From contig JAOAGY010000007.1 in NCBI GenBank assembly GCA_026415505.1, positions 1 through 64,000 on the forward strand: a stretch of 64,000 nucleotides of DNA, written 5' to 3'. Source of the DNA: Chlorobiota bacterium. Its GTDB lineage: Bacteria > Bacteroidota > Ignavibacteria > Kapaibacteriales > NICIL-2. Position 1 is the first letter of the stretch. Each line of letters starts with the position of its first letter. The notes under the pieces are model-generated. The model ran no database searches. It saw nothing but the letters and a program-made list of their open reading frames with translations, and had not been told where the DNA came from. The translations under genes and the position numbers were made by a program. Below are positions 1-64,000 of this stretch, piece after piece.

Positions 1-1
1 C

Positions 2-1282
2 GACGACAAAGACATCCAAGTGATCGCGCAGAAGTTCGAACGCATGCTCTATCACGACGGCGTTCGAGCAGTCACACGCGATACGATCCTGCGCGTCGTC
101 GATCAAGTTCTCCAGGAGTTGGAAGGCGATCGGAGCGGAGACGAAGCGGCTCCCGCGAAAGCGGTGGAAGAAACCGGCAGCAGCGAAACGATCGTCGAAC
201 AGCACATCGGCGATCGGAGCGAGCATGCTGCCGTCGAACTCGAAACGGAAGAAAGCCGAAACACCGATGCCGACGTTTCGGCTCTTTACGACGAAGCGAC
301 CAGCGACGACGTAGCTCCACCGGTGTCCGATACCGAAGGCGAGCCGGATGCGATCGCCCGAACAGCTTTCGTAGAAGATGCTCCGCACGAGCAGCAACCA
401 ATTGCAAGCGAGGAGCAGCACGACGAAATAGCCGATTCCGACGAAAGCTCGGCAGTCGGCACTGGGGAAGAAGAAGCCATTGCGTTCCAGCCGAACGTGA
501 CCGATTCTCCAGCCCCCAGCCTTTCCGATGAATCAGTGCCGTCGGAGGAGATGCTCGCAGAAAGCGACAGTGCCACAAGCGACGAGCAGCACAGCTCGCC
601 GGAACCAACGCCGGATGAATCCGTGCTCGTGGTGGAAGATGAAATCGCCGACGAGTCAGTTGCCGCCGGCGAACAAACCGCAAGCGACAGCCAGGTACCG
701 GAACACGAGCCGATGCTCGATAGCAGCGATAGCGGACTCGAAATCGTGCCCGACGACGTGTCCGTGATGCTTGCCGACGATCCGACGATGCGCGAAAATT
801 TCGTGACCGAAACCGACGAAGACCTTCGTGCATTGGAGCGGGAGTTCGATCTGGAGCCACTCGCTGCATCGTCGGTCGAAGACGATGCGGAAGAAGAAGC
901 GTTCGATTCGACAGCCGACGATACGACCGCAGCAGAGCAACAACTGCCGAGCTCTCGACCTTCGGAACAGGTACCGGTGCTCGACGAGGTTCTCGAATCC
1001 GGTTTGAAGCATGTCCGCGTTCAGGCACCGAGCCGAACACTGCACCATCCGTGGCTCGCCGAAGCACTGGGGGACGAACTTGCGGAAGCCGTGCTCAAAA
1101 AGTTGTGCGAACGCGATCGTTTTCGTTTTGAAGGACTTCTGGCGCGACTCGATGCTGCGCCGACGTTGCGAGCTGCGCTCAACGAACTCGATAGCTATCT
1201 GGCGCAGTACGGTCTCGATCCAGCGATGAAAGTCGCACAAGAACTGCGTATGGTACTCGTCAAACATTTCGCACTTTCATAA
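2..1282 (+). CDS. Acidic, low-complexity hypothetical protein (5' end cut by window edge)
   Basis: I do not recognise this protein. The reading frame is open to the left edge (it reads DDKDIQV before the first GTG at 20), so the start is probably outside the window. Three parts are visible. A basic helical N-terminus of about 40 residues (around RAVTRDTILRVVDQVLQ) comes first. A long stretch of roughly 260 residues very rich in Glu, Asp, Ser, Thr and Ala follows, probably disordered. A folded-looking C-terminus of about 100 residues (HHPWLAEALGDELAEAV onward) ends the protein. There is no signal peptide or membrane segment in the visible part, so a cytoplasmic location is likely. It lies 26 bp upstream of obg in the same direction and may share its operon. 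The base pattern resembles its neighbours. Confidence 0.7.
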   Translation, partial: DDKDIQVIAQKFERMLYHDGVRAVTRDTILRVVDQVLQELEGDRSGDEAAPAKAVEETGSSETIVEQHIGDRSEHAAVELETEESRNTDADVSALYDEATSDDVAPPVSDTEGEPDAIARTAFVEDAPHEQQPIASEEQHDEIADSDESSAVGTGEEEAIAFQPNVTDSPAPSLSDESVPSEEMLAESDSATSDEQHSSPEPTPDESVLVVEDEIADESVAAGEQTASDSQVPEHEPMLDSSDSGLEIVPDDVSVMLADDPTMRENFVTETDEDLRALEREFDLEPLAASSVEDDAEEEAFDSTADDTTAAEQQLPSSRPSEQVPVLDEVLESGLKHVRVQAPSRTLHHPWLAEALGDELAEAVLKKLCERDRFRFEGLLARLDAAPTLRAALNELDSYLAQYGLDPAMKVAQELRMVLVKHFALS

Positions 1283-1308
1283 CGACGGCATTCCTGGTTC
1301 GATTTCCG

Positions 1309-2364
1309 ATGAACTTCGTCGATTTGGTTCGCATCCACGCCAAAGCAGGCGATGGCGGTCGCGGTCTTGTCAGCTTCCGGCGTGAAAAGTACGTCCCCAA
1401 AGGAGGTCCGGACGGTGGCGATGGCGGCCGCGGCGGCAATGTCGTTGCTGTCGCCGATCCGCATTTGAACACACTCTTGCACTTTCGTTACAAGCGTCAC
1501 TTCACCGCTGGCAACGGTGCGCCCGGCGGAACCAATCGTCGGAGCGGGAAAAGCGGCAGAGACGTCGTGCTGCGTGTTCCGCCCGGTACGGTCATCCGCG
1601 ATGCATCGAGTGGCGAGGTGTTGGCGGAGTTGCTGCGTCCCAACGAACGCGTCATCGTTCTGCATGGCGGACGTGGCGGTCGTGGCAATGCAGCGTTCGC
1701 GACACCGACGAATCGAACGCCCCGCACTGCCGAAAACGGTCAGCCCGGAGAAGAAGGCTGGCTCGAACTGGAGCTGAAACTACTTGCCGATGTCGGTTTG
1801 GTCGGCTTCCCGAACGTCGGGAAATCGACGCTCATCGCGACGATCTCGGCAGCAAAACCGAAGATCGCCGACTATCCCTTCACCACGCTCGTGCCGAATC
1901 TCGGCATGGTACGTCTCGACGACGAACGCAGCTTCGTGGTAGCGGACATTCCCGGTCTGATCGAAGGAGCCAGTCAGGGCAAAGGTCTCGGCACCGATTT
2001 TCTCCGTCACATCGAACGAACACGCGTGCTGGTGTTTTTGCTCGATCCGCACCTGATGCCGCCGCTGGAAGCGTATGCGATACTCGAACGCGAGCTGTCG
2101 AATCACAACCCCGCGCTGTCGGAAAAGCGTCGCATCGTTTGCATCAGCAAAGCCGACACGCTCGACGACAGTCAACGTCAGGCTCTCGCAAAGCTCGATT
2201 TCCCGCGATACGGCGCTCCGCTGCTGATTTCGTCCGCTACACGCGAAAACATTGCGACGCTACTCGAACAGATGTGGGCTGCACTCGATGCCGAACGAAT
2301 CGAAACGGGCGATGCACCTGCACCGCCCGCTTCGACACTGGTCGAGGACGAAAACCTTACTTGA
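1309..2364 (+). CDS. obg: GTPase Obg/CgtA
   Basis: Ribosome-associated GTPase involved in late 50S assembly and stress signalling. The protein is 351 residues. Residues 1-158 form the glycine-rich Obg fold ([23 protein letters not shown]). The G domain follows: P-loop GFPNVGKST at about 166-174, switch region with [13 protein letters not shown]3 DIPG at about 213, G4 SKAD near 285 and G5 SSAT near 309. There is no long C-terminal extension (OCT or acidic tail); the end is short and Pro/Ala-rich. The ATG start has no clear Shine-Dalgarno sequence. The gene's 3' end overlaps the convergent pyrophosphatase gene by 8 bp. Confidence 0.96.
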
Positions 2365-4504
2365 CGAGCACGCCACCGTACTTGACGAAAAACGGAACGA
2401 ACACCAGGCTGATGATCGCCATCAGCTTGATGAGGATGTTCAGCGACGGTCCCGACGTGTCTTTGAACGGATCGCCGACCGTGTCGCCGACCACGGCTGC
2501 TTTGTGAGCATCGGAGCCTTTGCCGCCGTAGTTGCCCTTTTCGATGTACTTTTTCGCATTGTCCCATGCGGCACCGGAGTTGGCCATCGAGGTCGCCATC
2601 ATCACACCGCACACGAGCGCGCCGATGAGAACGCCAGCCAATGTGTGAACGCCGAACAAGTAGCCGACGACGAGCGGAGTGAGGATGACCAACAAACCAG
2701 GTGCGATCATTTGTCGCAGCGATGCTTGCGTGGAAATGTCCACACAGCGACGATAATCGGCGCGTGCTTTGCCTTCGAGCAGACCGGGAATCTCACGGAA
2801 TTGACGCCGCACTTCCGCGATCATGTCGAACGCTGCTTTCCCGACCGCGCGCATCGTCATCGCGGAAAACGCAAATGGTAGCGCCGCGCCGATCAGCAAG
2901 CCAGCCAGTACGGGCGGTGTGGTCAGTCCGAGCGTTTCGGGCGAAATTTTCGCTCGCGTCAGAAACGCCGACGTCAGTGCCAGCGAGGTCAGTGCTGCCG
3001 ATCCGATCGCGAAGCCTTTGCCGATCGCTGCAGTTGTGTTGCCGGCTGCGTCGAGCGCATCGGTGCGGGCGCGAATGTCGCTTCCCATGTGCGACATCTC
3101 GGCGATACCGCCGGCATTGTCCGACACCGGACCGTATGCATCGATCGTCAAGCCGACGGCGATCGTCGAGAGCATGCCGAGCGCACCGACGGCAATGCCG
3201 TACATCCCCGCCAGCGAGATACCGACGACGACCGTAAGCGCCAGGAGCAGCATCGGGACGACCGCCGAGTTGTAACCGAGCGCCAAGCCGTAGATGATGT
3301 TCGTCGCTGCACCGGTTTGCGATGCTTCGGCGACCGACCGAACGGTGCGATAACGGTGAGCAGTGTAGTACTCCGTGACGATTCCAACGAGCATCCCCGA
3401 AACCAGTCCGACGAAGACCGACCAATACACGCCGGCATTCGTGTACAGTCGCGTGCTGCCTTCGAGCGTGAACGTCGTCGGTAGCAGCGACATTGTCACC
3501 GGATAGAGCACGATTGCCATCACGATCGTTGCAACGATGAGCACGGTTTTGAGAGCGCCCTCGATTTTGTCTTCGGACTTGGGACGAGCGAAAAAGAGCG
3601 CCACGAAGCTGCCGAGTATTCCGAGTGCGTTGATTAGAATCGGATAGAGCAGCGCGCCGTCTTTCATGTGCTCCGGCACCATGTGGAACGCCGATGCACC
3701 GATGACCAGCGCCGCACAGGTGGATTCGGTCACCGACCCGAACAGGTCCGCACCCATGCCGGCGATATCACCGACGTTGTCGCCGACGTTATCGGCGATG
3801 ACTGCGGGGTTGCGCGGATCGTCCTCGGGTATGCCTGCTTCGACCTTGCCGACCAGATCAGCGCCGACGTCAGCAGCTTTCGTGTAAATACCACCGCCGA
3901 CCCGACCGAACAGCGCGACCGACGAGCCGCCGAGTGCAAAGCCGGAGAGAATCTCCATGAGTAAGTGGCGCTCGATATTCGGGAGCAGAGCGTCGAGTCC
4001 CAGGTACACAAGGACCAAACCGACGATTGCGATACCGGTCAAACCGAACCCCATCACTGCGCCGGACCGAAACGCGATGCTGAACGCGCGATCGAGAGAA
4101 ACGCGTGCAGCAGCGGCTGTCCGACCATTGCCGATCGTCGCGATGCGCATGCCAATGAAACCAGCGAGCATCGAACACGCAGCGCCCGTGATGAAGCTGA
4201 GCATCGTGTAGAGTCCGTTGTCCACAGCCATCCAGATGAGAAAACCGAAGATGAGCATGAACAACGCCAGCGTGCGATACTCGCGCGCGATGAACGCCAT
4301 GGCTCCTTCGGCGATAGCGCCGGTCACTTCCTCGATCCGCTTTGCTTCGTCGGGAGATGCTGCCCCTTCACCTAACGGAATCGCTCGGACAGAGCGGGCG
4401 AAAAACAGTGCAACGAGCAAACCAAAAACACCACAAACAATGATTGCGGCTACGACCATACGATGACAGAAAATGGTTCGACATGAAGCGATGTGGATAC
4501 GCAT
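2357..4504 (-). CDS. hppA: Membrane-bound ion-pumping pyrophosphatase
   Basis: Couples pyrophosphate hydrolysis to H+ or Na+ transport across the inner membrane. Many hydrophobic segments are present, as is the family's substrate site ([15 protein letters not shown], then [19 protein letters not shown], with later conserved [16 protein letters not shown] and [10 protein letters not shown]). Ala and Gly rather than Lys and Thr in the [10 protein letters not shown] segment are the signature of K+-dependent enzymes. Whether H+ or Na+ is pumped cannot be read here. Start choice: ATG at 4504 has AGGGG at a suitable distance; ATG at 4459 (MVVAAIIVC) is an equally plausible start for the first membrane helix. 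The frame is open up to 4570. Confidence 0.95.
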
Positions 4505-4589
4505 GCACGACCCCTCACGAAAGAGAGAGCCACCGTTTGCCGGTGGCGTCGTGCGGTGCGCAATATACAACGCGCTGATGCAGCCTGGC

Positions 4590-4621
4590 TTGCAGGGGTG
4601 GCGGTCGAACTCGTATTTTTG
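4590..4621 (+). promoter_or_regulatory. Bacteroidota-type promoter of tRNA-Val
   Basis: The box TATTTTTG at 4614-4621 matches the Bacteroidota -7 consensus TAnnTTTG exactly. A TTG at 4590-4592 lies 21 bases upstream, the usual place for the -33 element. The tRNA begins 16 bases after the box. The same TATTTTTG box precedes tRNA-Pro and rpsA in this window. Confidence 0.7.
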
Positions 4622-4636
4622 CGTCGCAATTGATGC

Positions 4637-4710
4637 GCGGTCTTAGCTCAGTTGGTTAGAGCGTCACGTTGACATCGTGAAGGCCAGTGGTTCGAGTCCA
4701 CTAGACCGCA
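4637..4710 (+). tRNA. tRNA-Val (anticodon GAC)
   Basis: A full cloverleaf can be drawn. Acceptor arms GCGGTCT and AGACCGC pair over 7 bp. The D arm is GCTC/GAGC, and the anticodon stem TCACG/CGTGA encloses loop TTGACAT, giving anticodon GAC, which reads GUC valine codons. The T arm is AGTGG/CCACT with loop TTCGAGT. The discriminator base is A, and CCA is not encoded. Confidence 0.95.
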
Positions 4711-4715
4711 CAAGC

Positions 4716-4762
4716 ACAAAGCCCCGCTGGACCACAGCACAGCGGGGCTTTGTCGTTTTTTT
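4716..4762 (+). terminator. Rho-independent terminator after tRNA-Val
   Basis: A 13-bp perfect stem (ACAAAGCCCCGCT at 4716-4728 with its complement at 4741-4753) has a 12-base loop and is followed by a T run ending at 4762. It lies 6 bases beyond the tRNA. It also sits just past the stop codon of the convergent citrate synthase gene, but no T run serves that direction. Confidence 0.88.
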
Positions 4763-4778
4763 GCTGACAGTCGGAGCA

Positions 4779-6077
4779 TCAGGATGCTGGTTGTGTCGCT
4801 GTTGCGTTCTGTGCCATCTGCTCGAGTTCGGCGAGCGTGACCGACTTGGGACGAACGATCGGCGATCCGACCATGCGGTGAAAGAGAATTTGCGCGCAAA
4901 TGCCGAGCGCCCGCGAGACACCGAACATGACGGTGTAGAACGTGAACTCGGTCATCCCGAAGTCGTAGAGCAGCGATCCGCTGATGGCATCCACGTTCGG
5001 GTACGGGTTTTTCGCCTTGCCGTGCTCGCGGAGAACGTCGGGGACGACCTGGTAGAGCCGCTTTGCGATCGCAATGCAATCGTCGTCGAGACCGTAGTGT
5101 TCGGCGAACTTGTAGAAGGCGGTAAAGCGTGGATCGGTCACGCGCAGCACCGCGTGTCCATAGCCGGGGATGACTTGCCCATTGCGGAGACGCTCCCAAC
5201 AGAACTCGCGAAGTTGATCGTTGCTGGGAATGCCGTTGAATCGCTGGCGGATGTCGAGGATGAATGCCAGGCATTCTTGGTTCGCCAGTCCGTGCAGCGG
5301 ACCTGCCAGACCGTCGAGTGCAGCACTGATCGCGTAGAACGGATCGGACAGCGCCGACGCGACCGTGATACCGGTGAATGCGCTGACGTTGCCGCCTTCG
5401 TGATCGGAGTGGAGCACCAAGTACAGCCGAACAAGATCAGCCCAGCGGGGATCGTCGCTGACGCCGAGCATCCGCGCGAAGTTCGCGCTCCAATCGAGCG
5501 ACGGATCGGGTTCGATGAGAACGCCGTCGCGGAACTTGAGCCGATATATCGCCGCTGCGATGCTGGTGATACTCGACAGCAGTGCGATGCAATCTTCGAG
5601 CGTGTATTCCCACAACTGATCTTTCGATGCGCCGGATTCGTAAGCGCGACGGAACGCCGAACGATGTTCCATTGCCAGCAGTGCCGCCGAGAGCATCGCC
5701 ATCGGGTGTGCCGTCGGTTGCATCGCCCGAAGCACCGCCAGGACTTCATCTGGTAGCACGGCATGTTCGGTCAACAGTCGCGACAATGCGGTGCGCTCTT
5801 CGTCGGTGGGACGTTCGCCCGTCGCCAGCAGGAAGAAGATTTCCTCCGGTGTAGCGTCGCTCAGATCCAGAATCGGGATGCCACGAATCCGCAGTCCTTC
5901 CGATGGCGAGACCGACGAGGTGTCGCAGAGCACAGCCGGCACGCTGCGCATTCCACCGATGATTTGCTCGACGGTGACACTGGCGACCGCGACGTCGCTG
6001 TATCGTTCGAGAAGTTGTGCACGCTTTGCGCGGAAAATTGGTAGTACCTGTGAAAGTTTCGTCTTGAGTACGTCCAT
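4779..6077 (-). CDS. gltA: Citrate synthase, mitochondrial (type I) form
   Basis: Condenses acetyl-CoA and oxaloacetate to citrate at the entry to the TCA cycle. The sequence follows the eukaryotic/mitochondrial form rather than the common bacterial hexameric one. LHSDHEGGNVSAFTG carries the first catalytic His, PGYGHAVLRVTDPR the second, and PNVDAISG the catalytic Asp; GLAGPLHGLANQE lies between them. The N-terminus (MDVLKTKLSQVLP, IGGMRSVPAVLCDTS) also follows mitochondrial enzymes, which supports ATG at 6077; the frame continues open to 6170. The length is 432 residues. A TAGTTTTG promoter box lies about 120 bp upstream. Confidence 0.94.
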   Translation of the reverse strand: MDVLKTKLSQVLPIFRAKRAQLLERYSDVAVASVTVEQIIGGMRSVPAVLCDTSSVSPSEGLRIRGIPILDLSDATPEEIFFLLATGERPTDEERTALSRLLTEHAVLPDEVLAVLRAMQPTAHPMAMLSAALLAMEHRSAFRRAYESGASKDQLWEYTLEDCIALLSSITSIAAAIYRLKFRDGVLIEPDPSLDWSANFARMLGVSDDPRWADLVRLYLVLHSDHEGGNVSAFTGITVASALSDPFYAISAALDGLAGPLHGLANQECLAFILDIRQRFNGIPSNDQLREFCWERLRNGQVIPGYGHAVLRVTDPRFTAFYKFAEHYGLDDDCIAIAKRLYQVVPDVLREHGKAKNPYPNVDAISGSLLYDFGMTEFTFYTVMFGVSRALGICAQILFHRMVGSPIVRPKSVTLAELEQMAQNATATQPAS

Positions 6078-6196
6078 ACCGCAAGCTGTAACAATAGTGA
6101 CACGTGACCACGAAGTGGGTAGCGCTGCTGTAGGTATCGTGTGCGTCTGCTCGATCGAAACGGTGCACACGGAATGATGCGACAGGCAGGCTTGTG

Positions 6197-6204
6197 CAAA
6201 ACTA
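6197..6204 (-). promoter_or_regulatory. Candidate promoter box for citrate synthase
   Basis: Reading on the minus strand, TAGTTTTG matches the Bacteroidota -7 consensus TAnnTTTG. It lies in the 178-bp divergent region between citrate synthase and mltG and implies a leader of about 110 bases. No convincing -33 TTTG was seen. A near match on the plus strand (CATTTTTG, 6208-6215) could serve mltG. Confidence 0.45.
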
Positions 6205-6255
6205 CAGCATTTTTGCCAATTGCCGCGTTTGTAATCGTCGTTTTTTCAACACGCA

Positions 6256-7305
6256 ATGTCCACGTTCCTCAAACGGAGCATTCTGGTAGCGGTGGGTCTG
6301 GTTGTCGTTGCGGCGATCGGTGTCGCAATTTTGCTGCGCCAACCGCTGCGCGTTTCTCGTCCTGACGTGCTGTTCGTCCCCGAAGGCGCGACCGTCGAAC
6401 AGGTCATCGGTCAATTGGAGAGCCGATCGGCAATCGTTGCGCCGTGGCTGTGGCGGGCGCTGGCGCACGTCGCTGCCCGATTCGTCCCGCTCGGTGCCAA
6501 AATGGGATCGTATCGCCTCGACGATCGGACGACGCACGCAGAGGTGTTCGAGAATATCCTGCGCGGGCGGAATCGGCTCGTCCGGCGACTGACGATTTAC
6601 GAGGGCGAGACCGTCACGCATCTGGCTGGTTCGATCGCTCGTGTGCTGGACTGCGACTCGGCGCGCGTACTCCGTTTGTTGACCAGCGACAGTCTGGTCG
6701 CGGCGTGGAATCTCGGCAGCGATGCTCGCTCGTTGGAAGGTTTCTTGCTACCGGCGACCTACGACCTGTTCGAGCGAGAACCGCTCGAACACGCGCTCCG
6801 GCGGATCGTCCACGTGTTCGAACAGGTGTGGCAGCAACGCTTCGCCGATGCTGCGTCACGGACACGGCTGTCGCGGTACGAAATACTCACACTCGCCAGC
6901 ATCGTCGAAGGCGAAGTCATCAATCCGATCGAGTACCGACGCATTGCGGGCGTGTATTGGAATCGTCTCCGGCGCGGGATGAAGCTGGAAGCCGATCCGA
7001 CGGTTCAGTACGCACTGGGTTTCCCGCCGCGACGATTGACGTACCGCGACTATCGCATCGAGCATCCCTACAACACGTATCGCATCGTCGGACTTCCGCC
7101 CGGTCCGGTCAAAGCGCCGAGCGCCAAAGCGATCGAAGCTGTACTCGATCCGGAGCACCACGACTACGTGTTCTTTTGCGGTACCGGGGATAGCACCGGC
7201 ACGCATCGCTTTGCCGCGACGTATCGGGAGCACTTGGAAAACGTTCGTCGTTACTATGCGACGCTTCGCCAGCAGGGAAGATTGTCCGATCTAACGCGCC
7301 GATAG
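6256..7305 (+). CDS. mltG: Endolytic murein transglycosylase MltG
   Basis: Inner-membrane lytic transglycosylase that cuts nascent glycan strands and so sets peptidoglycan chain length. The protein is 349 residues: a short cytoplasmic start, one membrane helix at about 8-27, a LysM-like segment, then the YceG catalytic domain. The catalytic Glu falls in ASIVEGE at residue 218, and EADPTVQYALG and NTYRIVGLPPGPV are the family's conserved substrate-groove motifs. The 3' end overlaps the convergent GldM-like gene by 15 bp. No Shine-Dalgarno is visible before the ATG. Confidence 0.94.
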   Translation: MSTFLKRSILVAVGLVVVAAIGVAILLRQPLRVSRPDVLFVPEGATVEQVIGQLESRSAIVAPWLWRALAHVAARFVPLGAKMGSYRLDDRTTHAEVFENILRGRNRLVRRLTIYEGETVTHLAGSIARVLDCDSARVLRLLTSDSLVAAWNLGSDARSLEGFLLPATYDLFEREPLEHALRRIVHVFEQVWQQRFADAASRTRLSRYEILTLASIVEGEVINPIEYRRIAGVYWNRLRRGMKLEADPTVQYALGFPPRRLTYRDYRIEHPYNTYRIVGLPPGPVKAPSAKAIEAVLDPEHHDYVFFCGTGDSTGTHRFAATYREHLENVRRYYATLRQQGRLSDLTRR

Positions 7306-8781
7306 GTCGCGCGCGACCGAGCGTTGCTGGTATCCGTTGACGGCGTACAGCTTCAGCCCGGTCGTGCCGGAGACAGTGACGCGAAACTGCTGGAGCCGGA
7401 CGTTTGCTTTCGGGTCGTAGGAATAGTCGCCGTAGAGTTCTTGGACGGTACCTTTGCCGGGAGGATCGAGCTCCAGCCGAACGCGCGACCGTTGATCGGA
7501 ATCCAATCCGTAAGCGCGGCACACCACGAGGAATTGACGATCGCTTTCCCGGCGGACGCTCGTGATTTCCGGCGGGGGAAACATCTCGCAGGGTATCGGA
7601 ATTACTTGACCGATACGGTCACGCCCGACGTAGCGCTCGAAGTAAAATGTCCGTCCAGTATCCCGGAGTGTTGGGGTAAACACGAACGGTTCGCCGCTAC
7701 TGCTGACTCTTGTAAGATTGTCGTCATCGCGCAGCAACGCTCGTGTCTCGATACCGCTCAGATTCGAAAGATTCGGGTCGAAGCGGTACTCGATTCCCGG
7801 ATATAGCAAAGCAGGTATCACCGGTTGTTGCACCGAATGGGTAACGACACTGAAAACCGCTTCGGCTTCGGCGCCGTCCCGACGGACGAGCGTGATGCGG
7901 ACATTCGTCGTGCCGGCTTGTGTGCTTGTGCTGCGCACGACGATCGCGTTTCCTTCGATCGTAACCAGCGCCGCACTGAGTCCGCTCAAACGAGGTGGCT
8001 GGGCAAGATCACGATCGGGAGCTGCACCGTAAATGGCGATGCGATTTTCCCACTGTACGAACGGAACGGTGCGGATGGTGGTGAATTCCGGAACGAGTGA
8101 AAATGCTGCTGCCGGTGTCGTTTCTTGTGCACGCTGTGCGAAGAGCGATCGCAGCTGTACTGCGAGCGCACTGTCGAGCGGCGGCTGATCGGTCGAAGGT
8201 GGTTGTGTCGTTGGAAAGTCGGGCAGGTAACCTACCAAGAACGTCGTTTCGCTCTGGAGTGGAAAGTCGTCGCTGTCGAGCAATGTTTCGAGTTGCGCTC
8301 GTTGATCTCGTTCGAGCGTGGGAGGTAACTGCGGTTTCGCATGTGCTTCGATTCGGACACGATACAAAAATGGTTGACGCTCAGCCCGAATCAAACGCCA
8401 ACGAATCCGCAGCGCTTGTCCATATTGCTCCGTCTCGATCGCTATGGCGCCAGCATTGGCTGTTCCTGCGATGGGAAGCGATAGAGTCGTCCCACTCGAT
8501 TGGTCCTCGGCGACAATCCGATAGTGTATGCTGTCGATCAATCCTGTCGGCACGATAGTGTTGATGCTGTCGAATTGAACGATTCGCACACTATCGTGCT
8601 CGACGATCGCGCGGCACAAGAGAGTTTGTTTTTCTGCCAGCAACCTGAAAGTCGAGCCGACCAAGCTTCGCAATGCAGTTGTTGCCAGCTCGGTCTCTCG
8701 CTTGGGCGAATCCGACAGCAGCAGCATCAATGCAGCCAGGTACAGCACGAAATAGATTTCGATACCGCGTCGGCGTTTCAT
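7291..8781 (-). CDS. GldM-like single-pass periplasmic protein (possible T9SS motor component)
   Basis: The sequence shows a basic start, one membrane helix at about residues 9-24 (EIYFVLYLAALMLLL), a helical stretch, then several beta-rich segments reaching residue 496. GldM/PorM, the T9SS shaft protein, has this layout and about this length, and its N-terminal helix is similar (MYLVFIAMLAL). The stretch WENRIAIYGAAP to AEAVFSVVT resembles the GldM region that begins with a conserved N-P/N-R turn and ends in a V-rich strand. The start ATG overlaps the stop of the upstream GldL-like gene (ATGA at 8778-8781), as gldL and gldM are normally ordered. Inference only; identity to true GldM is low by eye. 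Confidence 0.55.
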   Translation of the reverse strand: MKRRRGIEIYFVLYLAALMLLLSDSPKRETELATTALRSLVGSTFRLLAEKQTLLCRAIVEHDSVRIVQFDSINTIVPTGLIDSIHYRIVAEDQSSGTTLSLPIAGTANAGAIAIETEQYGQALRIRWRLIRAERQPFLYRVRIEAHAKPQLPPTLERDQRAQLETLLDSDDFPLQSETTFLVGYLPDFPTTQPPSTDQPPLDSALAVQLRSLFAQRAQETTPAAAFSLVPEFTTIRTVPFVQWENRIAIYGAAPDRDLAQPPRLSGLSAALVTIEGNAIVVRSTSTQAGTTNVRITLVRRDGAEAEAVFSVVTHSVQQPVIPALLYPGIEYRFDPNLSNLSGIETRALLRDDDNLTRVSSSGEPFVFTPTLRDTGRTFYFERYVGRDRIGQVIPIPCEMFPPPEITSVRRESDRQFLVVCRAYGLDSDQRSRVRLELDPPGKGTVQELYGDYSYDPKANVRLQQFRVTVSGTTGLKLYAVNGYQQRSVARDLSAR

Positions 8782-9572
8782 CGTTGTGCTGATGAGGTGC
8801 GGTCGTGCACACGAGCTGCCAAAAGCCGTTCCACCTCGGCGCGGACTGCAGATTCGATCGCCTCGTGTTCGATACGCCGTGCAGCGATCGCCAAGCTCTC
8901 GATACTCGTTCGCAGCTCAGCCAATGCTCGGTTGACAGCCTCCAGTTGCACGATCGTTTCGGGTGCGGGGGATGTCGCTGTCGCAGCAGCACGTGCAGCC
9001 GATTCTGCGGCGTCGGCAAGTCGCTTTGCTTCACCGATCAACCGTTCCATCGCAGAGGCTGCTTTTTCCAGCGCCATCGTACTGGCTGCATGCTCGCGAC
9101 CAATCTCGCCGATTTCACGCACGATGTCATTGAGCTGTGCAACAACTGGGTCGCGGATGTCCTCTGCAGGGCTGACGAACATCACGGTGAACAGAAGCAA
9201 CAGCAAGAGCGCTTCCAATCCGATGCTGAGCATGACGATGGTGTCGCTGATGCCGCCTGAAAATCGGCGCAATCCCACGACGACGAGCAAAATCGCTGCA
9301 CCGGCATACACGAACGAAACAACCGTCGAGTAATAGTAACGGCTGACGATTTCCTCCAGCCACAGTCGCGTACCGGCAACAATACCCAGCTTGTGGCGAA
9401 ACGTAATGTTGTCGTGCCCCCAATTCCGGAGCGATCGCTCGCCGACAGCGATGCGCCAGAGAATACGCAACGTCTCCAGCGCACCGAGTTGACGCTGCTG
9501 TCGCAAGGTTGTGTAGAGTGATCGGTAGATGTTTCGACCTTCCGGAGATGCGAGCGAGTCGAGTTCGGGCAT
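8778..9572 (-). CDS. GldL-like two-helix membrane protein with coiled-coil tail (possible T9SS motor component)
   Basis: 264 residues from ATG 9572, which lies 8 bp after the LptF/G-like gene's stop; the frame is open further up. A soluble N-terminus of about 80 residues precedes two membrane helices at roughly 83-102 and 111-133. The second holds a buried Glu (SIGLEALLLLLLF, about residue 120), and a long Ala/Glu-rich, probably coiled-coil C-terminus follows. GldL/PorL, the proton-driven stator-like T9SS component, also has two close helices, a functional Glu in helix 2 and a cytoplasmic helical tail. The long N-terminus is unlike classical GldL. The next gene looks GldM-like, which strengthens the call, but it remains inference. 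Confidence 0.5.
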   Translation of the reverse strand: MPELDSLASPEGRNIYRSLYTTLRQQRQLGALETLRILWRIAVGERSLRNWGHDNITFRHKLGIVAGTRLWLEEIVSRYYYSTVVSFVYAGAAILLVVVGLRRFSGGISDTIVMLSIGLEALLLLLLFTVMFVSPAEDIRDPVVAQLNDIVREIGEIGREHAASTMALEKAASAMERLIGEAKRLADAAESAARAAATATSPAPETIVQLEAVNRALAELRTSIESLAIAARRIEHEAIESAVRAEVERLLAARVHDRTSSAQR

Positions 9573-9580
9573 TGGACTGC

Positions 9581-10678
9581 TCAGGTTGGTGTTCGAAGCA
9601 AGACGATCATGGCGACGACGACAAATACAAGATTTGCGCTCCATCCGACGACGATTGCCGGAAGCGCGGACTCAGTGCCGATCGCCTGAAAGATTTTCGT
9701 CAAGACCAGGTAGAGAAACGTCAGTGTCATCGCTGCTGCGATGTTGGCAGCCAAGCCACTGCGCTTTTTGACCGATGCGAAAGGCACAGCAATGAGGGTG
9801 ACGATAACATTTGCGAACGGGAATGCATAATCGCCAGCCGCAGTGATGTCGAGTTGGCGGGTGTCTCGACCGCCGCGGCGCAAAAACTCGATGTAGTCGG
9901 CACGCTCGGTGTAGGTCATTTCATCGAGCGATCGCTGCAAGCGCGCTATCCTGAGGTGATCGAATGCCAATTGAAGCGGCATCTCGTGGACGAAACTCGA
10001 TCGGACGGTTCCTCCATCTATCGTGCGAACGAAGCACTCTTCTCCTATCCAGCGTCGCTCGGTCGAATCCCAGTGGAACCGGCGTGCATCTATTCGACGT
10101 ACCGTGTGGGGAAAAAGCTGGTCGCTGTATTCTTCGATGCCGATGTCGTTCCCTTGCCGCGTATGCAGATCATAAAAGCCAATCGAGACGATTCTGTTCG
10201 GTGTATCTCGCAAATACACACCGTAGAGCTGATCCTGGATGCCACCGATGTTTCGCCCCAGATATTGTCGCTCGATGGCGAATTTTTTGCTCAGAATTCG
10301 AGGAACGATCCAACCATTGAAGTAGAGGTGCCCGGCAGCAATTGCGATGCTCAATACCACAAGAGGCGCCATCAGACGGTACAGGCTCATCCCGGCGCTT
10401 TTCATTGCGGTCGTTTCATAATTATCGGTCAGCTTCCCGACCACAAACAGCATCGCCACCAGTACGGTGACCGGTAACAGCAACTTGACGATTTCGGGAA
10501 GAAAGTACACGTAATAGCGCACGACCGTCTCGATTCCTGCATGTTGATCGAGGAAACGATCGAGACTTTCGATCAAGTTGACGATGACGAACACAAGCGA
10601 CAGCGCCAACAAGGCGAACAGCATGCTTGCGACGACCGCATTGGTGATGTAGCGATCGAGTATCCGCACCACTGCCAT
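9581..10678 (-). CDS. LptF/LptG-family permease (YjgP/YjgQ)
   Basis: Inner-membrane half of the LptB2FG transporter that extracts lipopolysaccharide for transport to the outer membrane. The protein is 365 residues, with three N-terminal helices, a periplasmic beta-jellyroll region at about 130-260, and three C-terminal helices. Conserved family features include ILDRYI at the start, the PxxxxLLLPVTVLVA segment, and ETTAMKSAGMSLYRL in the coupling region. It is first in a minus-strand operon with the GldL- and GldM-like genes. Only one permease gene is present, so its partner would lie elsewhere. F and G cannot be told apart from this alone. Confidence 0.88.
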   Translation of the reverse strand: MAVVRILDRYITNAVVASMLFALLALSLVFVIVNLIESLDRFLDQHAGIETVVRYYVYFLPEIVKLLLPVTVLVAMLFVVGKLTDNYETTAMKSAGMSLYRLMAPLVVLSIAIAAGHLYFNGWIVPRILSKKFAIERQYLGRNIGGIQDQLYGVYLRDTPNRIVSIGFYDLHTRQGNDIGIEEYSDQLFPHTVRRIDARRFHWDSTERRWIGEECFVRTIDGGTVRSSFVHEMPLQLAFDHLRIARLQRSLDEMTYTERADYIEFLRRGGRDTRQLDITAAGDYAFPFANVIVTLIAVPFASVKKRSGLAANIAAAMTLTFLYLVLTKIFQAIGTESALPAIVVGWSANLVFVVVAMIVLLRTPT

Positions 10679-10715
10679 ACCCGTGAGGATTCCGCTGTAA
10701 AATTACGCACCGTCG

Positions 10716-10723
10716 TATTTTTG
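10716..10723 (+). promoter_or_regulatory. rpsA: Candidate rpsA promoter box
   Basis: TATTTTTG matches TAnnTTTG and lies about 100 bp before the rpsA ATG, within the 144-bp divergent gap to the LptF/G-like gene. It implies an untranslated leader of about 90 bases. No clear -33 element is seen. Confidence 0.5.
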
Positions 10724-10810
10724 CACGCTCGAATCCGCACTCGATCGTATGTTCCACCATATTTTGGACACGCCCGATCGTAGCGTGTGCGGTGCTGCAT
10801 CGGCGTGTCG

Positions 10811-10816
10811 AAGGAG
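10811..10816 (+). promoter_or_regulatory. rpsA: Shine-Dalgarno sequence of rpsA
   Basis: AAGGAG ends 6 bases before the ATG at 10823. It decides the start over the in-frame ATG at 10787. Strong sites like this are rare in the window. Confidence 0.8.
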
Positions 10817-10822
10817 TTGTGC

Positions 10823-12904
10823 ATGACGGAAACAACCGACATATCCCTGTCCAACCAGCAGGTCACGCCATCGGGCCAGACCGAATCGACTACTGCGAGC
10901 ACCGAACGTGCCGATATCGAAACCAAAGCTCGCCGACACGGCAAAAAGTCGGTGGTTGCTGCACTCCTCGAAGGGGATCTGCCGCTGCCGGCTATAGACG
11001 ACGCGCAGTTCGGTCAATTGATCGAGCGAAACACCCGCCAAATCAAGGAAGACGAGATGGTCCACGGCGTGATCACCTCGATCACAAAAGACGAAATATG
11101 GGTGGACGTTGGATTCAAGTCGCTCGGCGTCATTCCGCGAGCCGAGTTCAGCGAAGCTGCCGAAACACTCAAAGTGGGGGATGAAATCGACGTCTTCGTC
11201 GATCGCCTCGAAGACAGTCAAGGGCGGCTCGTCCTTTCCCGCCGACGTGCGGACTTCATGAAAACCTGGCAACAGATCGTCGAGCTGTACGAAAAGCAAG
11301 AAATCGTCAACGTCCGGATTCTTCGTCGCATCAAGGGTGGTTTCGTCGTCGATCTGCTCGGCATCGAAGCGTTCTTGCCAGGTTCTCAGGTGGATATGCG
11401 TCCTGTGCGCGATTTCGATGCGTGGATTGGAAAGACACTCGACGTTCGAGTCGTCAAAGTCAACAATCCCAGCGAAAATGTTGTCGTCAGCCACAAGGTG
11501 CTGCTCGAAGAGCAGATCCAGGAGCAACGTCAACGTATCCTCGATACCCTCGAACGCGGGCTGGTGTTGGAAGGTCACGTCAAAGCGATCGCCGACTTCG
11601 GGGTCTTCATCGATCTGGGAGGAGTCGATGGCTTGGTGCACATCACGGACTTGTCGTGGGGACGGGTCAATCATCCGTCGGAGGTCGTCAGTCTCGACGA
11701 GAAAGTCAAAGTGGTCGTGCTCGACTTCGATGACGCTAAAAAGCGCATCTCGCTCGGTATGAAGCAACTGACACCGCATCCCTGGGAACAAATCGGCGAC
11801 AAGTACCAGCCGGGCACGAAAGTCACAGGGCGTGTTGTCAGCATTACCGACTACGGAGCATTCATCGAGATCGAAAAAGGTATCGAGGGGCTTATCCACA
11901 TTAGCGAAATGTCGTGGACGCAACACATCAAGCATCCCTCGCAATTGGTCTCGCTCGGACAGGTCATCGAAGCCGTCGTGCTGAGCATCGACAAAGAAAA
12001 CCGGAAGCTCGCGCTCGGCATCAAGCAACTGCAGCCCGATCCGTGGAACGATATCGTCAAAAAATATCCGGTCGGTTCGGTCCACAAAGGCATCGTTCGC
12101 AACATTATCAATTACGGCGTCTTCGTCGAACTCGAACCCGGTATCGAGGGTTTGGTTCACATCAGTGATTTGTCGTGGACGAAAAAAGTGCGCCATCCGG
12201 GCGAATTGGTCAAGCGAGGCGATCCGCTCGATGTCGTTGTGCTTGCACTCGATGCCGAGCAGCGCCGCATTTCGCTCGGACACAAGCAAGTAACCGAAAA
12301 CCCGTGGGAAATCTACGCTGACCGATTCTCGCCGGGTACGCTGACCGAAGGCAAGATTCTGCGAATCGCCGACAAAGGCGTTGTCGTCGAGCTGCCAGAA
12401 GGCGTCGAGGGTTTCGTTCCAGCGTCGTATTTGTCGTTTGCGCCGGTCAAAAACATTTCGGACTATTTCGCCATCGGGGATGTGCTTCCGCTCAAGATCG
12501 TCGAGTTCCACGACGAGGACAAACGCATTGTGCTGTCGGCGGTCGATGCGCTCCGCGAGAAAGGCGAAGATGCAATTCGAGCGTACAACGAAGCTCATCC
12601 GGTGCCGGGTGCCGACCAATACAGCCTCTCAGCAGCCGATGCACTCAGCAGCCTGCCGCCACAAGCAGCGGCGCCAGTTGCTCCGCTCCCGATGGTCGAA
12701 TCGGTACTCCCAACCGTCGAAGCATCTGTCCCAGCAGTAGTTGCAAGTGACCAAGCCGCTGAGCCGATGAATCTTGCCACTGAATCGTCCGGTGAGTCTG
12801 GTGCTGAAACGTTGCCCACAGAAGAAGCGTCACTCTCATCGCCAGAATCGAGCCAACCATCGGCAGACGATTCTGTGCCCCCGACTGATGAGAACGTTTC
12901 GTAG
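10823..12904 (+). CDS. rpsA: 30S ribosomal protein S1
   Basis: Binds mRNA on the small ribosomal subunit and assists initiation. 693 residues. After a variable N-terminus, six S1 RNA-binding domains can be counted, the middle ones with the typical G-x-V, DYGAFIEIE/NYGVFVELE, G-L-V/I-H-I-S-DLSW and RISLG pattern. The first two are more divergent, as is usual for the ribosome-binding domains. The last 100 or so residues form an acidic Ser/Ala/Pro/Glu-rich tail, probably disordered. A strong Shine-Dalgarno and its own promoter box precede it, and a terminator follows. Confidence 0.96.
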   Translation: MTETTDISLSNQQVTPSGQTESTTASTERADIETKARRHGKKSVVAALLEGDLPLPAIDDAQFGQLIERNTRQIKEDEMVHGVITSITKDEIWVDVGFKSLGVIPRAEFSEAAETLKVGDEIDVFVDRLEDSQGRLVLSRRRADFMKTWQQIVELYEKQEIVNVRILRRIKGGFVVDLLGIEAFLPGSQVDMRPVRDFDAWIGKTLDVRVVKVNNPSENVVVSHKVLLEEQIQEQRQRILDTLERGLVLEGHVKAIADFGVFIDLGGVDGLVHITDLSWGRVNHPSEVVSLDEKVKVVVLDFDDAKKRISLGMKQLTPHPWEQIGDKYQPGTKVTGRVVSITDYGAFIEIEKGIEGLIHISEMSWTQHIKHPSQLVSLGQVIEAVVLSIDKENRKLALGIKQLQPDPWNDIVKKYPVGSVHKGIVRNIINYGVFVELEPGIEGLVHISDLSWTKKVRHPGELVKRGDPLDVVVLALDAEQRRISLGHKQVTENPWEIYADRFSPGTLTEGKILRIADKGVVVELPEGVEGFVPASYLSFAPVKNISDYFAIGDVLPLKIVEFHDEDKRIVLSAVDALREKGEDAIRAYNEAHPVPGADQYSLSAADALSSLPPQAAAPVAPLPMVESVLPTVEASVPAVVASDQAAEPMNLATESSGESGAETLPTEEASLSSPESSQPSADDSVPPTDENVS

Positions 12905-12928
12905 ACGTCTTCGGATCGGAATGCTTTC

Positions 12929-12965
12929 GATGCCCGCCGCTAATTTCGCGGCGGGCATCTTTTTC
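12929..12965 (+). terminator. Rho-independent terminator after rpsA
   Basis: A 12-bp perfect GC-rich stem (GATGCCCGCCGC at 12929-12940 with its complement at 12948-12959), a 7-base loop and a T run. It ends 8 bp before the cinA start, so cinA would need readthrough or a promoter within this short gap. Confidence 0.9.
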
Positions 12966-12973
12966 GCGAACCG

Positions 12974-14233
12974 ATGAATCTTTACCGTATTGCGCTTGTT
13001 TCGATCGGCAACGAAGTACTCAGCGGTGACACGCTCAACACAAACGCTGCCTGGATCGGTCGCCGCTGCGCTGCGATCGGAGCACTCGTCGCCGAGCAAC
13101 GTACCGTGCCAGACGAGCGCGCAGCGATTATCGAAGCCGTTTCCGCCCTCCGCACGCGAGCCGATTTGGTCGTGACTACCGGCGGACTAGGTCCGACGCA
13201 CGACGATGTTACCGTCGCTGCACTCTGTGAGCTGTTTGGCGATAAGCTCGTCGTACACGAACCGACACTCGAATATCTGGAACGCTACGCCGCCTTGCGA
13301 GGGAGAGAAGCGACCGAACGTGTTCGTTCGCAGGCATTGGTCCCCTCCAGCGCGATCGTGCTTCCGAACACAGTCGGTACTGCGCCTGGTTTGCTCTTCC
13401 GGCGCAGCGACGGTGGCGATGTTCTCGTTTTGCCCGGTGTCCCTGCTGAAATGCGAGCCATCATGGAAGAACATGGCTTGGGGTGGATCGCACGGCGCAT
13501 AGAAGAGGGTGGTTATGATGTCTTCGCCGAGCGAGTTTTGGTGACCAGTGGCATTCCAGAGTCCGATTTGGCTGATCGTCTCGAATCATTGCGGACGACT
13601 CTGCCGCCGTCGGTCGAGCTTGCGTTTTTACCGGCGGGAGGGGTCGTTCGGTTGCGTCTGCGCGCAAGCGGTCGTCCTGACGAGGTCAAAGAAACCCTGG
13701 AGAAAGTGTCCGAAGCATTCGTTTCGAAGCTTGGCGAGGCGGTCATCAGCACATCGAACGAACGTCTTGTCGAGGTGCTCCATCGGTTGTGTGTCACCAA
13801 TGGCAAGACGCTCGCTGTAGCCGAATCCTGTACCGGTGGGATGCTCGGTGCCGAGATTACGTCGGTCCCTGGCAGTTCTGCATATTTCGTCGGTGGCTTG
13901 ATCTGCTATGCTGACGCTGTCAAAGTTCACTTCGGCGGGGTACGTCCCGAAACGCTCGCCATATACGGTGCGGTCAGCCAACAGACAGTCGAAGTGCTTG
14001 CGAGCTACGTCCGAACAGCGTACAGCACCGATTTGTCGATCGCGATATCGGGAATCGCTGGACCAGGTGGCGGTACTGCTGAAAAGCCTGTCGGGACGGT
14101 TTGGATAGCCGTTGCTGATGCTGATGGTGTTCATGCGCGGCACTATCAGTTCGGCACCGATCGGCAAACCAATCGGCGCAGAGCATGTGATGCGGCGATT
14201 CTGATGGCGATCGAGCGACTACGGTCAACCTGA
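12974..14233 (+). CDS. cinA: CinA-family protein (NMN deamidase / ADP-ribose pyrophosphatase type)
   Basis: Two-domain protein of the pyridine nucleotide salvage route. The N-terminal MoCF-like (COG1058) domain spans about 1-250 (VSIGNEVLSGDTLNTNAAW, TTGGLGPTHDDVT, LPGVPAEM). The C-terminal CinA/PncC domain spans about 265-415 (AVAESCTGGMLGAEITSVPGSS, ISGIAGPGGGTAEKPVGTVW). In other bacteria the C-terminal domain deamidates NMN to nicotinic acid mononucleotide. It starts 2 bp before the THUMP methyltransferase gene and 1.2 kb before pnuC, a nicotinamide riboside importer, so all three may be co-transcribed. Confidence 0.93.
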   Translation: MNLYRIALVSIGNEVLSGDTLNTNAAWIGRRCAAIGALVAEQRTVPDERAAIIEAVSALRTRADLVVTTGGLGPTHDDVTVAALCELFGDKLVVHEPTLEYLERYAALRGREATERVRSQALVPSSAIVLPNTVGTAPGLLFRRSDGGDVLVLPGVPAEMRAIMEEHGLGWIARRIEEGGYDVFAERVLVTSGIPESDLADRLESLRTTLPPSVELAFLPAGGVVRLRLRASGRPDEVKETLEKVSEAFVSKLGEAVISTSNERLVEVLHRLCVTNGKTLAVAESCTGGMLGAEITSVPGSSAYFVGGLICYADAVKVHFGGVRPETLAIYGAVSQQTVEVLASYVRTAYSTDLSIAISGIAGPGGGTAEKPVGTVWIAVADADGVHARHYQFGTDRQTNRRRACDAAILMAIERLRST

Positions 14234-14235
14234 CG

Positions 14236-15396
14236 ATGGACAGCTACCGCTACATTGTCACGTGTCCGAAAGGTTTGCTGCCATACGCACAAGCCGAAAT
14301 CGAGTCACTCGGCTATCAGCCCATCGGGCGCGGTCCAGCGGCGATCGAGATCGTCGGCGACAGCAGAACAATGTACCGATTGAATCTTTGGTTGCGCTGT
14401 GCCCATCGTGTTCTGCTCAAACTATGGGAAGGTACTGCTGCGACTGCTGCTGATCTGTATCATTGGGCGGTGCGTCTGCCATGGGAGGAGCACATCCTCC
14501 CGACGTCGGTATTGACGGTCTCGGCATCGGTTCGCAATGTCACGATTCGCAATTCGCTCTACGCCTGTCAAAAGCTCAAGGATGCCATCGCCGATCGGCT
14601 TCGCAATCGGCTCGGCAAACGACCCGATAGCAATGGGCGCACACGCCAGGCGGTAGTGTTTCTCTATTGGCGCGAAAACGACGTTGCTGTGTATTTCGAT
14701 ACGTCGGGTGTTCCGCTGTCCAAGCGTGGATATCGTCGGATGACGGCTGCTGCCCCGCTGAGCGAAGCACTCGCTGCGGCGGTTCTTGCTGCGAGCGGCT
14801 GGACAGGGGACGTCCCGTTGATCAATCCGATGTCCGGCAGTGGGACCATCGCCATCGAGGCAGCGATGATCGCACGGCGCATCCCACCGGCATGGCTGCG
14901 CACATCGTTTTCCTTCCAGCATTGGCGCGGCTATCGTCCCGACCTCTGGCACGACGAGATCGGGCGGGCAGAGCAGGGGATAGTCGAACGGCAGTTGACC
15001 GTGATCGCTTGCGACACGTCACCGGAAGCATACCGAGCAGCGCGCGTGAACGCACATGCCGCCGGTGTCGGCGGAAACATCCGCTTTCTCCATTGTGATT
15101 ATCGGGAGATGCCTCTTCCGCCCCCGCCGGCAACGATTATCGTCAACCCACCTTACGGCATACGAATCGGCGAACAACACGAAGTCGCAGTACTGTACAA
15201 GCAACTCGGCGACTGGCTCAAACGCGAGTGCAGCGGTATGCGCTGCTTTGTGCTGACGACTCCATCGTGTGCAAAACATGTCGGCTTGCATGCCGAACGC
15301 CGATCGCCGTTTTTCAATGCCGATATCGAGTGTCGCTTGATCGAGTACGAACTCTACCGAGGCAGTCGCCGCACTTCTCCCGATGTCGGCACATGA
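14236..15396 (+). CDS. THUMP-domain class I RNA methyltransferase (RlmL N-terminal / YpsC family)
   Basis: Probable SAM-dependent guanine-N2 methyltransferase acting on 23S rRNA. The protein is 386 residues. A ferredoxin-like/THUMP RNA-binding part covers about 1-160 (CPKGLLPYAQAEIESLG, VSASVRNVTIRNS). A UPF0020 Rossmann methyltransferase follows (SKRGYRRMTAAAPLSEALAA, SAM-loop PMSGSGTIAIEAA, catalytic NPPYG near residue 305). It lacks the second methyltransferase domain of E. coli RlmL, which is common outside gammaproteobacteria. It overlaps pnuC by ATGA. Confidence 0.92.
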   Translation: MDSYRYIVTCPKGLLPYAQAEIESLGYQPIGRGPAAIEIVGDSRTMYRLNLWLRCAHRVLLKLWEGTAATAADLYHWAVRLPWEEHILPTSVLTVSASVRNVTIRNSLYACQKLKDAIADRLRNRLGKRPDSNGRTRQAVVFLYWRENDVAVYFDTSGVPLSKRGYRRMTAAAPLSEALAAAVLAASGWTGDVPLINPMSGSGTIAIEAAMIARRIPPAWLRTSFSFQHWRGYRPDLWHDEIGRAEQGIVERQLTVIACDTSPEAYRAARVNAHAAGVGGNIRFLHCDYREMPLPPPPATIIVNPPYGIRIGEQHEVAVLYKQLGDWLKRECSGMRCFVLTTPSCAKHVGLHAERRSPFFNADIECRLIEYELYRGSRRTSPDVGT

Positions 15397-15977
15397 GCTG
15401 GATCGAATGGACTGCTACAGCGCTTGGCATTGCATACGTTGTGCTCATGATTCGCCGCAACATATGGTGTTGGGTCGCCGGGAATATCGGTGTGGCGCTT
15501 CAAGCGATCTCGTTTTACGCGGTGCGCCTCTACGCCGATACACTGTTGCAGGTGATTTATTTTGCGATGGGGTGCTATGGGTTCTGGATATGGAAGACAC
15601 GCCCTGCCGATCGACAATACGAAGCAGTCACCGCAATCACACGCGTGCGGACATGGCTGTGGCTGTCGCTTGCGTGGATCGCTGGCAGTGTTCTCTGGGC
15701 GTCGGTATTGATTGCCTGGACTGATGCAGCTCTGCCGGAAGCCGATGCCGCACTTGCTACGGCAAGTTTGGTTGCGACCTGGATGCAGGCGCACCGCTAC
15801 GTCGAAAATTGGTTGCTCTGGATCGTCATTGATGCTGCCTATGCCGCGGTGTATTGGACGCGCGGACTGTACCTCTACGTGTTCCTCTATGGTGTATTCG
15901 CTGGCATGGCGTGGACTGGTTGGCGGCAATGGAGGAGTTTGCTCAAGGAGCAACGTGCACTGGCTGGTAGATCGTGA
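15393..15977 (+). CDS. pnuC: Nicotinamide riboside transporter PnuC
   Basis: Inner-membrane facilitator importing nicotinamide riboside for NAD synthesis. 194 residues from the ATG that overlaps the previous stop. About seven hydrophobic helices are visible. Family motifs include NIWCWVAGNIGVALQAISFY near the N-terminus, MGCYGFWIW in the middle and ENWLLWIVIDAAYAAVY near the end. CinA (NMN deamidase family) two genes upstream gives a plausible NAD-salvage context. Confidence 0.92.
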   Translation: MSWIEWTATALGIAYVVLMIRRNIWCWVAGNIGVALQAISFYAVRLYADTLLQVIYFAMGCYGFWIWKTRPADRQYEAVTAITRVRTWLWLSLAWIAGSVLWASVLIAWTDAALPEADAALATASLVATWMQAHRYVENWLLWIVIDAAYAAVYWTRGLYLYVFLYGVFAGMAWTGWRQWRSLLKEQRALAGRS

Positions 15978-16022
15978 TTCGTGTACACGAGCGCGTGAGC
16001 GTGCTCGTCGGTGATACTGCTG

Positions 16023-16030
16023 TAAGTTTG
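16023..16030 (+). promoter_or_regulatory. Candidate promoter box for cmk-ispH
   Basis: TAAGTTTG matches TAnnTTTG. It lies 23 bp before the preferred cmk ATG at 16054 and only 2 bp before the in-frame ATG at 16033. If it is the -7 box, the transcript would start near 16036, which excludes the upstream ATG. Confidence 0.5.
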
Positions 16031-16053
16031 CGATGGTTTTTCGACCGACTCGA

Positions 16054-16761
16054 ATGAATCGTCCGCTCATTATTGCCATTGACGGACCGGCTGGTTCGGG
16101 CAAAACGACAACGGCTCGTCTGCTCGCCCAACGACTGGGCTACACGTACATTGACACTGGCGCGATGTATCGAGCACTGACACTGGCAGCGCTCGACTAC
16201 GGTGTTCCGATCACCGACGATGCACTCGCCGCACTGCTCGAACGCATCTCGATCGAGCTGCGCCATACACCGGCTGGACAGCGGACCTATCTCGATGGTC
16301 GCGATGTGACCGAGCGGATTCGGTCTGCCGATGTGACGGCGCTTGTCAGCCAAGTTAGCTCGTTCCCATCGGTTCGGCGCTCTATGATTCGTCTCCAACG
16401 AGAGCTGGGACGTAACGGCGGCGTCGTCATGGATGGACGCGACATCGGTACCGCCGTCTTCCCCGATGCCGACGTGAAAATCTTCATGACCGCAGATTTG
16501 AAAACGCGCGCCGTGCGTCGGCTCGAAGAGCTGCGTGCCGCTGATCCAACGCTGACGGTTGATGATGTCGTCGAACAGCTCGATCAGCGCGATGCATTCG
16601 ATTCATCGCGTCAATACAATCCGTTGCGTCGTGCCGATGACGCGATAGTCGTGGACACGACGAACCTTACTGTCGAAGAACAAGTCGAGCGAATACTCGG
16701 CATCATCCGAGATCGCACCGGTACACTATCGAACGATCCGAGCTATGAACGTCACTATTGA
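16054..16761 (+). CDS. cmk: Cytidylate kinase
   Basis: Phosphorylates CMP and dCMP using ATP. 235 residues from ATG 16054. P-loop DGPAGSGKTTTARLLAQRLG begins about residue 9. Next come YIDTGAMYRALTLAA (CMP site), the NMP-binding insert, and the MDGRDIGTAVFPDADVKIFMTA signature. The lid region has the QRDAFDSSRQYNPLRRADDAIVVDT pattern, with RADD close to the canonical R-SPL/R-A-DD. The upstream ATG at 16033 is less likely because it abuts the promoter box. The 3' end overlaps ispH by 17 bp. Confidence 0.95.
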   Translation: MNRPLIIAIDGPAGSGKTTTARLLAQRLGYTYIDTGAMYRALTLAALDYGVPITDDALAALLERISIELRHTPAGQRTYLDGRDVTERIRSADVTALVSQVSSFPSVRRSMIRLQRELGRNGGVVMDGRDIGTAVFPDADVKIFMTADLKTRAVRRLEELRAADPTLTVDDVVEQLDQRDAFDSSRQYNPLRRADDAIVVDTTNLTVEEQVERILGIIRDRTGTLSNDPSYERHY

Positions 16762-17650
16762 TCCACGTGCAGGATTTTGCTGGGGCGTCGTCCGAACGGT
16801 TCAGATTGCCGAAGAAACGCTCCGCAGCAACGAAGGTGCAGTTTACGTCCTCGGTGACATTATCCACAATCCCCGCGAGATCGAGCGACTTCGAGCGCAG
16901 GGTCTTGTAACCATCGCACGCGAGGATATCCCGTCGCTGCCGCCGGGATCGAAAGTGCTCATCCGTGCGCATGGCGAACCGCCTGAAACCTATCGCATCG
17001 CACGTCAACACGGAGTCGAAATCATTGACGCAACCTGCCCGGTTGTGACCAAGCTCCAAGAGCGGGTGCGAAAGTTCTACGACCTCGGTTACCAAATCGT
17101 TGTTTTCGGTAAGCCCAATCACGCTGAAGTCGTCGGTGTCCGTGGCGTCTGCAACGACGAATGTATCGTCGTCCAAAGCGTCGGAGAAGCGCTCGATCGT
17201 GTGGACCTCCGTCGCAAGACAGTGTTGTTTTCACAGACGACGATGGATCGCCCGACCTTTCTCCAGTTGCGCGATGCTCTCACCGAGCGCATCGCTGAGT
17301 TGGTCGTCGAGGAAATGGGAACGATCGCGACCGAATTCCATGCGAAAGACACCATTTGCGGTCAGGTCGCTGGGCGAGAAAACGATCTGCGTCGGTTCGC
17401 GCGCGAAAACGATGTCATAATTTTTGTCGCGGGTCGCCGATCGTCCAATGGCAAAGTGCTCTTCGATGTTGTCCGCTCGGAAAACGAGCGTTCGTATTTC
17501 ATCGAAGACACGAGCGAACTTCGTCCCGAATGGTTCGACGGGGCTGAGCGTATCGGTATCACCGGTGCAACGAGTACACCGCAATGGTACATGAACCAGG
17601 TAAAGGACGAGATCGTGCGACGGTTCGCTACTGCTTCAGCGACGCAATAG
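16745..17650 (+). CDS. ispH: 4-hydroxy-3-methylbut-2-enyl diphosphate reductase IspH
   Basis: Last enzyme of the MEP isoprenoid route, an iron-sulfur protein giving IPP and DMAPP. 301 residues. The three cluster cysteines are Cys12 (GFCWGV), Cys98 (DATCPVV) and Cys205 (DTICGQVAGRE). AHGEPP and SSNGKVLFDV also match. The forms NHAEVVG, ICGQVAGRE, SSNGK and GATSTPQW follow the Bacteroidota branch rather than the proteobacterial ICYATxxRQ/GASTP form, which supports the lineage guess. The start overlaps cmk; the stop overlaps the convergent oxidoreductase by 23 bp. Confidence 0.95.
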   Translation: MNVTIDPRAGFCWGVVRTVQIAEETLRSNEGAVYVLGDIIHNPREIERLRAQGLVTIAREDIPSLPPGSKVLIRAHGEPPETYRIARQHGVEIIDATCPVVTKLQERVRKFYDLGYQIVVFGKPNHAEVVGVRGVCNDECIVVQSVGEALDRVDLRRKTVLFSQTTMDRPTFLQLRDALTERIAELVVEEMGTIATEFHAKDTICGQVAGRENDLRRFARENDVIIFVAGRRSSNGKVLFDVVRSENERSYFIEDTSELRPEWFDGAERIGITGATSTPQWYMNQVKDEIVRRFATASATQ

Positions 17651-19175
17651 CTGTCTCAGCAGCACGGACGCCATGGGCGACGGCACTTTCAAAAGCAGGG
17701 GCACTATCGTTGTCGGTATTGGCGAAAATGATATTTCCCAGTCGTTGTCGTGCTCGTTGAGCGGGTCCGTTGTGCGAACCCGGTGACGGCACAACGAGTG
17801 CATGTCCCCATCCGAATACGTGTACTTCCTCGATTGCCGATGCTGCGACTGTCGGTACAGTCTCCGTCACTCGCGCAGCGATTGTCCGAGCCAGCGAAGC
17901 CAGAATGTCGTCGCTCTGCATGATCGTGCGTTCGCGTGCCGATCGAGGCGCGTACACACTGGCAACTGTGGAGCTGTTGGATATACCGGAAGTCGCCGTT
18001 GCATTGATGATATCGGTGAACAAAGGTCCGCCATCGGGAACCCACAGATCGAATGCCGGTGGAAGAATGTTCTCGCGGGCACCCAAGTGGACCGTCAAAA
18101 ACGGAGAGTATCGCAGCGAATGCATCGCGGCACGCTGAGCTTGGGGTAGGTCGGGTATGATTGCCGGCAGCATGAATTTCTGCACGGCAACGATCGCAGC
18201 GCGACACCGGTACCTATGAAGCGTGCCCTGGCGGTCGAGTGCCCAGACCGTTGGAGCTGTATCGCCCTCGATACGGATGCACGTTCGGTCGGTATGGACG
18301 CAGCCACCGAGTTTGTTCACTATTGCAGTTGACAGTCCACCGATACCACCTGGAAAGGTATATCGCGGTCCGGTGATCTCGCTTGCATAGAAGTTGAGCA
18401 GGGCGTAAGCATTGACGCGGTCGAGAGAGTCGCCCATCGAAGAGCGAGCATACAGATCGAGCAGCGACCGCAGAAATGGCGAGCGATACGTTGCGATGAA
18501 TTTCGCCGCCGTCGTTGAATCGAACGATGCGAGGTCTCCTGTCAGTTCATCCGGGAGTGGGTATGGCGGAATCGTGTCGCGTTCACGCCGAGCGAGCAGA
18601 TCGTCGCGGAAGCGACGGAGAGCGACTTTTTCTGCTGGTGGGATCGGTAGCGAGGCGATAGTTGCGTCGTCCCACATGTTGTTGAAGACCTGTCCTTTGA
18701 CGATCACGGCATCGTGTGGTGTCGAAATCGGCTCGATTCCTGCAAAGGCGCAGAGTTCCTCGATGGTAGCGTTGCGTTCGACGAAATAGATCGCTGCCAG
18801 AGGGTAATACGTATCGCCCCACCGTCCGCGTCGAGCTGCTCCACCACCGATAGGCTCATTTTCGACAATAGCGATGCTCAAACCGGCTTTCGTCAATGCA
18901 ACCGCTGCTGCCAAACCCGCTGGACCCGCTCCGACGATCACAACGTCAGCGGTGTGGTTTTTTGCGTCCTTCCAGTCGAGTCCATCGCGGCTGTTGTCGC
19001 GGATATAGCGGTGTGCGGTGTCGTAGAACTGATGCTCGACACGCTCGCGACCATCGCTGCCGACACGTTCGAGCTTCGGCGGCGTGCGATTGTTGCAGCT
19101 ATCGAGCGGTGTGCTCACATAGAGCGCACCCGATCCGAGCAGAAGTATCCGTAAGACGTCTCGCCGCGTCGGCAT
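17628..19175 (-). CDS. FAD-dependent oxidoreductase with twin-arginine-like signal
   Basis: The N-terminus RRDVLRILLLGSGALYVS looks like a Tat signal, so export as a folded flavoprotein is plausible. A Rossmann FAD site follows at about residue 78 (DVVIVGAGPAGLAAAVALTKAG), then IVENEPIGGGAARRGRWGD. The C-terminal part has a FAD-closing segment (GNIIFANTDNDSAPAFESAVAHG). The fold is that of the amine oxidase/phytoene desaturase superfamily; the substrate is unknown. 515 residues. It lies 58 bp downstream of the OmpA-like gene on the same strand and may be the last gene of that operon. Confidence 0.8.
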   Translation of the reverse strand: MPTRRDVLRILLLGSGALYVSTPLDSCNNRTPPKLERVGSDGRERVEHQFYDTAHRYIRDNSRDGLDWKDAKNHTADVVIVGAGPAGLAAAVALTKAGLSIAIVENEPIGGGAARRGRWGDTYYPLAAIYFVERNATIEELCAFAGIEPISTPHDAVIVKGQVFNNMWDDATIASLPIPPAEKVALRRFRDDLLARRERDTIPPYPLPDELTGDLASFDSTTAAKFIATYRSPFLRSLLDLYARSSMGDSLDRVNAYALLNFYASEITGPRYTFPGGIGGLSTAIVNKLGGCVHTDRTCIRIEGDTAPTVWALDRQGTLHRYRCRAAIVAVQKFMLPAIIPDLPQAQRAAMHSLRYSPFLTVHLGARENILPPAFDLWVPDGGPLFTDIINATATSGISNSSTVASVYAPRSARERTIMQSDDILASLARTIAARVTETVPTVAASAIEEVHVFGWGHALVVPSPGSHNGPAQRARQRLGNIIFANTDNDSAPAFESAVAHGVRAAETAIASLKQ

Positions 19176-19233
19176 TACGGAAGGTGCTGGTGTTCTGAAT
19201 TCATTGTTCCAGTTGCCGATGCTATTGGGAGTG

Positions 19234-19935
19234 CTACTTTACGCGGATAGTAAAGTAAGTGCCGCCGTAATAGAACCTGCCTTTCGGACGCAACCTTCGT
19301 GGGGGTGGATTGTACGGGTCGGTCGAGGTAATCTGAAGGGGTTCCAGACGAGACGGTGAAATACCGCGTCTGCGGAAGTACGCAATGATCGAATCAGCGC
19401 GTTGCCCGGAAAGGGTCGCCATCTTGTCAGCGGTGTCGGGCTTGTCGGGATAGCATTCGATCGCAAAGCCAATGTCAGGGTTGAGCTGCAGCAGTTGGAC
19501 GTATTGGGACAATCGTTCGTCGATGCCGACACGAAATCGAGCGCTTTGGTGCTCGAACAGCGGGACACTGACCAGGAGACGTCGCCCTGAGACTTTAGGC
19601 ATCAACACAAAATCGCGAGACAACTCTATCGGTCGGCTGACATCAGGTGTCGAGATCGCCTCGCGCCACCGCATATATCCATCGGTTTGGAACTCGACAT
19701 CGTACTGCTCCCTTGGTTTGAGAATGCATTGGTACTTGCCCTGCTCGGCAGCATTCGAGCGCGTCTCGTTGACCTTGTTACCGCGTCGATCGAAAAATGT
19801 CAACTTTGCTGTCAATGGTTTGCGTGTTTGTGCATCCAAAACGACACCGTTGAGCAAAACGGTCGGTTCGGTCTTAGCCCAGATGAGGTTCGTCAATAGC
19901 AAGCAAACAAGTATCGGTCCAATAGCTCTGCTCAT
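19234..19935 (-). CDS. Secreted protein: regulatory-like (CRD) domain plus OmpA-like C-terminal domain
   Basis: 233 residues. A signal peptide (MSRAIGPILVCLLLTNLIWA) leads to a carboxypeptidase-regulatory-like beta domain at about 25-115 (LLNGVVLDAQTRKPLTAKLTF, the typical start of this fold). An OmpA-C-like domain follows at about 130-233: PDIGFAIECYPDKPDTADKM then LSGQRADSIIAYFRRRGI, matching the LSxxRAxxV peptidoglycan-binding helix, though the upstream GHTD motif is changed. It is the last of three overlapping genes whose domains add up to those of T9SS protein PorE. No lipobox is seen. Confidence 0.75.
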   Translation of the reverse strand: MSRAIGPILVCLLLTNLIWAKTEPTVLLNGVVLDAQTRKPLTAKLTFFDRRGNKVNETRSNAAEQGKYQCILKPREQYDVEFQTDGYMRWREAISTPDVSRPIELSRDFVLMPKVSGRRLLVSVPLFEHQSARFRVGIDERLSQYVQLLQLNPDIGFAIECYPDKPDTADKMATLSGQRADSIIAYFRRRGISPSRLEPLQITSTDPYNPPPRRLRPKGRFYYGGTYFTIRVK

Positions 19936-20333
19936 TTTTTCCTCTTCGAGGATTTTTTCGATTTCGTTTTCGGTGTCTTCGCTGGCGATTTCTGCGTTGG
20001 CGTGTCGTTGGAAGAAAACGATTGCCCTATGCTGAAATCTTGGGTGAGCTCGGTGTATTTTGTCGCAGGTGGTATGGTGTAGGTGAAAGTGTAGCGTTCC
20101 AGATTCTCCGTCGTAATCGTGACTGAGTACGAGTGACCGGGCGACAGCACGGTCTGGTACGTGCCATCGGCAGCACTCTTGGCGCGAATGGTTTTGCCCG
20201 TTTCGTCTCGGAAGAGCATCTCCACACGAGCTGGCTGATTTCCGTTGCGGACGGTCCCGCGCAGCAGAGCTGTCGGCTCGATTTGAAATGCATGGAGTGT
20301 TGCAGCAATCAAGAAAACCAGCGATAGTTTCAT
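19932..20333 (-). CDS. Small secreted protein with regulatory-like (CRD) domain and Lys-rich tail
   Basis: 133 residues. A signal peptide is likely (MKLSLVFLIAATLHAF). One carboxypeptidase-regulatory-like beta-sandwich follows (ALLRGTVRNGNQPARVEMLF to TQDFSIG, with DGTYQTVLSPGHSYSVTI). The last 25 residues are Lys/Ser/Pro-rich (TKSKKSSKRKK), a basic tail that could contact cell wall, LPS or nucleic acid. Both ends overlap neighbours by ATGA, suggesting strict translational coupling with the WD40 gene before and the OmpA-like gene after. Confidence 0.75.
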   Translation of the reverse strand: MKLSLVFLIAATLHAFQIEPTALLRGTVRNGNQPARVEMLFRDETGKTIRAKSAADGTYQTVLSPGHSYSVTITTENLERYTFTYTIPPATKYTELTQDFSIGQSFSSNDTPTQKSPAKTPKTKSKKSSKRKK

Positions 20334-21370
20334 CGTCGTTTCCGTGGTTGTGATTGGTTGTGTTTTTTACCATTGCTCTGTTGTCCGTCGGTGTCCAAAG
20401 GATGGCGATTCCATACCCGAATGGATCCATCGCTACAGCCTGCGACGACTGTGTGACTGTCGCTGGTAACGTCGATGCTCCAAATCGGAGTGCCGACGTC
20501 AATGCTGTCACTGGCAGTACCTGTGAGGATATCCCAAAGCATGATTTTGCCGTCGTGTCCAGCGCTCAAAAGCGTCGTATTGTTGCCGGCGAACGTGATA
20601 TCGCTGACGTAACCGTCGTGCGCTTCGATCGTGCGGAGTAATTGTCCGTCGGGGAGGCTCCAAATTTTGATGAACCCATCGCGGTCTGCGGATGCGAGGT
20701 AGCGACTGTCGAACGAAAACAACACAGCGGTACACGGCGCCGTATGCGGTTGACCTATCAGTGGAATGATTGGTTGCCCGCTCGACGGTGACCATACGAT
20801 CACCTGCATATCCTCTCCGCATGAAGCAATGAGGCTGTCGTTGTAGCTATAGGCGACTCCCGTCACTGCGCCAGTGTGACCGCGCAGCGTTCTCCATTCT
20901 ACGCCATTTTGCCGATCCCAGATTTTCACTGTTTGGTCGCTACTGCCGGTTGCGATGTACCGACCGGAGTCGCTCTGGCTGAAATACACGCACAATACCT
21001 CGCCCGTGTGTCCAGTCAATGTGTTCACCGGTTGGCATGTTGCAGCCGTCCATATACGCAACGTCTGGTCGCCGCTGACGCTGGCAACAAAGCTGTCGTC
21101 ACCGGAGAAGGAAACGTTGTTGACTTCGCTCAGATGTCCGGATGCGGTGCACTTCGGCGTCAACGTCGGGTGCAACTGCCAAAGCTTGACCATGCCATCG
21201 ACGCCGCAAGTGGCAATGAGCGAATCGGATCGGTCAATGAAAACACCCAGAACACCACCTGTGTGGGCATCCGGGATAATGATGGTGGGATTCGATTTGT
21301 GTTGCGCTGCGACGGTCAACGTCATCGTCACTGTAAGCGCCAATGCGAGAGTTGCGAAGCGACCGATCAT
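20330..21370 (-). CDS. Secreted WD40 beta-propeller protein
   Basis: 346 residues. A signal peptide (MIGRFATLALALTVTMTLTVAA) is followed by about seven WD40 repeats. Each reads roughly H-x-G-V-x-x-V-x-F then S-x-D-x-T-V/L-K/R-I/L-W (DGMVKLWQL, DQTLRIWTA, DQTVKIWDR, DMQVIVWSP, DGFIKIWSL, DGKIMLWDI, DGSIRVWNR). Seven blades would close a propeller. A basic tail follows. Exported WD40 proteins usually act as assembly scaffolds. In T9SS, PorE carries such a propeller between TPR and CRD parts; here the propeller is a separate gene without TPRs or a lipobox. Confidence 0.85.
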   Translation of the reverse strand: MIGRFATLALALTVTMTLTVAAQHKSNPTIIIPDAHTGGVLGVFIDRSDSLIATCGVDGMVKLWQLHPTLTPKCTASGHLSEVNNVSFSGDDSFVASVSGDQTLRIWTAATCQPVNTLTGHTGEVLCVYFSQSDSGRYIATGSSDQTVKIWDRQNGVEWRTLRGHTGAVTGVAYSYNDSLIASCGEDMQVIVWSPSSGQPIIPLIGQPHTAPCTAVLFSFDSRYLASADRDGFIKIWSLPDGQLLRTIEAHDGYVSDITFAGNNTTLLSAGHDGKIMLWDILTGTASDSIDVGTPIWSIDVTSDSHTVVAGCSDGSIRVWNRHPLDTDGQQSNGKKHNQSQPRKRR

Positions 21371-21804
21371 GAGCGTGAACCTCCGAGAAATTCCTCGATG
21401 CGCTTGAGCGTTGCTAAAAGATGCTCTGCCTCTTCTCGACTGAGCACGACGGTATCGGCGCTCCCAGTGAGCTTGGCGTTGACTTTGGTGGCACGTCGCT
21501 TTTCAGCATATCGTTTTTCGATCGTCGTATCGTTGGCGATCGGTTCGAGCTCCTCCGAAATCCCGTTGGCGAGTAGTTGACGTACCTCGGCGATAGTTTT
21601 ATGTTGCTCACGGAGCAGGACCTTCAACACCCGCAGCACCCGCAAATCGCGCTCGGTGTACACGCGCACGCCGGCACGATTCTTGTTCGGACGCAACAGC
21701 GGAAATTCGCGCTCCCAGTGGCGAAGAACGTGTTGCTGCTCGTCGAACAGCTCGCTGACTTCGCGAATCGTGTAGTACAGCTTCGGAATCGTCGGATGCT
21801 TCAC
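21367..21804 (-). CDS. MerR-family transcriptional regulator
   Basis: 145 residues from GTG at 21804. Winged-helix MerR DNA-binding domain at about 8-75 (YYTIREVSELFDEQQHVLRHWEREF, then GVRVYTERDLRVLRVLKVLL), followed by a short helical region rich in charge. No metal-binding Cys is seen. Bacteroidota genomes carry a similar short MerR group of unclear ligand. It heads the operon with the WD40, CRD and OmpA-like genes and overlaps the WD40 gene by ATGA, so it may regulate them and itself. A promoter box at 21831-21838 puts the transcript start close to this GTG, which argues against the longer frame that opens at 21888. Confidence 0.88.
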   Translation of the reverse strand: MKHPTIPKLYYTIREVSELFDEQQHVLRHWEREFPLLRPNKNRAGVRVYTERDLRVLRVLKVLLREQHKTIAEVRQLLANGISEELEPIANDTTIEKRYAEKRRATKVNAKLTGSADTVVLSREEAEHLLATLKRIEEFLGGSRS

Positions 21805-21830
21805 GGTGGATACCCGAAAAACACTCGGCG

Positions 21831-21838
21831 CAAATATA
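21831..21838 (-). promoter_or_regulatory. Promoter box for the MerR/WD40/CRD/OmpA-like operon
   Basis: On the minus strand, TATATTTG matches TAnnTTTG. It lies 26 bp upstream of the MerR GTG in the 75-bp divergent gap to the anti-sigma kinase gene. No clear -33 TTTG is seen. Confidence 0.55.
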
Positions 21839-21879
21839 CACGTCTTTATACGCCGTCGCTCGCACACACACAAGCCGAT

Positions 21880-22284
21880 ATGGAACACTACGAGTTGCTT
21901 CTCCCGACCGATCGTTCGATCGTCACTCGCGTGGAAGGTTTTCTGCGCAGCATACCGGCAGTCGAAGAACTACCGCCACAGCGACGGTTCAACGTGATCG
22001 TCGCAACCATGGAAGCTGTGACGAATGCCGTCGTCCATGGCAATCGTTCCGATACGACCAAGCAGGTCGAAATTCGCGTCGAGGTCGCCGACGACGCAAT
22101 CCGTGTGCGAGTGCGCGACTACGGCAGCGGCTTCGATGCGAGCGATCTTCCCGATCCGCGATTGAAGGAAAATCTGCTGCGTGAGGGAGGCAGAGGTGTC
22201 TTCCTGATGCGTTCGCTCGTCGATGATGTCTCTTTCGTTCCGAGCGATCCCGGTACCGAAGTCGTCTTGACGATCAATCGCTGA
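21880..22284 (+). CDS. Anti-sigma-factor-type ATP-binding protein (RsbW-like serine kinase)
   Basis: 134 residues, a single HATPase_c_2 domain. The N box is EAVTNAVVHGNR (Mg-ATP Asn), the G1 box is RVRDYGSGFD, and the G2 region is GGRGVFLMRSLVDDVSF. This is the GHKL form found in RsbW/SpoIIAB-type switch kinases, which phosphorylate an anti-sigma antagonist or bind a sigma factor. No partner sigma, antagonist or phosphatase gene is beside it. It is divergent from the MerR operon. Confidence 0.88.
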   Translation: MEHYELLLPTDRSIVTRVEGFLRSIPAVEELPPQRRFNVIVATMEAVTNAVVHGNRSDTTKQVEIRVEVADDAIRVRVRDYGSGFDASDLPDPRLKENLLREGGRGVFLMRSLVDDVSFVPSDPGTEVVLTINR

Positions 22285-22289
22285 CGCCA

Positions 22290-22649
22290 TCACCAAAATG
22301 CGTTCTTCCAATGCCGAATGATCGGTCCGTCACTGCTTTCCTCGATCGCGATGACGTCGAAGCGATACTCGTTGGCGCTAATGTGCCGGTGAACGTAGAG
22401 AAAGCCTTCGGCAATACGGCGAATCGTGGCGCGTTTGCGTTCGGTCACCGATTCCTCGGGCGATCCGTACTGCGTCGAACGGCGATACTTGACCTCGACG
22501 AACACGAGAGTGTCGTTGTCGTAGGCAACCAGATCGATCTCGCCGTAGCGACCGAATCGGAAATTCTCCGCGACGATGCGATAGCCGTTCTCGACCAGGT
22601 AGCGTCGAGCGATCGTCTCGCCACGTCGTCCGCTACCGTGTGTGCTCAT
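22290..22649 (-). CDS. YraN family (UPF0102) nuclease-fold protein
   Basis: 119 residues. It shows the whole family pattern: GRRGETIARRYLVENGYRIVAENFR, then GEIDLVAYDNDTLVFVEVKYR, which carries the D-x(n)-E-x-K residues of the restriction-endonuclease-like fold. The cellular role is not established; it is often tied to DNA processing. ATG at 22649 shares a base with the upstream permease stop (TGATG). Confidence 0.92.
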   Translation of the reverse strand: MSTHGSGRRGETIARRYLVENGYRIVAENFRFGRYGEIDLVAYDNDTLVFVEVKYRRSTQYGSPEESVTERKRATIRRIAEGFLYVHRHISANEYRFDVIAIEESSDGPIIRHWKNAFW

Positions 22650-23866
22650 CACTCGAACCGCAATGATTCAGCGATCGGTGTTCGCATCGCGCGACGCGCA
22701 GGGGGAACCGATGCAAGCATGCCGGCAACGATACCGATCGCCGATACGGCAACGGCAGCTCCCCAATCGAGCGCGACGGGCAACTCCTGCATGATGTAGC
22801 GATCGGTATCGAGCATGATCCAGTGAAAGCGCTGCTGACCGAGACACAAACCGATTCCGATTGCCGCACCGAGCAGAGTTCCTCCCAGCGCAATCATCAC
22901 GCCCTGCAACTGAAACACACGCCCGATCGAGCGCGGATGTGCGCCGAGTGTGCGGAGTACGGCAATGTCGCGTTGTTTGGACGAAACGGTCATCATCAGC
23001 ATCGCGACGATGTTGAACACTGCGAGCAACACGATCAGCGACAGAAGCAGAAACGACGCGACACGCTCCCACTCCATCACTGCGTACATCTCGCGGTGAA
23101 GATCGTGCCAGCTTTCCACTCGGTAGCGCGCGTCGAGTTGGCGACGAAGTTGCTGGACAAGTTCGGCTCCTTGTCGGCGACTGCTGCAAAAAATGTCGAG
23201 CGCTGTCAGACTCATCGGCGACGTCGCAAAAAGCTCTGCAGCGGTGCTCTGGGTCGTTACCGCCAGCGTGTTGTCGTAGGTGCCATCGTTGCTGAGCAGA
23301 ATGCCAATGACGCGCACGCGCAGCGATGCCGGTATGCCCAATCCCGATACCGCGAAATGAATGTACTCCGGCGAAACCAGCTCGATCGTGTCGCCGGGCA
23401 ATGCACCGAGCCGTTCGGCAGCACCGGCACCGAGCACGACCTCGCCTTGTCGCCGAGGAACGTCGCCGACCAGAACGATGCCCCGCAAGCCGTCGAGACG
23501 CGGCAGGAGCGAATCTTCGTAGCCGCGAACGGAGAGCACATGCATGGCGCGCCCGTGCATCGCAATCGCCTTGCCGTCGAGCACACCGACGACGAGTGCA
23601 TCGTGGGTTCGTCGGAGATGCTGCCGTAGCGAGTCGCCCGATGCGATGAATTTGCCCGCCTGCCCGGTGATCCGCACGTGCGGGTCGATGCGCAGCATGA
23701 GGTCTTCGAAGAGTTGTCGAAAACCGAGAAAAATCGAAGCGACGCAGATGACAGCCGCGACACCGATCGTGATGCCCAGCCATGCCAGAGCTGCGATCAA
23801 TCCGCTGAATTGCACCGAGCGTCGGTTGCGGATGTACCGAAACGCGATTGCTGCTTCGACTCGCAT
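22649..23866 (-). CDS. ABC transporter permease, LolC/LolE (FtsX-like) family
   Basis: 405 residues with four membrane helices: one at the N-terminus, a periplasmic domain of about 220 residues, then three at the C-terminus, the MacB/FtsX layout. Family motifs: IAFRYIRNRR at the start, SLIVLLAVFNIVAMLMMTVSSKQRDIAVLRTLGA before the cytoplasmic coupling region, and PPARRAMRTPIAESLR at the end. The likely role is extracting lipoproteins from the inner membrane for sorting to the outer membrane. The ATPase (LolD) is not next to it. Confidence 0.88.
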   Translation of the reverse strand: MRVEAAIAFRYIRNRRSVQFSGLIAALAWLGITIGVAAVICVASIFLGFRQLFEDLMLRIDPHVRITGQAGKFIASGDSLRQHLRRTHDALVVGVLDGKAIAMHGRAMHVLSVRGYEDSLLPRLDGLRGIVLVGDVPRRQGEVVLGAGAAERLGALPGDTIELVSPEYIHFAVSGLGIPASLRVRVIGILLSNDGTYDNTLAVTTQSTAAELFATSPMSLTALDIFCSSRRQGAELVQQLRRQLDARYRVESWHDLHREMYAVMEWERVASFLLLSLIVLLAVFNIVAMLMMTVSSKQRDIAVLRTLGAHPRSIGRVFQLQGVMIALGGTLLGAAIGIGLCLGQQRFHWIMLDTDRYIMQELPVALDWGAAVAVSAIGIVAGMLASVPPARRAMRTPIAESLRFE

Positions 23867-23882
23867 CGTGCCGAGTGTGGTC

Positions 23883-23890
23883 TATTTTCG
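23883..23890 (+). promoter_or_regulatory. accC: Possible promoter box for accC
   Basis: TATTTTCG differs from TAnnTTTG at one position. It lies 28 bp before the accC ATG in the 52-bp divergent gap. Confidence 0.35.
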
Positions 23891-23918
23891 CGCGTCCAAA
23901 CTACGACAGGCAGAACGG

Positions 23919-25367
23919 ATGTTCTCGAAAGTTCTCATCGCCAATCGCGGCGAAATCGCGATCCGCATCGCGCGAACCTGCCGGCGGCTCGGTATTCGAA
24001 CAGTCGCGGTGTACTCGAATGCGGATGTGCATTCGCCACATGTCCGCGCTTGCGACGAAGCCTATCCGATCGGCGGTACGACGCCGCGCGAAAGTTATCT
24101 GGTTATCGAAAAAATTCTCGACGTCGCTCGGCGCAGCGGTGCCGATGCGATTCATCCCGGCTACGGCTTTTTGTCGGAAAACGATGCATTTGCCGAAGCA
24201 GTGGAAAGCAGCGGTCTGGCGTTCATCGGTCCATCGCCCGATGCCATCCGCTTGCTCGGCGACAAGACTGCTGCGCGCGAGCTTGCGATCGAGCTGGGCG
24301 TTCCGGTCGCGCCCGGTTCCGATGGCGCGGTCGAATCGCTCGATCGAGCGCGCCAGGTCGCCGAACGCATCGGATATCCGCTGCTCATCAAAGCCGCTGC
24401 CGGCGGTGGCGGCAAAGGCATGCGACTGGTCGAACGCAGCGACGATTTGAGCGAACTTTTCGAATCGGCGCAGCGCGAGGCGCTCGCAGCGTTCGGCGAT
24501 GGTCGTGTGTTCATCGAGCGCTACATCGTCCGACCGCGCCACATCGAAATCCAAGTGCTCGCCGACCGCCACGGAACGGTGATCTATTTTCCCGAGCGAG
24601 AGTGCTCCATTCAACGCCGGCATCAAAAGGTCATCGAAGAATCGCCCTCGCCGGCGGTGTCAGCCGATCTTCGCAAGCGCATCGGCGAAGCTGCCGCGAC
24701 ACTTGTGCAAGCTGCAGGCTACACGAACGCCGGAACCGTCGAGTTCTTGCTCGATGCCGATGGATCGTTCTACTTCATGGAAGTCAACACGCGGCTTCAA
24801 GTCGAGCATCCCGTCACCGAAATGATCACCGGCGTAGATTTCGTCGAGCAGCAACTGCGCATCGCCGCAGGCGAGCCACTTCAGCTCCGGCAAGCCGAGG
24901 TCATCGAACCGCGTGGACACGCCATCGAATGCCGCATCTGCGCCGAAGACGTCTTCAACGATTTTCTGCCCGATACCGGCACCGTTCGCCGGCTCATTCT
25001 GCCCGAGGGCGAGGGCATTCGCAACGACTGCGGCATCGAGGAAGGATCGGTCGTGTCGGTTTATTACGACCCGATGGTCGCCAAACTGATCGCGTGGGCA
25101 CCGACGCGCCGAGAGTGCATCGAACGCATGCTCGATGCGCTCGATCGCTACGTCATTGCCGGTGTTCGGACGACGATTCCATTCTGTCACCACGTGCTCC
25201 GATCGGAGCCGTTCCAGAGCGGCGACTATTCGACGCGCTACGTCAGCGAGCACTGGCGCTACGAGGAGCCGGTCTTCGACGATCCGCAGCTTCTGGCAGC
25301 GCTTGCCGCACGCGCATACGACGACTATACTCGACGGCGCATGCCGCCGTGGATTACGAAAGCGTGA
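23919..25367 (+). CDS. accC: Biotin carboxylase (acyl-CoA carboxylase subunit)
   Basis: ATP-dependent carboxylation of biotin, first half-reaction of acetyl- or propionyl-CoA carboxylase. 482 residues from ATG 23919. N-domain: KVLIANRGEIAIRIARTCR. ATP-grasp: KAAAGGGGKGMR. Then RHIEIQVLAD, ERECSIQRRHQKVIEE, FLLDADGSFYFMEVNTRLQVEHPVTE and the C-domain GHAIECRICAED. No BCCP or carboxyltransferase gene is nearby, and the protein ends without a biotin domain, so partners must be elsewhere. The end overlaps the convergent M42 peptidase gene by 14 bp. Confidence 0.93.
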   Translation: MFSKVLIANRGEIAIRIARTCRRLGIRTVAVYSNADVHSPHVRACDEAYPIGGTTPRESYLVIEKILDVARRSGADAIHPGYGFLSENDAFAEAVESSGLAFIGPSPDAIRLLGDKTAARELAIELGVPVAPGSDGAVESLDRARQVAERIGYPLLIKAAAGGGGKGMRLVERSDDLSELFESAQREALAAFGDGRVFIERYIVRPRHIEIQVLADRHGTVIYFPERECSIQRRHQKVIEESPSPAVSADLRKRIGEAAATLVQAAGYTNAGTVEFLLDADGSFYFMEVNTRLQVEHPVTEMITGVDFVEQQLRIAAGEPLQLRQAEVIEPRGHAIECRICAEDVFNDFLPDTGTVRRLILPEGEGIRNDCGIEEGSVVSVYYDPMVAKLIAWAPTRRECIERMLDALDRYVIAGVRTTIPFCHHVLRSEPFQSGDYSTRYVSEHWRYEEPVFDDPQLLAALAARAYDDYTRRRMPPWITKA

Positions 25368-26391
25368 ATCGGTGCGATTGCTCGCAGAACAGCCGCACCA
25401 GCTCGATGCTGGCGGCGACGTCGTCGCGATGGACCGATTCGACGACCGAGTGTGCGTAGCGACAGGGGATCGAAACGGTGCAAACAGGGATGCCGCTGCG
25501 TGCCAGTTGCATACCGCCGGCATCGGTGCCGCCGCGAGGGAGAATTTCCATCTGGTGTCGAATGCCGCTTTCTTCGGCGAGCGTTCGCAGAAATTCCACC
25601 AGCCGCGGATCGGAAATCGAGTAACTGTCCATGATCTTGATGGCAGTTCCCTCGCCGAGCCGCACGCACCAGTTCCGTTCTTCGATACCCGGAATATCAG
25701 CGGCGATCGTGATGTCGAGCGCGATGCCGATGTCCGGTTCCAAGCCGAACGCGGCGACTTTCGCACCACGGACACCGACTTCCTCTTGCACGGTGGCGAC
25801 TGCAACGATCGTATCCTGGCTCGACGAAAACCGCTTGAATGCTTCGATCATGACGTACACCCCGACGCGGTCGTCGAGCGTCTTGCCGGTGTAGAAGTTG
25901 CCCATCTCGATCAAGTCGCGTTCGAGCGTGACCGGATCGCCGATGCGAACAAGCTCGGCGACCTTGTCACCGGGCAAGCCGACGTCGATGAACATGTCTT
26001 CGAGCGGGACAGCTTTGGTGCGTTCTTCCGGTGTGGTAAAGTGCGTCGGCTTGGTGCCGAACACTCCCGGAATCCGCTCACGTCCGTGAACCCAAACGCG
26101 CTGCGCATCGAGCACACGCGGATCGAATCCGCCGAGCGGCTGCACGTAGAGGAAGCCTTCCTTGGTGATATGCCGCACCAGGAACGAAATCTCGTCCATG
26201 TGTGCGGCGAGCATGATCGTCCGTGGCGATTGGATTTTTCCCTTGCGGACGAAAAAGACGTTGCCCATCGGATCGGTGCGAACCTCGTCGGCATACGGCG
26301 AGAGTTCTTCGATCACGAGTGTGCGGAACTGGTGCTCCCGTCCCGGAGGCGCGGGAGTGTTGCACAGACGACGCAAAAGTTCGAACGACAT
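25354..26391 (-). CDS. M42 family metallo-aminopeptidase
   Basis: 345 residues from ATG 26391. Cytoplasmic, binuclear-metal peptidase of the glutamyl aminopeptidase/TET type. Metal and catalytic residues are visible: AAHMDEISF (His, Asp), GKTLDDRVG (bridging Asp), TVQEEVGVRGA (catalytic Glu-Glu), ALDITIAAD (Asp) and YAHSVVESVHRDD (His). GGTDAGGMQLARSGIP is also typical. Some M42 members act on oligopeptides and others were once called endoglucanases; the substrate is not determined. A 156-bp divergent gap separates it from mazG. Confidence 0.92.
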   Translation of the reverse strand: MSFELLRRLCNTPAPPGREHQFRTLVIEELSPYADEVRTDPMGNVFFVRKGKIQSPRTIMLAAHMDEISFLVRHITKEGFLYVQPLGGFDPRVLDAQRVWVHGRERIPGVFGTKPTHFTTPEERTKAVPLEDMFIDVGLPGDKVAELVRIGDPVTLERDLIEMGNFYTGKTLDDRVGVYVMIEAFKRFSSSQDTIVAVATVQEEVGVRGAKVAAFGLEPDIGIALDITIAADIPGIEERNWCVRLGEGTAIKIMDSYSISDPRLVEFLRTLAEESGIRHQMEILPRGGTDAGGMQLARSGIPVCTVSIPCRYAHSVVESVHRDDVAASIELVRLFCEQSHRFTLS

Positions 26392-26547
26392 CGCGTAGGC
26401 AAAAGTGGTGAAACCGTGACGGGTGCAATGGACGGATGGCATATCCGTACAATTGCGTATTGCGACGGGCACTGGTTGCACGCGAGTTTTGCATGCGGTG
26501 GTGTCCGGTCGCAACGATCGGTCCATCAACTCTGGAGCATTTCAACG

Positions 26548-27339
26548 ATGGCACATCCTGTTCCGAAACCGTCCGATCCCGCAGCGCTCGACGAGCAGTT
26601 CGTTGCGTTCGTCGAAATCGTGCGGCTGCTGCGCCGCCACTGTCCGTGGGATCGCGAGCAAACGCACGAGAGCATTTCGCATTTGCTCATCGAGGAATCG
26701 TACGAAACGCTCGATGCGATCGAACGCGGCGACGATGCCGAGTTCAAAAAAGAGCTGGGCGATTTGCTTCTGCACGTCGTCATGCACTCGGTCATCGCCG
26801 AAGAGCGCGGCGCATTCACCTTGCGCGACGTCATCGAGTACGTCGCCGAAAAACTCGTCCGACGCCATCCGCATGTTTTCGGTGACGTCGAAGCCGACCG
26901 TCCCGACCAGGTCATGCAAAACTGGGAGCGGCTCAAGATGCAGGAAGGGCGGGACTCGATCCTGTCGGGCGTACCCAAACATCTGCCGGCGCTTCTTCGG
27001 GCACAACGCATGCAGGAGAAAGCCGCGCATGTCGGCTTCGATTGGAAATCCCCCGACGACGTCTGGGACAAAGTCCGCGAGGAACTCTCCGAACTCCAAC
27101 GCGAGACCGATCCCGATGCGTTCGCAGCCGAGTTCGGCGACGTGCTCTTTGCGCTCGTCAATGCCGCGCGGCATGCTGGAATCGTTGCAGAGACGGCGTT
27201 ACAAAGCGCCAACGACAAGTTCCAACGTCGCTTCCGCTACATCGAGCAGCAAGCCCGCGAGCAGGGCGTTTCGCTGGCATCGGTCTCACTCGAACAGATG
27301 GACACGTGGTGGAACCAAGCAAAACGCGAGCAGTCGTAG
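26548..27339 (+). CDS. mazG: Nucleoside triphosphate pyrophosphohydrolase MazG
   Basis: Hydrolyses NTPs/dNTPs to the monophosphate and pyrophosphate, a housecleaning activity. 263 residues with two tandem MazG domains. The first has CPWDREQTHESISHLLIEESYETLDAI and KKELGDLLLHVVMH; the second has EELSELQ and EFGDVLFALVNAAR. The Mg-binding ExxE and ExxD pattern is intact in both. The start ATG has no Shine-Dalgarno. The 3' end overlaps the LCP gene if that begins at its GTG. Confidence 0.94.
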   Translation: MAHPVPKPSDPAALDEQFVAFVEIVRLLRRHCPWDREQTHESISHLLIEESYETLDAIERGDDAEFKKELGDLLLHVVMHSVIAEERGAFTLRDVIEYVAEKLVRRHPHVFGDVEADRPDQVMQNWERLKMQEGRDSILSGVPKHLPALLRAQRMQEKAAHVGFDWKSPDDVWDKVREELSELQRETDPDAFAAEFGDVLFALVNAARHAGIVAETALQSANDKFQRRFRYIEQQAREQGVSLASVSLEQMDTWWNQAKREQS

Positions 27340-28529
27340 CCGGCATGCTGTGGCTGGCGGTCGTCATCGCGCTCGTTTCGAGCGTGTATGCCGCAGCATT
27401 GCAGCGACACAAATCACCGCCCGCATCGAAGCCAGCAGCACCGGCGCCGCAATCTTCCGCCGACTTCGACGGTGAAACAACAGACGTAGAGCGCTATTGG
27501 GGACGCTCGGTGACGATTGCCATCAGCGGCATCGATTCGCGGTTGGGTGTCCGGCAGGCGCACGCCGATGCGAACCACGTGCTCCGCATTTGGCTCGATC
27601 GTGGTGCGATCGAAATCCTGAGCGTGCCGCGAGGAACGTATGCCGATGCGGGCTTTTCCTCGAAGGCGCTCAACATCATCGCCAACTATCGCGCTCGGAA
27701 AGGTCGTGCTGCTTACTTGCGCAAGCTTGCCGAGATGACCGGAGTCGGCAGGATCGACTACTACGTCGAGGTCGGCTTTTCGCAAGCCATGGGCATTTTC
27801 GAATTGCTCGGTTTCAAAGGCTCGGCAGCGACGACGCTTCACGTTCTGCGCACGCGCAAAGCATTCGGCATCGGCGACCATCAGCGGTGCTACAATCAAG
27901 CGCAGTTCATCCGGCAGATGATACTCAAGCATTTTCCGCGATCGGACGGCATGCTCGATGCCGTCGCGATTCGCACTGCGCTGGCACTCGCCGAAACCGA
28001 TCTCCGTTACGACGTCGTGCAAACGATATTGGCAGCGCTCCGTGCGAAGGGATTCCCACGCAGCGAGCGCGATGTGACGATCCGTCTCTGTCCCCGCCGT
28101 CACAAAACGCAGGATTTCGATTTGTCGTCGCAGGAAAAAATCGTCGCAACCGCGAAAAAACTCGATCGGCGGCTCAAAGCCAGCGGTGCGATGCCGCGCA
28201 AACCGATATTCCGTGTGGAAACCTACCAGCAGAAACTCCATCGCATGACGGTCGAAGCGGCGCGCAGTCTCGATCGTGGCAAACCTTCCCGCGCGATTGC
28301 ACTCTTGGAACGTCCATTCGAGCAGCGAGCCTGGTTGCAACTCCCCGACGAACGAGTTCGCGCGACGTACATGGAGCTCATTTCCTCGACGCTCATCGAA
28401 GCATACGAAGCCACAGGGCACGTGCTCAAAGCCGATGCTGTTCGCTATTTCTTGGCGCAGCTCGGCGTTCCCTCGCAATCGAGTTTGGGCGTTCGTGCCG
28501 ATCTGCCGGCAGGTCAGCTTCCGCCGTAG
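27309..28529 (+). CDS. LytR-CpsA-Psr (LCP) family protein
   Basis: 406 residues. One N-terminal membrane helix (MLWLAVVIALVSSVYAAAL) is followed by the LCP domain: ISGIDSRLGVRQAHADANHVLRI, SVPRGTYADAGF, and TGVGRIDYYVEVGFSQAM. These match the pyrophosphate-lipid site motifs (GxDxR, R/D, PRDT), but the usual PRD is PRG here. LCP proteins transfer undecaprenyl-linked glycopolymers to the envelope. The C-terminal 130 residues are helical and not recognised. Start GTG 27309 lies inside mazG; ATG 27345, 5 bp after the mazG stop, is an alternative. Confidence 0.82.
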   Translation: MEPSKTRAVVAGMLWLAVVIALVSSVYAAALQRHKSPPASKPAAPAPQSSADFDGETTDVERYWGRSVTIAISGIDSRLGVRQAHADANHVLRIWLDRGAIEILSVPRGTYADAGFSSKALNIIANYRARKGRAAYLRKLAEMTGVGRIDYYVEVGFSQAMGIFELLGFKGSAATTLHVLRTRKAFGIGDHQRCYNQAQFIRQMILKHFPRSDGMLDAVAIRTALALAETDLRYDVVQTILAALRAKGFPRSERDVTIRLCPRRHKTQDFDLSSQEKIVATAKKLDRRLKASGAMPRKPIFRVETYQQKLHRMTVEAARSLDRGKPSRAIALLERPFEQRAWLQLPDERVRATYMELISSTLIEAYEATGHVLKADAVRYFLAQLGVPSQSSLGVRADLPAGQLPP

Positions 28530-28559
28530 CTCACGGCGAGCTGCCAGCCGACGTGCTGG

Positions 28560-28567
28560 TATTTTTG
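28560..28567 (+). promoter_or_regulatory. Candidate promoter box for the M20 peptidase gene
   Basis: TATTTTTG matches TAnnTTTG and lies 33 bp before the GTG start at 28601, in the 71-bp gap after the LCP gene. Confidence 0.5.
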
Positions 28568-28600
28568 CCGGCGTGTCCAACGTATCGCTTCGAATTCCCG

Positions 28601-29971
28601 GTGAATCCCCACCAGTATGCTGCATCGCATCGTGATCGCTTCCTCGACGAACTGAAAACGTTCCTTCGCTTGCCGAGCATCAGCACGCTTTCCGAACACG
28701 CTGCCGATGTCGCCCGAGCCGCACAATGGCTCGCCGAGCATCTCCGTTCGATCGGACTCGATCGAGTCGAGATCGTCCCGACACCAGGGCATCCGATCGT
28801 GTACGCCGAGTGGATGGGTGCCGGTGCCGATGCTCCGACGCTGCTTTTCTACGGACACTACGATGTGCAGCCCGTCGATCCGCTCGATCAATGGCAATCG
28901 CCGCCGTTCGAGCCGACCGTGCGCGATGGAAAAATTTTCGCACGCGGCGCTACCGACGACAAAGGGCAAGTGTTTCTCGTCGTCAAAGCGATCGAATCGT
29001 GGCTTGCGTCGAGCGGTCGGTTGCCGTGCAACGTTCGGCTCGTCATCGAAGGAGAAGAAGAGATCGGCTCGACGCATTTGAGCGGTTTTCTCCAACAGCG
29101 TCGCCAGCAGCTCGCCTGCGATGCAGTGCTCGTGTGCGATACGGCGATGTTCGCCCCAGGTGTGCCGTCGCTGGTCTATGGATTGCGCGGTTTGGCGTAC
29201 CTGGAAGTGCACGTGCGCGGACCTCGCCGCGACTTGCACAGCGGTTCGTTCGGTGGAGCGGTCGTCAATCCTGCCAATGCGCTGGCACGCATCATCGCTG
29301 CATTGCACGACGAGCGTGGCGCAGTCGCGGTGCCGGGATTTTACGACGACGTTCGTCCGCTCGACGAGCAAGAACGCCGCTTGCTTGCATCGCTGCCGTT
29401 CGACGAAGAGGCATTCCGACGCGAACTGGAACTCGATGCGCTCGGCGGCGAAGAAGGCTACACCGTGCTCGAACGGCTCAGCGCGCGTCCGACGCTCGAT
29501 GTCAACGGCATCTGGGGTGGATTCATCGGCGAGGGTGCCAAAACTGTCCTTCCTGCCGAAGCTCACGCGAAAATTTCGATGCGGCTCGTGCCCGATCAAC
29601 GTCCCGACCGTATCGCGCAACTGGTCGCGCGGCATATCGAACGTATTGCACCAGCCGGCGTCCGGGTTCGTGTCGAGACGCTGCACGGTGCCGATCCGAT
29701 CTTGGTCGAACGCGATTCGAAGCCGATGCGTGCCGCTGCGCGTGCATTGGCACAGACGTTCGGTCGCGAGCCGGTCTATCAGCGCGAAGGTGGTTCGATT
29801 CCTGTCGTCGCCGAATTTCAGCGGCTCTTCGGCGTGCCGGTCGTGCTCATGGGATTCGGGTTGAACACCGACGGTGCACATTCGCCGAACGAGCATTTCC
29901 ATCTGGACAACTTCTACCGCGGCATCGAAGCGGTCGTGCGGTTTTTCGAGGAACTCGCCGGTGCGCACTGA
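28601..29971 (+). CDS. M20 family dipeptidase-like metallopeptidase
   Basis: 456 residues from GTG 28601 (VNPHQYAASHRDRFLDEL). Binuclear zinc peptidase of the carnosinase/PepV type. Metal and catalytic residues: FYGHYDVQPVDP (His, catalytic Asp), ARGATDDKGQ (bridging Asp), EGEEEIGS (catalytic Glu, metal Glu), VCDTAMF (Asp) and SPNEHFHLDN (His). The lid domain around GLRGLAYLEVHVRGPRRDLHSG is typical of this group. No signal peptide, so probably cytoplasmic dipeptide hydrolysis. The DMT transporter gene begins within its last 11 bp. Confidence 0.92.
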   Translation: MNPHQYAASHRDRFLDELKTFLRLPSISTLSEHAADVARAAQWLAEHLRSIGLDRVEIVPTPGHPIVYAEWMGAGADAPTLLFYGHYDVQPVDPLDQWQSPPFEPTVRDGKIFARGATDDKGQVFLVVKAIESWLASSGRLPCNVRLVIEGEEEIGSTHLSGFLQQRRQQLACDAVLVCDTAMFAPGVPSLVYGLRGLAYLEVHVRGPRRDLHSGSFGGAVVNPANALARIIAALHDERGAVAVPGFYDDVRPLDEQERRLLASLPFDEEAFRRELELDALGGEEGYTVLERLSARPTLDVNGIWGGFIGEGAKTVLPAEAHAKISMRLVPDQRPDRIAQLVARHIERIAPAGVRVRVETLHGADPILVERDSKPMRAAARALAQTFGREPVYQREGGSIPVVAEFQRLFGVPVVLMGFGLNTDGAHSPNEHFHLDNFYRGIEAVVRFFEELAGAH

Positions 29972-30848
29972 GGCGGGGAAGGAACTCGCGCTGGTCGGCA
30001 TCACGCTTTTGTGGGCAGGCACGTTTCTGCTCATCAAGCGCGCACTGCCTTATTGCGATCCGATCGCGTTCGTTGCACTGCGGTTCGCGCTGGCGACGCT
30101 GGCTGCAGTGCTCATTTGGCGCGGATCGATCGGTCTGCTCCGAAATCGCCGTCTTTTGCGGTACGGGATCGTGCTCGGCGTTAGCTATGCGCTCGGCTTT
30201 TACCTTCAAACGTGGGGACTGCAATACACCACGATCGCCCGAAGCGCTTTTTTCACCGGCACGTTCGTCGTGTTCGTTCCGCTGCTTCAACGGATTCTGT
30301 GGCGCAAACACCCGGCGGCGCCAGAATGGTGGGGTGTCGTGTTCGGTACGGCGGGAATCGGGTTGCTGTCGAGTCCCGATGCTGGGAGTCTCAACATCGG
30401 CGATGTCGCGACACTCGCCGGCGCTCTTGCGTGGTCGTACTACATGGGCTACATGAGCTACGCCGGCATCGAACAGCTCGGCGCGATGGGGACGGGAATG
30501 CTCGTTGTGCTGCAATGCGGCATCACTGCTGCGATCGGTGCCGTTGCCTATGCTGTCGGACGTGTCCATGGCAGTGCGCCTGTTGTCTGGAACGCCGATG
30601 TGGTGATCGCGTTGCTCTATACGAGCATTCTGGCATCGGTGGTGACGACATACGTGCAAACGCGCGTTCAGCCGGGCGTGTCGGCAGCGCGCGTGGCGTT
30701 GATTTTCGCCTTGGAACCGGTTTTCGCAACGCTGCTCGGTATCGTCGTGCATGGCGAACGGCTCCGCCTTCTCGAAGCGCTCGGTGCGACGTTCATCGTG
30801 ATCGCTGCAGCGTTGCCATCGCTCACGTCGGTGCGACAGTCGCAATGA
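29961..30848 (+). CDS. DMT superfamily (EamA) transporter
   Basis: 295 residues from GTG 29961, overlapping the M20 peptidase stop. About ten membrane helices form two EamA repeats; the first starts LVGITLLWAGTFLLIKRAL and the second GDVATLAGALAWSYYMGYM. The Pro-Gly-Val-SAARVALIFALEPVFATLLG stretch near the C-terminus is the conserved family end. Exports or imports a small metabolite; the substrate cannot be predicted. Confidence 0.9.
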   Translation: MRTEAGKELALVGITLLWAGTFLLIKRALPYCDPIAFVALRFALATLAAVLIWRGSIGLLRNRRLLRYGIVLGVSYALGFYLQTWGLQYTTIARSAFFTGTFVVFVPLLQRILWRKHPAAPEWWGVVFGTAGIGLLSSPDAGSLNIGDVATLAGALAWSYYMGYMSYAGIEQLGAMGTGMLVVLQCGITAAIGAVAYAVGRVHGSAPVVWNADVVIALLYTSILASVVTTYVQTRVQPGVSAARVALIFALEPVFATLLGIVVHGERLRLLEALGATFIVIAAALPSLTSVRQSQ

Positions 30849-31408
30849 CCAAAGACGAGATTCGGGCAGTCAAACTCGCCGAACGAGAAGCACTCGATCC
30901 CGCATTGCGTCGCGATTACTCGATCGCGATTGCCGAGCATCTGTGGGTGCAACGCGAGTACATCGCAGCGCGTGCAATTCATGTGTACGTGCCGATTCGC
31001 GGCGAGGTCGAAACCCGACCGATCGTCGAGCGTGCGTGGAAGGAGGGAAAGCGTGTCGTCGTGCCCCTCGTCGTGCGCGGCGAGCAAGAGCTTCGCCATG
31101 CATGGTACGACGAAGGCACACGGCTCGAACGCGGTGCTTACGGTATTCCGCAGCCGACATCGCCGGTGCTGCTCGGCGAGGACGAACTTGCAGCGCTGGC
31201 ACCGCTCGTGCTCGTGCCACTGGTGGCGTACAATCGTCGGCTATACCGACTGGGCTATGGCAAAGGCTACTACGATCGTTTTCTGGCGCGTGTGTCGCTG
31301 GTGCGTTTCGGATTGGCGTATGCCTTCCAGTACGCCGAATTTCCCACCGACGAGCACGACGTTCCGCTCGATGCCGTTGTTACCGAACTCGGAGTCGCAC
31401 GGCGATGA
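30845..31408 (+). CDS. 5-formyltetrahydrofolate cyclo-ligase
   Basis: ATP-dependent return of 5-formyl-THF to the active folate pool as 5,10-methenyl-THF. 187 residues. The key ATP-binding signature RLGYGKGYYDRFL is at about 139-151. The N-terminal helix, the VYVPIRGEVETRPIVERAW region and the C-terminal FPTDEHDVPLDAVVTE match the family. It overlaps the transporter before and the secreted protein after by ATGA. Confidence 0.93.
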   Translation: MTKDEIRAVKLAEREALDPALRRDYSIAIAEHLWVQREYIAARAIHVYVPIRGEVETRPIVERAWKEGKRVVVPLVVRGEQELRHAWYDEGTRLERGAYGIPQPTSPVLLGEDELAALAPLVLVPLVAYNRRLYRLGYGKGYYDRFLARVSLVRFGLAYAFQYAEFPTDEHDVPLDAVVTELGVARR

Positions 31409-32622
31409 GAGCGCTTTTGGCAATCCTTGCGATGGCGATCGGTGTACTGGCTCGTGGGCAGTGTACCGATGAACTGTTGCTCGACGGCAGCGAACCGCTC
31501 GTGCGCTCGGAGCTCGATTCGACCGGTCTGTGGTGGGCGATCGTTCAACCGTTCGCTGGGCAACAGCGACTCGTCGTCGGTGGCTACCGTGCGCCCGTAG
31601 CCGATCGCATCACCCCGCCGGCGATCTCGGCAGATGGCATGCATTGGGCTGCATGGCTACAGCGGGCTGGCACGTGGTTTTTGCTCGTCGATACGGTCGT
31701 GACATCGGTGCAGTGCGCATCGCCGGGCATCGTGCAATTCGCGCCGAATGCACCGGTGCTCGTCGTCTCGTGCATGGAAGGCGCGACAGAATTCCTCGCG
31801 CACCGAGGCTCGCAGTACACGATTGTCCGACGCGTCGGCGACGTCGTTCTTTCGCCCGATGGAACCACGTGCGCCTGGGTGGAGCGGGTCGAACGTCAGC
31901 AGCGACTGATGCTCGACGGTCGCGAGATTGCTGCGGGCGATGAGTTTCGCATCGGTGGCTTTTGGCACGACGGACGATTGCTCTATGCGCAGCGAGCCGG
32001 CGGTCAGTGGCGGATCGTCCGCGGCAGCGAAGAGCTCGCCGGTCCGTTCAACGACGTTCCCGCAGTCCTCGTCAACCGTTTCGGTACCGCAGCCGTCGTG
32101 CATGCAGTGTTGAACGATTGGCATTCGACGCTGCTCATCAGCGACGACTACGCACGCCCGCTGCCGAGTCAGCAGTACGAGAGACTGTGGTCGGTCGTTT
32201 TGCATCCCTGGTTGCCGCAATACGGTGCGGTAGGAGTGCGGCAGAACACGTACTACGTGATCCACACGGGCACCGAGTACGGCGTCGGACGCTACCCACT
32301 CGAGCAGGTGACGTTTACGCCCGATGGGAGCGAACTTTACGGCATCGGCTGCGACGTGGATTGTTTCATCGTGCTCGACGGTCAGCGAATTCAGCTCGGA
32401 CAAGATTTGAGCACCAAGCTCCGCATCGCACGCCGCCCGAAGTCGCACACCTTCGCCTACAGCACGCCGACGAACATGTTCGTTCGGCGACTCGACAAAA
32501 ACAGCTTCACCTACAGCCGTATGTGCGACGATGTTCAGCCGCCGATTTTCAACCGCCGACGCAATCGCTACGAGGCGCTCGGCACCGTGCAGGGGCGTTT
32601 GTATCTGCTGATTTGCCCCTAA
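31405..32622 (+). CDS. Secreted protein of unknown function
   Basis: I do not recognise this protein. 405 residues. A signal peptide (MRALLAILAMAIGVLARGQ) is followed by a repetitive, beta-rich body with recurring short units such as VVLSPDGTTCAWVER, FWHDGRLLYAQR and FTPDGSELYGIG, which look like propeller blades of the PD40/WD40 kind. Eight Cys are scattered through the body. A six- or seven-bladed periplasmic propeller is my guess. The start overlaps the cyclo-ligase gene by ATGA; the end overlaps the convergent peroxiredoxin gene by 4 bp. Confidence 0.75.
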   Translation: MRALLAILAMAIGVLARGQCTDELLLDGSEPLVRSELDSTGLWWAIVQPFAGQQRLVVGGYRAPVADRITPPAISADGMHWAAWLQRAGTWFLLVDTVVTSVQCASPGIVQFAPNAPVLVVSCMEGATEFLAHRGSQYTIVRRVGDVVLSPDGTTCAWVERVERQQRLMLDGREIAAGDEFRIGGFWHDGRLLYAQRAGGQWRIVRGSEELAGPFNDVPAVLVNRFGTAAVVHAVLNDWHSTLLISDDYARPLPSQQYERLWSVVLHPWLPQYGAVGVRQNTYYVIHTGTEYGVGRYPLEQVTFTPDGSELYGIGCDVDCFIVLDGQRIQLGQDLSTKLRIARRPKSHTFAYSTPTNMFVRRLDKNSFTYSRMCDDVQPPIFNRRRNRYEALGTVQGRLYLLICP

Positions 32623-33098
32623 GCGCTGAGAGCCTTGGTTTGGGCGATGACCTCGTCGTACGGCGGCTCGACAGCCGGCGATGGCGAGGCGATCCACATG
32701 TAGCGAATCGTTCCGCTGCCGTCGAGGATGAACACGGCGCGGTTGCTCGTGTGATAGCCTTCGAGTCCTGCGAGATTCTCGAACAGAACGCCGTATTGGC
32801 GCGATACTTGGCGATCGTAGTCCGACAGCAGCACAAATGGCAGCGAGTATTTTGCGGCGAATTCTTTGAGAACGAACGGTGGGTCCACGCTGATGCCGAT
32901 CACCTGGGCATTGGCTTCGGCGAAGCGCTGCATCGAGTCGCGCAAGGTGCACATCTCGGTGTCGCAAACGCCGGTGAATGCGCCCGGAAAGAATGCCAGG
33001 ACGATCGGTTTGCCGAGGAATTCGTCGAGCGAACGTTTGGTGCGCTCTTGATCGTAGAGTGTGAAGTTCGGTGCGCGATCGCCGATCGATAGTGCCAT
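32619..33098 (-). CDS. Peroxiredoxin (AhpC/TSA family, BCP/AhpE-like)
   Basis: Thiol peroxidase, 159 residues. The active site FFPGAFTGVCDTEMC gives peroxidatic Cys45 and a second Cys50 close by, which may resolve the disulfide. GISVDPPFVLKEFAAKYSLPF and YHTSNRAVFILD are conserved thioredoxin-fold elements. No signal peptide; cytoplasmic. A TAGTTTTG promoter box lies 35 bp before the ATG. Confidence 0.93.
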   Translation of the reverse strand: MALSIGDRAPNFTLYDQERTKRSLDEFLGKPIVLAFFPGAFTGVCDTEMCTLRDSMQRFAEANAQVIGISVDPPFVLKEFAAKYSLPFVLLSDYDRQVSRQYGVLFENLAGLEGYHTSNRAVFILDGSGTIRYMWIASPSPAVEPPYDEVIAQTKALSA

Positions 33099-33132
33099 TT
33101 TCGCTTCGCGAGATTGTTCAACAACTGCCGTG

Positions 33133-33140
33133 CAAAACTA
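33133..33140 (-). promoter_or_regulatory. Candidate peroxiredoxin promoter box
   Basis: On the minus strand, TAGTTTTG matches TAnnTTTG. It lies 34 bp upstream of the peroxiredoxin ATG and just before the divergent M1 peptidase start. Confidence 0.5.
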
Positions 33141-33143
33141 ACG

Positions 33144-35609
33144 ATGCATCGTTCGATCCTGCATTATGCGACTGTGACATTTGCTGTGCTTGCACATGTT
33201 ATCGTTTTCGGTCAAGGCTTCTACGATCAGCTCGGTCAAACCGATCGTATCGTCACTCGCTACGAGCTTACTTCGACCGAGCGCGAGCGCGTCGTGGATT
33301 TCGAGCGGATTCGGATCGCTGTTCGATTCGAACCCGAGCGAAAACGCGTCATCGGTCGTGTCACGCATGTTTTCACGCCGTTGCGTGACGCGGTGGATTC
33401 GATCGTACTCGACGGCATTCGCATGACGATCGGCAGCGTTCGCAGCGGATCGCGTGCGCTGCGGTATCGCACGACCGATTCGACGGTCGTCGTGTACGGC
33501 TCGTGGCACTATCCGCAGCGCGATTCGTTCGAGATCGCCTACGAATGCACGCCGCAGCGCGGGCTGTATTTCCCTGGCTGGGACGATCCGACCGGCAGGA
33601 AGCGCAAGCAAATCTGGACGCAAGGGCAGCCGTTCGATACACGCCACTGGGTGCCGATCTACGACTATCCGAACGACAAGGCGATCACCGAAACCATCGT
33701 CACGTTCGACACGAGCTACTACGTGCTCTCGAACGGCTTGCTGCAGTCGAAGCGTCTCAATGGCGACGGCACAGCGACGTGGCACTATGCGATGACGAAA
33801 CCGCATGCGACATACCTTGTCATGCTCGCGATCGGTAAGTACGGCGTCGTCGAGCGTCGCAGCAAACGGAATGTGCCGTTGCGGCTGCTCTACTACGCCG
33901 ACCATCCCGACTGGGCGGAGCCGACTTACCGCTACTCTGCCGAGATGATGGATTTTCTCGACTCGCTGCTCGGAGTGCCGTTCCCATGGGACTCGTATGC
34001 ACAAGTGCCGGTGCAGGACTACATCGCCGGCGCGATGGAAAACACCACAGCGACCGTGTTCGGCGATTTCTTTCACGGCGATCGGCGCGCGGCACTCGAC
34101 CGACCGTATGTCGGCGTCAACATGCACGAACTGACGCACCAATGGTTCGGAGACTTCGTCACGCAACGCGACGAACGCAGCATCTGGCTCCACGAAAGTT
34201 TCGCGACGTTTTATCCGAAGCTGTTTTTCGCGCGCTACTTTGGCGACGATTACCACCAGTGGATGCGTCGTGGCGAACAGAACGCAGCGCTCGGAGCAAG
34301 CCAGAACAATGCGTATCCGATTTTGCATCTGCAATCGGGAACATCGCGCGTGTACTCGAAGGGCTCGGCGGTGCTCGATATGCTCATGGACGTGGTCGGG
34401 CGTGAGCAGTTCCATCGCGCGGTCGCTCATTACTTGCGCAGTCATGCATACGGGACGGTGGAAACGCGCGATTTCGAGCGAGCCTTCGCCGATGCGCTGG
34501 GGATGAATCTCGGATGGTTTTTCGACCAGTGGCTCTATCGTGGCGGAGAACCGTCGTATCGCGTTCGATATGCACCCGTGAGCGATCCACGATCGGGCGA
34601 GCAGTGGATCGAGTTCACCGTCGAACAAACGCAGGCGAGCGACGCACTGCAACCGTTGTTTCGAATGCCGATCGTCTTCGAGGTACACTACAGCGATGGT
34701 TCGTCGGAGCGTGTGCGTGCGTGGATTACCGAGCGATCTCAAACGGTGCGCGTTCCCAATCGGCGAAAACAATCCGTCGCGTTCGCCTTGTTCGATCCGG
34801 GTTCGATAGTGCTCAAGCGCGTCGATTTTCCGAAGTCCACTGACGAGTTGATCGCGCAAGCACGTCGTGCGCCCTCGATGATCGATCGCTACGATGCTCT
34901 GGCGACGCTCGTTGCCGACTCGACGCTGAGCGATTCGCTGTTGGCTCGCGTTCTTGTCGAGCGCTACGCTGCGGAGCGATTCTACGGTATCCGTTCGTTC
35001 ATCGCACGCACACTCGTACAGCGGCGCTCACTGCACGGTTTCGACCAGGTGCGTTCGACACTTGCGCAAGCGCTCCGCGACAGCGACGTCGAGGTTCGTC
35101 GGGCGGTCGTGTCGTCGCTGCGCAGCGTTCCGGAATGGCTTCGCAGCGACGTCGAGGCGGCATTGAGCGATTCGTCGTACCAGGTCGTCGCCACCGCGCT
35201 CGAACGGCTCGCGCAATCGTTTCCCGATCGTGCGCTCGATTACGTTCGCCGTCTCGACGGATGCGACGGTGCACACTATCGCGTGCGCATTGCGTGCTTG
35301 CGTATTCGCGCCGAGCACGGCGACAGTGCAGCACTGAAGCAGTTGGTTGATTTTGCATCACCGAGCTACGAGTTCATCACACGTGAGGCAGCGATGAACG
35401 CGCTTCGCTCGCTCGACTGGTGCGACGAAACGCTCGTGGGGTACTTGGTCGAGGCGCGCTTCCACTTCAACCGGCGCTTAGCTGCGGTCGCGCGCGACGC
35501 CCTGGCGGCTTTTGCTCAGCGGTCGCGCTACCGGCAACTCGTTCTTCGGGCGGCATCGAGAACGACCGAGCCGTGGCAACGCGAGCAGCTCGAACAGCTC
35601 CTGCCGTAA
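33144..35609 (+). CDS. Secreted M1 family aminopeptidase with C-terminal HEAT-like region
   Basis: 821 residues from ATG 33144. A signal peptide (MHRSILHYATVTFAVLAHVIVFGQ) is followed by an N-terminal beta domain, then the gluzincin domain. Substrate motif GAMEN is near 296; zinc motif HELTHQ is near 328, with the downstream Glu in WLHESFA. A linker leads to the last 270 residues, which read as helical HEAT/ARM-like repeats (LRDSDVEVRRAVVSSLRSV, then ALSDSSYQVVATALERLA). The likely site is the periplasm or outer surface, where it would trim peptides. ATG 33114 is less likely because it precedes a weaker signal peptide. Confidence 0.92.
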   Translation: MHRSILHYATVTFAVLAHVIVFGQGFYDQLGQTDRIVTRYELTSTERERVVDFERIRIAVRFEPERKRVIGRVTHVFTPLRDAVDSIVLDGIRMTIGSVRSGSRALRYRTTDSTVVVYGSWHYPQRDSFEIAYECTPQRGLYFPGWDDPTGRKRKQIWTQGQPFDTRHWVPIYDYPNDKAITETIVTFDTSYYVLSNGLLQSKRLNGDGTATWHYAMTKPHATYLVMLAIGKYGVVERRSKRNVPLRLLYYADHPDWAEPTYRYSAEMMDFLDSLLGVPFPWDSYAQVPVQDYIAGAMENTTATVFGDFFHGDRRAALDRPYVGVNMHELTHQWFGDFVTQRDERSIWLHESFATFYPKLFFARYFGDDYHQWMRRGEQNAALGASQNNAYPILHLQSGTSRVYSKGSAVLDMLMDVVGREQFHRAVAHYLRSHAYGTVETRDFERAFADALGMNLGWFFDQWLYRGGEPSYRVRYAPVSDPRSGEQWIEFTVEQTQASDALQPLFRMPIVFEVHYSDGSSERVRAWITERSQTVRVPNRRKQSVAFALFDPGSIVLKRVDFPKSTDELIAQARRAPSMIDRYDALATLVADSTLSDSLLARVLVERYAAERFYGIRSFIARTLVQRRSLHGFDQVRSTLAQALRDSDVEVRRAVVSSLRSVPEWLRSDVEAALSDSSYQVVATALERLAQSFPDRALDYVRRLDGCDGAHYRVRIACLRIRAEHGDSAALKQLVDFASPSYEFITREAAMNALRSLDWCDETLVGYLVEARFHFNRRLAAVARDALAAFAQRSRYRQLVLRAASRTTEPWQREQLEQLLP

Positions 35610-35727
35610 CACCGAGAGCGCAGATGCACAGGGCGTGCACTGGCGGTACGGTTCGTTCGTCAGTGCGGTGGGCACGTAGCGCTGTGCTACGGCATTCGAG
35701 ATTGTCGAACGATACACAGGAGAACCG

Positions 35728-36216
35728 ATGAAACCTACCGTTTTGGCGTCTGTTCAGGAGCAGATTCAAGCAGAGCTCGAATCGGCGTACCTCTACTTTG
35801 CGCTGGCATTGCAGTGCAAGGATCGCGGTCTGCCTGGTGTTGCGCATTGGCTCACCGTTCAACACAACGAAGAGCGAGAGCACGCGATGAAATTCATCGA
35901 ACATGCTCACGCTCGCGGTCAATCGGTTACTCTGTCCGACATTCGCATCAAGCGGCTCGAGTGGAAAACGATCGGCGAGCTGTTCCGCGGTGTGCTCGAA
36001 CACGAGCAATACATCACCGGGCGCATTCACAACATGTACGAGCTGGCACAACGCGAGGGCGACTATCCGATCCTTCCCCTGCTGCAGTGGTTCATCGGCG
36101 AGCAGGTCGAAGAAGAAGAAACCGTCCGCACGATTCTCGACAAAATCGCGATGGTCGGCGAGACGGGATCGAGTTTGTACTTGCTCGATCAAGAGCTGGG
36201 GCGTCGCAGCGAGTAA
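35728..36216 (+). CDS. Non-heme ferritin
   Basis: Iron-storage cage protein with ferroxidase activity. 162 residues, a four-helix bundle. Ferroxidase residues are in the expected places: ESAYLYFALAL (Glu17-type, Tyr24-type), HNEEREHAMKFIEHA (ExxH) and EQVEEEETVRTILDKI. A Shine-Dalgarno AGGAGA lies 8 bases before the ATG. The 118-bp upstream gap holds no gene; it has a short GCACTG/CAGTGC inverted repeat, and no TAnnTTTG box was found. Confidence 0.95.
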   Translation: MKPTVLASVQEQIQAELESAYLYFALALQCKDRGLPGVAHWLTVQHNEEREHAMKFIEHAHARGQSVTLSDIRIKRLEWKTIGELFRGVLEHEQYITGRIHNMYELAQREGDYPILPLLQWFIGEQVEEEETVRTILDKIAMVGETGSSLYLLDQELGRRSE

Positions 36217-36218
36217 GA

Positions 36219-36671
36219 CTATTGCGAGCCGAACACGTCCGGATAGTCGTATGCCAGATACCGTTCGGAAGTGAAGTAGCGTTCGAGGCTATCGAGAAAC
36301 CACAGCCAGCCAGCGGAGAGCTCGTTGTAGTCTTTTTCGTTCTGAATGCGCCAGTGGCGAATGACGATGCGCGTCGTCGTGCGGCTTGCACGAACGAACT
36401 CGATGACGACCTTGCTCGACGGCGCATTGAGCGGGCTGATCCAACGGAGCACCCACCGCTGCCCGCGAATGTACTCGATGAACTCCGCGATCGGCAGTCC
36501 ATCGTTGGTGTACACCTTTCCGCCGACGTGGAATTCGAAGCGTAGCGGCGGGTCGAGCCAGAAAGCGCGCTCGTCGTCGCTCTCGATTGCCCGCATGACG
36601 CGCTCGTATGGCACCTTGAGCGTGCGACGAAGCGTTACGCAATACGTGTTGTTGTATGCGACAAATGCCAT
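36219..36671 (-). CDS. SRPBCC (START-like) domain protein
   Basis: 150 residues, no signal. The pattern fits the AHSA1/SRPBCC ligand-pocket fold: TLKVPYERVMRAIESDDERAFWL, FEFHVGGKVY, QRWVLRWISPLNAPSSKVVIEFVR and AGWLWFLDSLERYF as the closing long helix. Function unknown; such proteins bind lipids or other hydrophobic ligands. A Shine-Dalgarno-like AGAGGA lies just upstream of the ATG. The 3' end stops 2 bp from the convergent ferritin gene. Confidence 0.8.
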   Translation of the reverse strand: MAFVAYNNTYCVTLRRTLKVPYERVMRAIESDDERAFWLDPPLRFEFHVGGKVYTNDGLPIAEFIEYIRGQRWVLRWISPLNAPSSKVVIEFVRASRTTTRIVIRHWRIQNEKDYNELSAGWLWFLDSLERYFTSERYLAYDYPDVFGSQ

Positions 36672-36725
36672 GGTTCCTCTCCATCCCTGTTCGTAACCAC
36701 CGACAGTAATGCACGACGTCCAATG

Positions 36726-36760
36726 TTTGTTTCACCATCGGTGGGGTGCTCGTATTTTTG
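36726..36760 (+). promoter_or_regulatory. Bacteroidota-type promoter of tRNA-Pro
   Basis: TTTG at 36726-36729 and TATTTTTG at 36753-36760, 23 bases apart (slightly long for the -33/-7 pair). The tRNA begins 10 bases after the second box. Confidence 0.6.
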
Positions 36761-36770
36761 CGACAGGCAT

Positions 36771-36845
36771 CGGGGTGTAGCGCAGCCCGGTTAGCGCACC
36801 TGCTTTGGGAGCAGGGGGTCGTGTGTTCGAATCACACCACCCCGA
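36771..36845 (+). tRNA. tRNA-Pro (anticodon TGG)
   Basis: Acceptor CGGGGTG pairs with CACCCCG over 7 bp. The anticodon stem CCTGC/GCAGG encloses loop TTTGGGA, giving anticodon TGG (reads CCA and wobble partners). The T arm is GTGTG/CACAC with TTCGAAT. The discriminator is A, and CCA is not encoded. Confidence 0.95.
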
Positions 36846-36855
36846 CTCCGGTTGC

Positions 36856-36890
36856 CGAGCGCCGACAGTAGGTCGGCGCTCGTGCATTTT
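36856..36890 (+). terminator. Rho-independent terminator after tRNA-Pro
   Basis: An 11-bp stem (CGAGCGCCGAC at 36856-36866 with its complement at 36872-36882) and a short loop, followed by TGCATTTT. It abuts the stop codon of the convergent nuclease gene. Confidence 0.8.
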
Positions 36891-37806
36891 AGAGCGTCGG
36901 AATTGCTGTGCCCTTCGACTTGAGAATGCGCGCGACGGAGTCCGGCAACGCGGTGAAAAAGCGGTAGCCCGTCGCTTGTTCGATGTCCGACACGGACGTG
37001 ACGTACTGTTCCCACGAGCCGCTCACGTCCGGACGATTCGGCATGCGAACAGCGATGACCTCGGTGGCGGTCGTCACGGAACGTTTGCCTGCTCCCTTCG
37101 GCAAAACGACGATGATCTTGAAGCACTCGGCAGGGACCCGAACGCCCCTCCCGATGACGGTTCGCGACGTGTCGTGATAGATCGGTCCGGCGACGATGTA
37201 CAACTCCTGCCGATCGTTCTTGCAGAGACGTTCGACGTACTCTTCCAGCCGCAGCCAGGGACCAGCATTGAGCGCGTGTGTCTGGGGAAGGATGTTCGTC
37301 GTGTAGAACGTCGCGCGGTTGTCCTCCTCGCTGCGAGTGCGCTCTTCCGAACGCACCATGTGGCCGCGGTCGTAATTGGAGCCGACATAGTCACGATGCA
37401 ACACGGCTGGGTACTGCGGTGGCAGCAGTGGATCGGGCATGAATTGCCCGCGGTGGCGCCGTGCTGAGCCGTACCACCATGCGCTCAAATTCCACGCAAC
37501 CCAGTTGGGGCAGCGAGTCGTCGGATTGTACGACAACACATATTGCCACCGTCGGATGATGACGTCGTCGTTCGGTGTCGCATCGGTCGGCATTCCGAGT
37601 TCCAGGTGGATGTTGTCGTTGCCGATGTTGCGCTCGGCGACGAATGCGCTGGTATCTTCGGTGAGCGTATCGCGAAGCGATTGCGCAATCGGCGTTCCGT
37701 TGTGTTGCTGTTGCCACCAAATCACAGCATAGGTCGCCAACAAGACGAGCAGGCTCCAGACAATCTGCCGTGGATTTCGGAATTGTCGCGCGCGGGAACG
37801 TGCCAT
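36889..37806 (-). CDS. Membrane-anchored DNA/RNA non-specific endonuclease
   Basis: 305 residues. A basic start and one membrane helix at about 16-32 are followed by a beta-beta-alpha-metal nuclease domain. The catalytic motif DRGHM is at 146-150 (His149 base), and TTNILPQ at about 169-175 supplies the Mg-binding Asn171. The domain should lie outside the cytoplasm, tethered to the inner membrane, where it could degrade incoming or free nucleic acid for nutrient use. No immunity gene is adjacent. It starts 6 bp after rmlC upstream (minus strand). Confidence 0.9.
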   Translation of the reverse strand: MARSRARQFRNPRQIVWSLLVLLATYAVIWWQQQHNGTPIAQSLRDTLTEDTSAFVAERNIGNDNIHLELGMPTDATPNDDVIIRRWQYVLSYNPTTRCPNWVAWNLSAWWYGSARRHRGQFMPDPLLPPQYPAVLHRDYVGSNYDRGHMVRSEERTRSEEDNRATFYTTNILPQTHALNAGPWLRLEEYVERLCKNDRQELYIVAGPIYHDTSRTVIGRGVRVPAECFKIIVVLPKGAGKRSVTTATEVIAVRMPNRPDVSGSWEQYVTSVSDIEQATGYRFFTALPDSVARILKSKGTAIPTL

Positions 37807-37812
37807 GTTCGA

Positions 37813-38397
37813 TCACAGTGTGTTGTGGTACGAAAACGTGTGCGATTCCGGTCGTTCGAGCCATTGTTGCAGTGTCATCGCGTGCCGATCTTTGTCGCTG
37901 ACGATCGGCTCTGTGTCGGATTGCCACGATATGTCGAGTGCCGGATCGTTCCAGCGTATCGCTCCTTCGCCATGGGGATTGTAGAACGCGGTGCATTTGT
38001 ATTGCACGATCGCTTCGGTGCTGAGCACGAGAAAACCGTTGGCAAAACCCGGCGGTATCCACACGATCGCGTGGTCGTCCGCCGACAGCACAGCCGACCA
38101 ATGCCGACCGCAATGCGGCGAGTCAGGGCGGATGTCCACTTCGACAAGTTGAATTCGACCGGTGCAAACCCGAAGCAGCTTGCCCATCGGTCGATCCCAC
38201 TGAAAATGCAAGCCGCGCAGCACGCCGCGCCGCGACCACGACATGTTGTCCTGCACAAAATCGGTCGGCAAGCTCAGTTCGGCGAACTCTCGCGCATTGA
38301 AGCTTTCGAGAAAGAAGCCGCGCTCGTCGCGAAACACCGTCGGACGCAGCACGACGATGCCATCGAGTGCACGTGCGACGATTTCGAATCGTGCCAT
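37813..38397 (-). CDS. rfbC: dTDP-4-dehydrorhamnose 3,5-epimerase (RmlC)
   Basis: Third step of dTDP-L-rhamnose synthesis. 194 residues, cupin fold. Conserved features: RDERGFFLESFN, FVQDNMSWSRRGVLRGLHFQ (catalytic His), VEVDIRPDSPHCGRHWSAVLSADD, IPPGFANGFLVLS and YNPHGEGAIRWNDPALDISW (catalytic Tyr region). RmlA, B and D are not nearby. Its ATG shares a base with the stop of the PdxB-like gene (TGATG). Confidence 0.93.
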   Translation of the reverse strand: MARFEIVARALDGIVVLRPTVFRDERGFFLESFNAREFAELSLPTDFVQDNMSWSRRGVLRGLHFQWDRPMGKLLRVCTGRIQLVEVDIRPDSPHCGRHWSAVLSADDHAIVWIPPGFANGFLVLSTEAIVQYKCTAFYNPHGEGAIRWNDPALDISWQSDTEPIVSDKDRHAMTLQQWLERPESHTFSYHNTL

Positions 38398-39473
38398 CAG
38401 TCGTCGTAGGATGTTCGAAAAACTTCCGTGCGTGCCGGATACGTCGCGCGAAAATGCTCGATCGCAAGGCAACGCTCGCTCGGTGGCAGACGGACAATTC
38501 TGCGAAGCTGGTCGGTGTCGCGGTCGAATTGCCGCGCACGTAAAAGCTCGTCCAACACAGTGTGCGGCGCGATGCGACCGGTCAACAATCGCCGTGGCGG
38601 AAGATCGAGCGACGGTCGGACGAACGTCGCACCGCAAAACGCGTAGTACTGCTGTGCGACCAGTACCGATGCGTGCAACTTGGCGTTGACCGAGTGACCG
38701 GCGATGTGTGGCGTCGCAACAAGAGCGCGACGTGCAAGAGCAGGCGATACGTTCGGTTCGTGTTCCCATACGTCCACAGCTACTGCGACGCCGCGCCGGA
38801 GAGCGTCGAGCAATCCGCGTTCGGTCACGATGCCGCCACGCGAGGTGTGCACGATCAATCGAGCCGCCGAACGGTGCAATCGTCGCGCATCGAGCAAACC
38901 GTGTGTCGGATACGGTCCGCTGAGCACGAGCGGAACGTGGTTGGTCAGAATCGTACTGCCATCGAGCACTTCGTCGAGCGTTGCAACGCCGACGTAACTC
39001 GGAAATGCGAACCCTGCATCCTGTAGCGGTGGATCGCTGACGACAATGCGCAAGCCGAGGCGGTGCATGTATTCTGCCACACGCCGTCCGATATTGCCGA
39101 AACCGACGATGCCGATTGTTTGCTCTTCCGGTGCCACACCCTCGCGCGAGCACCAAAGCAAGACGCTCGCCAGGACGTATTCGGCGACGGCGTTGGCATT
39201 GGCGCCGCCAGCGAGTGCGACGACGTAGCGCGGATCGCCGACGATGTCGCTTGCGATGTGATCGCTGCCACTGGTGACCGATCCGATGAACCGGACAGCG
39301 GTACCGTCGAGCAGCGAGCGTGTTATCCTGACAGTCGAGCGAATAAAAAGCGCTCGGCAATGCATCTGCACAAGAAGCTCTCGGTCGAGTCGGTGGTGGT
39401 CGAACGTTCGCACCTCATCCAGCGGCGTCAGAAGTTCCGCCAAAAGCGGGATGGTACGATCGATCAAAATCAT
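38397..39473 (-). CDS. pdxB: Erythronate-4-phosphate dehydrogenase (PdxB-like)
   Basis: D-2-hydroxyacid dehydrogenase, 358 residues. The N-terminus MILIDRTIPL and SVTSGSDHI match PdxB. AGGANANAVAEYVLASVL corresponds to the PdxB motif PGCNAxAVxEYV, NAD site IGIVGFGNIG follows, and catalytic Arg (TSRGG), Glu (EHEPNVSP) and His (ATPHIAGHS) are all present. PdxB acts in the DXP-dependent pyridoxal phosphate route. Other pdx genes are not nearby, so a general 2-hydroxyacid dehydrogenase role is possible. It overlaps the lipoprotein gene by ATGA. Confidence 0.82.
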   Translation of the reverse strand: MILIDRTIPLLAELLTPLDEVRTFDHHRLDRELLVQMHCRALFIRSTVRITRSLLDGTAVRFIGSVTSGSDHIASDIVGDPRYVVALAGGANANAVAEYVLASVLLWCSREGVAPEEQTIGIVGFGNIGRRVAEYMHRLGLRIVVSDPPLQDAGFAFPSYVGVATLDEVLDGSTILTNHVPLVLSGPYPTHGLLDARRLHRSAARLIVHTSRGGIVTERGLLDALRRGVAVAVDVWEHEPNVSPALARRALVATPHIAGHSVNAKLHASVLVAQQYYAFCGATFVRPSLDLPPRRLLTGRIAPHTVLDELLRARQFDRDTDQLRRIVRLPPSERCLAIEHFRATYPARTEVFRTSYDD

Positions 39474-41143
39474 CGCTGCAATCGAATCGTGACACCGTCT
39501 GTTTCCCATCGCGCTTTGACCGAGACCGTCACCGGCTCGAGCGCAACCGGTTCGCCGAAACGGAGCGGTTCGATGCAGCCACCATCGAAACGACCGTTGC
39601 CATCGGTATCGCAAAACGCGTCGAGCCGATACGAACCTTCCGGCAGGTACGGTATCGCAAATCGTCCGGTCGAATCGGCAAGCGCTGTTGCGACGATCTC
39701 CCCGCGACCGTTGCGAGCGACGACGACGCGATGTCTGCATCCGCAACAGGAATCCTCGACCACGCCGCGGATGCTTCCGCCGTTGCGTGTGTCGAGCGTG
39801 ACGATCGTTCGGAAGACGATGCCGGTATCGCTGCTCGGTACGCCGCGCCAGGAACGAGCGCTGTCGAGCTGTACTCGCCAGACGTACTGCGTTGCGGGGT
39901 TCAGTGAATCCAGCGGTCGCGCGACAATGTGCGCGTCGTCGTATCGCTCTATGGCGAGCGGCAGTGCGATCCCGCGTCGCGACTCGGCAAGCGCGATAGT
40001 AGGCAAGCGATCGAGCGCGTCGCTCCAGATCACATGGAGCGATGGCAGAAGTCCAACATCTCGTGTCGTATCGCGCTGCGGAATGATTGTTACTACGCCG
40101 AGCCGCATGTTGTCGGCAGCGTCGGCTCCATCGAACGTCACAGCGGTGGTGTCGGTGATAAGGCGTGCCCCTGTCGTATCGCGCAGATCGGCATCGGGAG
40201 CCAGCGACAGGACGTATCGTCGGCTTGCAGCGAGCTGCTCGGATGGAACGAGTTCGATGCGATCGCTTTCGCGAGCCAGCACAGCCGCGATGCCGATCGT
40301 TTTTCGCTCGCTCGAATCGGTAAGACGCCACTGCACGCGAGCGACGCGCTGCAGCGGTTGCGAGAGCCTGACGCGGATCCGCTGGCTACTGACAGCACGT
40401 GCATCGAGTATGCTCACCGGCGTACCGACCTGCGGTGGCGACAACCACAAACGCAGCGATGGACTGCTTGTGCCGACTCCGGCAGCGACCGCTTTCGATG
40501 CAACGCCACACCACTCGCCTCGGTCGTATTCGCCGTTGCCATTGACATCGGCGAACGCTGCGACGATGAACGAGTCGCACGGCAACGCGTCGGCAATGAA
40601 GCTTCCGTCGGCAGTGGCTGGTACGACGTAGCGCAACGGCTGATGCTCCGTGTCGCGCGGGATGACGAGCGCAAACAGCGGTTGTGCGGTGCTGGCGACG
40701 ATCGTGCCGACGATGCGGCAACTGTCGAGATGGTCGCCGGTCGAAAAGACCAGCGAGAGTGGCTCGCTTGCACGGTTCCCGCGCAGATCGCGGTACGCAG
40801 CCGCGATGCTGAGCCGATACGTGGTGCTGTCGCGCAGACTGTCGAGCACGACGGTCAGCCGACGACCGCTCCAATCGAGCTGCATCGGCACGCGTGGTGT
40901 CACGAAAATGCTCCGCGCGACATCGCTCCGCTCGACGTATTCGCTGAAGACGATTTCGACAGCGACCGACCGACCGACACCGAGCGCGCCATTGGGAAGG
41001 TTGCACGATTCGACGCGCGGCGGCGTGCGGTCTTCCGGACCACCGCTCGGCGGCAGCACGACTGCGCAGCTCCATTCGATCAGAGCTGCTACCGCAATCG
41101 CCACCGTACGAGCCACACAGCGAGCACGATGAACAGTAACCAT
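39470..41143 (-). CDS. Lipoprotein with SbsA-type Ig-like domain
   Basis: 557 residues. A signal peptide ends in a lipobox-like ALIEWSC (Cys26). The mature start reads CAVVLPPSGGPEDRTPPR, a pattern seen in many Bacteroidota lipoproteins with a Big_5 domain. The Ig-like domain follows (VEIVFSEYVERSDVARSIFVTP, TYRLSIAAAYRDLRGN). Two later stretches carry EF-hand-like sites (FADVNGNGEYDRGEWC, FCDTDGNGRFDGG), so Ca2+ binding is possible. Likely anchored in the outer membrane; function unknown. The start could also be GTG 41116; the ATG lies inside the flippase gene. Confidence 0.8.
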   Translation of the reverse strand: MVTVHRARCVARTVAIAVAALIEWSCAVVLPPSGGPEDRTPPRVESCNLPNGALGVGRSVAVEIVFSEYVERSDVARSIFVTPRVPMQLDWSGRRLTVVLDSLRDSTTYRLSIAAAYRDLRGNRASEPLSLVFSTGDHLDSCRIVGTIVASTAQPLFALVIPRDTEHQPLRYVVPATADGSFIADALPCDSFIVAAFADVNGNGEYDRGEWCGVASKAVAAGVGTSSPSLRLWLSPPQVGTPVSILDARAVSSQRIRVRLSQPLQRVARVQWRLTDSSERKTIGIAAVLARESDRIELVPSEQLAASRRYVLSLAPDADLRDTTGARLITDTTAVTFDGADAADNMRLGVVTIIPQRDTTRDVGLLPSLHVIWSDALDRLPTIALAESRRGIALPLAIERYDDAHIVARPLDSLNPATQYVWRVQLDSARSWRGVPSSDTGIVFRTIVTLDTRNGGSIRGVVEDSCCGCRHRVVVARNGRGEIVATALADSTGRFAIPYLPEGSYRLDAFCDTDGNGRFDGGCIEPLRFGEPVALEPVTVSVKARWETDGVTIRLQR

Positions 41144-42300
41144 TCGATTGCGACATGAAGCAGTGAAAACATCGTCGCTGTCGGAGGCAGGAGCAACGCG
41201 ACAACAATGCTGACGATCGCGCCGAGAGTAACTGCACCAGCGACGAGACGATCCCGGCGACGACCGATGAGCAGCGCTTCGAGTGTCGTTTTCAGCGACA
41301 GCCCGACGAATGCGAGCGCGAAAAACTGCAGCGGCTCGATCGCCGCATCGAGTGCGAACGTTATGCGGACGATCGGCTCTGCAGCGATCCACATTGCGGC
41401 GGCGATGCCGATACCGAGCGCTGCTCCAGTCACAGCGATGCTGCGGACGACCGCGGTGCTGCCGTCGGCAGCCAGCCGTGGCAGTGCGACGTTGAACAGC
41501 GCACCCGGCACGATTCGCGCTGCACTGTAGATGCGGAACGCTGCCGAGAAGTAGCCGACTTCGGCGCTGCCGCCGCGCAAGCCGAGCACGACGAGCGGTA
41601 CGCGATGAACGATGCTGCTTGCAATGTTGACCAGCCACAAGCGCCACTGCTGACGAAGCTGAGCGGCGACGTTCCGCAATCGCAGCGATGCCGCAAGGTG
41701 CTCGCCGTGGAAGTGCTCTCCGGTTTCGGCTCGGAAACGAGCGAGCAAATGCAGGGCACGACCGGTGCCGATTGCCGTCATGAGCACGACAGCGAGCACG
41801 AGCGAATCGCAGAGCACGATAGCAGCGACCATCGCAACTGCTGCGACGAGGCTGTAACCGCTGCTGATCAGTTGCGGAGCGACGTATCGCTCGACACCGC
41901 GCAATGCCGCCAACACCGCAAAGCCGATACAGCTCGTCAAAACATCGAGTGCAACGACAACCGTCAATGCGAGTGCCGTCGAGCTATGAGCAGCAGCGAC
42001 TGCCAGAGCCAAGGGCAACGTCGCACACCAAAGCACCGCTTTCGTTCCGATCGCCTCTGCCAGCACGGCGCCGATACGCTCCGGTTGTCGTGCGACCGTG
42101 CGTGTGAGCCACATGTTGTAACCGGCATCGGCGACGATCTGCAGAAGTGCACCGATCGTCATCGCCATCGAGTAATCGCCGAGAGCGGCTGCGCCGAGTC
42201 GCCGTGCGACGACGATCGCAACGACTGCAAATGCGACGAGTGTCGCTGCGTCGCCGACACTGAGCCAGAAGGTCGTCCGTAGTATTGCGCGTCCGATCAC
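41089..42300 (-). CDS. Oligosaccharide flippase (Wzx/MATE-like)
   Basis: 403 residues, about 12 membrane helices. The start LRTTFWLSVGDAATLVAFAVVAIVVARRLGAAALGDYSMAMTI has the GDYS-type motif near helix 2 seen in polysaccharide flippases. It probably moves lipid-linked sugars across the inner membrane. No glycosyltransferases are adjacent. It overlaps the Ig-like lipoprotein gene by 55 bp if that begins at ATG 41143. It is divergent from the DNA glycosylase gene, with a 14-bp gap. Confidence 0.82.
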   Translation of the reverse strand: MIGRAILRTTFWLSVGDAATLVAFAVVAIVVARRLGAAALGDYSMAMTIGALLQIVADAGYNMWLTRTVARQPERIGAVLAEAIGTKAVLWCATLPLALAVAAAHSSTALALTVVVALDVLTSCIGFAVLAALRGVERYVAPQLISSGYSLVAAVAMVAAIVLCDSLVLAVVLMTAIGTGRALHLLARFRAETGEHFHGEHLAASLRLRNVAAQLRQQWRLWLVNIASSIVHRVPLVVLGLRGGSAEVGYFSAAFRIYSAARIVPGALFNVALPRLAADGSTAVVRSIAVTGAALGIGIAAAMWIAAEPIVRITFALDAAIEPLQFFALAFVGLSLKTTLEALLIGRRRDRLVAGAVTLGAIVSIVVALLLPPTATMFSLLHVAIEWLLFIVLAVWLVRWRLR

Positions 42301-42314
42301 AACACGATAGAGCG

Positions 42315-42998
42315 ATGCACAAGCCGCAAGTTACCATTGCCGAGTCGCACGATGGAATCCTCGCCATGCTGCGCACCGCCGGCGATGCTCAGCTCGATCG
42401 TCTCGCGTTCGATGTCGAGTGGTTCGTGCGCGATACGGTCTGCGTCGCGCAAGATTTGATCGGTGCGATCTTGGTTCGCCAGGACAGCGACGGACAACTG
42501 CTGGCTGCCCGAATCGTCGAAACCGAGGCGTATTTGGCGGACGATCCAGCGAGCCATTCGTGGCGCGGACCGACTCGCCGCAATCGTGCGATGTTCGAGC
42601 GCGGCGGCTGCCTCTACGTCTATCGCATTTACGGCGTCCATCGGTGCGTGAATATCGTCACGGGTCCGGTAGGCGTCGGAACGGCAGTGCTGCTGCGTGC
42701 AGCCGAACCGCTCATCGGTATCGAGCGCATGGTCGAACGGCGCGGCAGGCATATGCCGATGGCGAAACTTCTTTCCGGACCAGCCAATCTTGCACGTGCG
42801 TTCGGTTTCGATCTGGACGACAATTGCCGCACGTGTTGCGGCGATGGGGTGTGGGTGTTGTCGCCGGTCGTTCCACCTCGTCGGATCGGTGTTTCGCCTC
42901 GCATCGGGATCGCGCGTGCAGCCGAACGCTTGTTGCGATTCTTCGATCTCGATTCGCCGGCAGTTTCTGCCCATCGGCGATCGGTGAGCCAGGTGTAG
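42315..42998 (+). CDS. DNA-3-methyladenine glycosylase (AAG/MPG type)
   Basis: Excises alkylated and deaminated purines in base-excision repair. 227 residues. Matches: VAQDLIGAILV, RIVETEAYLADDPASHSWRG (catalytic Glu), GGCLYVYRIYGVHRCVNIVTG (DNA-intercalating Tyr), AVLLRAAEP, and LLSGPANLARAFG. Start chosen at ATG 42315 over 42285, which would overlap the divergent flippase. Confidence 0.93.
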   Translation: MHKPQVTIAESHDGILAMLRTAGDAQLDRLAFDVEWFVRDTVCVAQDLIGAILVRQDSDGQLLAARIVETEAYLADDPASHSWRGPTRRNRAMFERGGCLYVYRIYGVHRCVNIVTGPVGVGTAVLLRAAEPLIGIERMVERRGRHMPMAKLLSGPANLARAFGFDLDDNCRTCCGDGVWVLSPVVPPRRIGVSPRIGIARAAERLLRFFDLDSPAVSAHRRSVSQV

Positions 42999-43046
42999 CT
43001 GTTTTGCACCGAGTTTTCGACAATCTTTCCCCACCGTGGCAAAGCG

Positions 43047-43079
43047 TTTGGAGCCTTGCGCGAGTGTGCTGTAAATTTG
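43047..43079 (+). promoter_or_regulatory. Strong Bacteroidota-type promoter for NUDIX-parA-parB
   Basis: TTTG at 43047-43050, spacer of 21, then TAAATTTG at 43072-43079: both elements match the -33/-7 consensus. It lies 29 bp before the NUDIX ATG. This is the best-matching promoter in the window. Confidence 0.75.
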
Positions 43080-43108
43080 GAACGCGAACCGCACGCTCGT
43101 CTGTTGCG

Positions 43109-43705
43109 ATGAACTCTTCCGACAATCACCGGCACCAGTTGGCATGGACGACGCTCCGACGCCGCGATGGCGGTGATTTTCGGCTGTTCCGGTTGGAGTG
43201 GGTCGAGCGCGAAAATCCACTCGACGGACGTCGAGGAGAGTTCGTCGTGCTCCACACGCCGGCATGGGTCAACGTCATTCCCGTCACAGTCGATCGCCGC
43301 GTCGTCATGGTCCGTCAGTATCGCCACGGTGCCGACACTGTCACGCTCGAATTTCCTGGCGGTGTCGTCGCACCAGGCGAAGAACCGGCACAGGCAGCAA
43401 TGCGAGAGTGTACTGAGGAGACCGGATACACTGGTGCGGTGCTCGAAGCTATCGGCGAGCAGCTTCCCAATCCTGCGTTTTTGGCGACGCGGTGCTATAC
43501 GTTCGCCTGGTTCGGCTGCCGACCGACGAAAGAGCCGTCGTGGGACGCGCACGAGTACATCGAAACAGTCGAGGTGCCGTTCGATCGCGTCGAGCGACTC
43601 ATCGCCGAAGGCGTCATTCAACACTCGATCATCATCGCGGCGTGGACACTGTTCCGGCTCCGCACGGTATCGGTCGAATTTTCCAACGGAGGTCGCAATG
43701 GGTAA
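43109..43705 (+). CDS. NUDIX hydrolase (ADP-ribose/nucleoside diphosphate sugar type)
   Basis: 198 residues. The NUDIX box is [23 protein letters not shown], with the G-x5-E-x7-REUxEExGU spacing intact (Cys replaces the usual hydrophobic U). [21 protein letters not shown] after it resembles the ADP-ribose pyrophosphatase branch. The exact substrate is not certain. It overlaps parA by 8 bp, so it is co-transcribed with the chromosome-partition genes. Confidence 0.88.
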
Positions 43706-44504
43706 AGTCGTCACGATCGCAAATCAGAAGGGCGGCGTCGGCAAAACGACGACAGCCGTCAATCTTGCAGCATCGCTCGCTGCTGCCGAGCAGCCGACGC
43801 TCCTCATCGACATCGATCCCCAAGCGAACGCGTCGAATGGATTGGGCGTCGATACCCGCCAGCTCGATCGAACGGTGTACGATGTGCTCGTCGGGAATGC
43901 GACCATCGCCGACGTCACACTGCCGACCGAGATGCCGTTTCTCGAGTTGGTGCCGTCGCACATCAACTTGGTCGGTGCCGAAATCGAGCTGGTCGATTTC
44001 CCGCGACGCGAAAACATCCTCCGACAAGCGCTCGAGCACGTGCGACGGAAATACACGTACATTCTCATCGATTGTCCGCCGTCGCTCGGACTGCTGACGC
44101 TCAATGCCTTGACGGCAGCCGATTCGGTGCTCATCCCCGTGCAATGCGAATACTACGCGCTCGAAGGTCTCGGGCAATTGCTTCACACGATCTCGATCGT
44201 GCGGCGGCATTTGAACCCGCAACTCGACATCGAGGGCGTGTTGTTGACGATGTACGACAGTCGCCTGCGGCTCTCCAATCAGGTCGTCGAAGAAGTGCGC
44301 AAGCATTTCCAGGAAAAAGCGTGCGCGACGGTGATCAGTCGAAACGTGCGTCTGTCGGAAGCACCCAGCTACGGCAAGCCAGTGTTGCTCTACGACGCGC
44401 TCAGCCTGGGTGCACGGAACTACCTCGAATTGGCACGCGAAATCATGGAGCGTAATCCGCAGCTCCACCGTTCGTCTCACACTGCCGTACACGTCCAACA
44501 ATGA
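43698..44504 (+). CDS. parA: Chromosome-partitioning ATPase ParA/Soj
   Basis: Nucleoid-binding ATPase driving ParB-parS segregation. 268 residues. Deviant Walker A KGGVGKTT at 11-18, switch [10 protein letters not shown], switch [18 protein letters not shown]. Shine-Dalgarno GGAGGT lies 4 bases before the ATG. No parS (TGTTNCACGTGNAACA) was found in the window. Confidence 0.95.
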
Positions 44505-45478
44505 TGGAGCACAGCTCTGCTATGAAAAAAGCCAAGCCGATCGGGTTGGGCAAAGGGTTGGGAGCGTTGATCCCGCGCGAGCTGCCGCCGATGGAAAACG
44601 TCGGCACGCTCAAAGTTGACGACGGCACGATCACCGGTGCGACAGCGCTCATCGAGATCACCAAAGTTCGTCCGAATCGCTACCAGCCGCGCCAAGATTT
44701 CGACGCCGAGGCGCTCGAAGAACTCACGCGCAGCATCAAGGAAAAAGGCGTCATCCAACCGATCACTGTTCGACGTGTTGCCGATGGCTACGAGCTGATC
44801 GCAGGAGAACGCCGCGTTCGCGCTTCGATCGAAGCCGGTTTGACGATGATACCGGCGTACATCCTCGACGTCGAGCGCGACACGGACATGCTCGAACTGG
44901 CGCTGATCGAGAACGTTCAGCGCGAAAACCTCAACCCGATCGAAGTCGCGCTCGGCTATCAGCGCCTCATCGAAGAGTGCCATCTGACGCAAGAGCAAGT
45001 CGCCGCAAAAGTGGGAAAGGATCGCACGACGGTGACGAATTTCCTGCGCTTGCTCAAGCTCAGCGAACCGGTGCAGGAAGCACTGCGAACGAAAAAAATC
45101 ACCATGGGGCATGCACGTGCGCTGTTGGCGATCGAAGACCCGCACCTGCAAGAACGCATCCTCGACGACATCGTCGCCAAGGACTTGTCGGTTCGTGCGA
45201 CCGAAGCACTCGTGCGCGATGTCGAGCTCGGCAAGATTCGCTACGACAACGGCAAGCAAGTCGTCAAAAAAGCGCCAGCAGCAGCCGAGACACCCGAAGT
45301 TCGTTCGGCGCTCGCCGATATCGAGCGACAATTGCGAGCGATCTTCGCAACGAACGTGCGTGTCAAATCCAAAAGCAGCACCGGTGCTGGCACGATCGAG
45401 ATCGACTTCTATTCGATCGAAGACCTGGAGCGCTTGCTCGACTTGTTCGTACTCATCGAGCGTTCGGTTCGTCCGTAG
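44501..45478 (+). CDS. parB: Chromosome-partitioning protein ParB/Spo0J
   Basis: Binds parS and slides as a CTP-dependent clamp. 325 residues. The N-terminus [11 protein letters not shown] binds ParA. Box I reads [12 protein letters not shown]; the CTP-binding GERRVRAS lies in box II and [19 protein letters not shown] follows. Then the helix-turn-helix ([26 protein letters not shown]) and a C-terminal dimer domain. Overlaps parA by ATGA; ATG 44522 is a shorter alternative start. Confidence 0.95.
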
Positions 45479-45484
45479 GGAGGC

Positions 45485-45910
45485 ATGGACAACACCGCAG
45501 CACCGATCATCCGACACGATTATCCCTACCGCGTTCGCTACGCCGATACGGACCGCATGGAGTACATGTACAACGGTCATTACCTGCGGCTGTTCGAGAT
45601 CGGACGGACCGAGCTGTTGCGATGGGCGGGCATTCCGTACGTCGAAATCGAATCGAGCGGCTTGCTGCTTCCGGTTCTCGAAGCGCATGTCGTCTATCGC
45701 TCGCCAGCATACTACGACGATTTGCTGACCATCGAGACGTCGTGTTGCATTCGCTACGCGGCGACGCTCAGGCTCGACTACCGTATTTTGCGCGGCAGCG
45801 AGCTTATAGCCGAAGGTTATACCGTGCACAGTTTTGTCAGTCGCCAACAACGTCGAGCCGTGCGCCCACCGCGGTGGTTCTTCGAACGACTGCTCCAGGT
45901 CGCCCGATGA
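45485..45910 (+). CDS. Acyl-CoA thioesterase, YbgC/4-hydroxybenzoyl-CoA type
   Basis: Hotdog-fold thioesterase, 141 residues. VRYADTDRMEYMYNGHYLRLFE holds the catalytic Asp motif; LEAHVVYRSPAYYDD follows. It cleaves a small or medium acyl-CoA; YbgC proteins are often linked to the Tol-Pal envelope system, but no tol gene is adjacent. It sits 6 bp after parB, with a GGGAGG close to its ATG. Confidence 0.88.
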   Translation: MDNTAAPIIRHDYPYRVRYADTDRMEYMYNGHYLRLFEIGRTELLRWAGIPYVEIESSGLLLPVLEAHVVYRSPAYYDDLLTIETSCCIRYAATLRLDYRILRGSELIAEGYTVHSFVSRQQRRAVRPPRWFFERLLQVAR

Positions 45911-46863
45911 TGTGCATTCGTCTTGTTCTGCTCCTTGTGGCAACGGCGATTGTGGCGAAATCTCAGACGCTCTCGCCGTTCGACTTTTTGCGTTCGACCG
46001 AAAGCGCACGCGCTGCCGGACTTGCCGGCGCATTCGTTGCAATCGGTGGCGATGTGGCTGCACAGGTGTACAACCCGGCTGTTCTCCCGACGGTCCCGGA
46101 ACATTCGCTTTCACTGACGTTCATCAAGCACGTGCTGGACATCAACGCCGGTTTGGCGACATATGCCGGGCGAGTCGGCAGCGGCTGGTGGGGTGCGGCG
46201 GCTGCGTTTACCAGCTACGGGAGTTTCACGCGAAGCGACGCGTTCGGCAATTCGCTCGGAAGCTTCGGCGCATCGCACGTCGCTCTGCATGTGTCGTATG
46301 CCAATCGGATCGACACGAACGCATATTACGGCGTCACGCTCGGCTACGTCCAGACGACGCTCGACCGACTTGCAGCGAGCGCACTGATTGCCAATGTTGG
46401 GCTACTCTACCAACTGCCGCGTATTCGAACGACGGTCGGTGCATCGGTTCGATACCTGGGCGTTCAGCTTGCACGAATGAACGGCGAGGATGCATCGCTG
46501 CCGACCGATGTACGCATCGGTGTCAGCCATCGCTTGCGCGGATTGCCGCTGTTGGTCAACTTCAGCTTGACGCGACTTGCCGAGCAGCAGCAATCGTTTG
46601 GCGATCGACTTCGCAACTTTGCGCTCGGCGGTGAACTCTATCTCGGCAAGACCGTGCAACTGCGCGTCGGCTACGACAACGGCATTCGCTCGTCGCAATC
46701 GTCGGCAACAGCGAGCGTGCTCAGCGGTATGTCGCTCGGTGCCGGTGTTGTCTTGCCGTCGCTCGTGCTCGATTACACGATGACGACGCTCAGCTTGCCG
46801 GCGCTCGTTCACCGCGTTTCGTGCGGCTTAGCGCTCGACAAAATTTTCGACAGCGACAAATAA
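45907..46863 (+). CDS. PorQ/PorV-family outer membrane protein (T9SS-associated)
   Basis: 318 residues. A signal peptide (MMCIRLVLLLVATAIVAKSQ) is followed by FDFLRSTESARAAGLAGAFVA then AAQVYNPAVL, the N-terminal pattern of PorQ/PorV proteins (FLxLxxSARxxALGGxxxA, then NPA). The rest is beta-strand-rich, as in a FadL-like 14-strand barrel (AYYGVTLGYVQTTLDR, LGGELYLGKTVQLRVGYDNG). PorV is the T9SS shuttle and PorQ a related T9SS protein; this length and start favour PorQ. The ATG overlaps the thioesterase stop. Confidence 0.72.
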   Translation: MMCIRLVLLLVATAIVAKSQTLSPFDFLRSTESARAAGLAGAFVAIGGDVAAQVYNPAVLPTVPEHSLSLTFIKHVLDINAGLATYAGRVGSGWWGAAAAFTSYGSFTRSDAFGNSLGSFGASHVALHVSYANRIDTNAYYGVTLGYVQTTLDRLAASALIANVGLLYQLPRIRTTVGASVRYLGVQLARMNGEDASLPTDVRIGVSHRLRGLPLLVNFSLTRLAEQQQSFGDRLRNFALGGELYLGKTVQLRVGYDNGIRSSQSSATASVLSGMSLGAGVVLPSLVLDYTMTTLSLPALVHRVSCGLALDKIFDSDK

Positions 46864-46913
46864 TCCCCAGCGCGGGATTGCACAGGATGTTTCACTCTTT
46901 CGATTGGGTCCCT

Positions 46914-47348
46914 ATGCATGCAATTCGTTTCGTGCTCGGATGCGCGATCGCCAGCATTGTGATGGTTGCAACTGCTGTAAGCCAACAACAAAACAGCGAG
47001 CAGTCGTCCCCGCAAAACACGATTTTGAAGCCGACGATGACGCTCGGCGATGTGCTCTTTGCGATCAACGTTCTCAACACGGTCGAGATCAAGGGCAACG
47101 AGGTCGAGGCATTCCTCGACGTCAAGAACGTGTTCGTCAAAGCAGCGCAAGAGGCACAGAAAGCAAAGAAAGCGGAATCCGACCCTGTGACGATCGAAAT
47201 GAATCTGCTGACGGCGAACAACTTTCTGATGCTCTTCCAACGGGCGAGCATTCCGGGTTCGGCAGCCGAGCGATTCCAAGCGGTCAAGCAGGCACTCTAC
47301 GCATCCGCCTCGCCGCAGCAATCTCAGCAAAGTCAACAAAAGCGCTAA
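46914..47348 (+). CDS. Small secreted protein of unknown function
   Basis: Not recognised. 144 residues from ATG 46914 (alternatives 46887 and 46821). A signal peptide (MHAIRFVLGCAIASIVMVATAVS) is followed by a Gln/Ser-rich stretch and a helical domain with charged, regular spacing (LGDVLFAINVLNTVEIKGNEVEAFLDVKN). The tail is Gln-rich (SPQQSQQSQQKR). It lies 50 bp after the PorQ-like gene and is probably co-transcribed. Confidence 0.65.
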   Translation: MHAIRFVLGCAIASIVMVATAVSQQQNSEQSSPQNTILKPTMTLGDVLFAINVLNTVEIKGNEVEAFLDVKNVFVKAAQEAQKAKKAESDPVTIEMNLLTANNFLMLFQRASIPGSAAERFQAVKQALYASASPQQSQQSQQKR

Positions 47349-47360
47349 CGCGGGTGTCGA

Positions 47361-48194
47361 TCACTTCGGCTCGACGGCAAATCCCGCAGCGATGCCGACG
47401 ACGGCAACAACCGACGCGATGACGGCACCTGCAACGGCGATCGCTACCGGTTCAATCGAAGGGTAGATATGGAGCAGCCACACGGCAGCAACGATCGCCG
47501 CAGCGATTGCCATGCCGACGACGATTGAATACGATGCGTATAGCATACGCACCAGTCGTACGGTTGGCGCGCTCGCGCCGAGAAGCACGAGCGATTCCCT
47601 TTCGCGTCGCACCAGCGGAAGGACGGAGCGGAAATACAGCCACAACACGACTCCGACGACAACGAGCCATAGTGCTACAGCGGCTCCGCCGATCCAGCGG
47701 AGCCGTGTTTCTTCTTCGAAAACACGAACGCTCCGCGTGACGGGATAGGTAATGTCGGCGATGTCGGGAATGGTGCGGCATTCTTCGATGAATGCCGCCA
47801 GCGACGATGCATCGAGTGCCGAGGAAACGAAGTGCACACGGAGAATCGTCGGCACGATGCTATCGCCGAGCAGATCGGAAAGTGCGATACCGTGTCGCGA
47901 TTGGATATGCTCGATCAAAGCAGAATCGCTGATGATTTCGATGCGCTCGACAAGGCTCGGAGCGAGCGACCGAAGGTCGGCGGCTAACGCTCGTGCTGCA
48001 TCGGCAGTGACCGATCCCTCCAGGACGAGAGATACCGCAATGTCTCGTTTATCGGCGTCGAGTCGAAGCTGCTGTTGATGCAACCATACGAACCCTGCCA
48101 GTGCAGCGAGCACCAGCACGGCAATGATGAACGAAATCCGCACCGACTGCCAGATGCGGTATCGCCACAGCTGCCACGCCAAGCGAAATATCAT
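47361..48194 (-). CDS. ftsX: FtsX-like cell-division permease
   Basis: 277 residues. Layout: cytoplasmic start, one membrane helix (IIAVLVLAALAGFVW), a periplasmic domain of about 120 residues (AVSLVLEGSVTADAARALAADLRS, the typical FtsX strand-helix), then three membrane helices including a coupling loop RRERESLVLLGAS. FtsEX controls septal peptidoglycan hydrolases. No ftsE gene lies beside it. Overlaps the flippase stop by ATGA. Confidence 0.85.
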   Translation of the reverse strand: MIFRLAWQLWRYRIWQSVRISFIIAVLVLAALAGFVWLHQQQLRLDADKRDIAVSLVLEGSVTADAARALAADLRSLAPSLVERIEIISDSALIEHIQSRHGIALSDLLGDSIVPTILRVHFVSSALDASSLAAFIEECRTIPDIADITYPVTRSVRVFEEETRLRWIGGAAVALWLVVVGVVLWLYFRSVLPLVRRERESLVLLGASAPTVRLVRMLYASYSIVVGMAIAAAIVAAVWLLHIYPSIEPVAIAVAGAVIASVVAVVGIAAGFAVEPK

Positions 48195-49531
48195 CGGTTG
48201 CCTCTTTGCTCCGTTGGTCCGACAATCTGCGATCGGTGCCGAACGATTGCGCCGATCGCGGTGCGAATATCCGACACAGCGCGCACCACATCCACACGTG
48301 AGAGCGATCCCAATGCTGCGACAGCACGCCACAAGAGAACGCCGACGACCGCTGCATAAACGACGACGCCACTACCGACGAACGCGAACAGATCGAGCGC
48401 ACCGAAGACCGTGTACGTAACGAGTGCAGCAGCCACACCGAGCGACGTAATGCCTAAAAGCTGCTCGACGCGGTGAAGTGCCAGCAGCACCGATTGCAAC
48501 GCAACGAGCGGCAAAAACAGTGCACCCAGCGCCATGACGTTGAAGACCGTTGTCGCTTCGCGGTAACTTCCGCCGAGAAAACCGACGATCAATTTCGTAC
48601 CGCCGGCTTCCAGAACGACGACAGCGACGAAAGCGACTGCGAATTGCACGACGACCGATTTGCCGATCAGCGATCGCAGCTTGTCGTGCTGTTCTTCGTG
48701 CAACAAGCGAACGGCAGCAGGATACATCAGCCAGGTGGCTGCATCGGCGCCGGTTTCGAACACGCGGTAGAGCATCTTCGCTGCGTTGTACACACCTGCC
48801 GCACCGGTCGAGAAAAACAGTTGCACCAGAAAAATGTCGAGTTGGCGGATGCTCGTCGCCAGAGCCATCATCACCGCTTGCGGTAGACTGAAACGCAACA
48901 CCGATCGTAGCGTCAACGTGCCGTCGAGCGACCAGCGATAGAGATCGCGTGCCAGAAACGACCCGACGATCGAGCCGACAGCCATGCCACTACACGCGAT
49001 GATCGCCATGTCGCTGAACGAACGCAATTGTCCTCTCGCCAAAAACACGACCGTCAGTAGCGTGCTCGTGCCGAGCCAGGCGATGTTCGTAGCGAACACC
49101 TCGCGAACGCGAAACTCGCGTTGCAAAAGTTTCAGCGCGAACGAGCGCGGTATGCCGAGGAAGCAGTACAGCGGCAATATCTGTGCGACTTCTTGGAAGC
49201 GCGGCTCGTCGAACACGCGCGCCAGTTGAGCGCCGAAAGCTGCGATCGTCAGTGCGATGGCGAGCGTGAACGCCGTGTGCAGTCCGAGCGCGATTGTATC
49301 GGCGCGTGCGCGTTGTCGCTCGTCGTGACCGTATTGGATGACGCTCTGGAGAAGCGAACCTTCCGTAACGATCGCGATCCATGCCTGCAGCGTCAGCAAC
49401 TGTGCGGCGAGACCGTATTCGACCGGCGACAATGCACGAATCTGCAACCACGTGACGACGCCGTAGCCGAGAAACAGCAGCTTGTCGCCAGCCGTCCACG
49501 ACAGAAGCCGGATGTGCTTGCGGAGCTGCAT
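48191..49531 (-). CDS. Polysaccharide flippase (Wzx-like)
   Basis: 446 residues from ATG 49531; about 12-14 membrane helices. The start SWTAGDKLLFLGYGVVTWLQIRALSPVEYGLAAQ has the S-P-x-E-Y-G motif of flippases. A promoter box TAAGTTTG lies 30 bp upstream. Likely carries lipid-linked oligosaccharide across the inner membrane, together with the heparinase-like and WecB genes upstream. Confidence 0.85.
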   Translation of the reverse strand: MQLRKHIRLLSWTAGDKLLFLGYGVVTWLQIRALSPVEYGLAAQLLTLQAWIAIVTEGSLLQSVIQYGHDERQRARADTIALGLHTAFTLAIALTIAAFGAQLARVFDEPRFQEVAQILPLYCFLGIPRSFALKLLQREFRVREVFATNIAWLGTSTLLTVVFLARGQLRSFSDMAIIACSGMAVGSIVGSFLARDLYRWSLDGTLTLRSVLRFSLPQAVMMALATSIRQLDIFLVQLFFSTGAAGVYNAAKMLYRVFETGADAATWLMYPAAVRLLHEEQHDKLRSLIGKSVVVQFAVAFVAVVVLEAGGTKLIVGFLGGSYREATTVFNVMALGALFLPLVALQSVLLALHRVEQLLGITSLGVAAALVTYTVFGALDLFAFVGSGVVVYAAVVGVLLWRAVAALGSLSRVDVVRAVSDIRTAIGAIVRHRSQIVGPTEQRGNR

Positions 49532-49560
49532 GCAGCCGGTAGCGACAGTGACAATGGGTG

Positions 49561-49568
49561 CAAACTTA
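49561..49568 (-). promoter_or_regulatory. Promoter box for the flippase-ftsX pair, embedded in the heparinase-like stop codon
   Basis: On the minus strand, TAAGTTTG matches TAnnTTTG, and its first three bases are the TAA stop of the heparinase-like gene (49566-49568). It lies 30 bp before the flippase ATG. Confidence 0.5.
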
Positions 49569-51665
49569 CGAGCGGTCGAGCAGCCGAAATACCGTCCGCG
49601 TTGCAACCGATGCCGGACGAATGGCGATCGCGCGCGACGGCGACCACACGCCGTAGGAGTGACTGTAGAGCGATTCGACGAGGTCGAGCGCTGCACCATC
49701 GGCGCAGCATTCGATCGCTACGCTCCCACTGTGCAGAATCACTCCGTCGTTCGATCGCTCGACGCTGAGCGATGGGTGCACGTGAAATCGAATCTCTGCA
49801 TCGTTCCAGGACTGGAAGAAGTCCGTTACCATCACAGTCTCGCTGCTTACGGTGACGATTCGGCGGTGTGGCACTCCATACGCCTTGTGTTCGGCAACGA
49901 TCGTGTGTTCGTCGCAAATCAGGATTCGCGCATGCGCACGATCGCTTGTGAGCCAGAACAGCGCCTCGCTGGAGCGGTCGGACCACGAATTCTGTTCGAG
50001 TCCGGCGTAGCAGAGCGTGTTGTGTGCACAAGTCGAGCGAAACTCGTTCCGCAGTCTCGGCGATGGCAAGTACGCGCCCGTGCCCGTATCGGCGATGATT
50101 TCGTTGCCATCGAACGCGATCGTGACGGAAAGCTGATCGTTGTGTGTGTGACCGCCTTTGCCGCGTTGCCCGATCGAGCCGGCACGCACGAACACTTCCC
50201 AGGCACTGGTGCGAACGCCAGCAATGCCGAAGCTTGGCGCGACATGGCTGTTTTTTCGTTCCTGATCGGTGCTTCCGTAGAGCGCTGCGAGAATGTCCGT
50301 TCGATCGCTTGTCACTGCGTGCAGCAATGCACACGTTTCGCGATGACTCCGCTGCGATAGATAGGGATGCGCTGCGCCACACCAATGATGTTCGATCGAA
50401 AGTTCGTCGCCGAACGGAATGAACTGAAGGAAGCGTCCGCTGTCGTTGTCGCCGATTTGAGGTGCGATGCTCGAGCGGTACGTCGTATGAACGGTGAAGT
50501 CCGCAATCGTTTCGAGGCGCGATGGGAACGAGCGATCTTGCTCGAACACCGCGCGACCTTCGGGCGTGCGTCGCAGAAACCACACTGCCCACGCGAGCAT
50601 CTCCGCAGCGAGCCGATGATATGCGAGCGATGCTTCGAAGTTGCCACCATCGGGGAGGAACTGATACGCAACCTCTTGCAGAACTTGTTCGGCACACCAC
50701 ATGCGAAGCTGCTCCGTCCAGCGACACTCCGGAAAGTACGCTGCTGCAACTGACAGCCCCGCGACACACGCCAGGTAATGATTGCCGCGCATGCCGTCGG
50801 ACCATTCGAGATTGCCGAGAACGAAACGAGCGTGATCGTACAGCGACAGCGTGATCGCTTCGACGACGTTGCTGCGCAGACCGAGCGGGCGCACCAGATC
50901 GAGCGTGACGAGGATGTTTGCCATGCGAATCGCTGCGTCCATCGCCGATGCCCACTGGATGCCGAAGCCGGGCGGATTCTGTGCTGCAAAGTCGAGCAAC
51001 ACCGTTTCGATCGTCTGAACGAGTTCTCTCCGGTATGCTGCATCCTCGCTGCGATGTGCTTCGAGTGCGAGAATCGGCAGGAGCTGCAATCGTCCCAGCT
51101 CCCACGGTACCTTCGGATCGGCACCTGCTGCGGCGTCGAGCCGGATGCGTTCGTGCGGAACCGATTCGCTCCAGCGATAGCCACTGCGGAAGTCGCGTTG
51201 CCAATCCAGCGGCGAGTGCGATCGCTCGATCATGTTCCACAGCCACTGCGCACGCGGGACAGCAGACGGCGGATGTAACGAGACGAGCCAGCGTCCGCCT
51301 TCGATCAGCTCGTCGGGAATCGGCAGTGCATCGTACCGATGACCCTCGAAACCAGGAGCGCTGAAGCCGTGGCGGGTTTCGACCCAACCGCAACCGAGAA
51401 CGTACCATCGTCCACTCGTGCAGTGTTCTGCGATCGCTGCCGTTGTTTCGCCGACGCGCTCGAGCAGCTCGACCGGCGGCACTTCGATCACATGCGAAAG
51501 CGGTCGCGTCGCATCCCATGGCACGTGCTGGCAAGTGGAATAAGGCTGCACCTGCTCGGTACGGGTAAAATGTCGAGCGATCGGTTCGCACGCTCGACGT
51601 ACTGCTTTCCGCACGACGATGCTCGGTGGCAGCACGCGAAGCTGATACCGGCGAAGTGTGTTCAC
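49566..51665 (-). CDS. Heparinase II/III family protein (polysaccharide lyase-like)
   Basis: 699 residues from GTG 51665 (VNTLRRYQLRVLPPS). An (alpha/alpha) toroid N-terminal part has RWLVSLHPPSAVPRAQWLWNM, ELGRLQLLPILALEAHR and GNHYLACVAGLSVAAAYFP. The C-terminal Hepar_II_III beta part has GKGGHTHNDQLSVTIAFDG (conserved His-x-His-N-D) and IIADTGTGAYLPS. These motifs fit heparinase-like enzymes found in surface-polysaccharide clusters, where the true substrate is usually unknown. No signal peptide is seen in the chosen frame. It is divergent from wecB, with an 87-bp gap. Confidence 0.85.
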   Translation of the reverse strand: MNTLRRYQLRVLPPSIVVRKAVRRACEPIARHFTRTEQVQPYSTCQHVPWDATRPLSHVIEVPPVELLERVGETTAAIAEHCTSGRWYVLGCGWVETRHGFSAPGFEGHRYDALPIPDELIEGGRWLVSLHPPSAVPRAQWLWNMIERSHSPLDWQRDFRSGYRWSESVPHERIRLDAAAGADPKVPWELGRLQLLPILALEAHRSEDAAYRRELVQTIETVLLDFAAQNPPGFGIQWASAMDAAIRMANILVTLDLVRPLGLRSNVVEAITLSLYDHARFVLGNLEWSDGMRGNHYLACVAGLSVAAAYFPECRWTEQLRMWCAEQVLQEVAYQFLPDGGNFEASLAYHRLAAEMLAWAVWFLRRTPEGRAVFEQDRSFPSRLETIADFTVHTTYRSSIAPQIGDNDSGRFLQFIPFGDELSIEHHWCGAAHPYLSQRSHRETCALLHAVTSDRTDILAALYGSTDQERKNSHVAPSFGIAGVRTSAWEVFVRAGSIGQRGKGGHTHNDQLSVTIAFDGNEIIADTGTGAYLPSPRLRNEFRSTCAHNTLCYAGLEQNSWSDRSSEALFWLTSDRAHARILICDEHTIVAEHKAYGVPHRRIVTVSSETVMVTDFFQSWNDAEIRFHVHPSLSVERSNDGVILHSGSVAIECCADGAALDLVESLYSHSYGVWSPSRAIAIRPASVATRTVFRLLDRS

Positions 51666-51703
51666 GTCTCGAGTGCACAGACGTTCCGACAGAGGGGCGC
51701 TGC

Positions 51704-51711
51704 TATCTTTG
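51704..51711 (+). promoter_or_regulatory. Candidate wecB promoter box
   Basis: TATCTTTG matches TAnnTTTG. It lies 41 bp before the wecB GTG, in the divergent gap to the heparinase-like gene. Confidence 0.5.
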
Positions 51712-51752
51712 CGCCGCTTCGATGTGCAAAAGTGCAATCTGCTTTCGTTCTT

Positions 51753-52901
51753 GTGTTGAAGATAACCGTCGTTTTCGGTACACGTCCAGAAGCAATCAAA
51801 CTCGCACCCGTCATCGAGCAGCTTCGCTCTAAGCAGTGGTGCAACGTGCGCGTGGTCGTTACCGGTCAGCACGATGAAATGCTCGACCAGATGCTCGAAA
51901 CGTTCGGTATCGTACCGGATGCCGATTTGGCGATCATGCAGCCGGGTCAGCGGCTCGACGAGGTCACCGTTCGTGCGATTGCTGGACTCGCTGCAGACTT
52001 CCGGGCACATCGTCCGGACATTGTCATCGTCCAGGGCGATACGACGACTACGTTCGCTGCAGCACTGGCGGCATTCTACGAGCGCATCGCGGTCGCGCAC
52101 GTCGAAGCGGGCTTGCGGACCTTCGACAAATACGCACCGTTTCCGGAAGAAATCAACCGCGTTCTCACATCGCATCTTGCCGAGTGGCACTACGCACCGA
52201 CCGAACGTGCGCGGCGAAACTTGCTCGCCGAAGGTATCCCCGACGAACGCATTCGTGTCACGGGCAACACGGCGATCGACGCGCTGCAGTGGGTCGTCGC
52301 TCGACTGCGTACGCTCGATAGCGATGACCGTCGCCGGCAGCTCGGTGCGTTGCCGAGCGACATCGTCGAACAATGCGAAAGCGACTCGGCGCGTATCGTG
52401 CTGGTCACCGGCCATCGTCGCGAGAATTTCGGCGAAGGTTTCGAGCGCATTTGCACGGCGCTCTCGCGTTTGGCGCGCATCGAGCCGGATGTGACGATCG
52501 TCTATCCGGTGCACCTCAATCCGAACGTTCGCCAGCCGGTCGAGCGCTACCTTTCGGGGCACGGCAACATCCGCTTGCTCGATCCTCTGCCGTACCGCGA
52601 ATTCGCCTATCTGATGTTGCATGCGACGGTGATTCTGACCGATTCGGGCGGCATTCAAGAAGAAGCACCAGCACTCGGCAAACCGGTCTTGGTGATGCGC
52701 GATGTAACCGAACGTCCCGAAGCAATCGAAGCCGGCACAGCACGTCTTGTGGGCACCGACGTCGAACGGATCGTCACGACCGTTCGGCAGTTGCTTCACG
52801 ATCGAACGCTCTACGACGCAATGGCACAAGCACGCAATCCTTTCGGTGACGGTCGCGCTGCCGAGAGAATCGTCGAACACCTTCGCACGCTCGCGCGATG
52901 A
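51753..52901 (+). CDS. wecB: UDP-N-acetylglucosamine 2-epimerase (non-hydrolysing)
   Basis: Interconverts UDP-GlcNAc and UDP-ManNAc for surface polysaccharide synthesis. 382 residues from GTG 51753. KITVVFGTRPEAIKLAPVI, VVVTGQHDEML, VQGDTTTTFAAALAAFY, HVEAGLRTFDKYAPFPEEINR, TGHRRENFGEGF, and TDSGGIQEEAPALGKPVLVMRDVTERPEA are all classical. The TTG at 51756 is an alternative start. It overlaps era by ATGA. Confidence 0.95.
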   Translation: MLKITVVFGTRPEAIKLAPVIEQLRSKQWCNVRVVVTGQHDEMLDQMLETFGIVPDADLAIMQPGQRLDEVTVRAIAGLAADFRAHRPDIVIVQGDTTTTFAAALAAFYERIAVAHVEAGLRTFDKYAPFPEEINRVLTSHLAEWHYAPTERARRNLLAEGIPDERIRVTGNTAIDALQWVVARLRTLDSDDRRRQLGALPSDIVEQCESDSARIVLVTGHRRENFGEGFERICTALSRLARIEPDVTIVYPVHLNPNVRQPVERYLSGHGNIRLLDPLPYREFAYLMLHATVILTDSGGIQEEAPALGKPVLVMRDVTERPEAIEAGTARLVGTDVERIVTTVRQLLHDRTLYDAMAQARNPFGDGRAAERIVEHLRTLAR

Positions 52902-53818
52902 GGCGTGCGGGGTTCGTTGCGATACTCGGCAAACCGAACGCGGGCAAATCCACGCTGCTCAACGCACTCGTCGGCGAGCCGCTGGCGATCGTCTCTCCGA
53001 AGCCCGAAACGACACGGCGTCCGGTTGTCGGCATCCTCACACGCGACGATGCGCAGATGGTGTTTCTCGACACCCCTGGCATCGTCGAGCATCCCAAATT
53101 CGAGCTACATCGTCAAATGCTGGCTGAGATTCATCAGGCGATCGAAGATGCCGACGTGCTGTTGGTATTGCTCGATTCCACCGGCGGTATCACCGAAGCA
53201 GAACGACTGCTGGCAGAGCCCATCATGGAAGATGTCCGCTCGAGCGGCAAACCTGCCATCTTGGTGCTCACGAAAATGGATGCGCTCGAGGAGAAAACAG
53301 CCGCTCTCCCGATCATCGAGCTTGCGATGCAGTCCGGACTGTTTCGCACTAGTGTCGCAGTCTCGGCGCTCAAAGGCAAATTTCTCGACGAACTCGTGCG
53401 TGTGATCGTCGAGCATTTGCCGGAAGGAGAGTTCCTCTACGATCCCGACGAGCTTTCGACGCAGCAAGAGCGCTTTTTCGTCGCCGAGTTCATCCGCGAG
53501 CAAGTGTATCGCCATTGCCAACAGGAAATTCCCTATTCGGTCGAGGTCGTCGTGACCGATTTCGACGAGCGCACCGACGGACCCTGGTACATCGCTGCCG
53601 AGCTGATCGTCGAGCGACATTCGCAGAAGAAAATTCTCATCGGTGCCGGCGGTTCGATGATCAAACGCATCGGCGAAGGTGCCCGCAAACGCATCGAAGC
53701 TCACCTGGGCGTGCCGGTGTACCTGGACCTCTACGTCAAGGTGCGCGAGCATTGGCGCAACGACCCGACGTATCTGCGAAGTTTCGGCTATCGAGTCAAA
53801 CCCTCATCGAAGCGATGA
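52898..53818 (+). CDS. era: GTPase Era
   Basis: Essential GTPase for 16S rRNA maturation. 306 residues. P-loop ILGKPNAGKST near 9-19, switch region ETTRRPVVGI, DTPGIVEHPKFELH, G4 TKMDAL, then a C-terminal KH domain (IGAGGSMIKRIGEGARKRIEAHLG, with the GxxG loop intact). It is translationally coupled with wecB before and the E1-alpha gene after. Confidence 0.96.
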   Translation: MRRAGFVAILGKPNAGKSTLLNALVGEPLAIVSPKPETTRRPVVGILTRDDAQMVFLDTPGIVEHPKFELHRQMLAEIHQAIEDADVLLVLLDSTGGITEAERLLAEPIMEDVRSSGKPAILVLTKMDALEEKTAALPIIELAMQSGLFRTSVAVSALKGKFLDELVRVIVEHLPEGEFLYDPDELSTQQERFFVAEFIREQVYRHCQQEIPYSVEVVVTDFDERTDGPWYIAAELIVERHSQKKILIGAGGSMIKRIGEGARKRIEAHLGVPVYLDLYVKVREHWRNDPTYLRSFGYRVKPSSKR

Positions 53819-54828
53819 TGCAACAGTACGATCTCGACGAGCCCGTACCACCGCTGCATGTTTCCGAGCTCCTCAGCGACGACGATCGCCGCGCGATCGT
53901 GCGTTTCATGATCACTGCGCGCGAGTTCGACAACGCGATGATTCGCCTCTATCGGCAAGGGCGAGCGTTCGGCGGTGTCTATTCGCAAATCGGCAACGAA
54001 GCGACCTCGGTCGGTGCCAGTTATGCGCTCGATCGAACACGCGACGTGATTTTCCCGATGCATCGCGACATCGGTATGCACTTCGTTTTCGGCGCCGATC
54101 TCGACCAACTGATGCTGAATTTCTTGGCTCGCCAGGGGAGCCAAATGCGCGGTACCGATGGAACCGGTCACTACGCCGACCCGCGCTTGCGCATTTACGG
54201 CAACATCTCGCACCTTGCGGCGATGATGCCCGTCGCTGCCGGCTATGCACTGGCTGCCAAGATGAAAAGAGAACCGATCGTCGTTCTCACGACGATCGGC
54301 GATGGTGGGTCGAACGTCGGCGAATTCCACGAAGCGATGAACTTCGCAGCAGTGCAGCGTGTGCCGCTGGTCGTCGTCATCGAGAACAACCAGTATGCCT
54401 ACTCCACACCGCGCGAGTTGGAATACGCCTGCGAGCGTCTTAGCGACCGTGCGATCGGCTATGGCTGCCCCGGCGTTACGATCGATGGCACCGACGTCGA
54501 GCTGGTCTATGACACCGTTCGTTCATACGTCGAGCGTGCTCGCAGTGGCGGGGGACCAGCGCTCGTCGAAACGATTACCATGCGCATGCGCGGTCACGCC
54601 GAACACGACGACTTCCGCTACGTGCCGCGCCAGATGCTGCAGTATTGGGAAAAGCGCGATCCCATCGCACGGTACGAAGCGTTCTTGGTCGAGCGGGGAA
54701 TCGTCACGCGTGACGAACTCGACCGCTGGCATGCGGAAATCGCACGTGCGATGACCGACGCCATAGACCGTGCCCTCGAGCGCCCGTTTCCACCGGCAGA
54801 AGAAGCCTTCCGCAACGTGTTCGTCTAA
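53815..54828 (+). CDS. 2-oxo acid dehydrogenase E1 component, alpha subunit
   Basis: Thiamine-diphosphate decarboxylase of the pyruvate or branched-chain oxo acid complex. 337 residues. TPP motif GDGGSNVGEFHEAMNFAAV (GDG...N) is near 160-180. VIENNQYAYSTPRE follows and MRGHAEHDD lies in the C-terminal part. GVYSQIGNEATSVGASYAL is the conserved N-terminal site. The beta subunit, E2 and E3 are not adjacent. Start ATGATG overlaps the era stop. Confidence 0.92.
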   Translation: MMQQYDLDEPVPPLHVSELLSDDDRRAIVRFMITAREFDNAMIRLYRQGRAFGGVYSQIGNEATSVGASYALDRTRDVIFPMHRDIGMHFVFGADLDQLMLNFLARQGSQMRGTDGTGHYADPRLRIYGNISHLAAMMPVAAGYALAAKMKREPIVVLTTIGDGGSNVGEFHEAMNFAAVQRVPLVVVIENNQYAYSTPRELEYACERLSDRAIGYGCPGVTIDGTDVELVYDTVRSYVERARSGGGPALVETITMRMRGHAEHDDFRYVPRQMLQYWEKRDPIARYEAFLVERGIVTRDELDRWHAEIARAMTDAIDRALERPFPPAEEAFRNVFV

Positions 54829-55364
54829 GGCTGCACTCGCAGCGGGAACGTAATGTCTGCGTCCGTCTCGGGCGATGGACTTGCGCCGTCTTTTTTGTTG
54901 GGCTCGTAATGGTAGAGCTTGATGTTGACCGTTCCCGACAGCGGTGCTTGAACTGTCCCGACCTGCCAGCGCGTGTCCAAGCCGAGCGGCATGCCGCGCG
55001 AGTCGCGATCGGTGATCGTGATCGTGACGACGCCTGCTGTCGTGCCGCTTACGGTGTAAAACAGTTGGTGCTCGGTCGCCTGAGCGCGAATCGTCGGCGT
55101 GAGACTGTCGCCGGATGTCGTCATGATCGACAACGTTCCGCTGTACTCGCCAGGTCGAAGGGCGATGGTGTCGATCACCGGAGCTTGTCCGCCTGGTCCA
55201 TCGAGATCGCTCCAGTTTGCGACGACGGTGTCCCGGTCGCTGGTCAATCGGAGCGTGAAACGACCGGGCACGGCATGGTCGTCGCCGTGATCGTTCCTAT
55301 GTGGATCGCAGCCGACCAAAACAAATGCTGCGATGACTGCAGCGTACAACAGTGGGTGCTTCAT
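54825..55364 (-). CDS. Lipoprotein paired with TonB receptor
   Basis: 179 residues. Lipobox ending VLVGC at Cys19, then a His/Asp-rich mature start (CDPHRNDHGDDHAVPG). A beta-rich domain follows: WSDLDGPGGQAP, EHQLFYTVSG, KLYHYEPNKKDG, DADITFPLRV. I know the same pattern from flavobacterial lipoproteins of unknown role that lie beside TonB receptors. The HxxxHGDDH stretch could bind a metal. It overlaps the receptor gene by ATGA; its end overlaps the convergent E1-alpha gene by 4 bp. Confidence 0.78.
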   Translation of the reverse strand: MKHPLLYAAVIAAFVLVGCDPHRNDHGDDHAVPGRFTLRLTSDRDTVVANWSDLDGPGGQAPVIDTIALRPGEYSGTLSIMTTSGDSLTPTIRAQATEHQLFYTVSGTTAGVVTITITDRDSRGMPLGLDTRWQVGTVQAPLSGTVNIKLYHYEPNKKDGASPSPETDADITFPLRVQP

Positions 55365-57706
55365 GGCAAATCGGACAAATGGTGAGATATACCGAAAGGG
55401 ACACTGAGCCGAAGTGTGATGTTTCGTCCAGGATCGAGTGCAAAGTAGCGATAGCGACTCAAGTAGTCGCGATATGGCGTGTCGAAAAGATTCGTGACCG
55501 ATAGCGAAAACCGAACTTCGGTGCTCGCCAGCGTCAGCGTTCCGCCGAGTTCGATGTTCGCTGTGACATAGCCGGGCGGCGGCGGTGCGTAGTCGAAGGT
55601 CGTCGGTGAGATTGCAGTCTGCCGGCGAACCGCATCGAGTGCGAACTCGATGTACGGTTCTCCGAGAGCGCGTATTCCTTCCGGGTGCCAATGCAATGCC
55701 AAGCGAGCACGATCAGCGGGAAGGAATGGGATGTAGTCGGCTGTGGCGTTGTCGAAGCCTCGTACTGCCGATGCTCGACACTCCATCCGAACAGCGGCTG
55801 TCAGTGCATAGCCGAGCGTTACATCGCCACCGAACAATGTCGCCGAGCGCTGGGCGTATCGCATCGTCGGAAAGACACCACGGAATGTCACTGTCGGTGT
55901 CGAATCGGGCAGCAGTTGGATGAAGCGAGGCATGTAGTTGCCGAACACTGAGACGTCGTAGCTCAGTCGTCCAGCATCGCCGGCAAAACGCACGTCGAGT
56001 TGGTAGGAACGCTCGCTGCGCATCGTGGGATTGCCGATTTCGAACTGTGCTGTGCCGTGATGGAGGTCGTTGGCATAAAGCTCCACCGGCTGAGGCGGTC
56101 GCCAGTGCGAAGCGAGGTTCACCGTCAGTCGCGAGTGTTTGCCGAGTGGATATTCGGCTCCGATGTGCGATGCGATTCCGGAAAACAACGCAATCGTGTC
56201 GGTCACAGTTCCTGTCGTGCGATTCTGCGGTCGTGCGGAGAGCCGATGCACGTCGCCGCGAATACCAGCGCTGAGGAGCCACGAGCCGAGCTGTGTCGTT
56301 GCTGTTGCGTAGATGCCGCCTTCGAGGATGGTGTAATCGGGAATCAGAAAGACCGCGCCGCTTCGATCGTTGACCTGCCGCAACACATGGATGCCGATGG
56401 TCGTGTTCGCACCGGCGACAGTACTGCGATAGCGTGCATCGAGCTGATACGATGCAAGCAAAAGCTCGATCGCTGGTTGTTGGAGGAGTCGAGCAAGTGT
56501 CGTGCTGTCGCTCGTGCGGAGATTGTGTGCGTCGTATTCGCGGCGGTCGTTGAGTTGCCAGCCGTAAAGCAACTCGATCGTGCCTGCGCTGCTCGACATT
56601 GTGCTGTGGAGTTGAACGGCATGGTGAACGATCTCTTGGCGCGGATAGCCGATTGTGTACGTCCACGGTCGAACGACCAGTGGTGTACCGCTTGCAATGG
56701 CGCGGCGAAGGTCGTCAGGGTTACCGATGTGCGAGGCAGCGAGGATGCCGATCTCCGTTGCAAACAGCGAGTAGCTCATCTCGTGGCGCCACTGGTCATG
56801 CTCGTATCCGATCCGAAGCAGGGAGCTGATGCGACGCGAGCCAGTGTTCGACAGCACATACGACGGCGCACGGTCGTCGCCAGCGATGTGTGCGCCGATC
56901 TGAAACGCAAGTGCAGTGTTCCGAACAAGAATGTCGCTACTGCGGAGAGTACCGCTGAGCGCAAGCAAACCGTTGTTCGTCGCGCCGAGCATGTAGGCGC
57001 TCGCAGTCGTCGGTGCGTGGTACTCCAACTCGGGCAATTCGACACGCACGATGCCGCCGATGGCAGCATACGATTCTTCGATGCTCGCTGCACCGGAGAC
57101 GACTGCGATACTGGTCGGCAGAAACGGATCGAGCGCCGGTGCATGATCGAGTCCCCACTCTTGCGCCTGATGCTGGATGCCGTCGGTCGTGACGACGACG
57201 CGTTGGCTGTGCAGACCGCGAATGACCGGCTTGGCTATCGCTGTTCCGCTTCGAAGAAGCGACACCGACGGGACGCCGGCGATCAAGTCAGCGAACGTCG
57301 ATCCGCGATGGCGGTCGAGCTGACCAAGTGTCTGTTCGCTCGCATGCTCGGTCCCGCGTGCAAGAGGCGATTCGGCTTCGACGACGACGCGATGCATTTC
57401 GATGCTCAATGGTACCATTGAAACGGTGATGCTCGTATCCCGCTGCAGCTCGATCTCGATGACGCGGTCGTAGTAGCCGAGTCGGCGAATGCCCAGGCGA
57501 TAGCTGCCCGGCTCCAGACGCTCAAAGAAGAATCGTCCGTCGCTACTGGTCTGCTGGGAATTTTTCGTTCCGACGATAACGACCTGTGCTCCTGCTATCG
57601 GAGTGGCATCGCTACTGTCGCGAACGATACCGTGAAGGTGCACCGGTCGGGTGTCGGCAAAAGCGCTTTGAATGCCGATGATGGCAAGCGCCGCAAAAAG
57701 CAGCAT
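55361..57706 (-). CDS. TonB-dependent outer membrane receptor
   Basis: 781 residues. A signal peptide (MLLFAALAIIGIQSAFA) is followed by an N-terminal carboxypeptidase-regulatory-like extension (HLHGIVRDSSDATPIAGAQVV), then plug (GVPSVSLLRSGTAIAKPVIRGLHSQRVVV) and a beta-barrel ending in FGISHHLSDLP. HGT and HHGTAQFEIGNP in the extracellular half recall zinc or copper receptors. The substrate is not proven, but the Cys/His protein before it and the lipoprotein after it suggest a metal. Confidence 0.9.
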   Translation of the reverse strand: MLLFAALAIIGIQSAFADTRPVHLHGIVRDSSDATPIAGAQVVIVGTKNSQQTSSDGRFFFERLEPGSYRLGIRRLGYYDRVIEIELQRDTSITVSMVPLSIEMHRVVVEAESPLARGTEHASEQTLGQLDRHRGSTFADLIAGVPSVSLLRSGTAIAKPVIRGLHSQRVVVTTDGIQHQAQEWGLDHAPALDPFLPTSIAVVSGAASIEESYAAIGGIVRVELPELEYHAPTTASAYMLGATNNGLLALSGTLRSSDILVRNTALAFQIGAHIAGDDRAPSYVLSNTGSRRISSLLRIGYEHDQWRHEMSYSLFATEIGILAASHIGNPDDLRRAIASGTPLVVRPWTYTIGYPRQEIVHHAVQLHSTMSSSAGTIELLYGWQLNDRREYDAHNLRTSDSTTLARLLQQPAIELLLASYQLDARYRSTVAGANTTIGIHVLRQVNDRSGAVFLIPDYTILEGGIYATATTQLGSWLLSAGIRGDVHRLSARPQNRTTGTVTDTIALFSGIASHIGAEYPLGKHSRLTVNLASHWRPPQPVELYANDLHHGTAQFEIGNPTMRSERSYQLDVRFAGDAGRLSYDVSVFGNYMPRFIQLLPDSTPTVTFRGVFPTMRYAQRSATLFGGDVTLGYALTAAVRMECRASAVRGFDNATADYIPFLPADRARLALHWHPEGIRALGEPYIEFALDAVRRQTAISPTTFDYAPPPPGYVTANIELGGTLTLASTEVRFSLSVTNLFDTPYRDYLSRYRYFALDPGRNITLRLSVPFGISHHLSDLP

Positions 57707-57754
57707 CGAGAAGTGGTGCGATGTGAAACCTCAGTCGAGCGATGGCAATCGGCG

Positions 57755-58063
57755 CTAAGCTTCGACCGGAGGCGAGCGAGGGGAGTACAGTTGGAAATTC
57801 GGTGTCGTGATGGCGGGGTCGCCATCGAAGCGCTGCACGAGCCGCACGATCGGCAAGAGCTGCCAGTCGCTGCAGTGATCGGTCGCAGGCGAGTCGAGTG
57901 TCAGATGGCACAGCGAGCAATGTTGGGCATCCGCACTGACGATCGCCGGTGTGTCGCGCGAGACGATCTCGTGCGAATGCCACGCACTGGCGAGCAGGAA
58001 ACCTGCAACGCAGGCGAGCAGAACGGCAGCGAAGCTTCGGCGTATGTTCTCGGCGGCTGTCAT
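57755..58063 (-). CDS. Small Cys/His-rich membrane-anchored protein
   Basis: 102 residues. N-terminal membrane helix (FAAVLLACVAGFLLASAW), then a likely metal-binding loop: His29, His31, then HCSLCH at 48-53 and DHC at 62-64. The spacing resembles small DUF2946-type proteins linked with Cu/Zn transport, but this is only a resemblance. It is first in the operon with the TonB receptor and the lipoprotein. The promoter box lies only 6 bp before the ATG, so the message may be nearly leaderless. Confidence 0.72.
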   Translation of the reverse strand: MTAAENIRRSFAAVLLACVAGFLLASAWHSHEIVSRDTPAIVSADAQHCSLCHLTLDSPATDHCSDWQLLPIVRLVQRFDGDPAITTPNFQLYSPRSPPVEA

Positions 58064-58068
58064 CGGTG

Positions 58069-58076
58069 CAAAATTA
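58069..58076 (-). promoter_or_regulatory. Promoter box for the metal-uptake-like operon, embedded in the giant protein's stop codon
   Basis: On the minus strand, TAATTTTG matches TAnnTTTG; its first three bases are the TAA stop (58074-58076) of the upstream giant surface-protein gene. Confidence 0.5.
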
Positions 58077-61000
58077 CTTCATGCGCGTAACGGGATAATG
58101 CCGAACTGCACTCGGCGTGCGAAGCCGGAACCAGTATGCGCCGGCAGCGTAGGGCGACATATCGAACGTCATTTCGTAGGCAGAACCGGCGGAGAGTCTG
58201 CCGAGCCACGTGCTCGCCAGAACTGTACCATCGGCAGCGACCAGGTCGAGTCGGTAGTCGCCCGATTCGTTCGGTGCGATGGTGAGTTGGGCGTTGTCTT
58301 CCAGTGGATTCGGAGCGACCGTCATCAGCGGCAGTTGGAGACTCGATCCCAACAGTCGCGGACCGCCAGCACCGCACAACGTCACGCAGAGACGACCGTT
58401 GCCGAGTCCTGGATTGAGCCAGGTTGTCGGCTTGATGCCGGAGTTCGTCCATCGTGCCTGGTCGATCGCGATCGAATCGCACTGCCGATCGCCGAGCATC
58501 GCATCGCCGATGAGCTGTGCGATGACTTGTGGCTGATTGGAAATCGGGACAAGCAACGTATCGATGGTGACGGTGATGTTGTGCCGCTCGTGCGTGCGGC
58601 TGTTGAACGAGAGGATGCGTCCGCCGCGCGCGCGAACGCCTGTCGGCATGAAGAGCTGATTGGGAAGATCGAGGACGAGCAGCAGTTGTGCGTTCGGCAG
58701 CACAAGATTCGTATCGAGCTGTGCGTAGATGTCGAGTGCCACGTCGCGATCGCGTGGATTGAGGATGCGGAGCGAATCGAGCCATATCCGAAAGCCGATA
58801 CCCGGAATCGAAACGGCATGGAGAAGGACCGGAACGCTATCGGTGCAGTTCATTCCCAGACTCGTGAAGCGAACCCAGAGCGTATCGTCGAACTCGCCGA
58901 TGTCGCGTGCATTGAATTCGACGTCGGCGGTAGAGTTCTTCGTCACGACGTCGATGTTGACGACCGGCGGCGAGACGGCGAAATATCCGGTCCACTGCGC
59001 GACGCCGAACGTGTAGGTCATGCTTCGTGTGTAGTTGTTCGTCAGCCGCAGCGGGAGTGTGCGGGTGTCGCCTTGTTTGACTTCGCCGAAGTCGAGCAGG
59101 GTATCGGCATCGATCGGGACAGTCCGCTCGCCAGTGAGGATGACTGTGTCGCGCACGTCTTGACCGTTGATGATGTAGTGTATCGCAAGAGCGGCTGTCC
59201 TCGTGCCAGCGCGAGTCCCATGTGGATCGAACTCGATTTCTATGGTGATGCTGAATCCTGAAGGTATGGAAAAGGGCAAAGTGCCCCAGGGCCTGCTGGT
59301 GATTCGGTATGTCCCGCTGTCGGCGCCGACAATGGCGACGCCTTCGAGCGATGCACTGCTGAGTGGATCGTTGTTCTTGATGGTAAGTGTACGTCGAATC
59401 GTCGTACACGGAACAGCGACGCCGAAATCGAGTGGACGTGGCGTCAACGACAATGCATTGTTGGTTGGTTCGACGCGAATTGGAATCTTGAACGAATCCA
59501 CGCATGGACACGACAACACGATCGTGATCGTATCCTCGATGGGCGACAGCGATGTCGGCGTTATGCTGAAGTAGAGATCGCGGCTGGCTGAATATGGCGG
59601 CACTCTGAGAATACGTTGCAACGGCACGATTTCGGGACGAGTCGTGCGAATGTCGGCAATGCATGCCTCGACGCTGCTCGTATTGCGCACCGTCAGCGGC
59701 GGTTGCGATTGCGAGGTATAGTTCACCGGAACGTCAACCAAAATGTACGGTTGCGGTGTGAATTCCAGCACGAGGGCTTGTTGCTGAAGTTGGAGTTGCA
59801 CGTCGAGCACTCGTGTCGAATCATCGCGGATCGTAACACTGAGGGTCGCTGTTTTGATGCCGTCGTTGTTTTGCGGGAAGATGTGTGCTTCGATGACCAC
59901 ACGCACCGAATCGCCTGCCCGCACCGTGACAGCCGACGCCGGTTGCTCGACGATGTCGAAATACTGCTGGTCGGTACCACCGATCGTCGCTGGGAAGAAT
60001 ACCTGAGCATCGCTATTGCCGGAGTTTTTCAGCCACAGTGTATCGCGTCGTGTGCCACATGCAATCGTGCCGAAATCCATCAGGGCTTTGCTCGGAACTA
60101 TCGACGCAAGCGTGCCGCGTCCGACCAAGCGGAATCGAACCGTATCGGGGCATGTCGCGCCGATTTGTTGCGATACGAAAACAAGCGAATCGCTGTAGGT
60201 GCCTATTGCAGGCGGCGTGAAGATGACGTCTATCCACAGTGTGTCGCGAGCAGCTATCGAGCGAGGAAACGATCGTCCCGGCGGTACTGTCTGCCAGGCA
60301 AAGGGCGATCGAGGTTGCACCGGAGGAGCGATCACCACCGAGTCGCTGGTACTGGTGTTTGCAATACCAACGCGAATTGTTCGAGTATTGCCAATTCGCA
60401 GATCGCCGAAATCAACGGTATTGCCAGCACCGATCCCGATGGCAACGATCTTGGTGGTAATACCACGAATGTGGATCGGAATCGAAATGGTCTGCTGACA
60501 CAAATCAATGGCGATAGCGAGCGTGTCGTAATAATCGCCAGCATCGGGCGGAACAGCACGAATGCGGATGTGTACGGTGTCGCCGACGCCGAGTCGCAAA
60601 CGCGACGGCTGAACGACGGAGAACAGAGACGTACCCGTTGCGATACTCGTGATCGTGGCAGGATTGGTGCCCACTAATCGCAACACAAAGGTGCGCTCTT
60701 TGGCGCTACCGCGACACGCTTCAGCGAAATCAATCGCGCCGATCGGCACTGTGTTCGATACTTCGGTGACAACGACCGTTGCGCTGTCGGTAACGATGCG
60801 AACCGGTACGCGAGCGACGACTTGCTCTGGTGTGCCGCCACTGATAACGAGTGTATCGCTGGTGCTGCCGAAGCGACCAGGAGTAGTGCGGAATTCGATC
60901 ACGATCCACAGCGAATCGCCTGCAGCGATGGTGGCTCGCAATGGCTGCGGACGAACGATGCGAAAACCACTCGATGGGTCGAGGAAAAATCCGTTCGTAA

Positions 61001-62897
61001 GCGTGAATGGTTGATTACCCGGATTGCTCACCAGCACGGAATCGCGCGCGACCCCACCGTTGACGGCGCACGAAATGCGTCCCATGTCGAGTTGGTTCGG
61101 TCGCACGGTGAGCGGTGTCGTCAACACCCGAACAATTCGTGCCGAAGTGTGGGAAAACACAGCCGCTGGACGTGCCGCATACCGAGTTGGGACAATTAGT
61201 GACTGCTCGCGTTGTGCGGCTGCGAGGTAGAGGTATTCGGCGCCTGGGGGCGTGGATAGATTGTAGCGCCACTGTGCATCGGCGCCAATGATGACCGAAT
61301 CGAGCAGTTGCCACACTCCATTGGAAGGCTTCGCAAACAGTAGAACGGTTTTCCCCGGTGATCCGCTACCGCCGATGGTGAAGTTGCCACGTGCGACAGT
61401 AACGGTATCCATCGTTGGTCCGCGATAGCCGCTCGGTGGTTGTGCAACGATGCTCGGAGTGCCCGGTGCATCGTAGCGAATACGACCTGTTCCGCCTTTT
61501 CCGGTGGGAGCACTTTGCCCTCCACCTTGAGCGGATAGATTGATTTGAGAAATACCGTTTCCGCCAGCGGCGATGATTCCACCACCGCTGCCGCTGCCGC
61601 CCCGCCGCGATGACGTCGTGCCACTGCCGGCTCCGTCGGCTCCGTTGGCGGTGATGGTGAGTTGTTCGATGACGGAACCGACGAGAGCAATCGCGCCTCC
61701 ACCACCCCCACCACGACCGCCGCACGCTACGAAGGGAAACGATGAGTTGCGTGGGTTACCACTTGCGCCGCCCGATCCGCCTGCCAACGGAACGAGTGTC
61801 GTATCGCCGTGCGTTTTGCCACCGTTGTTCGATGCTGTGCTCGTCGCACCTCCATCGGTACCGTAGCCGCCACCGGCGCCATCGCGGTTGTCTGAGACCC
61901 CGCTGGCACCCCCACGTGCACCATCAGGCGAGCAGTCGGGTCCGCTCGAACAGCCGACACCGCTTGCTCCGAACGGATGTCCTGTTCCGCCGCCGGCAGA
62001 TTCGTAGGCACCACCATCGGTACCACCACCTGTTTCGTTGAGCGATGCGCCATTGCGTCCACTGGCAGTTCCGATGCTCTGGTAGCTGTTCGGCGAATTG
62101 TTCCCGCCGCGCCCGCCAGCAGTGAAACCATTGCCGCCTCTGCTGCCGCCACCGGCGATGTCGCAGAACTCACCACCGCCGCCGCCACCACCAGGACCAG
62201 CATCGATACCGTTGGCGTCCACGCTCAATCGGGTTTGTGAGGCTGACACTCCGCGGATTGGTCCTGTGCACATCAACACAACCGGTAAATAGCCCTGGTT
62301 GCCATTGGCGGAATTGCCGTCCGGATCGTCGGTCGCTATCGTATAGGCTCGCCCACCGAGCAGGAGGCTATCGAACAACAATGCGCCTCGCCGAGAACGG
62401 ATGCCGAGCGGAGGACGACCCAGCACTGTTTCCGATCGGCTCCGCAGATCGCCAGCAGGTGTCGGCTGAACGACATAGAACGTGTCGGCTACCGTCACAC
62501 CGTTGGGAGTACGAATGCGAATCGGAATTCGCCATCGCGAGCTAAGTTGACGCCAGTCCCACGAATTTGGGGTGGCTGTTGGCGACACGAAGACCACCGT
62601 ACTTATCACACGCCCTTGCCACGACACGACACACGGACCGAAAACGACGATGGACGAGTCCTCCGGACGCACTAATTCGATGCGAAGTGGATCACTGGGA
62701 TTGTTCAAAAAGATACCGTCGCTGGCACTGAATGCAGAACCATTGATGTCGGCAGCGTTCGGTGCAATGAATTCGACGTACACAGCCATTCCCGGTGCGC
62801 CGATATCGGGGATGAGATACGACAAAACCGGTTGAGCAGAAATGCTCACAATTGCGACCAACCCAAGAACGATACCGATGATGCTACGAGCCGACAT
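58074..62897 (-). CDS. Giant surface protein: Gly-rich region, choice-of-anchor-D repeats, T9SS-like sorting domain
   Basis: 1,607 residues from ATG 62897. A signal peptide (IIGIVLGLVAIVSISA) comes first, then a beta domain. A Gly-rich stretch covers about 225-475 (GGGGGGGEFCD, AGGRGGNNSPN, GGRGGGGGGAIALVG). Several tandem Ig-like units of the ASPM/SPD-2/Hydin type follow (LDMGRISCAVNGG, VDFGDLRIGNTRTI, MDFGTIACGTRRD, LDFGVAVPCTTIRR, LDFGEVKQGDTRT). The last 80 residues form a T9SS-type sorting domain: VAPNPLEDNAQLTI, DLVAADGTVL, YAAGAYWFRLRTPS. It is probably exported by T9SS to the cell surface. It overlaps the RidA gene by 14 bp. Confidence 0.88.
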   Translation of the reverse strand: MSARSIIGIVLGLVAIVSISAQPVLSYLIPDIGAPGMAVYVEFIAPNAADINGSAFSASDGIFLNNPSDPLRIELVRPEDSSIVVFGPCVVSWQGRVISTVVFVSPTATPNSWDWRQLSSRWRIPIRIRTPNGVTVADTFYVVQPTPAGDLRSRSETVLGRPPLGIRSRRGALLFDSLLLGGRAYTIATDDPDGNSANGNQGYLPVVLMCTGPIRGVSASQTRLSVDANGIDAGPGGGGGGGEFCDIAGGGSRGGNGFTAGGRGGNNSPNSYQSIGTASGRNGASLNETGGGTDGGAYESAGGGTGHPFGASGVGCSSGPDCSPDGARGGASGVSDNRDGAGGGYGTDGGATSTASNNGGKTHGDTTLVPLAGGSGGASGNPRNSSFPFVACGGRGGGGGGAIALVGSVIEQLTITANGADGAGSGTTSSRRGGSGSGGGIIAAGGNGISQINLSAQGGGQSAPTGKGGTGRIRYDAPGTPSIVAQPPSGYRGPTMDTVTVARGNFTIGGSGSPGKTVLLFAKPSNGVWQLLDSVIIGADAQWRYNLSTPPGAEYLYLAAAQREQSLIVPTRYAARPAAVFSHTSARIVRVLTTPLTVRPNQLDMGRISCAVNGGVARDSVLVSNPGNQPFTLTNGFFLDPSSGFRIVRPQPLRATIAAGDSLWIVIEFRTTPGRFGSTSDTLVISGGTPEQVVARVPVRIVTDSATVVVTEVSNTVPIGAIDFAEACRGSAKERTFVLRLVGTNPATITSIATGTSLFSVVQPSRLRLGVGDTVHIRIRAVPPDAGDYYDTLAIAIDLCQQTISIPIHIRGITTKIVAIGIGAGNTVDFGDLRIGNTRTIRVGIANTSTSDSVVIAPPVQPRSPFAWQTVPPGRSFPRSIAARDTLWIDVIFTPPAIGTYSDSLVFVSQQIGATCPDTVRFRLVGRGTLASIVPSKALMDFGTIACGTRRDTLWLKNSGNSDAQVFFPATIGGTDQQYFDIVEQPASAVTVRAGDSVRVVIEAHIFPQNNDGIKTATLSVTIRDDSTRVLDVQLQLQQQALVLEFTPQPYILVDVPVNYTSQSQPPLTVRNTSSVEACIADIRTTRPEIVPLQRILRVPPYSASRDLYFSITPTSLSPIEDTITIVLSCPCVDSFKIPIRVEPTNNALSLTPRPLDFGVAVPCTTIRRTLTIKNNDPLSSASLEGVAIVGADSGTYRITSRPWGTLPFSIPSGFSITIEIEFDPHGTRAGTRTAALAIHYIINGQDVRDTVILTGERTVPIDADTLLDFGEVKQGDTRTLPLRLTNNYTRSMTYTFGVAQWTGYFAVSPPVVNIDVVTKNSTADVEFNARDIGEFDDTLWVRFTSLGMNCTDSVPVLLHAVSIPGIGFRIWLDSLRILNPRDRDVALDIYAQLDTNLVLPNAQLLLVLDLPNQLFMPTGVRARGGRILSFNSRTHERHNITVTIDTLLVPISNQPQVIAQLIGDAMLGDRQCDSIAIDQARWTNSGIKPTTWLNPGLGNGRLCVTLCGAGGPRLLGSSLQLPLMTVAPNPLEDNAQLTIAPNESGDYRLDLVAADGTVLASTWLGRLSAGSAYEMTFDMSPYAAGAYWFRLRTPSAVRHYPVTRMK

Positions 62898-63303
62898 ATG
62901 CAATTACTTTCAGTTCGACTGCAATAGGTGTCGGTAGTGAGCCGACCTCGATCGTCGTGCGGCATGCACGCACTTCAGAAAAATGCTGTGCCCAGAGCTG
63001 ATTGAACACCGGAAAATCACGCTGCATGTTCGTCAGAAAAACCGTAACGTCAACGATGTCCTCCCATCGTGCGCCAGCATCTTCCAATATCGCGCGGACG
63101 TTGCGAAACACCGACAGAGTTTGCGCAGCGATATCGTACTCGACAAGGTTGCCCTCCTCGTCGTAGCGATTGCCTGGTATTTCATCTGTGCCGGGCAGAC
63201 GAGGACCGACGCCGGAAAGAAACACAAAATCGCCGACACGCCGGGCATGTGGATATGCGCCGACCGGGCGCGGTGCTTCGTCGCTGGTGATGATCCTCTT
63301 CAT
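62884..63303 (-). CDS. RidA/YjgF/UK114 family protein
   Basis: Enamine/imine deaminase family, 139 residues. Conserved features: GAYPHARRVGDFVFLSGVGP, VFRNVRAILEDAGARWEDIVDVTVFLTNM, CRTTIEVGSLP (catalytic Arg), AVELKVIAYV. The NRYDEEGNLVEYDIAAQT insertion belongs to the longer RidA subgroup. It lies between two sorting-domain genes on the same strand, 5 bp after the upstream one, an odd place for a metabolic enzyme. Confidence 0.92.
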   Translation of the reverse strand: MKRIITSDEAPRPVGAYPHARRVGDFVFLSGVGPRLPGTDEIPGNRYDEEGNLVEYDIAAQTLSVFRNVRAILEDAGARWEDIVDVTVFLTNMQRDFPVFNQLWAQHFSEVRACRTTIEVGSLPTPIAVELKVIAYVGS

Positions 63304-63308
63304 GTGCT

Positions 63309-64000
63309 TTATGGGACGACGATGAGCATACGAACGACAGTGCCACTCGGTGTCCGAATCGAAGCGATGTAATAACCTGCTGCGATGGTCGGCAGTTTCA
63401 CGACGAATACGGGCGCCGGAACCGACGGTGTCGCTTGGAGAACAGTTCGTCCGACTGCGTCGCTGATGCGTACTTCCTCTACGAGAGTGCCCGGAGCAAC
63501 GATCGTTACCTGCTCCGATGCAGGATTGGGCATGAGCAGTGTTTCTCCGGGTTCCGAGAATTCGACGGATGTGATCGAATCGGGAGCAGCACGATACACA
63601 GCACCGTATGCCGTCGTCGAGACAAGGGCACCATCGGTTTGGCGACGCACACTGAGTACAGGTTCACCGATGCTCGTATCGAGTGTGTATGTATCACTGG
63701 TGCGCCCGACAGTGTAGAAACGGTTATCGCCCTCAGCAGCGATCCATGCCCGACCGCCACGGCTGAGCGCCATGCTGCTTACAGTAACTGCTGGCAATTG
63801 CACGCTGCGTTCTACCGTCCCATCGAACCGATAGCGTCGGTAAAGTGTCGTTCCGCCCGAATCGAGAACGACTCCGATTGTTCCATCCTCGGCAATATCG
63901 CACCAGCGCAGGGTCTCTGCGATCGGTATCTGAAGGCGCACCCCAACAGGAGCGACATTGTCTATTGCCATGACGGTATGCTGGGTGGCTACTACCACGA
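63309..64000 (-). CDS. C-terminal part of a secreted protein with T9SS-like sorting domain (cut by window edge)
   Basis: At least 230 residues are visible; the frame runs off the right edge. The visible upstream part looks like a beta-propeller (IAEDGTIGVVLDSGGTTLY, MALSRGGRAWIAAEGDNRFYTV). The last 80 residues fit a T9SS sorting domain (MPNPASEQVTIVAPG, RISDAVGRTVLQATP, IAAGYYIASIRTPSG). It is the second probable T9SS client in this operon. Confidence 0.8.
   Translation of the reverse strand, partial: VVVATQHTVMAIDNVAPVGVRLQIPIAETLRWCDIAEDGTIGVVLDSGGTTLYRRYRFDGTVERSVQLPAVTVSSMALSRGGRAWIAAEGDNRFYTVGRTSDTYTLDTSIGEPVLSVRRQTDGALVSTTAYGAVYRAAPDSITSVEFSEPGETLLMPNPASEQVTIVAPGTLVEEVRISDAVGRTVLQATPSVPAPVFVVKLPTIAAGYYIASIRTPSGTVVRMLIVVP

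Follow-up and report, generated by a model that had tools for sequence, protein, structure and literature searches.

Across one bacterial order, the gene for a seven-bladed WD40 propeller stands beside the gene for a protein that joins a CRD to an OmpA-like domain (CRD-OmpA), a pairing suggestive of a cell-envelope complex that has not been described, and not of a PorE in pieces. The pair was found in the window, that is, the whole stretch of 64,000 nucleotides of DNA that was analysed. It probably constitutes an order-specific periplasmic module of two proteins with a MerR regulator of its own, to which the window's family (f1) adds a third protein with a Lys tail, consisting of a further CRD that is probably a tandem copy.

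Operon layout and predicted proteins

Four genes on the minus strand of the window follow one another in the order MerR, WD40, CRD and CRD-OmpA. The first (21367..21804), with a GTG start, encodes a MerR-family regulator of 145 aa (Pfam MerR_1, 1.2e-17). It is followed by the genes for three predicted secreted proteins: the WD40 protein (20330..21370; 346 aa), the CRD-only protein with its Lys-rich tail (19932..20333; 133 aa) and the CRD-OmpA protein, with its OmpA-C-like domain (19234..19935; 233 aa). The original prediction of three exported-type genes overlapping by ATGA was exact in its coordinates, and 4-nt ATGA overlaps occur at all three junctions, including that between MerR and WD40, so that translational coupling takes in the regulator as well. 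The N-termini of the three exported proteins look, by inspection, like Sec-type signal sequences, and neither by eye nor by alignment was a lipobox Cys found in them, as had been anticipated. Promoter and terminator scans gave signals that were weak or close to chance.

The predicted seven-bladed propeller is borne out by seven PF00400 repeats (2e-58), which fill the chain of the WD40 protein; its C-terminal tail is basic. The confident AF2 model of this protein (mean pLDDT 90) resembles seven-bladed propellers (PDB 7big, TMt 0.95). CarboxypepD_reg (PF13620) matches the CRD-OmpA and CRD-only proteins with 19.2 and 21.3 bits, respectively, both below the gathering threshold of 32.3. In the CRD-OmpA protein, the CRD fold is nevertheless supported by a confident AlphaFold model (mean pLDDT 88), the structure matches of which include carboxypeptidase-D regulatory domains and OmpA-like domains, among them PorE's 6TOP. 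The OmpA-like domain, on the recovery of which by profile search the predicted link to PorE had been made to depend, is found by PF00691 at residues 126-200, with 29.6 bits, just above the gathering threshold of 27.2. No TPR was present among the listed Pfam matches of the three exported proteins (for the WD40 protein, 25 of 56 families listed).

Downstream of the CRD-OmpA gene, and outside the conserved core, lies a gene for an FAD-dependent amine-oxidase-like protein (17628..19175, minus strand; PF01593). Family f1 and a single f2 genome have this gene just 3' of CRD-OmpA (compare L151, 7663-9309). Among 14 neighbourhood records, its cluster (F03) adjoins the module in 6, with one genome represented by two records. 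The N-terminus of the protein, with an RR motif and a Cys, may be that of a Tat lipoprotein. On the opposite side, a HATPase_c_2 (RsbW-like) gene (21880-22284, plus strand) diverges from the adjoining MerR gene, a position that is conserved in the genus and family of the window.

Conservation across the order

When 62 genomes of the order were searched with both queries, strong matches being counted by hand and generic WD40 and PorE-type matches left out, the WD40 and short CRD-OmpA families were both present in 47 and both missing from 15, with no exceptions; the genomes are drafts and MAGs, in which an absence is soft evidence, but completeness reaches 90% or more in 101 of the order's genomes. 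A search of the whole order detected the WD40 family in 87 of 123 genomes. Among the named records, WD40 lies directly upstream of CRD-OmpA at 49 of 52 loci; two of the three exceptions fall at contig ends and the other, L055, is a second copy that stands by itself, so the arrangement is not due to chance. Adjacency at 49 of the 50 loci with room for both genes, mostly with overlaps or gaps of less than 60 nt, together with joint presence or absence in 62 of 62 genomes, marks the pair as an order-wide module. The class search likewise placed the two genes as neighbours at all 30 loci, with the CRD gene in between in family f1. In the named records, a MerR gene precedes WD40 at 36 of the 49 loci.

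Most of the named relatives are MAGs of Candidatus Kapaibacterium / Kapabacteria and Ignavibacteria, and the window's order is therefore most likely that of the Kapabacteria. The module is also found in records under the titles Desulfobulbaceae, Bradyrhizobiaceae and Chloroherpeton thalassium (L070, L082, L092, L096), which are probably mislabelled MAG bins. Some genomes hold a second free-standing CRD-OmpA copy (e.g., L055) and some two copies of the WD40 family (G210, G221, G247, G638). The flanks of eight relatives contain unrelated genes, such as those for EF-P, FtsW/RodA, glycosyltransferases, MlaE permease and a histidine kinase, and none of the neighbouring genes that were scanned was recognised as belonging to the T9SS. 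Genes beyond MerR are not conserved around the module, and they indicate no pathway.

Phylum samples of several hundred genomes showed no member of either family outside the order, though rare ones may exist beyond these samples. WD40 matches score 476 bits or more within the order and at most 219 elsewhere, and the family is order-specific in this sample. For the free-standing CRD-OmpA family, the scores are about 233 bits and more inside the order as against 131 or less outside, where the matches listed sit in ORFs of 434-897 aa. Certain 316-aa WD40 proteins from outside the order (f37) were considered as relatives and rejected; they start with MGF(I/L)SKIFGKK, have no export signal, and no OmpA-like partner was seen in their flanks. 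Large WD40 proteins of other Bacteroidota (L204, 2005-4167; L206, 1087-6258) have signal-like N-termini and C-termini resembling T9SS tails, and could be secreted WD40 cargo.

The CRD-only gene was found between WD40 and CRD-OmpA at 4 of 30 loci, all of family f1, and the predicted Lys tail recurs as a Lys/Arg-rich C-terminus in 4 of 4 copies. The CRD-only protein shares 25-35% identity with the CRD of its CRD-OmpA neighbour and 24-29% with PorE-type CRDs. The gene likely arose as a tandem copy of the CRD, an origin that so slight an excess in identity leaves unproven.

Relationship to PorE

PorE (PG1058) belongs to T9SS-bearing Bacteroidota and, as in the window, has a CRD followed by an OmpA-C-like domain, with a propeller before them. 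However, in PorE these domains share a single lipoprotein chain with TPR, and the propeller is a five-bladed PD40, whereas here the chains are separate and without lipobox or TPR, and the propeller is an unrelated seven-bladed WD40. A trap in the terminology is corrected by this comparison: the 'WD40' of the PorE literature means pfam07676/PD40, with five TolB-like blades, in a lipoprotein that also has TPR, CRD and OmpA-C domains (PMC5053529). The expected succession of three PorE domain types was right as an order of types, but the propeller in it is PF00400 in the window and PD40 in PorE. Moreover, with the middle CRD gene confined to the window's family, the agreement of the three genes with the domain order of PorE is a late, local coincidence.

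The proposed link to PorE holds for the CRD-OmpA protein. The best NCBIfam match of this protein (P0001) is NF052230, T9SS_PorE (E 1.9e-12; model positions 423-593), a partial match of 46.3 bits that does not reach the cut-off of 600. In hhalign, it aligns over both domains with the order's PorE-type proteins (prob 99.8, E 4.5e-30, 197 aligned columns). Judged by these alignments, the C-terminal half of PorE-type proteins and the CRD-OmpA protein have a common ancestor. The link fails for the propeller: in BLASTP, the window's WD40 protein had no detectable resemblance to the PorE-type propeller encoded in its own genome (E 0.52), hhalign against PorE-type propellers found nothing (prob 5.5), and NF052230 matched neither the WD40 (P0003) nor the CRD (P0002) protein. 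We infer that the propeller was recruited independently of PorE's and that the module does not replace PorE.

A PorE-type protein coexists with the operon in the window's genome, where an intact fused PD40x5-CRD-OmpA protein of 495 aa is encoded elsewhere (L140; NF052230 E 6.3e-79, below the cut-off). Such chains turn up in every one of the order's 123 genomes, whether the operon is there or not, and nothing has therefore been broken up; they are called PorE-type, and not PorE, as none exceeds the 600-bit cut-off of NF052230. In an unrooted tree of CRD-OmpA regions, which has long inner branches, the short CRD-OmpA family forms one clade (100/100) apart from the CRD-OmpA of PorE-type chains.

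Comparison with TolB-Pal

In the tolB-pal gene order, the propeller comes first, next to a neighbouring OmpA-like gene. TolB-Pal thus also consists of a separate periplasmic propeller and an OmpA-like protein encoded as neighbours, and the likeness is one of layout alone; the TolB propeller is of the PD40 type and has an additional domain, and Pal is a lipoprotein, unlike the WD40 and non-lipidated CRD-OmpA proteins of the window. TIGR02800 (TolB) and TIGR02802 (Pal) matched none of the window proteins at E 0.01, and no TolB above the family cut-off was detected in the window's genome. The Pal-like TPR-PD40-OmpA proteins of Bacteroidota (NF053607), to which CHU_0125 belongs, likewise have an OmpA-C-like domain after a propeller, but as a single chain with PD40, unlike the split proteins here; NF053607 gave the CRD-OmpA protein 30.6 bits, short of its cut-off of 620. 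CHU_0125 has a role in outer-membrane integrity in Cytophaga (PMC5891637).

Alternative explanations and a proposed mechanism

An ancestral or broken-up PorE, in which the fused chain and the operon descend from one propeller-CRD-OmpA arrangement, was one idea of the original prediction. The shared order of domain types and the homologous CRD-OmpA speak for it, but the mismatched propeller, the coexisting PorE-type chains and the separate CRD-OmpA clades largely refute it, and with the TPR missing from the operon and the separate CRD confined to one family, it is very improbable. The other idea, an unrelated envelope complex built of the same parts, fits better than a split PorE, except that the CRD-OmpA protein is a true relative of PorE-type chains. 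This kinship also bears on a role in T9SS, as PorE binds to the wall as well as to PorP (PMC7192894, PMC9143113); further, the T9SS itself is present, with SprA in 122 of the 123 genomes of the order and 46 matches to CTD-like T9SS cargo tails in the window's genome. Yet genomes without the module retain both SprA and PorE-type chains, so such a role, while possible, is not needed. It also sits poorly with the restriction of the module to one order in the phylum samples, though T9SS is widespread in Bacteroidota, and with scanned flanks in which no T9SS gene was recognised, and we regard it as unlikely.

The OmpA domain of PorE holds a peptidoglycan peptide via Asp576, Asn584 and Arg591 (PMC7192894). 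Two of the three side chains, Asp164 and Arg179, are present in the window protein with matching spacing and are invariant in 30 of 30 orthologues, which suggests wall binding. At position 172, which corresponds to the Asn of this peptidoglycan pocket, the window protein has Met and 9 of 30 orthologues lack Asn, making wall binding uncertain in the window's species. The substitution and a Pfam OmpA score barely above gathering would also suit a degenerate domain that does not bind the wall and serves the WD40 ring as a protein-protein module, perhaps in an envelope-stress response controlled by the MerR regulator so often found in the operon. Against this stand the invariant Asp and Arg and the retention of all three residues in 21 of 30 orthologues, and the degenerate domain appears less likely still than a T9SS role.

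For the order-wide module of two proteins, co-inheritance and gene coupling suggest that the WD40 and CRD-OmpA proteins bind each other. The OmpA-like domain would hold the cell wall, and on it the CRD and the WD40 ring would form a non-lipidated scaffold, which may dock a third envelope component by analogy with the pairing of TolB and Pal. More tentatively, the module might be an order-specific and undescribed counterpart of TolB-Pal without lipidation, with a eukaryote-like WD40 ring that reaches the periplasm by export and docks on the wall via CRD-OmpA.

Outlook

No studies of the WD40/CRD-OmpA operon, and none on the envelope biology of this bacterial group, were found in the open-access literature. 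What forms the CRD-OmpA half of PorE-type proteins also occurs as a protein of its own and is tied, by gene order and perfect co-occurrence in the genomes sampled, to an unrelated propeller. The joining of a propeller to CRD-OmpA therefore looks like an envelope design with more than one origin, and the WD40/CRD-OmpA pair offers a testable two-gene system in a poorly studied bacterial order.
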